Source: Bacillota bacterium
GTDB taxonomy: Bacteria > Bacillota > Sulfobacillia > JAIMAT01
Assembly: GCA_023511835.1 (NCBI GenBank)
Contig: JAIMAT010000012.1
Span: forward strand, 1 to 40,505
DNA: 40,505 bases
Direction: 5' to 3'
The notes under the pieces were generated by a model. The model made no database searches. It saw only the letters and a program-made list of their open reading frames with translations, and was not told where the DNA came from. Of this stretch, positions 1 through 40,505 are shown piece after piece; positions within the stretch are counted from its first letter, which is position 1; every line of letters starts with the position of its first letter. Made by a program: the position numbers and the translations under genes.

Positions 1-1406
1 TGAAGACGCTGGGCCTCCTGGCGCTGATGGCGCAGAGCGGCCTCGCCGTGCCGGCCGAGGCGGGCTCGGAGCTGGCCCCCTTTCCCTCGGTCTGGGTGGA
101 CGTGGGCGACGAGCAGAGCATCGAGCAGAGCCTGAGCACCTTCTCCTCGCACATGGGGCAGATCGCGGCCATCCTGGAGGCGCTGGAGCCGGGGGCGCTG
201 GTCCTTCTGGACGAGATCGGCGCCGGCACCGATCCCCGCGAGGGGGCCGCGCTGGCCGCCGCCATCCTGGAAGACCTGCTGGAACGGGGCGCGCGGGTGC
301 TGGCCACCACCCACCTGGGTGACCTGAAACTGCTGGCCACGCGCCTGCCCAGGGCGGAGAACGCCAGCGTCGCCTTCGACGAGGCGACGCTCCAGCCGAC
401 CTACCGCCTGGAGCTGGGCCTTCCGGGGCGCTCCCACGCGCTGGTCATCGCCCGCCGCCTGGGCCTGCCCGAGCGGGTAGTGGAGCGGGCGCGCGCCCTC
501 CTGCCCGAGGGCGAGGAGGAAGTGGGCGCCCTGGTCCGCCGCCTGGAGGAGGAGCGCGCGGAACTGGAGGCGCAGCGGAGGCGGCTGGCGCGCCTCCTGG
601 AGCGCCAGCAGCAGGCGGCGCGGGAGGCCGAGGAGCGCCTGGAGCGCGTCCGCCAGCGCGAGGAGCGCCTGCGCGCGGAGGCGCGCGCCGAGGCGCTGGC
701 CGTGGTAGCGGAGGCGAAGCGCGAGGCCGACCGCACGCTGCGGGAGCTGCGCCGGCTGCTGGAGGAGGCGGCCGCCCGCCCGGAGGCGCTGCGCGAGGCG
801 GAGGAGGCGCGGCAGGCGCTCCATCGCCTGCGCGCCCGCGTGGAGGAGGCGACCGCGGGCGGCGAGGGGGTGCCGGCGGAGCCGGTGCTGCCGGCACGGG
901 CGCCCCGGCCGGGGGAGCGGGTCTGGGTCGACTCGCTGCGCACCGAGGGCGAGCTGCTGGAGGTGCAGGGGCGCCAGGCGGTGGTACGGGTGGGCTTCCT
1001 GCGCGTCGAGGTGCCGCTCGCCCAGCTGCGGCCGCTGCCGGCGCGTGACGGAGCGCGGGCCGCCGGCGCGGGCGGGGAGAGCAGGGCGGAGAGCGCGGGC
1101 GGCGCGGGCGTGGCGGCGCTGGAGCGGCGCAAGGCGGAGAGCGTGGCTCCGGAGGTGGACGTGCGCGGGATGAGCGCCGACGAGGCGCTGGAACGGGTGG
1201 CCAAGTACCTGGACGACGCGCTCCTCGCCGGGCTCGACCGGGTGCGCATCATCCACGGCAAGGGGACCGGCGTCCTGCGGCGGGCGGTGGGTGACTACCT
1301 GCGGGGCCATCCGCTGGTGGCGGAGCAGCGGCTGGCCCCGCAGGAGGAAGGCGGCGCGGGGGTCACGGTGGTCCTCCTCCGCCCGGGGCGGGAGCCGGCG
1401 CGCTGA
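1..1406 (+). CDS. mutS2: Endonuclease MutS2, 3' part (5' end outside the window)
   Basis: MutS2 is a MutS-like ATPase that acts on branched DNA and, in Bacillus, on collided ribosomes. The gene enters from the left edge already in frame: the first residues (KTLGLLALMAQSG) lie just after the Walker A loop, which is outside the window. Visible in order are the ABC Walker B/D-loop (LLDEIGAGTDPREGAA), the H-loop (ATTHLGDLK), a long Arg/Glu-rich coiled coil (about positions 500-860), a KOW-like linker, and a C-terminal Smr domain beginning VDVRG with the HGKGTG motif and the GGAGVTVVLL ending. The usual LDLR/LDVR Smr motif is VDVR here. The 3' end overlaps the convergent PBP gene by 44 bases. The ATG at 27 is internal, not a start. 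Identity is very secure. Confidence 0.95.
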   Translation, partial: KTLGLLALMAQSGLAVPAEAGSELAPFPSVWVDVGDEQSIEQSLSTFSSHMGQIAAILEALEPGALVLLDEIGAGTDPREGAALAAAILEDLLERGARVLATTHLGDLKLLATRLPRAENASVAFDEATLQPTYRLELGLPGRSHALVIARRLGLPERVVERARALLPEGEEEVGALVRRLEEERAELEAQRRRLARLLERQQQAAREAEERLERVRQREERLRAEARAEALAVVAEAKREADRTLRELRRLLEEAAARPEALREAEEARQALHRLRARVEEATAGGEGVPAEPVLPARAPRPGERVWVDSLRTEGELLEVQGRQAVVRVGFLRVEVPLAQLRPLPARDGARAAGAGGESRAESAGGAGVAALERRKAESVAPEVDVRGMSADEALERVAKYLDDALLAGLDRVRIIHGKGTGVLRRAVGDYLRGHPLVAEQRLAPQEEGGAGVTVVLLRPGREPAR

Positions 1407-3912
1407 CCGCGATCTCTCCCTGCTCGGCCGGGTGGAGGTCGCAGCGGAAGGGATAGGTGCCCGGCCGGGAGAGGTCGAGCGGGAGCGCCACGCTCTGCCC
1501 GGGCGCCAAGTCGAGGCGGACGCCCAGGCCGTCGACGACCAGGCGGTGGGCCTGGCCGCTCTCGTTCCGGATCCGGAAGAGGTAGCTGCCGGTGGAGAGC
1601 TCCAGCCTGGAGGGCGACCAGCCGGCCTCGCCGATGGCCAGGTCGACCACCGTGGCTGCCGGCGCGCCCGCGCCCGTCTGGCCGGCGGGGGAGGGGCTGC
1701 AGCTGGCGGTGGGCGCCGTCATCGCCATGTCGGCCGCCTGGGCGACGGGCGGCCGGCGCAGGAAGAGCCGGCTGACCGGCGTGCAGGCGCAGCCCGGCTG
1801 GTAGAGGAGCTGGGGGTCTTCGGCGCAGACCTCCGCCGTGTAGAAGGCGTCGTCCAGCTCCGCCGGCTGCGTCCCGGCCACGAAGATCTCGTCCCGCGCC
1901 CAGCGGTCGGGGGTGAGCGGCCCGGCGATCTTGCCCGACTTGGCCGAGATGCGGACGGTGACGATGCCGGGCGGCCGGGTGAAGTCCACCGGCTTCTGCC
2001 CCTCGAGCGCCATGGTCATCAGCTGACGGAAGAGCCCGGCCGGGCCGTGTGCCGAGCCGCCCTGCATGCCGCCGGGCAGCGCCGCCATGGAGCCCTCGTG
2101 GCCGATCCAGACGATGCCGGTCAGCGTGGGCGTGAAGCCGGCGAACCAGGCGTTGTAGAAGTTCTCGTCCGTCCCCGTCTTGCCGGCCGTAGGCCAGCCG
2201 GGGATCCGGGCCGCGCCGCCGGTGTGGCTGGGCAGGATGAAGCCGTTGGCCGGCCGGTCCTCTACGACGGAGCGGAGGATGTCGGTCATCACGTAGGCCA
2301 CCTGGGGGCTGATGACGCGGGTCAGCGACGGGTCGTCCTGCTCCAGCACCTTGCCGTCGGCGGTGACCACCTTGCGGATGACCAGGGGCTTGGGCCGGAG
2401 GCCTCCGTTGGCGATGGTGGAGTAGCCCACCGCCATCTCCACGGGCGTCACCCCGTGCGTCAGCCCGCCCAGCGCCAGCGAGAGCGTCCGGTCCTGGGGC
2501 GTCAGCGACTCCAGGCCGAGCGCGCGCGCCATGGACCAGCCCTTGTCGACGCCCACGGCGTCGAGGACGCGCACCGCCACCACGTTGACCGAGCGGCGGA
2601 CCGCCTCGCGGACGGTGGTCAGCCCCATGTACTGGCCGCTCTCGAAGTTGCGCGGCTGCCAGGGCGGCTGGCCGGGCCGCGGAAAGGAGACGGGCGAGTC
2701 GTCGAAGACGGTGGCGGCCGTGATCCCCTGGCTGAGGGCGGGCACGTAGACGGCCAGGGGCTTGATGGCGGAGCCCGGACGGTTCGGCAGCACCGCCCAG
2801 TTGTTGCCCAGGCTGGTGGTGTGTTCGAGGCCGCCCACCATGCCCCGGATCTCGCCCGTGCGCGGGTCCATCAGCACGGCCGCCGCCTGGAGCGGCCGCT
2901 GCCCTGCCCGGCGCAGCTGCTCGGGCGGATACCAGGCCGCGAGGTCGTCGCTGACGATCTTCTGGGCCTGCTGGTCGATGCGCGGGTCGAGCGTCGTGTA
3001 GATGCGCAGCCCGCCCTCGTAGACCTGCTTCCAGCTGTAGCGCTGCAGCAGCTGCTGGATCACGTAGTCGACGAACCAGGGATCGGGATAGCCCTTCTGC
3101 ACGATGCGCTGCGCCGGATGGACGCCCAGAGGCTGTCGCTTGGCCGCCTCGGCCTCCGACGTCGAGATGTAGCCCGCCTCGGCCATGGCGTCCAGCACCA
3201 GGTTGCGGCGCTGGAGCGCCGCCTGCGGGTGGCCGATGGGTTCGTAGAGGTTGGGCCCCTTGGGGAGGGCGGCCAGCGTCGCCGCCTGGGCCAGCGTCAG
3301 GCGGCTGGCGTCCACGTCGAAGTAGGCGCGCGCCGCCGCCTGGATGCCGTAGGCGGAGTGGCCGAAGTAGATCAGGTTGAGGTACATCTCCAGGATCTGC
3401 TGCTTGGAGTACTGGCGCTCCAGCGCCAGGGCCACCAGCGCCTCGCGGATCTTCCGCTCCAGCGTCCGCTCCGTGCCCACCTGGCTGTAGAGCGTCCGCG
3501 CCAGCTGCTGGGTGATGGTGCTGCCGCCCTGCAGCGAGCCGCCGCGCAGGTCGTTGACGAGGGCGCCCAGGGTGCGCACCACGTCGATGCCGTGATGCTG
3601 GTAGAAGCGCCGGTCCTCGATGGCCACGAAGGCCTCGGGCACCACCGCGGGCATCTGCGAGAGGCGCACCCAGGTGCGGTCCTGGGTGGCGAAGATGGTG
3701 GTGACGGGCTGGCCGTAGCGGTCGTAGATGATGGAGGACATCTGCGGGGTGGGCGGCGTCGGCGCCAGCTCCGGCAGCGTCCTCAGCGCCGCCAGGAAGA
3801 GGCCGGCACCCGCGCCCGCGGCGACCACGAAGAGGACGAAAAGCAGGAGAAGGGCGATCCGTCCGGCGCGCAGGCTCGGGCGCCGCTGGTTGCGGACGTG
3901 CTGACCCGACAT
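1363..3912 (-). CDS. Class A penicillin-binding protein (PBP1A type) with C-terminal cupredoxin-like domain
   Basis: Bifunctional peptidoglycan glycosyltransferase/transpeptidase, 849 aa, anchored in the membrane with its bulk outside. A basic N-terminus is followed by a membrane segment (about 19-43). The glycosyltransferase domain (about 60-240) has catalytic Glu99 in EDRRFYQHHG and the GGSTITQQLARTL motif. The transpeptidase has S381-A-I-K, S441-V-N and K578-T-G. Residues 690-712 resemble the usual PBP1A tail with paired Cys (C696, C708, C710). A Pro/Ala linker then leads to an extra domain (about 753-836) that ends like a blue-copper fold: H789 in GQAHRLVV, then YPFRCDLHP with C824 and H827. 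The usual Met ligand position reads Glu-Gln. Start ATG 3912 has AGGGGG upstream and an extended -10 promoter. The core is certain; the cupredoxin assignment is by motif only. Confidence 0.95.
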   Translation of the reverse strand: MSGQHVRNQRRPSLRAGRIALLLLFVLFVVAAGAGAGLFLAALRTLPELAPTPPTPQMSSIIYDRYGQPVTTIFATQDRTWVRLSQMPAVVPEAFVAIEDRRFYQHHGIDVVRTLGALVNDLRGGSLQGGSTITQQLARTLYSQVGTERTLERKIREALVALALERQYSKQQILEMYLNLIYFGHSAYGIQAAARAYFDVDASRLTLAQAATLAALPKGPNLYEPIGHPQAALQRRNLVLDAMAEAGYISTSEAEAAKRQPLGVHPAQRIVQKGYPDPWFVDYVIQQLLQRYSWKQVYEGGLRIYTTLDPRIDQQAQKIVSDDLAAWYPPEQLRRAGQRPLQAAAVLMDPRTGEIRGMVGGLEHTTSLGNNWAVLPNRPGSAIKPLAVYVPALSQGITAATVFDDSPVSFPRPGQPPWQPRNFESGQYMGLTTVREAVRRSVNVVAVRVLDAVGVDKGWSMARALGLESLTPQDRTLSLALGGLTHGVTPVEMAVGYSTIANGGLRPKPLVIRKVVTADGKVLEQDDPSLTRVISPQVAYVMTDILRSVVEDRPANGFILPSHTGGAARIPGWPTAGKTGTDENFYNAWFAGFTPTLTGIVWIGHEGSMAALPGGMQGGSAHGPAGLFRQLMTMALEGQKPVDFTRPPGIVTVRISAKSGKIAGPLTPDRWARDEIFVAGTQPAELDDAFYTAEVCAEDPQLLYQPGCACTPVSRLFLRRPPVAQAADMAMTAPTASCSPSPAGQTGAGAPAATVVDLAIGEAGWSPSRLELSTGSYLFRIRNESGQAHRLVVDGLGVRLDLAPGQSVALPLDLSRPGTYPFRCDLHPAEQGEIAVSAPAPAPGGGGPP

Positions 3913-3948
3913 GCGGGGCGCATACCCCCTGTCCCGACAGCCGCGGCA

Positions 3949-3957
3949 ATTATACCA
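3949..3957 (-). promoter_or_regulatory. Extended -10 promoter of the class A PBP gene
   Basis: Read on the minus strand the bases are TGGTATAAT: a perfect TATAAT hexamer with the TGn extension, 37 bases upstream of the ATG at 3912. No good -35 is seen 16-18 bases further up, as is usual for extended -10 promoters. A perfect hexamer is rare in DNA this GC-rich. The start of transcription would fall near 3942. Confidence 0.6.
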
Positions 3958-3969
3958 TTGGTCCCTGAG

Positions 3970-4005
3970 GGCCCCGCGGAGCGGGGCCGGGGGCGCCTGG
4001 GCGCC
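3970..4005. repeat. Two adjacent GC hairpins in the PBP-tyrS divergent interval
   Basis: GGCCCCGC at 3970-3977 and GCGGGGCC at 3981-3988 form an 8-bp stem with a 3-base loop. Directly after it, GGCGCC at 3992-3997 and 4000-4005 form a second inverted repeat. They sit just upstream of the tyrS ribosome binding site, so they may affect tyrS leader RNA. No T-box sequence is present and no U-run follows, so function is unknown. Confidence 0.4.
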
Positions 4006-4025
4006 GGGGGGAGGGCGACGGAGCG

Positions 4026-5327
4026 TTGACGACGGAGGACGACGGGGCGCGGGAAGAGGCGGAGAGCGTAGCCGGCGACGAGCTCGACCGCCAGGTCCGG
4101 CTCCTCACCCGCGGGGCGGCGACGGTGGTCTCGGAGCAGGAGCTGCGCCAGAAGCTGGCGCGGTCGGCCCGCCTGGGCCGGCCTCTCCGCGTCAAGCTGG
4201 GGCTGGATCCCACCAGCCCCGACGTCCACCTGGGCCATACGGTGGTCCTGCGGCGGCTGCGCCAGTTCCAGGACCTGGGGCACGAGGTGGTCGTCATCGT
4301 GGGCGACTTCACCGCCCGCATCGGCGACCCCAGCGGGCGGTCGGAGACGCGCAAGCCGCTGGACGAGGCGACCATCGAGGCCAACGCGCGCACCTACGCC
4401 GAGCAGGTCTTCCGCGTCCTCGACCCGGCCAGGACGCGCGTGGTGCGCAATTCCACCTGGCTGGCGCCCCTGGACCTGGCGGCGGTCATCCGCCTCAGCG
4501 GGCTGACCACGGTGGCGCGCGTGCTGGAGCGCGACGACTTCGCCCGGCGCCTGCGCGAGAACCAGCCCATCGGCCTGCACGAGCTGCTCTACCCGCTCCT
4601 CCAGGGCTACGACTCGGTGGCGCTGGAGGCGGACGTGGAGCTGGGCGGGAGCGACCAGACCTTCAACCTGATGATGGCGAGGGAGATCCAGCGCGCCCTC
4701 GGCCAGGAGCCCGAGGTGGCGCTGACCATGCCCATCCTGGAGGGCCTGGACGGCGTCCAGAAGATGAGCAAGAGCCTGGGCAACTACGTGGGCCTGACCG
4801 AGCCGCCCGACGAGATGTACGGCAAGCTGATGTCCATCCCCGACCGGATCGTGGGGCGCTACCTGCTCCTCTGTACCGACGTCCCCCAGGCGCAGGTGGA
4901 GTCCATGGAGCGCTCCATGGCCGCCGGCCACCTCAACCCGCGCGACGCCAAGGCGCTGCTGGCGCGCGAGGTGGTCCGGCTCTACCACGGCGAGGAGGCG
5001 GCGCGGGCGGCGGAGGAGCGCTTCCTGGCCGTCTTCCGGAAGCACGAGCTGCCCGAGCGGGTGCCGGAGGTGGAGCTGCCGCCCGACCTCCTCCTCCAGG
5101 GCGGCTCGGATGTGCCGCACCTGCTGCTGGCGGCCGGCCTGGTGGCCAGCAGCAGCGAGGGGAGGCGGCTCGTCCTCCAGGGCGGCGTGCGGGTCGACGG
5201 GCGGCGGGTGGAGGACCCCGAGGCGCGGCTGGAGGTGCGCGACGGGCTTCTCCTCCAGGTGGGGCGGCGACGCTTCGCCCGCCTCCGCCTGCCCGGCGGC
5301 GGAACCCGGGGCGAGGCTGGCACATAA
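4026..5327 (+). CDS. tyrS: Tyrosyl-tRNA synthetase (TyrZ type)
   Basis: Class I aminoacyl-tRNA synthetase that charges tRNA-Tyr; 433 aa, a normal length. The HIGH signature is HLGH (68-71), preceded by VKLGLDPTSPDV. The Tyr-binding region GGSDQTFNLMMARE lies near 207-220 and KMSKS is at 246-250. A C-terminal S4-like RNA-binding domain covers about 365-425. The short KMSKS insertion and the LGLDPT pattern fit the TyrZ branch. The start is TTG at 4026 with GGGGGAGGG about ten bases upstream; the first 15 or so residues are acidic and not conserved. It is divergent from the PBP gene with only 113 bases between. No T-box leader is visible, unlike many Bacillota tyrS genes. Confidence 0.95.
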   Translation: MTTEDDGAREEAESVAGDELDRQVRLLTRGAATVVSEQELRQKLARSARLGRPLRVKLGLDPTSPDVHLGHTVVLRRLRQFQDLGHEVVVIVGDFTARIGDPSGRSETRKPLDEATIEANARTYAEQVFRVLDPARTRVVRNSTWLAPLDLAAVIRLSGLTTVARVLERDDFARRLRENQPIGLHELLYPLLQGYDSVALEADVELGGSDQTFNLMMAREIQRALGQEPEVALTMPILEGLDGVQKMSKSLGNYVGLTEPPDEMYGKLMSIPDRIVGRYLLLCTDVPQAQVESMERSMAAGHLNPRDAKALLAREVVRLYHGEEAARAAEERFLAVFRKHELPERVPEVELPPDLLLQGGSDVPHLLLAAGLVASSSEGRRLVLQGGVRVDGRRVEDPEARLEVRDGLLLQVGRRRFARLRLPGGGTRGEAGT

Positions 5328-5330
5328 GCT

Positions 5331-5364
5331 GCCATCGCCACCGCGGCCCGGTGGCGGTGATGGC
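5331..5364 (+). repeat. Inverted repeat spanning the tyrS-yunB junction
   Basis: GCCATCGCCACC (5331-5342) can pair with GGTGGC (5350-5355) and GATGGC (5359-5364), with a 3-base bulge. The right arm contains the yunB ATG at 5360. With no T-run it is a poor terminator, but a stem over the start codon could limit yunB translation. Confidence 0.4.
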
Positions 5365-6145
5365 CATGCGGCGACGCAGGCGGGCGCGGCGGAGGCGGGG
5401 CAGCCGCCTCGCGTTGGTCCTCTTCCTGGCGGTGGTGCTGGCGGCCGGCGGCACGGTCGAGACCGACCGCCTCCTGGCCCCCTCGGTGGCGGCGCTGGCC
5501 GCCCAGGAGGCGCGGACCTGGGCGGAGGAGGCGATCAACGGCGCCATCCGCCAGGAAGTCGGCTCGCAGCTCCGCTACAGCGACCTCTACACGGTGGTGC
5601 GCGGCAGCGACGGGCAGGTCTCCTTCCTCCAGCCGAACACGCCCCGGATCAACGCGCTGGTCAGCGCGGTCACCCTGGATGCCGAGCGGCGGATGGGCAG
5701 GCTCCAGCGCCAGGCCATCCCCATCCCGCTGGGTCAACTCTTGCATATTCAGGTGCTGGCCGCCCTAGGACCGGTCATCCCCGTCGCCTTCGAACCCATC
5801 GGCCCGGTCTCGGCCGAACTCTCCTCGCGCTTCGAGTCGGCCGGCATCAACCAGACCCGCCACGTGGTCAGCCTGCGCCTGGTCGGACGCGTGGCGGTGG
5901 TCATCCCGCCCGTCGTCCGCTCCATCGAGGTGGCCCAGAACGTCCCCGTGGCCGAGGCCATCATCGTCGGCCCGGTGCCGCCCTCCCTCTTCACCTGGCC
6001 GGGCGCGCCGGCCACGGGCGGGACGGCGCCGCCCGGCGCGGGCGCCTCGCAGCCGCCGGCGGGCGGAGGCGCGGGCGTCCTGGCCGGCGTGGCCTGGCGG
6101 GCGGCCCGGCCGCCGTCGGGCGGTGAAATCCTAGTAAAACAGTAG
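5360..6145 (+). CDS. yunB: Sporulation protein YunB-like
   Basis: About 261 aa, close to Bacillus YunB (a sigma-E/sporulation-stage protein needed for efficient sporulation; biochemical role unknown). A very basic N-terminus ([13 protein letters not shown]) is followed by one membrane segment (about residues 17-34) and an extracytoplasmic part. The family-like stretch includes AEEAINGAIRQEV, the conserved region ending IPIPLGQLLHIQVLA, and a repeated beta pattern ending VPVAEAIIVGPVP. The last 50 residues are Gly/Ala/Pro-rich. Start is uncertain: ATG 5360, ATG 5366 and GTG 5351/5357 are all in frame and none has a good Shine-Dalgarno; ATG 5360 is chosen. It supports a spore-forming host. Sequence recognition is good but not residue-perfect. 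Confidence 0.82.
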   Translation: MAMRRRRRARRRRGSRLALVLFLAVVLAAGGTVETDRLLAPSVAALAAQEARTWAEEAINGAIRQEVGSQLRYSDLYTVVRGSDGQVSFLQPNTPRINALVSAVTLDAERRMGRLQRQAIPIPLGQLLHIQVLAALGPVIPVAFEPIGPVSAELSSRFESAGINQTRHVVSLRLVGRVAVVIPPVVRSIEVAQNVPVAEAIIVGPVPPSLFTWPGAPATGGTAPPGAGASQPPAGGGAGVLAGVAWRAARPPSGGEILVKQ

Positions 6146-6255
6146 GCTAAGGAGGGATTCCGCCGCCGGCGGGCGAACCCCGGAGCGGAGAGCCGTCGTG
6201 CGCGGGCCAGAGGCCGCCGGCGCGCGGCGGCCGCGAGGCCGGAGGCGCGCGCAAG

Positions 6256-6282
6256 GCGGGGGCCGGCCCGGCCGGCCCCCGC
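6256..6282 (+). repeat. Perfect 12-bp hairpin in the cysK leader
   Basis: The arm 6256-6267 is the exact reverse complement of 6271-6282, with a 3-base loop. It lies 44 bases before the cysK start in a 180-base yunB-cysK interval that otherwise holds no gene. No T-run follows. It could end yunB transcription or shape the cysK leader; no SAM-riboswitch core was found. Confidence 0.55.
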
Positions 6283-6325
6283 CGCGCCCGCGCCGGGGCC
6301 CGGGCTGCGAAAGGGGAGGAAGCGG

Positions 6326-7261
6326 ATGCGCATCGCGCGGGACATCACCTGGACCATCGGCAACACGCCGCTGGTGGAGCTGAGGCGGGTGACCGACGGG
6401 GCCGAGGCGCGCGTGGTGGCCAAGCTGGAGTCCTTCAACCCGCTCTCCAGCGTCAAAGACCGGATCGCGCTAGCCATGATCGAGACGGCCGAGCGGGAGG
6501 GGCGGATCGGGCCCGGGACGCTCCTGGTCGAGCCGACCAGCGGCAACACGGGCATCGGGCTGGCCTTCGTCTGCGCCGCGCGCGGCTATCGGCTGGTACT
6601 CACCATGCCCGAGACCATGTCGCTGGAGCGGCGCAAGCTGCTGCGGGCGCTGGGCGCCGAGCTGGTCCTGACGCCGGGCGAGCAGGGTATGAAGGGTGCC
6701 ATCGCCAAGGCGGAGGAGATCGTCCGGCAGCAACCGGGGGCGCTGATGTTGCAGCAGTTCGAGAACCCGGCCAACCCCGAGGTGCACCGGCGGACCACCG
6801 CCGAGGAGATCTGGCGCGACACCGACGGACTGGTGGACGCGGTGGTGGCCGGCGTCGGCACCGGTGGGACCGTCACCGGCGTGGGCGAGGTGCTGAAGGC
6901 ACGCAAGCCGGGCGTTCGCATCGTGGCCGTGGAGCCTGCCGAGTCCGCCGTCTTGTCAGGAAAGGAACCGGGAGCTCACAAGATCCAGGGGATCGGGGCA
7001 GGTTTCGTCCCCCCCGTGTTGAACACCGCCATCTACGATGAGATCATCCCCGTCAGTTCCGAGGAAGCGCTGGCCATGGGGCGCCGCCTCGCCCGCGAGG
7101 AGGGGATCCTGGCCGGCATCTCCTCCGGCGCGGCTGCGCACGCTGCGGTCCAGGTGGCCCGCCGCCCGGAGATGCGGGGCCGCCTGATCGTGGTCATCCT
7201 GCCGGATACGGGTGAGCGCTACCTCTCGACGGCGCTCTTCGCCACGCCCGACGAGGCCTAG
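6326..7261 (+). CDS. cysK: Cysteine synthase (O-acetylserine sulfhydrylase)
   Basis: PLP enzyme that makes cysteine from O-acetylserine and sulfide in the cytoplasm; 311 aa, full length. The PLP lysine is K44 in the motif [11 protein letters not shown]. The substrate-binding loop is [12 protein letters not shown], the phosphate-binding glycine loop is [14 protein letters not shown], and the C-terminal SSGAAAHAA and DTGERYLST motifs are intact. [12 protein letters not shown] matches the CysK consensus. Start ATG 6326 has AGGGGAGG eight bases upstream. The next gene, nadE, follows after 61 bases, so the two may be cotranscribed. A close CysM-like activity cannot be excluded, but the motifs fit CysK best. 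Confidence 0.95.
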
Positions 7262-7322
7262 GTGCGGCGGGCCGGGCGGGGAGGGGGAGGCGAGGGCAAC
7301 GGAAGAGCAAGGCCAGAAGGCG

Positions 7323-8042
7323 GTGGCGGAACGGGTCGAGCGGCTGGCCGGCTGGCTGGAGGCGGCGCGCCGTCGGGCCGGCGCCGAGGTCTATGTGGTG
7401 GGGCTGAGCGGCGGCGTCGACTCGGCGGTGACGGCGGCCCTCTGTCGCCGCACCGGTGCCCCGGTGGTGGGGGTGCTCCTGCCCTGCCATTCGCGCCCGG
7501 AGGACGAGCGGGACGCCCGCGAGGTGGCCGAGAGTCTGGGCGTCGAGCTGGTGCGGATCGACCTGGCCCCGGCCTACGACGCGCTGCGGACGGCCTGCGA
7601 AGCGGCGCTCGGTCCCCAGCCGGAACGCTCCCTCGCCCTGGCCAACCTGAAGCCGCGGCTGCGCATGGCGACGCTCTACTTCGTGGCCAACGCGCGCAAC
7701 GGCCTGGTGGTGGGGACGGGCAACCGGAGCGAGCTCTACGTGGGCTACTTCACCAAGTACGGCGACGGCGGGGTCGACCTCCTCCCCCTGGGCGGGTTGG
7801 TCAAGTCGGAGGTCTATGAGCTGGCCCGCGAGCTGGCGCTGCCTCGGGCGGTGCTGGAGAAGCCGCCGTCGGCGGGGCTCTGGCCGGGCCAGACCGACGA
7901 GGGCGAGATGGGCCTGGCCTACGCCGACCTCGACCGCTACCTCCTCACCGGCCAGGCCCGGCCCGAGGTGGCCGAGCGGGTGGAGGCCATGCACCGGCGC
8001 TCACAGCACAAGCGCGAGACGCCGCCCGTGGCGCCCGCCTGA
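7323..8042 (+). CDS. nadE: Ammonia-dependent NAD(+) synthetase
   Basis: Amidates deamido-NAD to NAD with ATP and ammonia, the last step of NAD synthesis. The ATP pyrophosphatase P-loop is SGGVDS near residues 29-34. Family signatures are GTGNRSELYVGYFTKYGDGG and PLGGLVKSEVYELA, followed by PPSAGLWPGQTDEGEMG. There is no nitrilase-like glutaminase domain, so this is the short NH3-using form. The GTG at 7323 (239 aa) is preferred: AGAAGG lies just upstream and the product begins where family members do. An in-frame GTG at 7212 would overlap cysK and add a low-complexity tail. It ends 96 bases before yebC. Confidence 0.9.
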   Translation: MAERVERLAGWLEAARRRAGAEVYVVGLSGGVDSAVTAALCRRTGAPVVGVLLPCHSRPEDERDAREVAESLGVELVRIDLAPAYDALRTACEAALGPQPERSLALANLKPRLRMATLYFVANARNGLVVGTGNRSELYVGYFTKYGDGGVDLLPLGGLVKSEVYELARELALPRAVLEKPPSAGLWPGQTDEGEMGLAYADLDRYLLTGQARPEVAERVEAMHRRSQHKRETPPVAPA

Positions 8043-8050
8043 GGCTCCGG

Positions 8051-8059
8051 TGCTATGAT
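8051..8059 (+). promoter_or_regulatory. Extended -10 promoter upstream of yebC
   Basis: TGCTATGAT combines a TGn extension with TATGAT, starting 9 bases after the nadE stop and 80 bases before the yebC ATG. No -35 match is seen. The leader downstream includes a 6-bp GC hairpin (8080-8085 with 8090-8095) nested in a longer, imperfect inverted repeat reaching about 8064-8107. Confidence 0.5.
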
Positions 8060-8138
8060 CGGTGGGGCAGGGGGCGCGGCGGGGCCGTCGCCCCGCATCG
8101 CGCTGCCCCCACGTCGGAGCGGGGGAGGGAGGAGAGCC

Positions 8139-8894
8139 ATGTCGGGCCATTCCAAGTGGCACAACCGCGTCCACCGGAAGTCGCGCCAGGACGCCAAAAA
8201 GGGCGCCGTCTACTCGAAGATGGCGCGCGAGATCATGGTGGCCGTGCGCGCGGGGGGGCCCGAACCCGAGAGCAACGCCGCCCTGCGCCTGGCCATCGAG
8301 CGGGCCAAGGCGGCGCGCGTGCCGATGGAGAACATCCAGCGGGCGATCCAGCGGGCCTCGGGTGCGGGCGAAGCCGAACAGTATGAGGAGGTCAGCTACG
8401 AAGGCTACGGGCCGGGCGGCGTCGCCGTCTACGTGGAGGCGCTCACCGACAACCGCAACCGGACGACCAGCGAGGTCCGCTACCTGTTCACCCGCAACGG
8501 CGGGAACCTGGCCGAGGCGGGCTCGGTCGCCTGGATGTTCGACCGCAAGGGCTACCTGGTGGTCAGCCGCGAGGAGAACCCGGTGGGCGAGGAGGAGATC
8601 CTGGAGTGGGCGGCCGACGCGGGCGCCGAGGACGTCCGCCTTTCGGACGACGCCTACGAGGTGATCACGGCGCCCGACGACCTGGAGCAGGTCCGCCAGG
8701 CGTTGGCGGAGCGGGGGCTCCGCTTCGCCGAGGTCTCGCTCAGCATGCTGCCCAAGACGGAGATCCGCGTCGAGGGCAAGGAAGCCGAACAGGCGCTCCG
8801 CCTGCTGGAGGCGCTGGAGGAGCACGACGACGTGCAGAACGTCTATTCGAACCTCCAGGTGGACGAGGAGGAGATGGCACGCCTTGAGGGCTGA
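8139..8894 (+). CDS. yebC: YebC/PmpR-family protein
   Basis: 251 aa, full length for the family. YebC-type proteins were long listed as DNA-binding transcription regulators; recent work on relatives links them to translation through polyproline stretches. The diagnostic N-terminus MSGHSKWHNRVHRKSRQDAK and the stretch YEGYGPGGVAVYVEALTDNRNRT are intact, and the three-domain length is normal. The start ATG 8139 has GGGAGGGAGGAGA directly upstream and an own promoter further up. In many Bacillota yebC heads a ruvC-ruvA-ruvB-queA-tgt cluster; here sigI-rsgI occupies the position of ruvCAB. A long hairpin follows the stop. Confidence 0.95.
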   Translation: MSGHSKWHNRVHRKSRQDAKKGAVYSKMAREIMVAVRAGGPEPESNAALRLAIERAKAARVPMENIQRAIQRASGAGEAEQYEEVSYEGYGPGGVAVYVEALTDNRNRTTSEVRYLFTRNGGNLAEAGSVAWMFDRKGYLVVSREENPVGEEEILEWAADAGAEDVRLSDDAYEVITAPDDLEQVRQALAERGLRFAEVSLSMLPKTEIRVEGKEAEQALRLLEALEEHDDVQNVYSNLQVDEEEMARLEG

Positions 8895-8941
8895 GGAGCG
8901 GCCTCCGGGGGGAGGCGCCGAGCGCCCGGGGCGACCGGTTT

Positions 8942-8981
8942 CGACGAGAGGCGGTGGCCGTACGGCCGCCGCCTCTCGTCG
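8942..8981 (+). terminator. Long hairpin after yebC, possible terminator
   Basis: A 13-base arm (8942-8954) pairs exactly with 8969-8981, and the inner 14 bases are themselves palindromic (GGCCGTACGGCC at 8956-8967), giving an almost uninterrupted stem of about 19 bp. The bases after it are TATGATCGG rather than a T-run, so it may be a Rho-independent terminator of a GC-rich type, or a binding site. The TATGAT at 8982-8987 could serve as -10 for sigI. Confidence 0.5.
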
Positions 8982-8987
8982 TATGAT
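8982..8987 (+). promoter_or_regulatory. Possible -10 element of sigI
   Basis: TATGAT touches the right arm of the yebC hairpin and lies 62 bases before the sigI ATG. The nine bases TATGATCGG are identical to those at the yebC promoter. No -35 or TGn extension is present, so this is weak. Confidence 0.3.
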
Positions 8988-9049
8988 CGGAGCGTCCTAT
9001 CCAGGCGGTTGCCAGCGGGAGTTGCGCACCCGCCCGGGAGGTGGTGGCG

Positions 9050-9865
9050 ATGCCCTCGTCCGAACCGGAGCCCCAGTCGCGCGGCGGCTGGTCCCCGGAC
9101 CTGCTGGAGCGGGCCCGCGCCGGCGACGGGCGGGCGCGCGAGGAGCTGATCGCGCGCTACACGCCCTTCGTCCTGCGCGTGGCCGCCCAGGCCAGCGGGC
9201 GCTACCTGCGCCTGGGCCAGGACGACGAGGCGAGCGTGGCGCTGATCGCCTTCAACGAGGCCATCGACCGCTACGACCCCGCGCGCGGGGCGGGCTTCCT
9301 GCCCTTCGGCCAGCAGGTGATCCGGCGCCGCCTGGTGGACTACTTCCGCTCGCAGGGCCGCCACCCTGAGACCCCCTTCTCCGCGCTGGCCGGCGGCGAC
9401 GGGGAGGGCGAGGGCGGCTGGGAGCCGGCCGGCGAGCTGGCCGGAGCGGGTGGCGCCCAGGAGGCCGAGGAGCAGGTGGACGAGCGCCTGGGCCGGCGGC
9501 AGGAGATCGCCGAATTCGGCCGCGAGCTGGCCCGCTTCGGCCTCTCCCTGGACGAGCTGGTGCGCTCGTCACCGCGCCACCGCGACACCCGTCAGCTCGC
9601 CCTGCGGGTGGCCTGGCGCGTCGCCCGCACCCCCGCCTACCGCCGGCGGCTTTTGGAGACGGGCCAGCTGCCGCTGGAGGAGCTGGAGGCCGACCCGGAG
9701 CTGGGCGTCAGCCGCAAGACGCTGCGCCGGCTGCGAAGTTATCTGGTGGCGGTGGTCCTCCTTCTGAGCGGAGACTTCCCCCAGTTGCGCGCCTTCCTGC
9801 CGCTGGCGCCCGAGGAAGGGTTCTCCGGGGAGGGGCGGAGCGAGCGTGACCGGCATGAGCGCTGA
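9050..9865 (+). CDS. sigI: RNA polymerase sigma factor SigI
   Basis: 271 aa sigma-70-family factor of the SigI group. In Bacillus SigI controls heat and wall-stress genes, in Clostridium thermocellum cellulosome genes. Region 2 covers about residues 30-100: AREELIARYTPFVLRVAAQ, then DDEASVALIAFNEAIDRYD and FGQQVIRRRLVDYFR, the characteristic SigI pattern. A Gly/Glu-rich spacer (about 108-145) leads to the SigI-specific C-terminal helical domain ending near SRKTLRRLRSYLVAVVLLLSGDFP. The start ATG 9050 has GGGAGG upstream; an in-frame GTG at 9041 overlaps that ribosome site. It overlaps rsgI by 20 bases, so sigma and anti-sigma are translationally coupled. Confidence 0.93.
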   Translation: MPSSEPEPQSRGGWSPDLLERARAGDGRAREELIARYTPFVLRVAAQASGRYLRLGQDDEASVALIAFNEAIDRYDPARGAGFLPFGQQVIRRRLVDYFRSQGRHPETPFSALAGGDGEGEGGWEPAGELAGAGGAQEAEEQVDERLGRRQEIAEFGRELARFGLSLDELVRSSPRHRDTRQLALRVAWRVARTPAYRRRLLETGQLPLEELEADPELGVSRKTLRRLRSYLVAVVLLLSGDFPQLRAFLPLAPEEGFSGEGRSERDRHER

Positions 9866-11303
9866 GCGGCGAGAAGCGTCACGGGCGGTGGTCCTGGAAC
9901 GGCAGGGGCCCTGGGTGGTCCTCCTCACCGGCGAGGGCGAGTTCCGGCGGCTGCGGCTCCCTCCGGGCGCCGACTGGGCGGTGGGCGACGAGGTCCGCCT
10001 GGAGGCGCCCGCGCCCGCGGCCAGGCGCTGGCGGCCCGCCTGGGCGGCGGCGGCCGTCGCCGCCGTGCTGCTGGTGGCGCTGGCCGTCCTGGCCCCCTGG
10101 GCGCGCCCCGCCGCCTGGGCCTACGTCTCGCTGGACTGGCAGGGGGGCCTGGAGTTCACCACCGACCGCCAGGGGCGCGTGATCGAGGCACGCGGCTTCT
10201 CGCCGGCGGCCGAGCAGATCCTCCGGCAGGTGCCCTGGCAGGGCCGCCCGGTAGGCCAGGTGCTGGCCGCCGCCGGCGACGCCGAGATGCGCGCCAGCCG
10301 CTCCGGCGGCCCCGCCGCCGGCCAGGCTCCGCCGCCCGTGCTGGTAGGCGTCGCCCCCGCCGGCCCGGGGCGCTCGCTCCAGGCGGTGGAGGTGCAGGTC
10401 CGCTCCGCCGCCAAGCGGCTGGAGGGGCTCTTCACCCAGGCGGAGGGGGAGATCCCGGTGGTGCTGGTGGAGGCGCCGAATCCGGGCGCCGCGGCCAGCG
10501 ACCGGGCGGAGAGCGTCGGCCTCAGCCGGGCGCGGGCGGCGCTGGAGGCGCACCTGCCCGCCGTCGCGGCAGGGGAGGACTGGAGTGCCCTGGCCCGGCA
10601 GCTCCAGGCGCTGGGCGTCAACCTCCCGGAACTGGTGGGCGGCCAGGTGCTGGGGGCGGCCGGGGCCGGGCCTGGCGGGCCGAAGCCGGCTGGGCCGCGC
10701 CCGGCGAAGCCCGGGAAGGGGCAGCGAACTCCGGAGGAGGAGGGGCCCGGGGCCGCCGGGCCCGCCGGGCCCGCCGCGGATGCGCAGGCCGGCGGCCTCG
10801 CGGGCGGTGCCGGCGGGGCGGGCGCGGTCGCGGGGGGAGGCCTTGCGGGCGGGAGCGGCACGGGTGCCGCCGGTGCCGCCGCGGGAGAGCCCGCACGCCC
10901 GTCCGAGGCGGTTCGCGGGACGCGCGGGGCTGGCCCGGCGGCAAAGCCGCCGGAGTCTCCCTCCGGCGGGATGGGCGACCGCGTCGCCACCCCCGGCCGG
11001 GGCGATGCGCGGCAGTTCGCGGAAGGTCTGACCTTCCTGGCGGGGCAGGGCATCGCTGTGGTCCGCCACGGCGACCGGCTGCGCACCTTCCGCGTGCCGC
11101 CGCCGCCCGCCGCCGGCTGCGAGCTCCGCCTCCAGGGCGCCTGGCAGGTAGTCTGGCGGTGCCCGGAGGGGACGGGCGGGAGGGGTGACGGTGCCGGCGG
11201 GGCGCCCGGCGAGGGCCGGGCGGGCGCGGCCGGCCGGCTACCGGGCCTCGAGGAGCTGGGGCAGCGGGTGCAGCGCTTGCTGGGCGGCGACGGCGGGGAT
11301 TAA
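9846..11303 (+). CDS. rsgI: Anti-sigma factor RsgI
   Basis: 485 aa membrane anti-sigma partner of SigI. A cytoplasmic RsgI-N domain (about 12-55: AVVLERQGPWVVLLTGEGEF, then GDEVRL) precedes one membrane segment (about 64-87) and the juxtamembrane domain starting WAYVSLDWQGGLEF, with DRQGRVIEA. In typical RsgI proteins this reads YVSLDINPS, where cleavage occurs between Asn and Pro; here Q99-G100 stand at that position. An outside region of about 100 residues (roughly 265-370) is Gly/Ala/Pro-rich and predicted disordered. The end (about 375-485) shows no carbohydrate-binding module I recognise. Start GTG 9846 has GGGGAGGGG upstream; ATG 9855 is an alternative. Confidence 0.88.
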   Translation: MTGMSAERREASRAVVLERQGPWVVLLTGEGEFRRLRLPPGADWAVGDEVRLEAPAPAARRWRPAWAAAAVAAVLLVALAVLAPWARPAAWAYVSLDWQGGLEFTTDRQGRVIEARGFSPAAEQILRQVPWQGRPVGQVLAAAGDAEMRASRSGGPAAGQAPPPVLVGVAPAGPGRSLQAVEVQVRSAAKRLEGLFTQAEGEIPVVLVEAPNPGAAASDRAESVGLSRARAALEAHLPAVAAGEDWSALARQLQALGVNLPELVGGQVLGAAGAGPGGPKPAGPRPAKPGKGQRTPEEEGPGAAGPAGPAADAQAGGLAGGAGGAGAVAGGGLAGGSGTGAAGAAAGEPARPSEAVRGTRGAGPAAKPPESPSGGMGDRVATPGRGDARQFAEGLTFLAGQGIAVVRHGDRLRTFRVPPPPAAGCELRLQGAWQVVWRCPEGTGGRGDGAGGAPGEGRAGAAGRLPGLEELGQRVQRLLGGDGGD

Positions 11304-11315
11304 GATCGCGCCGGT

Positions 11316-12362
11316 GTGCGCCCGGTGTTGGTGGACGACTTCGACTACGAGCTGCCCGAGGAGCTGATCGCCCAGGAGCCGGCGGAGCCGCGCGACGCCT
11401 CGCGGCTGATGGTGCTGGAGCGGGCGACGGGCCGGGTGGAGCACCGCGTCTTCCGCGATCTGGCCGAGATCCTGCAACCCGGCGACTGCCTCGTGCTCAA
11501 CGACACCCGGGTCCGTCCCGCGCGGCTGACCGGGCACCGGCCCGGCGGCGGCCGGGCGGAGCTCCTCCTGCTGCGGCCGCTCCGGGAGGACGTCTGGGAG
11601 GTGCTGGGCCGGCCGGCGCGTCGCCTGCGGCAGGGGGTACGCCTCCTCTTCGGCGGGCCGGGGGCGGAGGAGGCGCAGCTTGAGGCGGAGGTGCTGGCCA
11701 ACCGCGGCGAGGGTCTGCTGGAGGTCCGCTTCCTCTACCGCGGCGACTGGGAGCGACTGCTGGACGAGCTGGGCCAGGTGCCGCTGCCCCCTTACATCCG
11801 CAAGCCGCTCCGCGATCCCGAGCGCTACCAGACCGTCTACGCGCGCGAGCCCGGCTCGGCGGCGGCGCCGACCGCGGGGCTCCACTTCACCGCCGAGCTG
11901 CTGGAGCGGCTGCGCGGGCGAGGCGTGCTCCAGGCGACCGTCACGCTCCACGTGGGCGTCGACACCTTCCGGCCCGTGCTGGAGCGGGAGGTGGAGGCGC
12001 ACCGCATGCATTCCGAGTTCTTCCAGCTGGGCGAGCAGGCCGTGGAGACCATCCGGCGGGCGCGGGAGCAGGGCGGCCGCGTGGTGGCCGTGGGCACCAC
12101 CGTGGTGCGAACGCTGGAGAGCGCGGCCGCTTCCGACGGGAGCCTGCGGCCGGGCGGGGGCTGGACCGACCTCTTCATCTACCCCGGCTACCGCTGGCGG
12201 GTGGTGGACGCCCTGGTGACCAACTTCCACCTCCCCCGCTCGACGCTGCTCATGCTGGTCGCCGCCTTCGCCGGGCGGGAGCGGATCCTGACCGCCTACC
12301 GGGAGGCGGTACAGCGGCGGTACCGCTTCTTCTCCTTCGGGGACGCCATGCTGATCCTGTGA
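11316..12362 (+). CDS. queA: tRNA preQ1(34) S-adenosylmethionine ribosyltransferase-isomerase
   Basis: Transfers the ribosyl part of SAM to preQ1 at tRNA position 34, forming epoxyqueuosine. 348 aa, normal length. Family stretches include FDYELPEELIAQ near the start, then RDASRLMVLER, LVLNDTRVRPARL, and AAPTAGLHFTAELLERL with the later HRMHSEFF. The C-terminus VTNFHLPRSTLLMLVAAFAG is intact. Start GTG 11316 lies 12 bases after the rsgI stop with no strong Shine-Dalgarno, so it is probably coupled to rsgI translation; GTG 11325 and 11331 are close alternatives. It precedes tgt, its pathway partner. Confidence 0.95.
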   Translation: MRPVLVDDFDYELPEELIAQEPAEPRDASRLMVLERATGRVEHRVFRDLAEILQPGDCLVLNDTRVRPARLTGHRPGGGRAELLLLRPLREDVWEVLGRPARRLRQGVRLLFGGPGAEEAQLEAEVLANRGEGLLEVRFLYRGDWERLLDELGQVPLPPYIRKPLRDPERYQTVYAREPGSAAAPTAGLHFTAELLERLRGRGVLQATVTLHVGVDTFRPVLEREVEAHRMHSEFFQLGEQAVETIRRAREQGGRVVAVGTTVVRTLESAAASDGSLRPGGGWTDLFIYPGYRWRVVDALVTNFHLPRSTLLMLVAAFAGRERILTAYREAVQRRYRFFSFGDAMLIL

Positions 12363-12417
12363 GAGCGCCGCGCCGCCAGGGGGCGGCCGGCCGACGCGGC
12401 GAGAGGAGCGGGGAGCC

Positions 12418-13535
<1,118 letters not shown>

Positions 13536-13539
<4 letters not shown>

Positions 13540-13564
13540 CAAGCGGAGGAAAGGGCCCTACACA
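13536..13564 (+). promoter_or_regulatory. Putative sigma-A promoter after tgt
   Basis: A perfect TTGACA (13536-13541) lies 17 bases before TACACA (13559-13564), a 3/6 match to TATAAT. The -35 overlaps the tgt stop. It could drive the glutamate dehydrogenase gene through a leader of about 355 bases, or the small ORF at 13618. Confidence 0.4.
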
Positions 13565-13925
13565 GAGGACGGAGTGAGCGGGTCTTGCCGGAGAGGGTGC
13601 CCCACGGGGAGGGACGGATGGCGAGGACGGGCCGGAGGCTGCTGCCGCCGGCCCGCCGGCCGTCGCATCCGGCCCGGCGCGGATGGGGGAGACTGGAACG
13701 GGAGGAGCGGTCCGGGGGCTTGCAGGAGCGATTCCTGCAGGCCCTTGGCATCTCCGGGCTCCCGGGCGGCGGGGCGGGCCGGGGGAGGACGGCGCCCCCG
13801 GGGAGGGTCGACCCGCTCGCCCGACCGCCGTCGCCGCAGGGCGACTGCCGCGGCGCGGCGGGCGAGGCAGGACCGCGCGCGGCCCCGAAGGGCTGTGGCG
13901 GGCCAAGCGAAGGAGGTACGGACGG
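13540..13925. other. 386-base interval between tgt and glutamate dehydrogenase
   Basis: The interval holds a TTGACA-type promoter candidate at its left edge, a doubtful 108-aa ORF (13618-13944), and a stem of 7-9 bp (TGCAGGA at 13721-13727 with TCCTGCA at 13733-13739, 5-base loop). The remainder is GC-rich, low-complexity DNA with no riboswitch core I recognise. AAGGAGG at 13910-13916 is the ribosome site of the dehydrogenase gene. Confidence 0.5.
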
Positions 13926-13944
13926 ATGGCCGACCTGCTGGTGA
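13618..13944 (+). CDS. Doubtful small ORF, basic hypothetical protein
   Basis: 108 codons with a good ribosome site (GGGGAGGGACGG) directly before ATG 13618. The product starts MARTGRRLLPPARR, is rich in Arg, Gly and Pro, and contains one plausible short helix (EREERSGGLQERFLQALG). It matches no family I know, overlaps the first 19 bases of the dehydrogenase gene, and its composition is what random GC-rich sequence gives. It is listed because of the ribosome site and the promoter upstream; it may well not be a gene. Confidence 0.22.
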   Translation: MARTGRRLLPPARRPSHPARRGWGRLEREERSGGLQERFLQALGISGLPGGGAGRGRTAPPGRVDPLARPPSPQGDCRGAAGEAGPRAAPKGCGGPSEGGTDGWPTCW

Positions 13945-15188
13945 AGGAGACGACCAACCCCTACGAGATCGTCAAGGGACAGATCCGCCACGCCTGCGAG
14001 GCGCTGGAGCTGCCGGAGGGCGCCTTCGAGCTGCTGAAGGCGCCCAGGCGCTTCCTGGAGGTCCAGATCCCCGTGCGCATGGACGACGGAAGCGTCCGGC
14101 TCTTCACCGGCTACCGCTCGCAGCACAACGACGCGCTGGGCCCCGCCAAGGGGGGGATCCGCTTCCATCCGGCCGTCCATCCGGACGAGGTGAAGGCGCT
14201 CTCCATGTGGATGACGCTCAAGTGCTCGCTGCTCGGCCTCCCGCTGGGCGGAGGCAAGGGCGGCGTGGTCTGCAACCCCAAGGAGATGAGCCCGCGCGAG
14301 CTGGAGGAGCTGAGCCGGGGCTACATCCGGGCCATCGCGCCCATCGTGGGGCCGGAGAAGGACGTCCCGGCGCCGGACGTCTACACCAACCCTCAGATCA
14401 TGGCCTGGATGATGGACGAGTACAGCCGCCTGGAGGGGCGGAACGTCTTCGGTCTGATCACGGGCAAGCCGGTCGAGGTGGGCGGCTCGCTGGGCCGGAG
14501 CGAGGCGACGGGGCGAGGCTGCGTGGTGACGGTGGCGCGCGCGGCGGAGCGGCTGGGCATCGACCTGCGCAAGGCGACGGCGGCCGTCCAGGGCTTCGGC
14601 AACGCCGGCAGCGTGGCCGCCCGCCTGCTGGCCGAGCGCGGCGCGCGGGTGGTGGCGGTCAGCGATTCGCGCGGGGGCATCCACGACCCCGCCGGGTTGG
14701 ACGTGGAGGCGGTCCTCCGCCACAAGCAGGAGACGGGCAGCGTGGTCGGCTTCCCCGGGGCGCGCGAGATCACGAACGCGGAGCTGCTGGCCCTGGAGGT
14801 GGACATCCTCGTCCCGGCCGCGCTGGAGAACCAGCTGACGGGGGAGAACGCAGGCCGGGTGGCGGCCCGCATCGTGGGCGAGGCGGCCAACGGGCCCACC
14901 ACCCCCGAGGCCGACGCCATCCTCAACCGCAACGGGGTGCTGGTCATCCCCGACGTGCTGGCCAACGCGGGCGGCGTGACGGTCAGCTATTTCGAGTGGG
15001 TGCAGAACCTGTATAACTTCTACTGGACGGAAGAGGAGGTCAACCAGCGCCTCGAGGCGATGATGATCCGGGCCTTCGACCGCGTCTACGCCATGCACCG
15101 CGAGCGCGGCGTCAGCATGCGGGAGGCGGCCGACATGGTGGCGGTCCAGCGCGTCTACGACGCCATGAAGGCCCGGGGATGGCTCTAG
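13926..15188 (+). CDS. Glu/Leu/Phe/Val dehydrogenase, probably glutamate dehydrogenase
   Basis: 420 aa, matching hexameric NAD(P)-dependent glutamate dehydrogenases, which interconvert glutamate and 2-oxoglutarate plus ammonia. The substrate lysines are K75 (GPAKGGIRFHP), K99 (MTLKCSLLGLPLGGGKGG) and catalytic K111. The Rossmann fold has AAVQGFGNAGSVAARLL, then VAVSDSRGGI. The C-terminal consensus NANGPTTPEAD appears as EAANGPTTPEADAIL, followed by VIPDVLANAGGVTVSYFEWVQN. The start ATG 13926 has AAGGAGG nine bases before; in-frame codons further up would add low-complexity residues. Followed by the methylmalonyl-CoA block after 122 bases. Cofactor preference is not read here. Confidence 0.92.
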   Translation: MADLLVKETTNPYEIVKGQIRHACEALELPEGAFELLKAPRRFLEVQIPVRMDDGSVRLFTGYRSQHNDALGPAKGGIRFHPAVHPDEVKALSMWMTLKCSLLGLPLGGGKGGVVCNPKEMSPRELEELSRGYIRAIAPIVGPEKDVPAPDVYTNPQIMAWMMDEYSRLEGRNVFGLITGKPVEVGGSLGRSEATGRGCVVTVARAAERLGIDLRKATAAVQGFGNAGSVAARLLAERGARVVAVSDSRGGIHDPAGLDVEAVLRHKQETGSVVGFPGAREITNAELLALEVDILVPAALENQLTGENAGRVAARIVGEAANGPTTPEADAILNRNGVLVIPDVLANAGGVTVSYFEWVQNLYNFYWTEEEVNQRLEAMMIRAFDRVYAMHRERGVSMREAADMVAVQRVYDAMKARGWL

Positions 15189-15310
15189 CGCGCGGCTGAA
15201 AGGGCCCGGATCGGCGGCGGGGCCGGGCGGCCTCGCCGCCTCGTCGTGCGGCGGGCGCGGGGCGTCGCTCCGGCCGGGCGGCTCGGCCCGCCGGGAAGGG
15301 AGGGGGAGGC

Positions 15311-16984
15311 ATGCGCTGGGACGAGGAGGCGCGCGCCGCGCGGCGCGCGTGGGAGGCGTCGGCGGAGGGCGCGCCGCGGCGCCGGGAGCGCTTCCTGACG
15401 CCGTCCGGGATCGAGGTGCAGGCGCTCTACACGCCGGAGGAGCTGGCCGGCGACGACTACCTGGAGCGGCTGGGCTTCCCCGGCCGGTACCCCTTCACCC
15501 GCGGCGTCCACCCCACCATGTATCGCGGCCGGCTCTGGACGATGCGCCAGTACGCCGGCTACGCCACCGCCGAGGAGTCCAACCGGCGCTACCGCTTCCT
15601 GCTGGAGCGGGGGCAGACCGGCCTGAGCGTCGCCTTCGACCTGCCCACCCAGATCGGCTACGACTCCGACCACCCGCTGGCGCGCGGCGAGGTGGGCCGC
15701 GTGGGCGTGGCCATCGACACGGTGGAGGATATGGAGCGTCTCTTCGAGGGCATCCCGCTGGACCGCGTGAGTACCTCCATGACCATCAACGCCACCGCGG
15801 CCACGCTCCTGGCCCTCTACATCGCCGTGGCCGAGCGGCGCGGCATCCCGCCGGAGAAGCTCTCGGGGACGGTGCAGAACGACATCCTGAAGGAGTACGC
15901 GGCGCGCGGCACCTACATCTACCCGCCGGAGCCCTCTATGCGCCTGGTGACCGACCTGATGGCCTTCTGCGCGGAGCGGGTGCCCTCGTGGAACACCGTC
16001 AGCATCTCCGGCTACCACATCCGCGAGGCGGGCGCCACGGCGGTGGAGGAGCTGGCCTTCACGCTGGCGGACGGCATCGCCTACGTGGAGGCCGCCACCG
16101 GGCGGGGCCTGGAGGTGGACCGCTTCGCGCCCCGGCTCTCCTTCTTCTTCAACGCCCACATGGACTTCTTCGAGGAGATCGCCAAGTTCCGGGCGGCGCG
16201 GCGGATGTGGGCGAAGATCATGCGCGAGCGCTTCGGCGCACGCGACCCGCGCTCCTGGATGCTCCGCTTCCACACCCAGACCGCAGGCTCGACGCTGACG
16301 GCGCAGCAGCCGGAGAACAACGTGGTCCGCGTCACCCTCCAGGCTCTGGCGGCGGTCCTGGGCGGGACGCAGTCGCTGCACACCAACGCCCGCGACGAGG
16401 CGCTGGCGCTGCCCACGGAGGAGAGCGCGCGCCTGGCGCTGCGCACGCAGCAGATCATCGCCCTGGAGAGCGGCGTGGCCGACGTGGTCGATCCCCTGGG
16501 CGGCTCCTACTACGTGGAGGCGCTGACGGACCGCCTGGAGAGCGAGGCCTGGGCGCTCATCGAGGAGATCGACCGCATGGGCGGGGCGGTCCGGGCGGTG
16601 GAGGAGGGCTGGATGCAGGAGCGCATCCGGCGCAGCGCCTACCGCTACCAGCGCGCCGTGGAGTCGGGCGAACGGCCCGTGGTGGGCGTCAACGTCTACC
16701 GCGAAGAGGGCGGGGAGGCCGAGCTGGGGGGCGCCTTGCTGGAGATCGATCCGGCCGTCGAGCGCGAGCAGGTGGAACGGCTCCGCGCCTTCAAGGCGCG
16801 GCGCGACGCGGCGGCCGTGGCGCGGGCGCGGGAGGCGCTGGAGCGGGCGGCGCGCGACCCGCACGCCAACCTGATGCCGCCCATCCTGGAGGCCGTGCGG
16901 GCGGGGGCCACGCTGGGCGAGGTGGCCGACACGCTGCGCACCGTCTTCGGCGAGTACAGCGCCGCGCGCGAGGCGGGCCTCTGA
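15311..16984 (+). CDS. Methylmalonyl-CoA mutase, large catalytic subunit (B12-dependent)
   Basis: Interconverts methylmalonyl-CoA and succinyl-CoA. 557 aa: the catalytic TIM barrel without a fused B12 domain, as in archaeal and many Gram-positive two-subunit forms. The stretch [15 protein letters not shown] carries Y71, and [10 protein letters not shown] carries R211; these correspond to Tyr89 and Arg207 of the Propionibacterium enzyme, which select methylmalonyl-CoA. Isobutyryl- and 2-hydroxyisobutyryl-CoA mutases usually differ at those two sites. [19 protein letters not shown] and [13 protein letters not shown] are also typical. Start ATG 15311 has GGGAAGGGAGGGGG upstream. The B12 subunit follows after 37 bases. 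No MeaB chaperone gene is adjacent. Confidence 0.93.
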
Positions 16985-17021
16985 GCCGGGGCGCGGGCGC
17001 TCGGAGCGGGGGGGAGGGCAG

Positions 17022-17441
17022 GTGGAGGAGCGACCCATCCGCGTGCTGGTGGCCAAACCCGGGCTGGACGGCCACGATCGCGGCGCCAAGGTGATCGCGC
17101 AGGCGCTGCGCGACGCCGGCATGGAGGTGATCTACACGGGGCTGCGCCAGTCGCCCGCCATGATCGCCCAGGCTGCGCTGGAGGAAGACGTCGACGTGGT
17201 CGGCCTCTCCAGCCTCTCCGGCGCGCACCGCACGCTCTTCCCCGAGGTGCTGCGCGAGATGCGCGCGCGCGGGCTGGGCGACGTGCCGGTGGTGGCGGGC
17301 GGCATCATTCCGCCACGCGACGCCGCCGAGCTGGAGGAGGCCGGCATCGCCCGCATCTTCCCGCCCGGGACGCCGCTGGAGGAGATCGTCCGCGCGGTGG
17401 CCGACCTGGCGCGGGAGCGCCGGCTGGCGGAGCGCGGCTGA
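17022..17441 (+). CDS. Methylmalonyl-CoA mutase, B12-binding subunit
   Basis: 139 aa stand-alone B12-binding (Rossmann-like) domain. The cobalamin motif DxHxxG is D16-G-H18-D-R-G21 (in [13 protein letters not shown]), where the His replaces the lower base ligand. Further family blocks are [31 protein letters not shown] and [12 protein letters not shown], ending [15 protein letters not shown]. It partners the catalytic subunit just upstream. Start GTG 17022 has GGGGGGAGGG eight bases ahead. The neighbouring genes make this the mutase subunit rather than a subunit of another acyl-CoA mutase. Confidence 0.95.
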
Positions 17442-17459
17442 GGGAGGAGGAGCCTGCCC

Positions 17460-17888
17460 ATGGAGAGGCCGGCCCTGGACCACATCGGGGTGGCGGTGAA
17501 CGACCTGGAGGCGGCACTGGGTGCCTGGGCCGCGCTGGGCTTGGCGCCGGCCCGCGTGGAGGAGGTGGCGGGCGAGCGCGTCCGCGTGGCGCTCCTACCC
17601 TTCGCCGGCGGCGGGCGTGTGGAGCTGTTGGAACCGTTGGAGGGGGAGGGGACGGTGGCCCGCTTCCTCGCCCGGCGCGGCCCCGGCCTCCACCACCTGG
17701 CGCTGGCCGTGGCGGACATCCGCCGGGCGCTCCGCGAGGCGGAGGCGGCCGGCCTGGAGCCCGTCGACCGCGAGCCGCGGCGGGGGGCCGAGGGCCAGTG
17801 GGTGGCCTTTCTCAGGCCGGCGGGCCTCGGCGGGGTGTTGGTGGAGCTGACCCAGAAGGAGACGGAGCCGGAGGAGGAGGAGGCTTGA
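17460..17888 (+). CDS. mce: Methylmalonyl-CoA epimerase
   Basis: 142 aa VOC-fold enzyme that interconverts (2S)- and (2R)-methylmalonyl-CoA, linking the carboxyltransferase product to the mutase. Two beta-alpha-beta-beta-beta modules are seen; likely metal ligands are H8 (LDHIGVAV), E55 (GRVELLEP), H79 (GLHHLALAV) and E129 (GVLVELTQ). Start ATG 17460 has GGGAGGAGGAG upstream. Its last 4 bases (TTGA) form the start of the next gene, whose TTG overlaps this TGA. The C-terminus ends in a Glu run that doubles as the ribosome site of that gene. Confidence 0.93.
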   Translation: MERPALDHIGVAVNDLEAALGAWAALGLAPARVEEVAGERVRVALLPFAGGGRVELLEPLEGEGTVARFLARRGPGLHHLALAVADIRRALREAEAAGLEPVDREPRRGAEGQWVAFLRPAGLGGVLVELTQKETEPEEEEA

Positions 17889-19429
17889 GCGAGAGAGAGG
17901 CGGAGCTGCTCCGCCGCCGGCAGGAGGCGCTGGCCGGCGGCGGCCCCGAGCGCGTCGCGCAGCAGCACGCGCGCGGCAAGCTGACCGCGCGCGAGCGGCT
18001 GGAGCTGCTCTTCGACCCGGGCACCTTCCAGGAGACGGGGCAGCTGGCCTCGCACCGGGGCGACGTGGCCGGCCTGGAGGGGCGGAGCGCGCCCGGAGAC
18101 GGGGTGGTGACCGGCTGGGGCCGGGTGGAGGGACGTCCGCTCTTCGCCTTCGCCCAGGACTTCACCCAGATCGGCGGCACGCTGGGCGAGGTCCACGCCC
18201 AGAAGATCCAGAAGCTCCAGGAGATGGCGCTCGGCGCCGGGGCGCCGCTGGTCGGCCTGCAGGACTCGGGAGGGGCGCGCATCCAGGAAGGCGTGGCGGC
18301 GCTGGACGGCTACGCCGGCATCTTCCGGCGCAACACCCTGGCCTCGGGCGTCATTCCCCAGATCTCCGTCATCCTCGGTCCCTGCGCCGGCGGTGCCGTC
18401 TACAGCCCGGCGCTGACGGACATCGTGGTCATGGTCGAGGGGACCAGCCAGATGTTCATCACCGGTCCCGACGTCATCCGGGCGGTGACCGGCGAGGAGA
18501 TCACCTTCGAGGAGCTGGGCGGCGCGCGCGCCCACTTCAGCCGGAGCGGCGTCGCCCACCTGGTGGCCCCCGACGATCGCGCCGCGCTGGCCCTGGTCCG
18601 CCGCCTGCTCGGCTACTTCCCCTCCAACAACCTGGACGACCCGCCCCGGGCGGAGCCGCGCGAGCCCGAGCCGGAGGCGGAGGCGGCCCTGGCCTCGGTG
18701 ATCCCCGAGGATCCCAACCGGCCCTACGACGTCCGCCGCGTCATCGACGGGCTGGTCGACGCAGGCAGCTGGTTCGAGCTGCAGGCGGGTTTCGCCCAGA
18801 ACGCGGTGACCGGCCTCGCGCGGCTGGGCGGCCGCGTCGTGGGCGTCATCGCAAACCAGCCGCGGACGCTGGCCGGCACCCTGGACATCGACGCCTCGGA
18901 CAAGATCGCCCGTTTCGTCAGGCTCTGCGACGCCTTCAACATCCCCCTGGTGACGCTGGTGGACACGCCCGGCTACCTCCCCGGGCGGGCGCAGGAGCAC
19001 GGCGGCATCATCCGCCACGGCGCCAAGGTTCTCTACGCCTATGCCGAGGCGACGGTGCCCAAGCTGAGCGTGGTCCTGCGCAAGGCCTACGGCGGCGCCT
19101 ACATCGCCATGTGCTGTCGCGGGCTGGGGGCGGACGCGGCCTGGGCCTGGCCGGGCGCCGAGATCGCCGTCATGGGCCCCGAGGGGGCGGCCAACATCAT
19201 CTACCGCCGCGAGATCGAGGCGGCCGAGGATCCGGCCGCAGAGCGGCAGCGGCGCGTCGCCGACTACCGCGAGCGGCTGGCCAACCCCTTCCTGGCGGCC
19301 GAGCGCGGCTTCGTCGACGACGTCATCCTCCCGGGCGAGACGCGCCGCCGGCTGATCGGCGCGCTGGAGGCGCTGGAGGCCAAGCGCGAGGAGCGCCCGG
19401 CGAGGAAGCACGGGAACGTGCCGCTCTGA
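17885..19429 (+). CDS. Acyl-CoA carboxylase carboxyltransferase subunit (propionyl-CoA carboxylase beta / methylmalonyl-CoA decarboxylase alpha)
   Basis: 514 aa, full length for the biotin-dependent carboxyltransferase family. Carboxybiotin transfer between propionyl-CoA and methylmalonyl-CoA is the likely reaction given the mutase and epimerase before it. The N-half has HARGKLTARERLELLFDPG and ARIQEGVAALDGYAGIF; the oxyanion and CoA region is GPCAGGAVYSPALTD. The C-half has NAVTGLARLGGR, DTPGYLPGRAQEHGGII, and LRKAYGGAYIAMC, then GPEGAANIIYRREI. Start is TTG 17885, with GGAGGAGGAGG upstream; TTGA overlaps the epimerase stop. No biotin carboxylase gene lies nearby, so whether it acts as carboxylase or sodium-pump decarboxylase is open. 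Confidence 0.92.
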   Translation: MSEREAELLRRRQEALAGGGPERVAQQHARGKLTARERLELLFDPGTFQETGQLASHRGDVAGLEGRSAPGDGVVTGWGRVEGRPLFAFAQDFTQIGGTLGEVHAQKIQKLQEMALGAGAPLVGLQDSGGARIQEGVAALDGYAGIFRRNTLASGVIPQISVILGPCAGGAVYSPALTDIVVMVEGTSQMFITGPDVIRAVTGEEITFEELGGARAHFSRSGVAHLVAPDDRAALALVRRLLGYFPSNNLDDPPRAEPREPEPEAEAALASVIPEDPNRPYDVRRVIDGLVDAGSWFELQAGFAQNAVTGLARLGGRVVGVIANQPRTLAGTLDIDASDKIARFVRLCDAFNIPLVTLVDTPGYLPGRAQEHGGIIRHGAKVLYAYAEATVPKLSVVLRKAYGGAYIAMCCRGLGADAAWAWPGAEIAVMGPEGAANIIYRREIEAAEDPAAERQRRVADYRERLANPFLAAERGFVDDVILPGETRRRLIGALEALEAKREERPARKHGNVPL

Positions 19430-19459
19430 ACGGCCGGCGTGAGGGAGGGCGAGGGCGGG

Positions 19460-19714
19460 ATGGAGAAGGGCGCGGACGCGCGCGTCGGGGGAGAGACGGT
19501 GCCCTCCGGTCCGCTCCTGGCCGCCCTGCTGGCGGCGCTGGCGGCGGCGGAAGCGGAAGAGAAAGAACGGCTCGCGGCGGCGCCCGCCGCCGCGACGGCG
19601 GGCGGCGCTCCCGTGGCGGAGGCGCCCCCGGCCGCCTGGCGGCTGGCCGCGCGGCTGGCCGCCACGCGGGCAGGCGAGCGATGGATGCTGATGCGGGGAG
19701 GTCGCGGGCGTTGA
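19460..19714 (+). CDS. Small protein of the carboxylase operon (possible delta/gamma-like accessory subunit)
   Basis: 84 aa, Ala/Glu-rich. One helix (about 18-45: LLAALLAALAAAEAEEKERL) is followed by a spacer and the tail AAWRLAARLAATRAGERW. Small proteins between the carboxyltransferase and the biotin carrier in related operons end in a W-x-x-A-G-R-like motif; the tail here resembles that, but this is inference. There is no membrane segment like that of OadG. Start ATG 19460 follows GAGGGAGGGCGAGG; a GTG at 19439 is in frame further up. Its stop TGA overlaps the TTG of the next gene, which argues for a real, translated gene. Confidence 0.6.
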   Translation: MEKGADARVGGETVPSGPLLAALLAALAAAEAEEKERLAAAPAAATAGGAPVAEAPPAAWRLAARLAATRAGERWMLMRGGRGR

Positions 19715-20127
19715 TCCGACGCTATCGGGTGCGCGTGGACGGTCAGGAGTTCGAGGTGGAGGTGGAGAGCCTCGACGCGGCGACGGAGGCCGCGGGCCGG
19801 CCGGCGCCGGCCGCGGCCGCACCCCCGGAGCCCGCGCCCGCGGTGGCCGCCACCCCGACGCCCGGCCCGGAGGCGGCCGCGCCGGCGGCGCGGGAGGCGG
19901 GCGCGGGCGGCGAAGAGGTGCTGGCGCCGCTCCCCGGCGTCGTCCTGGAGGTGCGGGCCGCGAGCGGCCAGCGGGTGCGGGAGGGCGACGTCCTCTGCGT
20001 GCTCGAGGCGATGAAGATGGAGAACGAGATCACGGCGCCGGTCAGCGGCGTGGTCGCCCGCGTCGCGGCCCGGGCCGGCGAGGCGGTGAACACCGGCGAC
20101 CTCCTCTTCGTCCTGGCTGCCGATTGA
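19711..20127 (+). CDS. Biotin carboxyl carrier protein of acyl-CoA carboxylase
   Basis: 138 aa. A short N-terminal beta region (YRVRVDGQEFEVEVE) is followed by an Ala/Pro-rich flexible linker (about 25-66) and a C-terminal biotinyl domain. K102 in EAMKMEN is the biotinylation site; GDVLCVLEAMKMENEITAP and the ending GEAVNTGDLLFVL are classic. Start TTG 19711 has GGGGAGG nine bases upstream and overlaps the previous TGA as TTGA; ATG 19681 is in frame but has no good ribosome site. It carries carboxybiotin for the carboxyltransferase upstream. Confidence 0.93.
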   Translation: MIRRYRVRVDGQEFEVEVESLDAATEAAGRPAPAAAAPPEPAPAVAATPTPGPEAAAPAAREAGAGGEEVLAPLPGVVLEVRAASGQRVREGDVLCVLEAMKMENEITAPVSGVVARVAARAGEAVNTGDLLFVLAAD

Positions 20128-20725
20128 AGAGGAGAAGAAGCGCCTGCGCAGGGAGCTCCTGGCCTGGCGGCGAGGGTTGGCGGCGGAGGAGCGGCGGGCC
20201 TGGGACCGGGCGCTCAACCGCCGCCTCCTCGCTTGGCCGCCCTTCCGTCGCGCCGCCCTGGTGATGGGTTACGTCGCCTGGCGGGGCGAGCCGGATCTCG
20301 CGCCGGCGCTCCGCTGGCGGCGGTGCCGGGGCGGCGCGGTGGCGCTGCCGGCCACCGACCCGGCGACGGGCAGGATCCTGGCCCGCCGCTGGCTCCCGGG
20401 CATGGCGCTCCGCCCGGGGCCCCTGGGCATACCCGAACCGCCGCCGGAGGCGCCGGCCGTGGCGCCCGGCGAGGTCGACCTGCTCCTCCTCCCGGGCGTG
20501 GCCTTCGACCGGGAAGGCTACCGCCTGGGGTACGGGGGCGGCTACTTCGACCGCTGGCTGGCAGAGCCCGGGCTGCGGGCGGAGAGCGTCGGCGTCGCCT
20601 ACGCGGGGAGCCTCGTGGAACGGCTGCCGCGCGCCCCGTGGGACCGGGCGGCGGGCTGGCTTCTCACCGAGGCAGCGGGGCCGGAGCCATGCGGGCCACC
20701 CGGCCGTGCTCCAGGGCGAAGATGA
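20123..20725 (+). CDS. 5-formyltetrahydrofolate cyclo-ligase
   Basis: ATP-dependent enzyme converting 5-formyl-THF to 5,10-methenyl-THF; about 200 aa from 20123. The Mg-ATP motif appears as [12 protein letters not shown] and the middle carries [19 protein letters not shown]. The conserved N-terminal pattern ([16 protein letters not shown] followed by [12 protein letters not shown]) lies before the first standard start, TTG 20177, so translation must begin earlier. Between the upstream in-frame stop (20087) and that point the only candidates are CTG 20117 and ATT 20123; ATT overlaps the biotin-carrier stop as ATTGA. The start is thus unusual or hides a one-base change. The 3' end overlaps the convergent mgsA by 62 bases. 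Confidence 0.85.
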
Positions 20726-21068
20726 GCGCCTCCGCCGTCGCCCGGTTGGTCGCGACGGGCACGCCCTGCACGTCGCAGAGCCGGAGCAGCGCGGAGACGT
20801 CCGGCTCGTGCGGGTGGGCGGTCAGGGGGTCGCGGAAGAAGAAGAGGGCGTCGATGCGCCCCTGGGCGATCTCGCTCCCCACCTGCTGGTCGCCGCCCAG
20901 CGGCCCGGAGAGGAGCCGCTCCACCGCCAGCCCGGTCGCCTCGGCCACCACCCGGCCGGTGGTGCCGGTGGCCACCAGCTGGTGGGCCGCCAGCACCCCG
21001 CGATGACGCAGGGCGAAGTCCACCATCTCCGGCTTCCGCCGGTCGTGCGCCACCAGCGCGATGCGCAA
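20664..21068 (-). CDS. mgsA: Methylglyoxal synthase
   Basis: Converts dihydroxyacetone phosphate to methylglyoxal and phosphate, a glycolytic bypass. 134 aa, standard size. Family motifs are [16 protein letters not shown] (H8), [26 protein letters not shown] with catalytic D60, [15 protein letters not shown], and [20 protein letters not shown]. Start TTG at 21068, with GGGGAGGCGGGG upstream, gives MRIALVAHD; in-frame codons further up give a low-complexity extension. It lies downstream of the tRNA-Ala gene on the same strand, 148 bases apart with no clear terminator, so read-through from the tRNA promoter is possible. Confidence 0.94.
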
Positions 21069-21216
21069 GAGCCCCGCCTCCCCGCCGTCAGGCCGGCGAG
21101 CCGGCTGTTCTCCGGCCTGCCGGTCCTGCGACGAAGGGCGGTCGCCCTGCCCCTCGGCGACCACCCCCCGTCTCCCTCCGTGCTTCCAGGACTTCGTCTC
21201 GGAAACTTTGAAAAGC

Positions 21217-21292
21217 TGGTGGACGTGGCGGGATTCGAACCCGCTGCCTCTAGCTTGCGATGCTAGCGCTCTCCCAATTGAGCTACACGCCC
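21217..21292 (-). tRNA. tRNA-Ala (anticodon CGC)
   Basis: 76 bases with the CCA end encoded (21219-21217). The acceptor stem GGGCGTG pairs with CACGTCC and contains G3:U70, the identity element of tRNA-Ala. The D arm GTAGCTCAATTGGGAGAGC, a 5-bp anticodon stem CTAGC/GCTAG around loop ATCGCAA, and the T arm with GGTTCGAATCC are all canonical. The anticodon CGC (plus-strand 21257-21259) reads GCG, a common codon in this GC-rich genome. Confidence 0.96.
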
Positions 21293-21306
21293 TCGCGGCG
21301 CCCCCC

Positions 21307-21336
21307 AGTATAGCCGGGGCGCGCGCGGACGGTCAA
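21307..21336 (-). promoter_or_regulatory. Sigma-A promoter of tRNA-Ala
   Basis: On the minus strand TTGACC (21336-21331) is followed after 18 bases by TATACT (21312-21307), placing the transcription start near 21300, just ahead of the tRNA 5' end at 21292. The match to the housekeeping consensus is the best in the window. Confidence 0.75.
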
Positions 21337-21366
21337 GCGCGGCACGGCGGGACGCGCTTCGCCGCG

Positions 21367-21403
21367 CGCCGACGGCGGGCTCCGTCGGCGGCGGGAAGCC
21401 GCC
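21367..21403. repeat. Overlapping GC hairpins upstream of mraZ
   Basis: CGCCGACGG (21367-21375) and CCGTCGGCG (21382-21390) form a 9-bp stem with a 6-base loop. GGCGGC (21387-21392) and GCCGCC (21398-21403) form a competing stem. They lie between the tRNA promoter and the mraZ operator. The rest of 21404-21490 is GC-rich DNA in which I see nothing else. Function unknown. Confidence 0.4.
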
Positions 21404-21492
21404 GGCGGGCGGCTGCGACCGCCGTCGCCGCGGCGCGCCGCCGCGCGAGCGCGGTCGACGGGCGCCGGCCGTCGGGGCCAGGGGCTCAACGG

Positions 21493-21559
21493 TGGGGCAG
21501 GAGATCCGATCCGTGGGCCGAAGAGGGCGGAGAGTGGAGCAGAGTGGAGCTAAGTGGGA
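21493..21559 (+). promoter_or_regulatory. Putative MraZ operator (phased TGG repeats)
   Basis: TGGAG at 21535, TGGAG at 21545 and TGGGA at 21555 are exact 10-base repeats (five bases plus five-base spacers). TGGGC at 21514 and TGGGG at 21493 lie 21 bases apart and 21 before the first. MraZ of E. coli binds three TGGGN repeats with 5-base spacers upstream of its own gene, so this is a likely autoregulatory site. It is 30 bases before the chosen mraZ start. Confidence 0.65.
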
Positions 21560-21589
21560 AGCCTGCCTGGGAACGGCGGCGAGAGCGGC

Positions 21590-22072
21590 GTGCTGATCGG
21601 GGAGTACCGCCACAGCCTGGACGCCAAGGGCAGGATGACCGTCCCGGCCCGCTTCCGCGAAGAGCTGGGCAGCCGCGTCGTCCTCACCCGCGGTCTGGAC
21701 CGCTGCCTCTTCGTCTACCCTGTCCCGGCGTGGGAGCAGTTGCGGGCCGGGCTGGCTCGGCTCCCCTTCACCCAGGCCGACGTCCGCGCCTTCGCCCGGC
21801 TCTTCTTCGCCGGCGCCGTGGAGGGCGAGGTCGACCGCCAGGGGCGCCTCCTCATCCCCTCCGCCCTGCGCGAGTACGCGGGGATCGAGCGGGAGATCGC
21901 CATCCTGGGTCTCTCCGAAAGGGTCGAGATCTGGTCTGCGGCCGCGTGGGAGGCGTATGCGGCCGGGACGGGCCCCGCCTACGAGGCGGTGGCCGAGCGG
22001 CTTTTCGCGCCCGGGGCGACGGCCCCGGAGAAGACGGCTCCCGGCGAGGCGGGGACGGGTGCGCGGGGGTGA
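21590..22072 (+). CDS. mraZ: Transcriptional regulator MraZ
   Basis: About 160 aa with two SpoVT/AbrB-like MraZ domains: MLIGEYRHSLDAKGRMTVPA at the N-terminus and GEVDRQGRLLIPSALREYAG in the second. MraZ binds its own promoter and represses the division/wall cluster. The C-terminal 35 residues are a Pro/Ala/Glu-rich tail. The start GTG 21590 gives the family N-terminus; GTG 21554 is in frame with a GGAG ribosome site but lies inside an operator repeat and would add 12 residues that family members lack. It heads the dcw cluster; rsmH follows after 6 bases. Confidence 0.92.
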   Translation: MLIGEYRHSLDAKGRMTVPARFREELGSRVVLTRGLDRCLFVYPVPAWEQLRAGLARLPFTQADVRAFARLFFAGAVEGEVDRQGRLLIPSALREYAGIEREIAILGLSERVEIWSAAAWEAYAAGTGPAYEAVAERLFAPGATAPEKTAPGEAGTGARG

Positions 22073-22078
22073 GCGACG

Positions 22079-23011
<933 letters not shown>

Positions 23012-23013
23012 CG

Positions 23014-23535
23014 ATGCAGGGTAGCCGGGCCGGAAGCGGGCGGGCGGGGCGGACGCTGGAGCGGCCCGCGCCGCCGCCACGACCGGAGAAGCGCCGGCGT
23101 CCGGAGGCGCGTCCCGGGCCCGGCGGTACGCGCCGCTTCCTGGCGGCGACGGGCCTGGTCTGGCTCATGGCGGTGGCCGCCGTGGCGATCCACGTGCAGA
23201 TCACCGGTGCCGGCTACCGGCTGGACCAGGAAGCCGGCCGCCTGGCCCAGCTGCGCCAGGAGGAGACCCTCCTGGCAGCGCGCGTGGAGAGCCTGGCGGC
23301 GCCGCAGCGGATCCTGGGCCTGGCGGAGTCGCAGCTGGGCATGGTGGCGCCCCCGGGGAGGCCGCTGCCGCTCCGTCCGGGCGAGCCCGCGGGCCCGCCG
23401 CCGGCCGCCGGCGGGCGGCAGGAGGTGGTGCGGCTCCCGCCGCCGCCCGAGCCGTCGCCCGCCCGTGCGGCCGCTCAGGCGTGGTGGGAGAACGCGCTCC
23501 GCTTCGCGCGGACGCTCTGGCGGCTGGGGCGGTGA
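23014..23535 (+). CDS. ftsL: Cell division protein FtsL-like
   Basis: 173 aa bitopic membrane protein in the standard ftsL position between rsmH and the transpeptidase gene. A Pro/Arg-rich cytoplasmic tail (1-41) leads to one membrane helix (about 42-64), then a leucine-zipper-like coiled coil (about 69-95: LDQEAGRLAQLRQEETLLAARVESL is the region) and AAPQRILGLAESQLGMVAPP, the usual FtsL end motif region. The remainder (from about 113) is Pro-rich with a short Trp-containing helix at the end, longer than usual. FtsL recruits FtsQ/DivIB and FtsB/DivIC to the septum. Start ATG 23014 has GGGGAG upstream. FtsL diverges quickly; position and architecture carry the call. Confidence 0.8.
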   Translation: MQGSRAGSGRAGRTLERPAPPPRPEKRRRPEARPGPGGTRRFLAATGLVWLMAVAAVAIHVQITGAGYRLDQEAGRLAQLRQEETLLAARVESLAAPQRILGLAESQLGMVAPPGRPLPLRPGEPAGPPPAAGGRQEVVRLPPPPEPSPARAAAQAWWENALRFARTLWRLGR

Positions 23536-23595
23536 GACGGGGGGGCGGCCGGGCGCCTCCTGGACGCGGCGGGCGTCCCCGGCCAGAGGCGGCAG

Positions 23596-25743
23596 GTGAG
23601 GGGGAGGACGGTGGGGCCCGAAGGAAGGCGCCGGCTGAGCGCGATCCTCTTCGCCGCGCTGACGGCCCTGTTGCTGCTGGCCGTCCGGGTCGGCTACCTG
23701 CAGCTCGTGCGCGGTCCCCAGCTGGCCAGGCAGGCGCAGGAGATCCGCACCCACGACCTGCCCGTGGCGCCCAGGCGAGGTTCGATCGTCGACTCGCACG
23801 GCGAGCCGCTGGCGGTGGACATCACCAGCCAGACGGTGGTAGCCAACCCGGCGGAGATCCGCGACCCCGCCGGCGAGGCGCGCCGGCTGGCGCCCGTCCT
23901 GGGGCTGCCGGAATCGGTGGTGCAGCAGCTCCTCTCGACCCGGACGGAATACCAGTACGTTAAGCGGAAAGTGGACGCCAAGACCGCCCAGGCGGTGCGG
24001 GAGCTCAACCTGCCTGGCATCTACCTGACGCAGGAGAGCCAGCGCTACTACCCGGACGGCACGCTGGCGGCCAACGTGCTGGGCTTCACCGGCATCGACA
24101 ACCAGGGGCTGGACGGCGTCGAGGCCGTCTACAACAAGGATCTCGAGGGGAAGCCAGGCGCCATCCGCCTCCAGTTCGACGCCCGCTCGCAGCCGCTTCC
24201 CCAGGCGGGCGCCCGCTACCAGCCGCCGGTGGACGGCCTCAGCCTGGAGCTGACCATCGATCGGACCATCCAGGCCATCGTCGAACAGGAGATCGAGCGC
24301 GTCTTCCAGCGCCTCCACCCGCTGGGAGCCTGGGCGCTGGTGATGGACCCCAACGACGGCTCCATCCTGGCCATGGCGCAGCGGCCCACCTTCGACCCCA
24401 ACCACTGGCAGTCGCTCACCAACCAGCAGTTGCAGCAGCTGAGCCGCGACCTGCTCATCGACAATACCTACCCGCCCGGCTCGGTCTTCAAGCCCGTCAC
24501 CGCCGCCATCGCCATCCAGAACGGCAAGGTGACGCCCCAGACGCCCTTCTACGACCCGGGCAGCTTCCGCCTCCTGGGGCAGACCATCTCCAACTGGAAC
24601 GGCGCCGGCCGGGGGGCGACCAACTTCGCCGAGGGCTTTCAGGACTCGGCCAACGTGGTCTTCGCCCAGACGGGGCTGAAGATCGGCAAGCCGCTCTTCT
24701 ACCAGTACCTGCAGAAGTTCGGCTTCACCCGGACCACCGGCGTCGACCTGCCCGGCGAGGCGGTCAGCATCCTGCCCCCCGAGTCGCGCGCCACCGACCT
24801 GGACCTGGCGCTGATGGCCTTCGGCCAGACGCTGACGGTGACGCCCATCGCCATGGCGCGGGCCATCGCCGCCATCGCCAACGGCGGCCACCTGGTGACG
24901 CCGCACGTGGCCAAGGCGCTGCTCTCGCCCTCGGGTCGCGTGGTCAAGCGCTTCGACTGGAAGCCCGCCGGCCAGGTCATCTCCGCGCAGACGGCGGCCA
25001 CGGTGCGGGCGCTCATGGAGCGCGTGGTGCAGGCCGGAACCGGCGTGGAGGCGCAGATCCCCGGCTACCGCATCGGCGGCAAGACGGGCACTTCGCAGAA
25101 AGTGATCGGCGGTCGCGTGGTGCCGGGCAAGAATATCGCCTCGTTCATCGGCCTGGTGCCCATTGATCGCCCCCGCCTTTTGATCTACGTAATGGTGGAT
25201 GAGCCGCAGGGGGTCCCGTACGGCGGCCAGGTCGCGGCCCCGGTCTTCCACGACATCGCCGTCCGGGTGCTCAACTACCTGCAGATCCCGCCCGACACCA
25301 GCCCGCAGAACGGCGTCGCGCCGGGCGGGACCGAGCAGGAGACGGTGGTGCCCAACCTCGTCAACCTGGATCGCAAGACGGCCGAGGGGATCGCGCAGGA
25401 GAGCGGGGTCGCGCTGCGCTTCCTCGGTACGGGACCGCTGGTGCTGCGCCAGCTGCCCGCCAAGGGTGCCGTGGTGACGCGCGGCAGCACCGTCTTCGCC
25501 TACACCGACCCGGCTCCGGGCAGCCCCGCGGCCGCCGGGAAGGTGACGGTGCCCGACCTGCAAGGGCGCCTGCTGGGGGACGCCGCCGACCTGCTGGCCG
25601 CGGTGGGGCTGCGCATGGAGGCCCAGGGCGACGGCGTGGTCACGGACCAGCAGCCAGCGCCCGGCAGCCTGGTCGACCCGGGCACGGTGGTGCGGCTCCG
25701 GCTGACCCAGCCGCAGGAGCCCGGGGCGACGGGCCCGCCTTGA
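23596..25743 (+). CDS. Class B penicillin-binding protein, SpoVD/PBP2B type, with two PASTA domains
   Basis: 715 aa transpeptidase for septal or spore cortex wall. A membrane anchor (about 13-34) and a dimerisation region (PRRGSIVDSHGEPLA near 59-73) precede the transpeptidase domain with S296-V-F-K299, S351-A-N and K496-T-G. C-terminal PASTA repeats follow at about 588-650 (VVPNLVNLDRKTAEGIA) and 657-712 (VTVPDLQGRLLGDAADLLA). Bacillus SpoVD has one PASTA domain and PBP2B two, so the arrangement does not decide between spore and division function; the cluster has only one such gene. GTG 23596 is chosen; GTG 23611 has a closer GGGGGAGG. Confidence 0.93.
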   Translation: MRGRTVGPEGRRRLSAILFAALTALLLLAVRVGYLQLVRGPQLARQAQEIRTHDLPVAPRRGSIVDSHGEPLAVDITSQTVVANPAEIRDPAGEARRLAPVLGLPESVVQQLLSTRTEYQYVKRKVDAKTAQAVRELNLPGIYLTQESQRYYPDGTLAANVLGFTGIDNQGLDGVEAVYNKDLEGKPGAIRLQFDARSQPLPQAGARYQPPVDGLSLELTIDRTIQAIVEQEIERVFQRLHPLGAWALVMDPNDGSILAMAQRPTFDPNHWQSLTNQQLQQLSRDLLIDNTYPPGSVFKPVTAAIAIQNGKVTPQTPFYDPGSFRLLGQTISNWNGAGRGATNFAEGFQDSANVVFAQTGLKIGKPLFYQYLQKFGFTRTTGVDLPGEAVSILPPESRATDLDLALMAFGQTLTVTPIAMARAIAAIANGGHLVTPHVAKALLSPSGRVVKRFDWKPAGQVISAQTAATVRALMERVVQAGTGVEAQIPGYRIGGKTGTSQKVIGGRVVPGKNIASFIGLVPIDRPRLLIYVMVDEPQGVPYGGQVAAPVFHDIAVRVLNYLQIPPDTSPQNGVAPGGTEQETVVPNLVNLDRKTAEGIAQESGVALRFLGTGPLVLRQLPAKGAVVTRGSTVFAYTDPAPGSPAAAGKVTVPDLQGRLLGDAADLLAAVGLRMEAQGDGVVTDQQPAPGSLVDPGTVVRLRLTQPQEPGATGPP

Positions 25744-25776
25744 TGTCTTTCATCCCGCGATCTTGGGGGGAACGTC

Positions 25777-27288
25777 TTGCGACTTTCGGAAGCGCTGGCC
25801 CTCTGCGACGTGCGTGAGATCCTCGGGGACGCCTCGGCCGAGGTGACGGGCGTCGCCTACGACTCGCGACGCGTCCGTCCCGGCGACCTCTTCGTGGCCG
25901 TCCCCGGCTTCCGGACCAACGGCCACCTGTACGTCCAGGAGGCGGTGGCACGCGGGGCGAGCGCGGTGCTGGCCGAGCAGCCGGTGGCCGCCGGCGGCCG
26001 CCCCGTCGCCCTGGTGGCCGACAGCCGCCGCGCCCTGGCCTGGGTGGCCGCCCAGTTCTACGGCCATCCCTCCAAGACGTTGCGTGTGGTGGGCGTGACG
26101 GGGACCAACGGCAAGACCACCACCACCTTCCTCGTCCACGGGATCCTCTCGCGGCGCCTGGGCACCGGACTGATCGGCACCGTCACCAACGTGGTCGGCG
26201 CCCGGCGCCTTCCGGTGGAGCACACCACCCCGGAGAGCCCGGACCTGCAGCGGATGCTGCGCGACATGGTGGAGGCGGGCGACCGGGCGGTGGCCATGGA
26301 GGTCTCCTCCCACGCCCTCAGCCTCCACCGCGTGGAGACCGTGGAGTTCGACGTCGGCGTCTTCACCAACCTCTCCCAGGACCACCTGGACTTCCACGGC
26401 GACCTGGAACACTACATCGAGGCCAAGGCGCTCCTCTTCCGCGCCCTGGGGCAGAGCTACTGGGGAGCGCCCAAGGAGGGGCCCAAGGGGGCGGTGCTCA
26501 ACGCCGACGACCCGGTCAGCGGGCGCATGGCGGAGGTGACCCGGGTGCCGGTCCTGCGCTACGGCCTGAAAGCGACGGCCGACCTGAGGGGCCGGGTGCT
26601 GGCCATGGAGAGCGGCTCGACGCGCGTCGCCGTGGAGGGTCTCTTCGGGCGGGCCGAGCTGCGGCTGCCGCTTCCCGGCCGCTTCAACGTCTACAACGCC
26701 CTGGCGGCGCTGGGGGCGACCTGCCTTCTCGGCGTCCCGCTGGAGGAAGCCGTGGCGGCGCTGGCGGAGGCGCCGGCGGTGCCCGGACGCTTCGAGCGCA
26801 TCGAGGGGCCGCAGCCCTTCACCGTGGTGGTCGACTACGCGCACACCCCCGACGGGCTGGAAAACGTCCTGCGGACGGCGCGCGAGCTGGCCCGGGGTCG
26901 CGTCATCGTCGTCTTCGGCGCCGGCGGCGACCGGGACCGCGGCAAGCGCCCGCAGATGGGCGCCGTCGCCGCCCGCTGGGCGGACCTGGTGGTGCTCACC
27001 TCCGACAACCCGCGCAGCGAGGAGCCGGAGGCCATCCTGGACGAGATCGAGCAGGGCCTGGCCGGCACCGGCGCCGCCTACCTGCGCCGGGCCGACCGCC
27101 GCCAGGCCATCCGCGAGGCCATCGCCGCCGCCGCCCCCGGCGACCTGGTGCTCATCGCAGGCAAGGGGCACGAGACCTACCAGATCTTCCGCGACCGGAC
27201 GATCCACTTCGACGACCGGGAGGAGGCCCGGGCGGCCTTGGCCGACCTGGGCTTCGCCGTGGCCGGGCCGCGGGGCGACCACCCGTGA
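25777..27288 (+). CDS. murE: UDP-MurNAc-L-Ala-D-Glu:meso-diaminopimelate ligase
   Basis: 503 aa ATP-dependent Mur ligase that adds the third residue of the stem peptide. The N-domain carries GVAYDSRRVRPGDLFVAVPG; the ATP site is VTGTNGKTTTTFLVH; EVSSHALSLHRVE and NLSQDHLDFHG follow. The C-domain contains the DNPRSEEP motif typical of meso-DAP-specific MurE (Lys enzymes differ there), so the wall is probably the DAP type. The start is TTG 25777; GGGGGGAA precedes it. Its TGA overlaps the murF GTG (GTGA). Confidence 0.96.
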   Translation: MRLSEALALCDVREILGDASAEVTGVAYDSRRVRPGDLFVAVPGFRTNGHLYVQEAVARGASAVLAEQPVAAGGRPVALVADSRRALAWVAAQFYGHPSKTLRVVGVTGTNGKTTTTFLVHGILSRRLGTGLIGTVTNVVGARRLPVEHTTPESPDLQRMLRDMVEAGDRAVAMEVSSHALSLHRVETVEFDVGVFTNLSQDHLDFHGDLEHYIEAKALLFRALGQSYWGAPKEGPKGAVLNADDPVSGRMAEVTRVPVLRYGLKATADLRGRVLAMESGSTRVAVEGLFGRAELRLPLPGRFNVYNALAALGATCLLGVPLEEAVAALAEAPAVPGRFERIEGPQPFTVVVDYAHTPDGLENVLRTARELARGRVIVVFGAGGDRDRGKRPQMGAVAARWADLVVLTSDNPRSEEPEAILDEIEQGLAGTGAAYLRRADRRQAIREAIAAAAPGDLVLIAGKGHETYQIFRDRTIHFDDREEARAALADLGFAVAGPRGDHP

Positions 27289-28652
27289 GGTACACCGCCG
27301 CCGAGCTGGCCGCGCTCCTTCCCGGCTCGCGCCTCCTGGGCGACGCCGGCGCCCTGGCCACGGGCGCCGCGGCGGACAGCCGCGAGCTGCGGCCCGGCGA
27401 CCTCTTCGTCGCCCTGCCCGGCAGCCGGGCCGACGGCCACGACTTCCTGCCCCAGGCCTGGCGGGCGGGCGCCACGGTGGCGTTGGTCCGGCGCGATCCC
27501 GGCCCCCTGCCGCCGGGACGCGCGGCGGTCCAGGTGACGGACAGCCGCCAGGCGCTGGAAGAGCTGGCGCGGGCCCACCGCCGCCGCTGGGGCGGCCCGG
27601 TGGTGGCCGTCACCGGCAGCGTGGGCAAGACCAGCACGCGCGACCTGGTGGCGGCCGTCCTCGCCACCCGCTTTCACGTGCTGCGCGCCGAGCGGAATTT
27701 CAACACCGAGGTGGGCGTGCCGTTGACGCTCCTCCGTCTGGAACCCGGCCACGAGGCGGCCGTCCTGGAACTGGCCATGCGCGGGCCGGGGGAGATCCGC
27801 ACCCTGGCCCGCATCGCCGAGCCGGAGACCGGGGTGGTGACGCGCATCGCCCCGGTCCACCTGGAGTTCCTGGGCTCCATGGAGGCCATCGCGCGGGCCA
27901 AGGGCGAGCTGCTGGAGGAGCTGCCGCCCTCGGGCCGGGCGGTCCTCTCGGCCGATGACCCCTGGCAGGCGTTCATGGCCTCCCTCAGCCGGGCGCCCGT
28001 GCTCTGGTACGGCCGCTCGCCGGCGGCCCAGGTCCGCTGCCAGGAGGTGGAGGCCGGCGCCGAGCGGAGCCGCTTCCTCCTCCGCCTGCCCGACGGCCGG
28101 AGCGTCCGGGTCGAGCTGCCCCACCCCGGCGAGCACATGGTCTGGGACGCCACAGCCGCCGCGGCCGTCGGCCTCCTCTTCGGGCTGGAGCCGGAGGAGG
28201 TGGCCGCCGGGCTGGCGAGGGCCGAGCTGACCGGGCACCGGAACCGCCTCCTGCGCGCGGGCGCCTGGACGGTCCTCGACGACTGCTACAACTCCAGCCC
28301 CGCCTCGCTGGAAGCCGCCCTGGCGGTCCTGGCGCGGGCTCCCGGGCGGCGCTGGGCCGTCCTGGGCGACATGCTGGAGCTGGGTCCCGAGGCGGAGCGC
28401 TACCATCGCGAGGCGGGCGAGCGGGCGGGGGCGTATGGACTGGCGCTCCTGGTGGCGGTGGGCGCCTGGGCGGAGACCATGGCCGAGGCGGCCCGGCGGG
28501 CGGGGGTGCCCGAGGCGATCGCGGTCGCCGACGCCGGGGAGGCGGCGGCGCTGGCGCGGGAGCGCGTCCGCCCCGGCGACACCGTGCTGGTCAAGGGCTC
28601 GCGGGCGCTGGAGCTGGAACGCGTCGTCGAGGCGCTCAGCCATGGCGCTTGA
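27285..28652 (+). CDS. murF: UDP-MurNAc-tripeptide:D-Ala-D-Ala ligase
   Basis: 455 aa Mur ligase that adds D-Ala-D-Ala to complete the UDP-MurNAc-pentapeptide. The ATP loop is VTGSVGKTSTRDLVAAVL, with AERNFNTEVGVPLTLL and ELAMRGPGEI as family signatures, then DDCYNSSPASLEAAL and VLGDMLELG in the C-domain; LVKGSRALELERVVEAL closes the protein. Start GTG 27285 overlaps the murE stop by 4 bases; the 3' end overlaps mraY by 11 bases. All motifs look intact. Confidence 0.97.
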   Translation: MRYTAAELAALLPGSRLLGDAGALATGAAADSRELRPGDLFVALPGSRADGHDFLPQAWRAGATVALVRRDPGPLPPGRAAVQVTDSRQALEELARAHRRRWGGPVVAVTGSVGKTSTRDLVAAVLATRFHVLRAERNFNTEVGVPLTLLRLEPGHEAAVLELAMRGPGEIRTLARIAEPETGVVTRIAPVHLEFLGSMEAIARAKGELLEELPPSGRAVLSADDPWQAFMASLSRAPVLWYGRSPAAQVRCQEVEAGAERSRFLLRLPDGRSVRVELPHPGEHMVWDATAAAAVGLLFGLEPEEVAAGLARAELTGHRNRLLRAGAWTVLDDCYNSSPASLEAALAVLARAPGRRWAVLGDMLELGPEAERYHREAGERAGAYGLALLVAVGAWAETMAEAARRAGVPEAIAVADAGEAAALARERVRPGDTVLVKGSRALELERVVEALSHGA

Positions 28653-29637
28653 GACCTGGCAGGCGGGCTGGTGGGCGCCGCTGGCGCTGGCGGCCGGGCT
28701 GGGGCTCGCGGGCACGGTGGCGGTGGTGCCGCTCCTCTTGCCGCTCCTGCGGCGGCGGCGCGTGGGCCAGTCCATCCGGCCGGAGGGGCCGGCCGCCCAC
28801 CAGGCCAAGGCGGGGACGCCCACCATGGGCGGCCTGGCCTTCATCGCCGCCACGGTGGCGGCCACGCTGCTCTGGGGGCCCTTCGGCAGCGCCGTCGCCG
28901 CCGCCCTGCTCCTTTTCGTAGGCCACGGGCTCCTGGGCTGGCTGGACGACGAGTTGAAGGTGGCCCGCCGCCGATCGCTGGGGCTGCCGGCGCGCTACAA
29001 GCTGCTCGGCCAGACGGTGCTGGCCGCGCTTCTGGTCTGGACGGTGGAGCGCGAGGGGCTGGGCAGCTGGGTCCAGCTCCCCTTCGTCAGCGCGCGGCTC
29101 GACCTGGGGCGGCTCTACCCGCTGCTGGTCTGGCTGATCGTCCTGGCGGCCAGCAACGCCGTCAACCTGACCGACGGGCTCGACGGCCTGCTCAGCGCCA
29201 CCACGCTGCCGGTGGCGGCCGCATATGCATGGATCGCCGTGGCCGCCGGCCAGGCCGGCTTGGCCGTCAGCCTGGCGGCGCTCTTCGGGGGGTTGCTGGG
29301 CTTCCTCGTCTTCAACCGGCATCCGGCGCGGATCTTCATGGGAGACACGGGCTCGCTGGCGGTGGGAGGCCTCCTGGCGGCGGCGGCGGTGCTGACCAAG
29401 ACCGAGCTCTACCTGCCGCTGATCGGCGGGGTCTACGTGCTGGAGGCGCTCTCGGTGATCGTCCAGGTGGCCAGCTTCCAGCTGACGGGCCGGCGCGTCC
29501 TGCGCATGAGCCCGCTCCATCACCACCTGGAGCTGGGCGGCCTGAGCGAGAACGAGGTGGTGGGGCGCTTCATGCTGCTCTCCCTCTTGGGGAGCGCCCT
29601 GGGTCTCTTCGCCCTCTGGCTCTCGGGAGGCTGGTAG
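28642..29637 (+). CDS. mraY: Phospho-N-acetylmuramoyl-pentapeptide transferase (lipid I synthase)
   Basis: 331 aa integral membrane enzyme with about ten hydrophobic segments that transfers phospho-MurNAc-pentapeptide to undecaprenyl phosphate. Signatures are AGTPTMGG (near 54-61), LGWLDDELKV (conserved Asp pair), NAVNLTDGLDGLLS and FNRHPARIFMGDTGSLAVGG, and the HHH motif PLHHHLELGG. Start ATG 28642 lies inside the murF 3' end, with GAGG upstream. ftsW begins 2 bases after its stop; murD, which usually lies between them, is not there. Confidence 0.97.
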   Translation: MALETWQAGWWAPLALAAGLGLAGTVAVVPLLLPLLRRRRVGQSIRPEGPAAHQAKAGTPTMGGLAFIAATVAATLLWGPFGSAVAAALLLFVGHGLLGWLDDELKVARRRSLGLPARYKLLGQTVLAALLVWTVEREGLGSWVQLPFVSARLDLGRLYPLLVWLIVLAASNAVNLTDGLDGLLSATTLPVAAAYAWIAVAAGQAGLAVSLAALFGGLLGFLVFNRHPARIFMGDTGSLAVGGLLAAAAVLTKTELYLPLIGGVYVLEALSVIVQVASFQLTGRRVLRMSPLHHHLELGGLSENEVVGRFMLLSLLGSALGLFALWLSGGW

Positions 29638-29639
29638 CG

Positions 29640-30740
29640 ATGCGCGGGCGGCAGCCGCCGGTCGACTTCGGGATCCTGGTGCCGGTCCTGCTGCTCCTGG
29701 CCATCGGCCTGGTGATGGTGCTGAGCGCCAGCGCCCCCGAGGCGCTGGTCACCTACGGCGACGCCTACTACTTCTTCAAGCGGCAGCTGGTCTGGGCCCT
29801 CCTGGGCGGCGCGGGCATGGCGGTGGCGGCGCGGATCGACTACCCCCGATGGCGGCGCTGGGCGGCGCCGCTCATGAGCGCCACCCTGCTCGCCCTGGTG
29901 CTGGTGCTGGTGCCCGGCGTGGGCATCGAGTCGCACGGCGCGCGCCGCTGGCTGGGCTTCTCCAGTCTCAGCTTGCAGCCGTCCGAGATGGCCAAGATGA
30001 CGGCCGTCGTCTTCTTCGCCCACCTCCTCGCGCGCACGCCGCGCGGGGCGAAGGACGTGGTGCGCGGCCTGCTGCCGGTGGTGGCGGGCGTCGCGGTGCT
30101 GGGCGCGCTGATCATGATGGAGCCGGACCTGGGGACGGCGGTCACCATCGCCGGCACCGCCTTCGCGCTGCTGGTGGTGGCGGGGATCTACGCCTCGCAC
30201 GCGCTGGCGGCCGGGGTGGCGGCCGTGCCGCTCCTGGCCTATCTGATCTTCGGCGAGGGCTACCGGCGGCAGCGCTTCCTCGCCTTTCTCGATCCCCAGG
30301 CCGACCCGCTGGGGGCGGGCTACCACATCACCCAGGGCCTCTACGCCCTGGGCGAGGGCTCGCTCTTCGGCAGCGGGCTGGGGAACGGCCTGCAGAAGTA
30401 CTTCTACGTGCCGGAGCGGCACACCGACTTCATCTTCACCATCCTGGCCGACGAGCTCGGCTTCGTCGGCTCGCTGGCCGTCATCCTCCTCTTCGCCGTC
30501 CTGGCCTGGCGCGGCTTCCGCGTGGCGCTGCACGCGCCGGACCGCTTCGGGGCGCTGCTGGCGGCGGGGGTGACGGCGGCCATCCTGGTCCAGGCGGTGG
30601 TCAACATCGGCGTGGTCGGCTCGGTCCTGCCCATCACCGGCATCCCGCTGCCCTTCGTCAGCTTCGGCGGCTCCAGCCTCGTCTTCTCGCTCAGCTCGGT
30701 GGGGATCCTGCTCAATGTCTCGCGCTACGCCAGGCTCTGA
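29640..30740 (+). CDS. SEDS peptidoglycan glycosyltransferase FtsW/SpoVE
   Basis: 366 aa polytopic SEDS glycan polymerase, which works with a class B PBP such as the one at 23596. About ten membrane segments are seen. Conserved pieces are LSASAPEAL near the start, GARRWLGFSSLSLQPSEMAK, MMEPDLGTAV, the extracellular part around YHITQGLYALGEGSLFGSGL, and IPLPFVSFGGSSLV at the end. Start ATG 29640 has GGGAGG upstream. It overlaps murG by 26 bases. Whether it serves division (FtsW) or spore cortex (SpoVE) cannot be told from the sequence; the lack of a second copy in the cluster favours a shared or division role. Confidence 0.95.
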   Translation: MRGRQPPVDFGILVPVLLLLAIGLVMVLSASAPEALVTYGDAYYFFKRQLVWALLGGAGMAVAARIDYPRWRRWAAPLMSATLLALVLVLVPGVGIESHGARRWLGFSSLSLQPSEMAKMTAVVFFAHLLARTPRGAKDVVRGLLPVVAGVAVLGALIMMEPDLGTAVTIAGTAFALLVVAGIYASHALAAGVAAVPLLAYLIFGEGYRRQRFLAFLDPQADPLGAGYHITQGLYALGEGSLFGSGLGNGLQKYFYVPERHTDFIFTILADELGFVGSLAVILLFAVLAWRGFRVALHAPDRFGALLAAGVTAAILVQAVVNIGVVGSVLPITGIPLPFVSFGGSSLVFSLSSVGILLNVSRYARL

Positions 30741-31923
30741 ACCGGTCGCCGGGTGGCCCGGCCCCCGTCCCGGCGCGCGGCCGGGCGGGCGCACGCGCCG
30801 GATCCTGATCGCGGGGGGCGGCACGGGCGGGCACATCTACCCGGCGCTGGCCGTGGCCCGTGAGCTGGAGCGGCTCGGGTCCGAGCGGCTGGGCGCGGCG
30901 CCGGAGATCCTCTACGCCGGCGCCCGCGGCGGCATGGAAGAGCGCCTGGCGGGCGAGGCCGGGTATCGCTTCCTGGGCGTGGCGGCGGGCGGTCTGGTGG
31001 GCAAGGGGCCGCGCGAGCTGCTGCGGAACGGCTGGCGCATGGCCGGCGGCTTCCTGGAGGCGCTGGCGCACCTTCGCCGTGAACGGCCGGAGCTGGTGCT
31101 GGGCACGGGCGGGTACGCGGCCGCGCCCTGGCTCCTCGCCGCCCTCCTCCTCCGCCTGCCGGTGGCGCTCCAGGAGCAGAACGCCGTGCCGGGAAAGGTG
31201 AACCAGTGGCTCGCCCCCTGGGTGCGCGAGGTCTACCTGGGCTACCCCGAGGCGGCCCGTCACCTGCGGGGCCGCACCGTGGTGACGGGCAACCCGGTGC
31301 GGGCGGAGGTGCTGGAGGCGGACCGCGAGTCGGCCCGCCGCCGCCTGGACCTGCCGCCGCGCGCACCGGTGGTCCTCTGCGCCATGGGCAGCCGCGGCTC
31401 GGCGACGGTCAACCGGCTCCTGGTGGAGCTGGTGACGGGCTGGGCGCGGCGGCCTCCGGGCGAGCCGCCGGCCTTTCTCCTGCTGGCCACGGGGCGTGCC
31501 CACCACGCCGCCTTCGTGGACGGGCTCTCCCGCGCGGGCGTGGCGGCGGAGGGAGCGACTCACCGCGTCGTCCCCTACCTGGACGAGATGCCGCTGGCCC
31601 TGGCCGCCGCCGACCTGGCCGTGGCCCGCGCCGGCGCCATCAGCCTGGCCGAGCTGACGGCGCGCGGGCTTCCGGCCGTGCTGATCCCCTCGCCCCACGT
31701 GGCCTACGATCACCAGCGGGCCAACGCCAGGGCGCTGGCCCGGAGGGGCGCCGCCCTGGTGCTGGAAGAGGAGCGGCTGGAGGCCGGCCTCCTGCGCCGG
31801 AGCCTGGAGGAGCTGCTGGCCGATCGCGCGCGCCTCGAGGCGATGGCGCTGGCCTCGCGACGCCTGGGCCGACCCGCCGCGGCCCGGGAGGTGGCGGAGC
31901 GGCTCCTCCGCCTCCTTCCCTGA
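30715..31923 (+). CDS. murG: UDP-GlcNAc:lipid I GlcNAc transferase
   Basis: 402 aa peripheral GT28 enzyme that makes lipid II. The nucleotide/lipid loop is ILIAGGGTGGHIYPALAVA (28-46); GTGGYAAAPWL, QEQNAVPGKVNQWLA and VTGNPVR follow; the C-domain has ARAGAISLAELTARGLPAVLIPSP and DHQRANA. The ATG at 30715 is the only start in its frame, so there is a 27-residue Pro/Gly/Arg-rich lead that most MurG lack. It overlaps ftsW by 26 bases. A 146-base interval follows before murC. Confidence 0.96.
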   Translation: MSRATPGSEPVAGWPGPRPGARPGGRTRRILIAGGGTGGHIYPALAVARELERLGSERLGAAPEILYAGARGGMEERLAGEAGYRFLGVAAGGLVGKGPRELLRNGWRMAGGFLEALAHLRRERPELVLGTGGYAAAPWLLAALLLRLPVALQEQNAVPGKVNQWLAPWVREVYLGYPEAARHLRGRTVVTGNPVRAEVLEADRESARRRLDLPPRAPVVLCAMGSRGSATVNRLLVELVTGWARRPPGEPPAFLLLATGRAHHAAFVDGLSRAGVAAEGATHRVVPYLDEMPLALAAADLAVARAGAISLAELTARGLPAVLIPSPHVAYDHQRANARALARRGAALVLEEERLEAGLLRRSLEELLADRARLEAMALASRRLGRPAAAREVAERLLRLLP

Positions 31924-31929
31924 GGCCAG

Positions 31930-32002
31930 CGGTACCCGCTCCCGGTACCGATCCGAGCCGCGCCGCCCGGCCGGCGGGCGTCCCGCCGGGCCGGCGCATA
32001 CT
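31930..32002 (+). promoter_or_regulatory. murG-murC interval: two hairpins and a possible -10
   Basis: CGGTACC (31930-31936) and GGTACCG (31944-31950) form a 7-bp stem. CCGGCGGG (31971-31978) and CCCGCCGG (31982-31989) form an 8-bp stem with a 3-base loop and could end transcription. CATACT (31997-32002) follows and might be a -10 for murC-murB-murA; no -35 is seen. This is the only long interval in the wall cluster. Confidence 0.35.
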
Positions 32003-32069
32003 GTGCAAGAGGGCCGCGCCGGGGACGAGCCGGAGGGCGGCCGCCGCGGGCCGAGAAGAAGGGAAGCCG

Positions 32070-33488
32070 ATGGAAGCAGGCAGCCGCGCCGGCGCGGGCT
32101 GGCACCTGGTCGGGGCCGGGGGGAGCGGGATGAACGGGCTGGCGCTCCTGCTGGCCGCCCGCGGCGAGCGCGTGAGCGGCTGCGACCTGCGCGACTCGCC
32201 GGCCCTGGAGGAGCTGGCGGCCGCGGGCCTGCCCGTGGAGGCGCGCCACCGGCCGGAGCACGCCGCCCGGGCCGGGCGCCTCGTGGTCTCCCGCGCCGTC
32301 CGTCCCGACCACCCGGAGGTGGAGGAAGCGCTCCGCCGCGGACGGAGCGTGGAGTATCGCGGCGAGCGGCTGGCTGCGCTCTTCAACCCCAGCCGCCGCG
32401 GCATCGCCGTGGCCGGCAGCCACGGCAAGTCGACGACGGCGGGCTGGATCGGCTGGGCGCTCCTCCGGGCCGGCCTGGAGCCGGCGGTCTACGTGGGCGC
32501 GCGCCTCGGCGGGCTGGGCCGGGCGGCCCTGCCCGGCCGTGGCGACTACTTCGTGGCCGAGAGCGACGAGTCGGACGGCAGCTTCCAGCTCCTCCACCCC
32601 TGGCTGGCCGTGGTCACCAACGTGGACGACGACCACCTGGAGCGCTACGGCGGCATGGGCCCCATGGCCGACGCCTTCCGCCGCTTCGTCGACGGCGTCC
32701 GCCCCGGCGGCGCGGCCCTGCTCGCGGCCGACGACCCGCTTCTGGCCCGCTTCCGCTCCCCGGTCCGCATCGTCACCTACGGCCTCGGCGCCGGCGAGCT
32801 GCGCGCCGTCGACCTGCGTTCCACGCCCCGCGGCGAGGCCTTTCGCCTGCGCTGGCACGGCCGAGACATGGGGGTGTGGCGGATCCGCCTCCACGGCCTG
32901 CACAACGTGGCGAACGCGCTGGCGGTCATCGGCGTCCTCGCCCTGGTCGGCCTGGAACCGGAGCGGATCCGGCGCCTGGTGGCCGGCTACCCCGGGGTGG
33001 AGCGCCGCCTCCAGCCGCTGGGCACGGCGGCCGGCCGCCGCCTCTACGACGACTACGGCCACCACCCGGCGGAGGTGGCGGCCGTCCTGCGCGCGGCGAG
33101 GAAGCTGGCCGGGCGAGGCCGCCTTCTCGTCGTCTTCCAGCCCCACCGCTACAGCCGCACCCTCCGCCTGGCGGAAGCCTTCGGCCCCGCGCTGGCGCTG
33201 GCCGACCGCGTCTGGGTGATGCCGGTCTACGCGGCCGGCGAGGAGCCGCTGGAGGGCGCCGACGCGGGGCGCGTGGCGGAGGCGGTACGCGCGGCCGGCG
33301 GGCGGGCGGAGCTGGTGGCCGGGGCGGAGGAGGCGGCGCGGGCGGCCGCCGCCGGCAGCCGCACGGGAGACCTCATCCTCACCCTGGGAGCGGGCGACGT
33401 GTATACTGTCGCAGCGGAACTCCGGCGGCGGCTGATCGGGGAGAAGGCGGTTGGGAGCGGCGGAACCCTTCGCGGAAGAGATCCGTAG
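32070..33488 (+). CDS. murC: UDP-N-acetylmuramate:L-alanine ligase
   Basis: 472 aa Mur ligase that adds L-Ala, the first stem residue. The N-domain Rossmann-like loop is HLVGAGGSGMNGLALLL; the ATP loop is GSHGKSTTAGW, where MurC usually has GTHGKTTTT, a mild variant that keeps the Lys. SDESDGSFQLL, VTNVDDDHLERYGG and HGLHNVANALAVIGV are family blocks; YDDYGHHPAEVAAVL and FQPHRYSRTLRL are MurC-specific and exclude the close relative Mpl. Start ATG 32070 has AAGAAGGGAAG upstream. It overlaps murB by 38 bases. Confidence 0.95.
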   Translation: MEAGSRAGAGWHLVGAGGSGMNGLALLLAARGERVSGCDLRDSPALEELAAAGLPVEARHRPEHAARAGRLVVSRAVRPDHPEVEEALRRGRSVEYRGERLAALFNPSRRGIAVAGSHGKSTTAGWIGWALLRAGLEPAVYVGARLGGLGRAALPGRGDYFVAESDESDGSFQLLHPWLAVVTNVDDDHLERYGGMGPMADAFRRFVDGVRPGGAALLAADDPLLARFRSPVRIVTYGLGAGELRAVDLRSTPRGEAFRLRWHGRDMGVWRIRLHGLHNVANALAVIGVLALVGLEPERIRRLVAGYPGVERRLQPLGTAAGRRLYDDYGHHPAEVAAVLRAARKLAGRGRLLVVFQPHRYSRTLRLAEAFGPALALADRVWVMPVYAAGEEPLEGADAGRVAEAVRAAGGRAELVAGAEEAARAAAAGSRTGDLILTLGAGDVYTVAAELRRRLIGEKAVGSGGTLRGRDP

Positions 33489-34428
33489 GATAGGCGGGAT
33501 CCGGGTGGCGGCCGACGAGCCGCTGGCGCGTCACACGACGCTGCGGATCGGCGGTCCCGCCGATTTCTTTGTGGAGCCGGAGACGGAGACGGGGTTGCGC
33601 GCTCTTCTCTCTTTATGCAGGGAGTACGGCGTCGATGTGCACTTCCTGGGGCAGGGGTCGAACGTCCTGGTCCCCGACGAGGGTGTCCGGGGCGTGGTGC
33701 TTACCACGCGCCGTCTCTACCGCCACTGCACCTTCGCCGGCACGGAGGTGACCGCCGGCTCGGGCTGCGCCCTGGGGCGCCTGGTCCAGCTCTCGCTGGA
33801 GCGCGGGCTGGGCGGCCTCGAGCCGCTGGCGGGAATTCCGGGCACGGTAGGCGGCGCCGTCTTCATGAACGCCGGCACCCCCTCGGGAAGCATCGCCGAC
33901 CGGCTGACCTGGGTCCGCCTCATCGACCTCTCGGGCGAAGAGAGCCTGCTCACGCCCGCGGAGATGGGCTTCGCCTACCGGACGTCGCGCCTCCAGCGGG
34001 AGCCTGGCCGCCTGGTGGCCGAGGTGGGGCTGCACCTGGAGCCGGCGCCGCAGGCGAGTACGGAGCTCCTGCGCGCGGCGGCGGCGCGGCGGAGGAAGAC
34101 GCAGCCGCTGGAGTATCCCAACGCGGGAAGCATCTTCCGCAACCCGCCCGGCGACTACGCCGGGCGCCTCATCGAGGCGGTGGGGGCCAAGGGGCTCTCG
34201 GTGGGCGGGGCGCAGATCTCCCCCCTGCACGCCAACTTCATCGTCAACACGGGCGGGGCGACGGCGGCCGACGTCCTGGAGCTGATGCGCATCGCGCGGG
34301 GGCTGGTGCGCCAGCGCTTCGGCCTCACCCTCGTCCCGGAGATCCGGCTCTTCGGCGCGCCGCCTGGTGCGGTGGAGCGGCGCCTGGACGAGGGTGGAGG
34401 TGAGAGCGGTGGCGCGCTTCCGGATTGA
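33451..34428 (+). CDS. murB: UDP-N-acetylenolpyruvoylglucosamine reductase
   Basis: 325 aa FAD enzyme that reduces enolpyruvyl-UDP-GlcNAc to UDP-MurNAc with NADPH. Visible are the FAD region HTTLRIGGPADFFVEP, LGQGSNVLVPDEGVRGVVL, GLEPLAGIPGTVGGAVFMNAG, then AYRTSRL and the type II catalytic site PNAGSIFRNPPG with its Ser, and GAQISPLHANFIVN. Start TTG 33451 has GGGGAGAAGG upstream and lies inside murC. The C-terminus overlaps murA by 20 bases from the chosen murA start. Confidence 0.96.
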   Translation: MGAAEPFAEEIRRIGGIRVAADEPLARHTTLRIGGPADFFVEPETETGLRALLSLCREYGVDVHFLGQGSNVLVPDEGVRGVVLTTRRLYRHCTFAGTEVTAGSGCALGRLVQLSLERGLGGLEPLAGIPGTVGGAVFMNAGTPSGSIADRLTWVRLIDLSGEESLLTPAEMGFAYRTSRLQREPGRLVAEVGLHLEPAPQASTELLRAAAARRRKTQPLEYPNAGSIFRNPPGDYAGRLIEAVGAKGLSVGGAQISPLHANFIVNTGGATAADVLELMRIARGLVRQRFGLTLVPEIRLFGAPPGAVERRLDEGGGESGGALPD

Positions 34429-35674
34429 GGGGGGGCACCCGCTGGTGGGCGAGCTGGAGGTGAGCGGCGCCAAGAACGCCGCCCTGCCCATCCTGGCGGC
34501 GACGGTGCTGGCTCCCGAGCGGAGCGTCGTCGTCGACGTCCCCGACCTGCGCGACATCCAGGTGATGATCGAGATCCTCAAGGCGCTGGGCGCACGGGTG
34601 GAGGTGGGGCGCGTCGACGGCCGCCGCTCGCTGGCGGTGGAGCTGCCCGAGGTGCGGGACTGGGAGCTGCCCGAGGGGCTGACGCGCATGATGCGCTCCT
34701 CCATCTTCCTGGCGGGCCCCCTCCTGGCGCGCTGCGGGCGGGTCCGCTTCTCCTACCCGGGCGGCTGCGCCATCGGGCCGCGGCCCATCAACTACCACCT
34801 GCAGGCGCTCAAGGCCATGGGCGCCGAGGTGGTGGAGCAGGGCGGATACGTGGAGGCGGTGGCGGAGCGGCTCCACGGCGCCGAGGTCCACTTCGACCAG
34901 CCCAGCGTCGGGGCGACGGAGAACGCGCTGATGGCGGCGACGCTGGCCGAGGGCGTCACCCGGCTGTACAACGTGGCCAAGGAGCCGGAGATCCAGGACC
35001 TGGCCGCCTTTCTCACGCGCATGGGGGCGCGCGTCGAGGGGGCGGGGACGGACGTGATCACCGTCCACGGGGTGGAGGCGCTCCGCGGCGTCACCCACCG
35101 CGTCATCCCGGACCGGATCGAGGCGGGGACGCTGCTGGTGGCGGCGGCCATGACGCGGGGCGACGTCCGCCTGCTGGGCGCGCGGGCCGACCACCTGGCC
35201 GCCGCCCTGGCCAAGCTGGGCGAGGCGGGGGCGGAGGTGGAGAGCGGCGAAGGCTGGATCCGCTGCCGGGGGCCGCGCCGGCCGCGGGCGGTAGACCTGC
35301 GCACGGCGCCCTATCCCGGCTTCCCCACCGACCTGCAGAGCCCCTTCCTGGTGATGGCCACGCTGGCCGAGGGGACCAGCGTCATCACCGAGGCCATCTT
35401 CGAGAACCGCTTCAAGGTGGCCGAGGAGCTCCGCCGCATGGGCGCCGACATCACCGTCGACGGCCGCGTGGCCGTGGTGCGCGGGGTGGAGGCGCTCTCC
35501 GGCGCCGAGGTGGAGGCCATGGACGACCTGCGCGGCGGCGCCTCGCTGGTGCTGGCCGGGCTCGCCGCCCAGGGCACCACCTGGGTGACCGGCATCGAGC
35601 ACGTGGAGCGCGGCTACGAGCGTCTGGACGAGCGCCTCCGGAGCCTGGGCGCGGAGGTGGAGCGAGTCGCCTGA
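34409..35674 (+). CDS. murA: UDP-N-acetylglucosamine 1-carboxyvinyltransferase
   Basis: 421 aa; makes enolpyruvyl-UDP-GlcNAc, the first committed step of wall synthesis. [16 protein letters not shown] is the N-terminal signature (residues 19-34). C120 in [15 protein letters not shown] is the loop cysteine that fosfomycin alkylates, so fosfomycin sensitivity is possible. [15 protein letters not shown] and [19 protein letters not shown] close the second domain. GTG 34409 is chosen because GGAGG lies 8 bases before it; the in-frame GTG at 34367 would add 14 residues. It ends the wall cluster. Confidence 0.96.
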
Positions 35675-35739
35675 GCCCCCGGGCGGGGGGCCGGGGCGAG
35701 GGAGCCGAGCGGGGCCGGCGGGCGGCGCGCGGCGGGCGA

Positions 35740-35748
35740 TGGTAGAAT
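35740..35748 (+). promoter_or_regulatory. Extended -10 promoter of the glycan operon
   Basis: TGGTAGAAT is a TGn-extended -10, with transcription expected near 35755. The ribosome site GGAGGGAGGAGAG and TTG start (35786) follow about 30 bases later. A 6-bp GC stem (35675-35680 with 35686-35691) just after murA could end the previous transcript. Confidence 0.55.
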
Positions 35749-35785
35749 CGGGCCGGTGGCGCCATCGTTCCAGGAGGGAGGAGAG

Positions 35786-36946
35786 TTGCCCGCTGCACGG
35801 CTCCATCGTCGTCCCTGGCCGCTGGGGAGGGAGGCGCGGCGCGCGCCCCGACCCTCCTCGTGGATCTTCCGGGCGCGGCCGCTGCCCCAGCCCGACCAGG
35901 TGCGGACGCTCTTCGTACCCGTCCTCTGTCCGCTGGGCGACACGCTCTTCGCCACGCCGGCGCTGCGCGCGCTGCGCCGGCGCTTTCCCCGGGCCGAGGT
36001 GACGGCCCTGGCCTGGGCCTCCAACGCCGAGCTCCTCCGCGGCCATCCCGCCGTCGACCGACTCTGGGTGGCGGAGAGCCCGCTCGACCTGGCGCACTGG
36101 CTGGTCACCTGCCAGGAGGCGCGCTTCGACCTGGCGGTCGGCCTCTCCAACGCGGGCAGCTGGCTGGCCGCCTTCAGCGGGGCGCGCTGGCGGACCGGCT
36201 TCGGCGCCCAGAGCCTGGGCCTCTTCTACAACCTGCCCGCGCCGGACCGGAGGGACGTCCACGCCGTCGACTACGCGCTGGCCGTGGCGCGGGCGACGGG
36301 GGCGGAGCCGGAGGAGGAGGCGACGCCCGACGTCCATCCCTCCCCGGCCGACCGGCGCTGGGCGCGCCGCTTCGAACGCCGCTTCCGGCGGCCCGGCCGG
36401 CCGCTGGTGGCGCTCCACCCCGGCGGCCGCTTCTTCCCCCAGAAGCGCTGGCCGGCGGCCTCCTTCGCGCGCCTGGCGCGGGAGCTGGAGGAGCGGCGCG
36501 GCGCCCGCCTGGTGGTGGTGGGCGGGGCCGACGACGCGGCGGCGGGCGAGGAGATCGTGGCCGCCCTGGCCCGCCGCGAGGACGGCTGCAACCTGGCCGG
36601 CCGCCTGGGGCTTCTGCGCACCGCCGCCCTTCTGGCCCGCGTCGACCTCTTCGTGGGCAACGACTCGTCGCCGCTCCACCTGGCGGCGGCGGTGGGGACG
36701 CCGACGCTGGCCCTCTTCGGCCCCACCGACCCGCGCAACTTCGCGCCGCGCGGCGAGCGCCACCGCCTGCTGCGCGCCGGACTGGAGTGCTCGCCCTGCA
36801 TCCACTGGATGGGCGGGGCGCGCGAGTACCTGGCCTCGCGCCGCTACCAGGAAGAGGCACCGGCGGAGTGTATGCTGCGCATCACCCCGGAGAGGGTTCT
36901 GGCGGAGGCGGAGGCGCAGCTGGAGCGCTGGGGGCTGAAGGGGTGA
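35786..36946 (+). CDS. Glycosyltransferase family 9 protein (heptosyltransferase-like)
   Basis: 386 aa, similar to ADP-heptose:LPS heptosyltransferases. The N-domain begins at about residue 40 with RTLFVPVLCPLGDTLFATPALRALRRRFP; the C-domain has VALHPGGRFFPQKRWP, LVVVGGADD and the nucleotide-sugar motif VDLFVGNDSSPLHLAAAVGTPTLALFGPTDP. This last block is typical of GT9. A 40-residue basic lead precedes the fold. The TTG 35786 start follows GGAGGGAGGAGAG; GTG 35756 is in frame but sits on the expected transcription start. It overlaps the next gene as GTGA. The true sugar is unknown, but a heptose kinase-like gene lies in the same operon. Confidence 0.85.
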   Translation: MPAARLHRRPWPLGREARRAPRPSSWIFRARPLPQPDQVRTLFVPVLCPLGDTLFATPALRALRRRFPRAEVTALAWASNAELLRGHPAVDRLWVAESPLDLAHWLVTCQEARFDLAVGLSNAGSWLAAFSGARWRTGFGAQSLGLFYNLPAPDRRDVHAVDYALAVARATGAEPEEEATPDVHPSPADRRWARRFERRFRRPGRPLVALHPGGRFFPQKRWPAASFARLARELEERRGARLVVVGGADDAAAGEEIVAALARREDGCNLAGRLGLLRTAALLARVDLFVGNDSSPLHLAAAVGTPTLALFGPTDPRNFAPRGERHRLLRAGLECSPCIHWMGGAREYLASRRYQEEAPAECMLRITPERVLAEAEAQLERWGLKG

Positions 36947-38115
36947 GCGGGGTGCGCGTGGCCATGTTCAGCGACAGCTACACGCCCTACGTGAGCGGTG
37001 TGGTCCGCTCCATCCTGCTGCTCAAGCGGGAGCTGGAGCGGATGGGCCACGAGGTGACCGTCTTCGCGCCCGACTACCCCGGCGTCTCGCCCGAGGAGGA
37101 CCGGGCCGCGCACGTGATCCGGCTGCCCTCGCTGCCCGCGCCCACCCAGCCCGACTTCCACGTGCCCATCCCCTGGGCGCCCGGCATCACGCGCCGGCTC
37201 CGCCGGCTGGAGGTGGAGGTGGTCCACAGCCACTCGCCCTTCGTCGCCGGCGGCGTGGCGGCCGCGGCGGCGCGGCGGCTGGGCCTGCCGCTGGTCTTCA
37301 CCTACCATACGCGCTACGACCTCTACACCCATTACGCGCCCATCGACGGCCCGCTGACGCGACGCGTGGTGGCCGAATGGGCCACCTTCTACGCCAACTC
37401 CGCCGACCAGGTCATCGCCCCCTCGCCCTCGCTGGCCCGCTGGCTGCGCGAGCAGGGGGTGACGGCGCCGGTGCGGGTGATCCCGGGCGGCATCGACCTG
37501 GAGGCGCTCGGCGCCGGCGACCCGGAGTGGCTCCGCCGCCGGCTCGGCCTCGACCCGGCCGCGCGCATCGTCCTTTACGCCGGACGCCTGGGACAGGAGA
37601 AGAACCTCGACCTCCTCTTCCGCGCCTTCGAGCGGGTGGCGGAGGCACGGCCCGCCGCCCACCTGGCGCTGGCGGGCGACGGGACGGAGCGGCGCCGCCT
37701 GGAGGCCTGGGCGGCGCGGCCGCCGCTGGCGGGGCGGGTCCACTTCCTGGGCACGCTGGCGCCCGAGGAGCTGCGCCACGCCTACCACGGCGCCACCTGC
37801 CTCGCCTTCCCCTCCAGTAGCGAGACGCAGGGGCTGGTACTGGCCGAGGCCATGGGCGCCGGACTGCCGCCGGTGGCCGTGGCCGCGCCCGCCAGCCGGG
37901 ACACCGTCCGCGACGGCGTGGACGGGCTGCTCGTGCCACCGGATTCGGACGAGGCGCTGGCGGCGGCCATCCTCCGCCTGCTGGACGACCCCCGCCTGCG
38001 CGCGCTCCTGGCCAGCGAGGCGAGGCGGCGCGCCGAGGCCTTCTCCGCGCGGAGGACGAGCGAGCAGGTGCTGGCCGCCTACGAGGCGGCGCTCGCCTCC
38101 GCCCTCCGCCTGTGA
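36943..38115 (+). CDS. Glycosyltransferase family 4 protein
   Basis: 390 aa GT-B enzyme. The N-domain opens MFSDSYTPYVSGVVRSILLLK and has HSHSPFVAGGVAAAAARR and FTYHTRYDLYTHY; the C-domain has the donor site LYAGRLGQEKNLDLLFRAFE, LALAGDGTERRRLEAWA, and SSSETQGLVLAEAMGAGLPPVAVAA, with the catalytic E-x7-E pattern. The pattern resembles diacylglycerol glucosyltransferases and PimB-like lipid mannosyltransferases, so a glycolipid product is possible. Start GTG 36943 overlaps the upstream stop, and the 3' end overlaps the next gene by GTGA. Confidence 0.88.
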   Translation: MSGVRVAMFSDSYTPYVSGVVRSILLLKRELERMGHEVTVFAPDYPGVSPEEDRAAHVIRLPSLPAPTQPDFHVPIPWAPGITRRLRRLEVEVVHSHSPFVAGGVAAAAARRLGLPLVFTYHTRYDLYTHYAPIDGPLTRRVVAEWATFYANSADQVIAPSPSLARWLREQGVTAPVRVIPGGIDLEALGAGDPEWLRRRLGLDPAARIVLYAGRLGQEKNLDLLFRAFERVAEARPAAHLALAGDGTERRRLEAWAARPPLAGRVHFLGTLAPEELRHAYHGATCLAFPSSSETQGLVLAEAMGAGLPPVAVAAPASRDTVRDGVDGLLVPPDSDEALAAAILRLLDDPRLRALLASEARRRAEAFSARRTSEQVLAAYEAALASALRL

Positions 38116-39152
38116 GCGCCCGCGCCCTGCGCCGGGGCCTGCTCCTCTCGCTGGCGCTGAGCGTCGCCGGCGTGGTCCTCCTCGTGCTGGCCGGCGGCGG
38201 CCGCCGGGTGCTGGCGGCGGTGAGCGAGGCGCACCCCGGCTGGTACGGGCTGGCGGTGGGGCTCATCCTGCTGGCCTGGTGGCTGCGCGCCTGGCGCATC
38301 GCGGTCCTGGCCCGGGCCATGGGCCACCGGCTGGCCGTCAGCCGCTCCTGGACCTTCTACCTGAGCAGCGTCTTCGTCTCCCACGTCACCCCCGCCAGCT
38401 CGGGCGGGCTGCCGGTGCTGCTGGCGCTGCTGGTGCGGGACGGCATGCCGGCCGGCCGCGCCTCCGCCCTGGTCCTCCTGGAGTCGGCGCTCACCTCGCT
38501 GGTCTTCGCGGTGGCCGCGCCGCTCCTCATCCTGGCCGGGCCGGTGGCCCACCTGGCCTCGGGGTTGCGCGCCAGCCTGGCCACGCTGGTAGGCGCTTTC
38601 GCCGGCGTCGCCGCCCTGCTGCTGGCGCTCCTCCTCTGGCCCGACCTGCTCGGGCGTCTGGCGGTCCGGGCGGGCGGAAGCCGCCCGCTTCTCCGCCTCC
38701 TGGGCCCGGTCCGCGCCGCCCGCTGGCGGCGGGTCGCGCGCCGCGAGGCGCGCCGCTTCACCCTGGCCATGCGCTGGATGGTGGCGCGGCGCTGGTCTGC
38801 CCTCCTCGGCACGCTCCTGCTCAGCCTCTTCTACTGGGCCGCCTACCTGGCCATCCTGCCCGTGCTGATGGCGGGGCTGGGTGTAAGATTCACCTGGTAT
38901 GCACCGGTGGCCGTCCAGCTGCTCTTCAACCTGGTCCAGCCCGCCATCCCGACGCCGGGAGGGAGCGGCGGCGCCGAGCTCCTCTTCGCCTATCTGGTAC
39001 GGGGGCTGGTCCCGCCCGACCAGGTCAGCCCGCTGGTGCTCCTCTGGCGCTCGGTCACCTTCTACCTGAGCCTGTTGCTGGGCGGCCTGGCCACCATCCT
39101 GAGCCTGCGACCGCTGGCGGGACGCCCGCTGGCCGAGCGCCGCGCCCCGTGA
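38112..39152 (+). CDS. Flippase-like membrane protein (lysylphosphatidylglycerol synthase TM-region family)
   Basis: 346 aa with about eight hydrophobic segments. The family (also called UPF0104) shows WWLRAWRIAVLARAMG, then FVSHVTPASSGGLPVLLALLV and VQPAIPTPGGSGGAELLFAYL; these conserved proline/glycine blocks are present. Members lack the synthase domain and are thought to move lipids or lipid-linked glycans. Beside two glycosyltransferases, a role in export of their glycolipid product is an inference. GTG 38112 start overlaps the previous stop (GTGA). Confidence 0.82.
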   Translation: MSARALRRGLLLSLALSVAGVVLLVLAGGGRRVLAAVSEAHPGWYGLAVGLILLAWWLRAWRIAVLARAMGHRLAVSRSWTFYLSSVFVSHVTPASSGGLPVLLALLVRDGMPAGRASALVLLESALTSLVFAVAAPLLILAGPVAHLASGLRASLATLVGAFAGVAALLLALLLWPDLLGRLAVRAGGSRPLLRLLGPVRAARWRRVARREARRFTLAMRWMVARRWSALLGTLLLSLFYWAAYLAILPVLMAGLGVRFTWYAPVAVQLLFNLVQPAIPTPGGSGGAELLFAYLVRGLVPPDQVSPLVLLWRSVTFYLSLLLGGLATILSLRPLAGRPLAERRAP

Positions 39153-39194
39153 ACCAGGACGGCTTGGCAAGGCTTGGCGGAGAGGAGAACGACG

Positions 39195-40220
39195 GTGCGG
39201 ACGAGCGAGGAGCTGGAGGCCGTGCTGCGCGCCTGGCGCTCCTGCCGCGTGGTGGTGGTGGGCGACCTGATCGCCGACCACTACCTGGCCGGCGAGGTGC
39301 GCCGCATCTCGCGCGAGGCGCCGGTGATGATCGTGGAGCAGCAGCAGGAGTGGTACCGGCCGGGAGGCGCCGCCAACGCCGCCCAGGGCGTGCGCGCGCT
39401 GGGCGCCTCGGTCACCCTGCTCGGCCTGGTGGGGTCGGACGCGGCCGGCCGCCACCTCCTGGACCTGCTGGCGGCGCAGGGGATCGACACCCACTCCGTG
39501 CTGGTCAGCGCCGAACGGCCCACCGCGGTCAAGACGCGCATCCTGGCCGGCGGGCCGCAGGCGCTCCGCCAGCAGGTGCTGCGCGTCGACCGGACGCCCG
39601 CCCCGCCGCCGCCGGCCGAGCTGCGCCCGCTGGTCGACCGGCTGGCCCGTCTGCTGGAGGGGGCCGACGCCGTCCTCCTCTCGGACTACGGCCACGGGCT
39701 CCTCGTCCCGGAGCTGGTGGAGCGGGTCCGGCAGGTGGCCGCGCGACTGGACGTCCCGGTGACGGCCGACTCGCGCTACCGTCTGGCCGATTTCCGCGGC
39801 CTGACGGCGGCCACGCCCAACCAGCCCGAGGCGGAGGCGCTGGCCGGCCGGCCGCTGGACGACGAGGCGGTGCTCCGCGAGGCGGGGCAGTCGCTGCGCG
39901 AGGCGCTGGAGCTCCAGACGCTGGTCGTCACCCGCGGCGAGCGGGGCATGACGGTCTTCACGCCCCGGACGGTCCGCCACATCCCGGCGCTGGAGGTGGC
40001 GGAGGTCTTCGACGTCACCGGGGCCGGCGACACGGTCATCGCCACGCTGACGCTGGGCCTGGCCGCCGGTCTCGACCCGGTGGAGGCGGCGGAGGTGGCC
40101 AACGTGGCCGCCGGCCTGGTGGTGCGCAAGCTGGGCGCCGCCACCGTCAGCCCCGACGAACTGCGGGAGGGATGGCGAGCATGGCTGGCTTCGAGGGGGA
40201 GCGGCGTGACGGCCGGTTGA
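39195..40220 (+). CDS. PfkB-family kinase, similar to D-glycero-beta-D-manno-heptose-7-phosphate kinase (RfaE1/HldE N-domain)
   Basis: 341 aa ribokinase-fold enzyme. VVVVGDLIADHYLAGEVRRI, then SREAPVMIVEQQQEWYRPGG and GGAANAAQGVRALGA (58-71), match the RfaE1 pattern; D279 in DVTGAGDT is the catalytic base. There is no C-terminal nucleotidyltransferase domain as in bifunctional HldE. In Gram-negatives it makes heptose-1,7-bisphosphate for LPS; in some Bacillota heptoses enter S-layer glycans. GTG 39195 with GAGAGGAG upstream is preferred over TTG 39174. A tandem GGCTTGGCAA/GGCTTGGCGG (39161-39180) precedes it. The 3' end overlaps menG by 40 bases. Another sugar substrate is possible. Confidence 0.8.
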   Translation: MRTSEELEAVLRAWRSCRVVVVGDLIADHYLAGEVRRISREAPVMIVEQQQEWYRPGGAANAAQGVRALGASVTLLGLVGSDAAGRHLLDLLAAQGIDTHSVLVSAERPTAVKTRILAGGPQALRQQVLRVDRTPAPPPPAELRPLVDRLARLLEGADAVLLSDYGHGLLVPELVERVRQVAARLDVPVTADSRYRLADFRGLTAATPNQPEAEALAGRPLDDEAVLREAGQSLREALELQTLVVTRGERGMTVFTPRTVRHIPALEVAEVFDVTGAGDTVIATLTLGLAAGLDPVEAAEVANVAAGLVVRKLGAATVSPDELREGWRAWLASRGSGVTAG

Positions 40221-40505
40221 GCCGGGCGCCGGGCGCCCCCGCGGCCAAGCAGGCCTACGTGGAGGACATCTTCGACCGGATTGCGCCGCGCTACGACCAG
40301 ATGAACCGGCTGATGACGCTGGGGCTCTGGTGGTACTGGCAGTGGTCGTTCCGTCGCCTGGCCGCCATCCAGCCGGGCGACCGCGTGCTGGACGTGGGCT
40401 GCGGCACGGGCGAGCTCGCTCTCCTGGCGGCGCGCGCCGCCGGTCGGGAGGGGCAGGTGGTGGGCGTCGACATCGCCGAGGGCATGCTCGGCGTCTGCCG
40501 GCAGA
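40181..40505 (+). CDS. menG: Demethylmenaquinone/2-methoxy-6-polyprenylbenzoquinol methyltransferase, 5' part
   Basis: 108 codons are visible before the right edge. After a 25-residue unconserved lead comes YVEDIFDRIAPRYDQMNRLM, then GLWWYWQWSFRRLA, and the SAM motif VLDVGCGTGELALLAA with VVGVDIAEGML, all typical of UbiE/MenG. In Bacillota this methylates demethylmenaquinone, so menaquinone respiration is likely. ATG 40181 has GGGAGGG nine bases before; ATG 40172 is in frame but touches the ribosome site. GTG 40259 would remove the lead. The start region lies in the end of the kinase gene. Confidence 0.92.
   Translation, partial: MAGFEGERRDGRLSRAPGAPAAKQAYVEDIFDRIAPRYDQMNRLMTLGLWWYWQWSFRRLAAIQPGDRVLDVGCGTGELALLAARAAGREGQVVGVDIAEGMLGVCRQ

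What the first reader, a model, noticed from the sequence alone, without database searches (positions are those of the whole stretch)
1363..1640. Class A PBP with a C-terminal cupredoxin-like domain
The exported PBP1A-type enzyme ends in about 85 residues with a first-His motif (H789), then C824 and H827 in the spacing of a type 1 copper loop; the methionine ligand position is Glu-Gln. Blue-copper domains are rarely tied to peptidoglycan synthases. It might bind copper, sense metal or oxidation, or be only a beta-sandwich relic. Seen: motif and position. Inferred: fold and copper binding.
Basis: partly seen in the sequence, partly recalled or inferred. Interest (0 to 1): 0.62.

Follow-up and report, generated by a model that had tools for sequence, protein, structure and literature searches.

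The report
Cell-wall synthase carrying a cupredoxin tail
A bacterial cell-wall-building enzyme ends in a domain folded like a copper protein; the fusion is real and recurs across the bacterium's whole class, with a complete metal site kept in this genus but lost in most relatives, so copper may matter here but cannot be the tail's only job.

Summary
Observation confirmed. ORF 1363-3912(-), 849 aa, is a complete class A PBP (TIGR02074, transglycosylase plus transpeptidase) whose residues 750-836 match Pfam Cupredoxin_1 (E 2.6e-11). AlphaFold2 gives a beta-sandwich at pLDDT 91.6. Foldseek's best PDB match is a copper-bound Cupredoxin_1 protein (TM 0.91), followed by CuA/amicyanin-loop, EfeO and nitrosocyanin structures. 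H789, C824 and H827 are present, and the loop C-x2-H-x2-E-x-G puts Glu830 where amicyanin has Met98.

The fusion is not unique to this genome. At one syntenic PBP1A locus (mutS2-PBP-tyrS) it occurs in at least 45 genomes from 22 of 48 families of the class, and I found none in about 390 other genomes of the phylum. The metal site varies: type-1-like (this genus and others), a complete CuA motif (one genome), C-x4-H, partial, or absent. Most tails have lost Cys and the second His.

Best reading: an inherited CuA/Cupredoxin_1-lineage accessory domain on the wall synthase. Its class-wide role is probably docking or scaffolding; it keeps a metal site, probably for copper, in this genus. Copper binding and regulation are inferred, not shown. 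This is a new domain architecture built from known parts.

The parts
1363..3912 (-). gene for an 849-aa PBP1A-family class A penicillin-binding protein
   Evidence: TIGR02074 555.5 bits over cut-off 508.75; ORF and translation
3781..3873 (-). N-terminal membrane helix, aa 14-44
   Evidence: helix 14-44 in the full-length model; hydrophobic sequence
3184..3711 (-). transglycosylase domain, aa 68-243
   Evidence: PF00912, E 2.6e-65
2017..2883 (-). transpeptidase domain, aa 344-632, with S381xxK384, S441xN443, K578TGT581
   Evidence: PF00905, E 3.3e-30; motif residues invariant in seven relatives
1699..1827 (-). linker with four cysteines C696, C708, C710, C738 (possible disulfides)
   Evidence: Cys positions in three species; C696, C708 and C738 invariant in seven relatives
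1405..1665 (-). cupredoxin domain, aa 750-836
   Evidence: PF13473 over cut-off; AlphaFold2 pLDDT 91.6; Foldseek TM 0.91 to 4hcf
1546..1548 (-). H789, first His ligand position
   Evidence: invariant in the genus; His in 82% of 51 tails
1441..1443 (-). C824, Cys ligand position
   Evidence: invariant in the genus; only Cys of the domain; present in 21 of 49 tails on the tree
1432..1434 (-). H827, second His ligand position
   Evidence: invariant in the genus; a second His in 17 of the 21 tails with Cys
1423..1425 (-). E830, at the axial Met98 position of amicyanin (C-x2-H-x2-E-x-G)
   Evidence: invariant in the genus; same spacing in G022 and G041

Best explanation
The tail is a genuine cupredoxin domain of the CuA/Cupredoxin_1 branch, joined early in this class's history to the syntenic class A PBP and held outside the membrane behind a Cys-bearing linker. 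Shown: fold class, fusion, class-wide spread, variable metal site. Inferred: its class-wide role is as an accessory domain on the wall synthase (docking, positioning or scaffolding), because the fold outlives loss of the metal ligands in most lineages. Inferred more weakly: in the window's genus and a few others the intact H789/C824/H827 site with Glu830 axial still binds one metal ion, most likely copper, which would stabilise the domain or make its docking metal- or redox-dependent. My estimates: fold 0.97; common ancestry of the tails 0.9; metal binding in this species 0.5; copper-dependent control of the enzyme 0.15-0.2.
For: Pfam Cupredoxin_1 over cut-off; AlphaFold2 pLDDT 91.6; Foldseek TM 0.91 to copper-bound 4hcf; the profile of twelve tails finds COX2 CuA domains at E 3e-17. 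Tail in at least 45 genomes of 22 family groups at the conserved mutS2-PBP-tyrS locus. Pfam independently finds Cupredoxin_1 and COX2 in relatives' tails. Tail presence is clustered on the PBP tree: 7 changes against 28.9 shuffled. The site is kept in the genus while the tail diverges, 4 of 4 site residues among 33 of 86 invariant columns, p about 0.02. Of the tails with Cys, 17 of 21 also keep a second His. SufI/FtsP is a precedent for a copper-less cupredoxin-fold scaffold in wall synthesis (PMC2661564).
Against: No binding or interaction data. No partner is known. H789 is kept even without Cys, so its conservation says little about metal. The ligand conservation test in the genus is weak (three species, post-hoc choice of sites). 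Only two independent contrasts support joint loss of Cys and His. The full-length model does not place the domain. The degenerate tails are divergent, and a few could be other beta domains.
Confidence: 0.6

Rival explanations
1. Copper or redox sensor: the tail binds copper (type-1-like, Glu axial) and its occupancy or redox state switches the PBP's activity or partners, tuning wall synthesis to metal or oxidative stress.
For: Complete H-C-H-E site kept in the genus and complete sites in nine family groups; copper is handled outside the membrane in this genome (COX2, Sco1); copper is known to inhibit LD-transpeptidases and alter cross-linking (PMC11390936).
Against: Most orthologues have lost the site yet keep the domain; no second component or copper gene at the locus; no data on metal binding.
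Confidence: 0.17
2. Pure relic: the tail descends from a copper domain but binds no metal in this species either; the Cys and His residues remain by chance or for folding.
For: Metal ligands are lost many times in the class; H789 is conserved without the others; Glu in place of Met departs from a standard blue site.
Against: All four site residues are kept in three species while 62% of tail columns vary; the same C-x2-H-x2-E-x-G occurs in two other families; a single free Cys next to two His is a typical metal site.
Confidence: 0.18
3. Electron transfer or copper delivery: the domain shuttles electrons or hands copper to respiratory or other extracytoplasmic proteins.
For: Closest solved sequence relatives are CuA domains; the fold is also similar to the copper chaperone CupA (4f2e); CuA oxidase and Sco1 genes are in the genome.
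Against: The genome already has Sco1. Lineages without a COX1 match keep the site. The locus lies between mutS2 and tyrS, with no oxidase genes. A wall synthase is an unlikely carrier.
Confidence: 0.04

Closest known systems
PBP1A-family class A penicillin-binding proteins (TIGR02074; PF00912 + PF00905)
   Same: Same enzyme domains, motifs and single membrane helix; accessory C-terminal domains (PASTA, FN3, OB-type) are known on PBPs (general knowledge).
   Different: The accessory domain here is a cupredoxin; I found no description of that combination.
Cupredoxin_1 family (PF13473; 4hcf, EfeO, FtrB)
   Same: Same fold and Pfam family over cut-off; TM up to 0.91.
   Different: Those are standalone or iron/copper-transport proteins; this one is fused to a wall synthase.
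CuA domains of cytochrome oxidase subunit II and nitrous oxide reductase (PF00116)
   Same: Best profile matches of the tails; a complete C-x3-C-x3-H-x2-M motif in the G019 orthologue.
   Different: The window's tail has one Cys and a shorter loop, so it cannot form a two-copper CuA centre.
Amicyanin-type blue copper proteins
   Same: Loop spacing C-x2-H-x2-M-x-G matches C824/H827/E830/G832.
   Different: Glu in place of the axial Met.
SufI/FtsP of E. coli (PMC2661564)
   Same: Cupredoxin-fold protein tied to the peptidoglycan/division machinery; precedent for a copper-less scaffold.
   Different: Three-domain multicopper-oxidase fold, a separate protein rather than a PBP tail, and all but two copper ligands lost.

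Membership tests
Class A PBP (PBP1A family) | Transglycosylase and transpeptidase domains, family model over cut-off | tested here: met
   PF00912, PF00905; TIGR02074 555.5 bits over 508.75
Class A PBP (PBP1A family) | SxxK, SxN and KTGT motifs, N-terminal membrane helix | tested here: met
   S381, K384, S441, N443, K578-T581 invariant; helix 14-44
Cupredoxin (PF13473) | Pfam match over gathering cut-off | tested here: met
   43.9 bits against 27
Cupredoxin (PF13473) | Greek-key beta-sandwich fold | tested here: met
   Predicted only: pLDDT 91.6, TM 0.91 to 4hcf
Type 1 (blue) copper protein | His, Cys, His equatorial ligands in the right order and spacing | tested here: met
   H789, C824, H827; alignment with the profile
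Type 1 (blue) copper protein | Axial Met | tested here: not met
   E830 at that position in all three species; axial residue varies in known proteins, so this lowers 'blue', not 'copper-binding'
Type 1 (blue) copper protein | Bound copper with the ~600 nm band and narrow EPR hyperfine | not testable with these tools
   needs purified protein
CuA domain (PF00116) | C-x3-C-x3-H-x2-M loop | tested here: not met
   One Cys in the window's domain; the motif is complete in the orthologous PBP of G019

The most novel reading that the evidence does not exclude
A peptidoglycan synthase whose activity or docking is controlled directly by a copper or redox centre in its own tail; the class would then hold a natural series from CuA through type-1-like (Glu axial) to metal-free versions of the same switch.
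Probability: 0.15. Interest if true: 0.85.

Novelty: new variant of a known kind. Interest (0 to 1): 0.57.

Why it matters
It adds a copper-protein fold to the small set of accessory domains known on cell-wall synthases. It also gives a set of orthologues at one locus in which the metal site runs from complete CuA to absent, so whether metal matters to a PBP can be tested by comparing relatives. If copper does act, it would link metal status to wall synthesis directly.

Tried and rejected
Chance motif or wrong frame: rejected (profile, fold, congeners, dozens of relatives). Assembly-made fusion: rejected (at least 45 genomes, conserved synteny). Fusion unique to this genome: rejected. Link of the metal site to aerobic oxidase: not supported; f5 genomes and G019 keep the site without a COX1 match. 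Fusion elsewhere in the phylum: among 398 sampled genomes no other frame of PBP length had a convincing match; the long frames outside the class were 592-661 aa, the size of NosZ, plus one weak 775-aa frame (G171:C121) that I did not examine. The tail alignment was too diverse for a scan of viral contigs. The full-length model did not resolve the tail because most aligned PBPs have unrelated tails. Literature searches for PBP with cupredoxin or CuA found no description; a search for azurin M121E found nothing.

Full report
What was checked. The minus-strand ORF 1363-3912 encodes 849 residues. It is a PBP1A-family class A penicillin-binding protein: TIGR02074 at 555.5 bits, Transgly aa 68-243 and Transpeptidase aa 344-632. 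The S381-x-x-K384, S441-x-N443 and K578-T-G-T581 motifs are invariant in seven relatives. Residues 750-836 match Pfam Cupredoxin_1 at 43.9 bits, E 2.6e-11, over the curated cut-off of 27. The named residues are there: H789, C824, H827, E830 and Q831. The PBP stop codon lies inside the convergent mutS2 gene, so about the last 13 residues (APAPAPGGGGPP) are encoded opposite mutS2 codons; the cupredoxin domain itself lies essentially outside the overlap.

Fold. AlphaFold2 on aa 751-837, with one other sequence in the alignment, gives a nine-strand all-beta model at mean pLDDT 91.6. Foldseek against the PDB gives copper-bound Cupredoxin_1 4hcf (TM 0.91, E 3e-9), then the CuA domain carrying the amicyanin loop (5u7n), EfeO, FtrB, nitrosocyanin, CuA and NosZ. 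A profile of twelve related tails finds cytochrome oxidase subunit II CuA domains at E 3e-17 and NosZ at 2e-12. The full-length model is good over the enzyme, but the tail is mostly below pLDDT 60, because nearly all aligned PBPs have unrelated tails. The domain's position relative to the enzyme is therefore unknown.

Metal site. The loop is C824-D-L-H827-P-A-E830-Q-G, the spacing C-x2-H-x2-M-x-G of amicyanin with Glu at the axial Met place (amicyanin numbering from general knowledge). C824 is the only Cys of the domain. The other four (696, 708, 710, 738) sit in the linker, an even number that could form two disulfides and leave C824 free (inference). In the three species of the genus the tail evolves fast: 33 of 86 columns are invariant, against 239 of 289 in the transpeptidase. 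All four site residues are identical; the chance for four random columns is 0.019, a weak test because the sites were named beforehand by the motif.

Spread. A search of 61 genomes and then of all 154 held genomes of the class with a tail profile, with the frames read directly, shows the tail inside PBP frames of at least 45 genomes from 22 of 48 family groups. Pfam, which was not built from my alignment, agrees: Cupredoxin_1 over cut-off in tails of G002, G003, G010, G012, G041, G047 and SURF_36, and COX2 over cut-off in G003, G019 and SURF_36. The neighbours mutS2 and tyrS are found beside tailed and untailed orthologues alike, so these are one gene with and without the domain. In 398 genomes sampled across the phylum no convincing PBP-length frame with this domain was found outside the class; one weak 775-aa frame was not examined.

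Which class. Two records are named by equal contig length: MAG-73 (L072, G028) and SURF_36 (L083, G150).

Variation of the site. Complete and type-1-like, H...C-x2-H: this genus, G022, G041, G012 and several f5 genomes (G006, G047, G097, G098, G099). The exact C-x2-H-x2-E-x-G form occurs in five genomes of three families. Complete CuA motif: G019 (CYVACGPGHDKM); near-complete in G003 (CTVYCGVDHARH). C-x4-H: G010, G087 and G035. Partial: G013 (His to Arg), G029, G031, G059 and G100. No Cys: 28 tails in the tree set. Cys with second His occurs in 17 tails and Cys without it in 4; none of the 28 tails without Cys was scored as keeping an aligned second His, although G152 and G153 have a His elsewhere in the loop. 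On a tree of the PBP cores, tail presence needs 7 changes (28.9 when shuffled) and site state 8 among tailed rows. Only two independent contrasts lie on well-supported branches, so joint loss is suggestive rather than proven. H789 is His in 82% of all tails, even without Cys, and so probably has a structural role too.

Physiology. The window's genome has COX1, two COX2 matches and Sco1, so copper is handled outside the membrane. But f5 genomes and G019, which keep a complete site, have no COX1 match, so the site is not tied to aerobic respiration.

Interpretation. Shown: fusion, fold class, class-wide orthology and variable metal site. Inferred: since the domain survives repeated loss of metal ligands, its general job does not need metal; docking or scaffolding on the wall synthase is the simplest idea, with SufI/FtsP as precedent (copper-less cupredoxin fold at the septal ring, proposed scaffold; PMC2661564). 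In this genus the intact site probably binds a metal, most likely copper, though with Glu in the axial place a classic blue site is not expected. Direct copper control of the enzyme is possible but unsupported. Copper is known to affect wall cross-linking through LD-transpeptidases (PMC11390936), which makes the idea worth testing.

Novelty. Both parts are known kinds; the architecture was not found in the held literature. That library lacks most subscription papers, and no public domain-architecture database could be consulted, so earlier annotation of the architecture cannot be excluded.

Noticed in passing
L002/L069 (G000:C2:68158-68481, minus): A small exported, probably lipid-anchored protein of the same genome has a CuA-like domain resembling the PBP tail (62 bits with the tail profile) with a degenerate loop NDVDCGAPCRSM; a relative is in G002.
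   Followed up: partly
L003/L004/L070 (G000:C72:6546-7121, plus): A 329-aa frame holds two cupredoxin domains in tandem.
   Followed up: no
L037, L040, L041 (G043, G024, G055): PBPs of the Thermaerobacter-like genomes carry ~320-aa tails with two weak cupredoxin- or Ig-like repeats and were counted as untailed here; they may be further degenerate forms.
   Followed up: partly
L153, G000:C60:10642-12128 (minus): A COX2 CuA match in a 649-aa open frame lies about 0.9 kb from a Sco1 gene, an apparent oxidase cluster.
   Followed up: no
L188, L189 (G153, G152): Tails in which both CuA cysteines read Ser while the rest of the CuA-type loop is recognisable (FYSAVFSGRHWDRM), showing a dead CuA site.
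   Followed up: partly
window 1363-1406: The PBP and mutS2 genes converge and overlap by 44 bases at their 3' ends; the two congeneric PBPs end about 13 residues earlier, without the Pro/Gly-rich end.
   Followed up: partly
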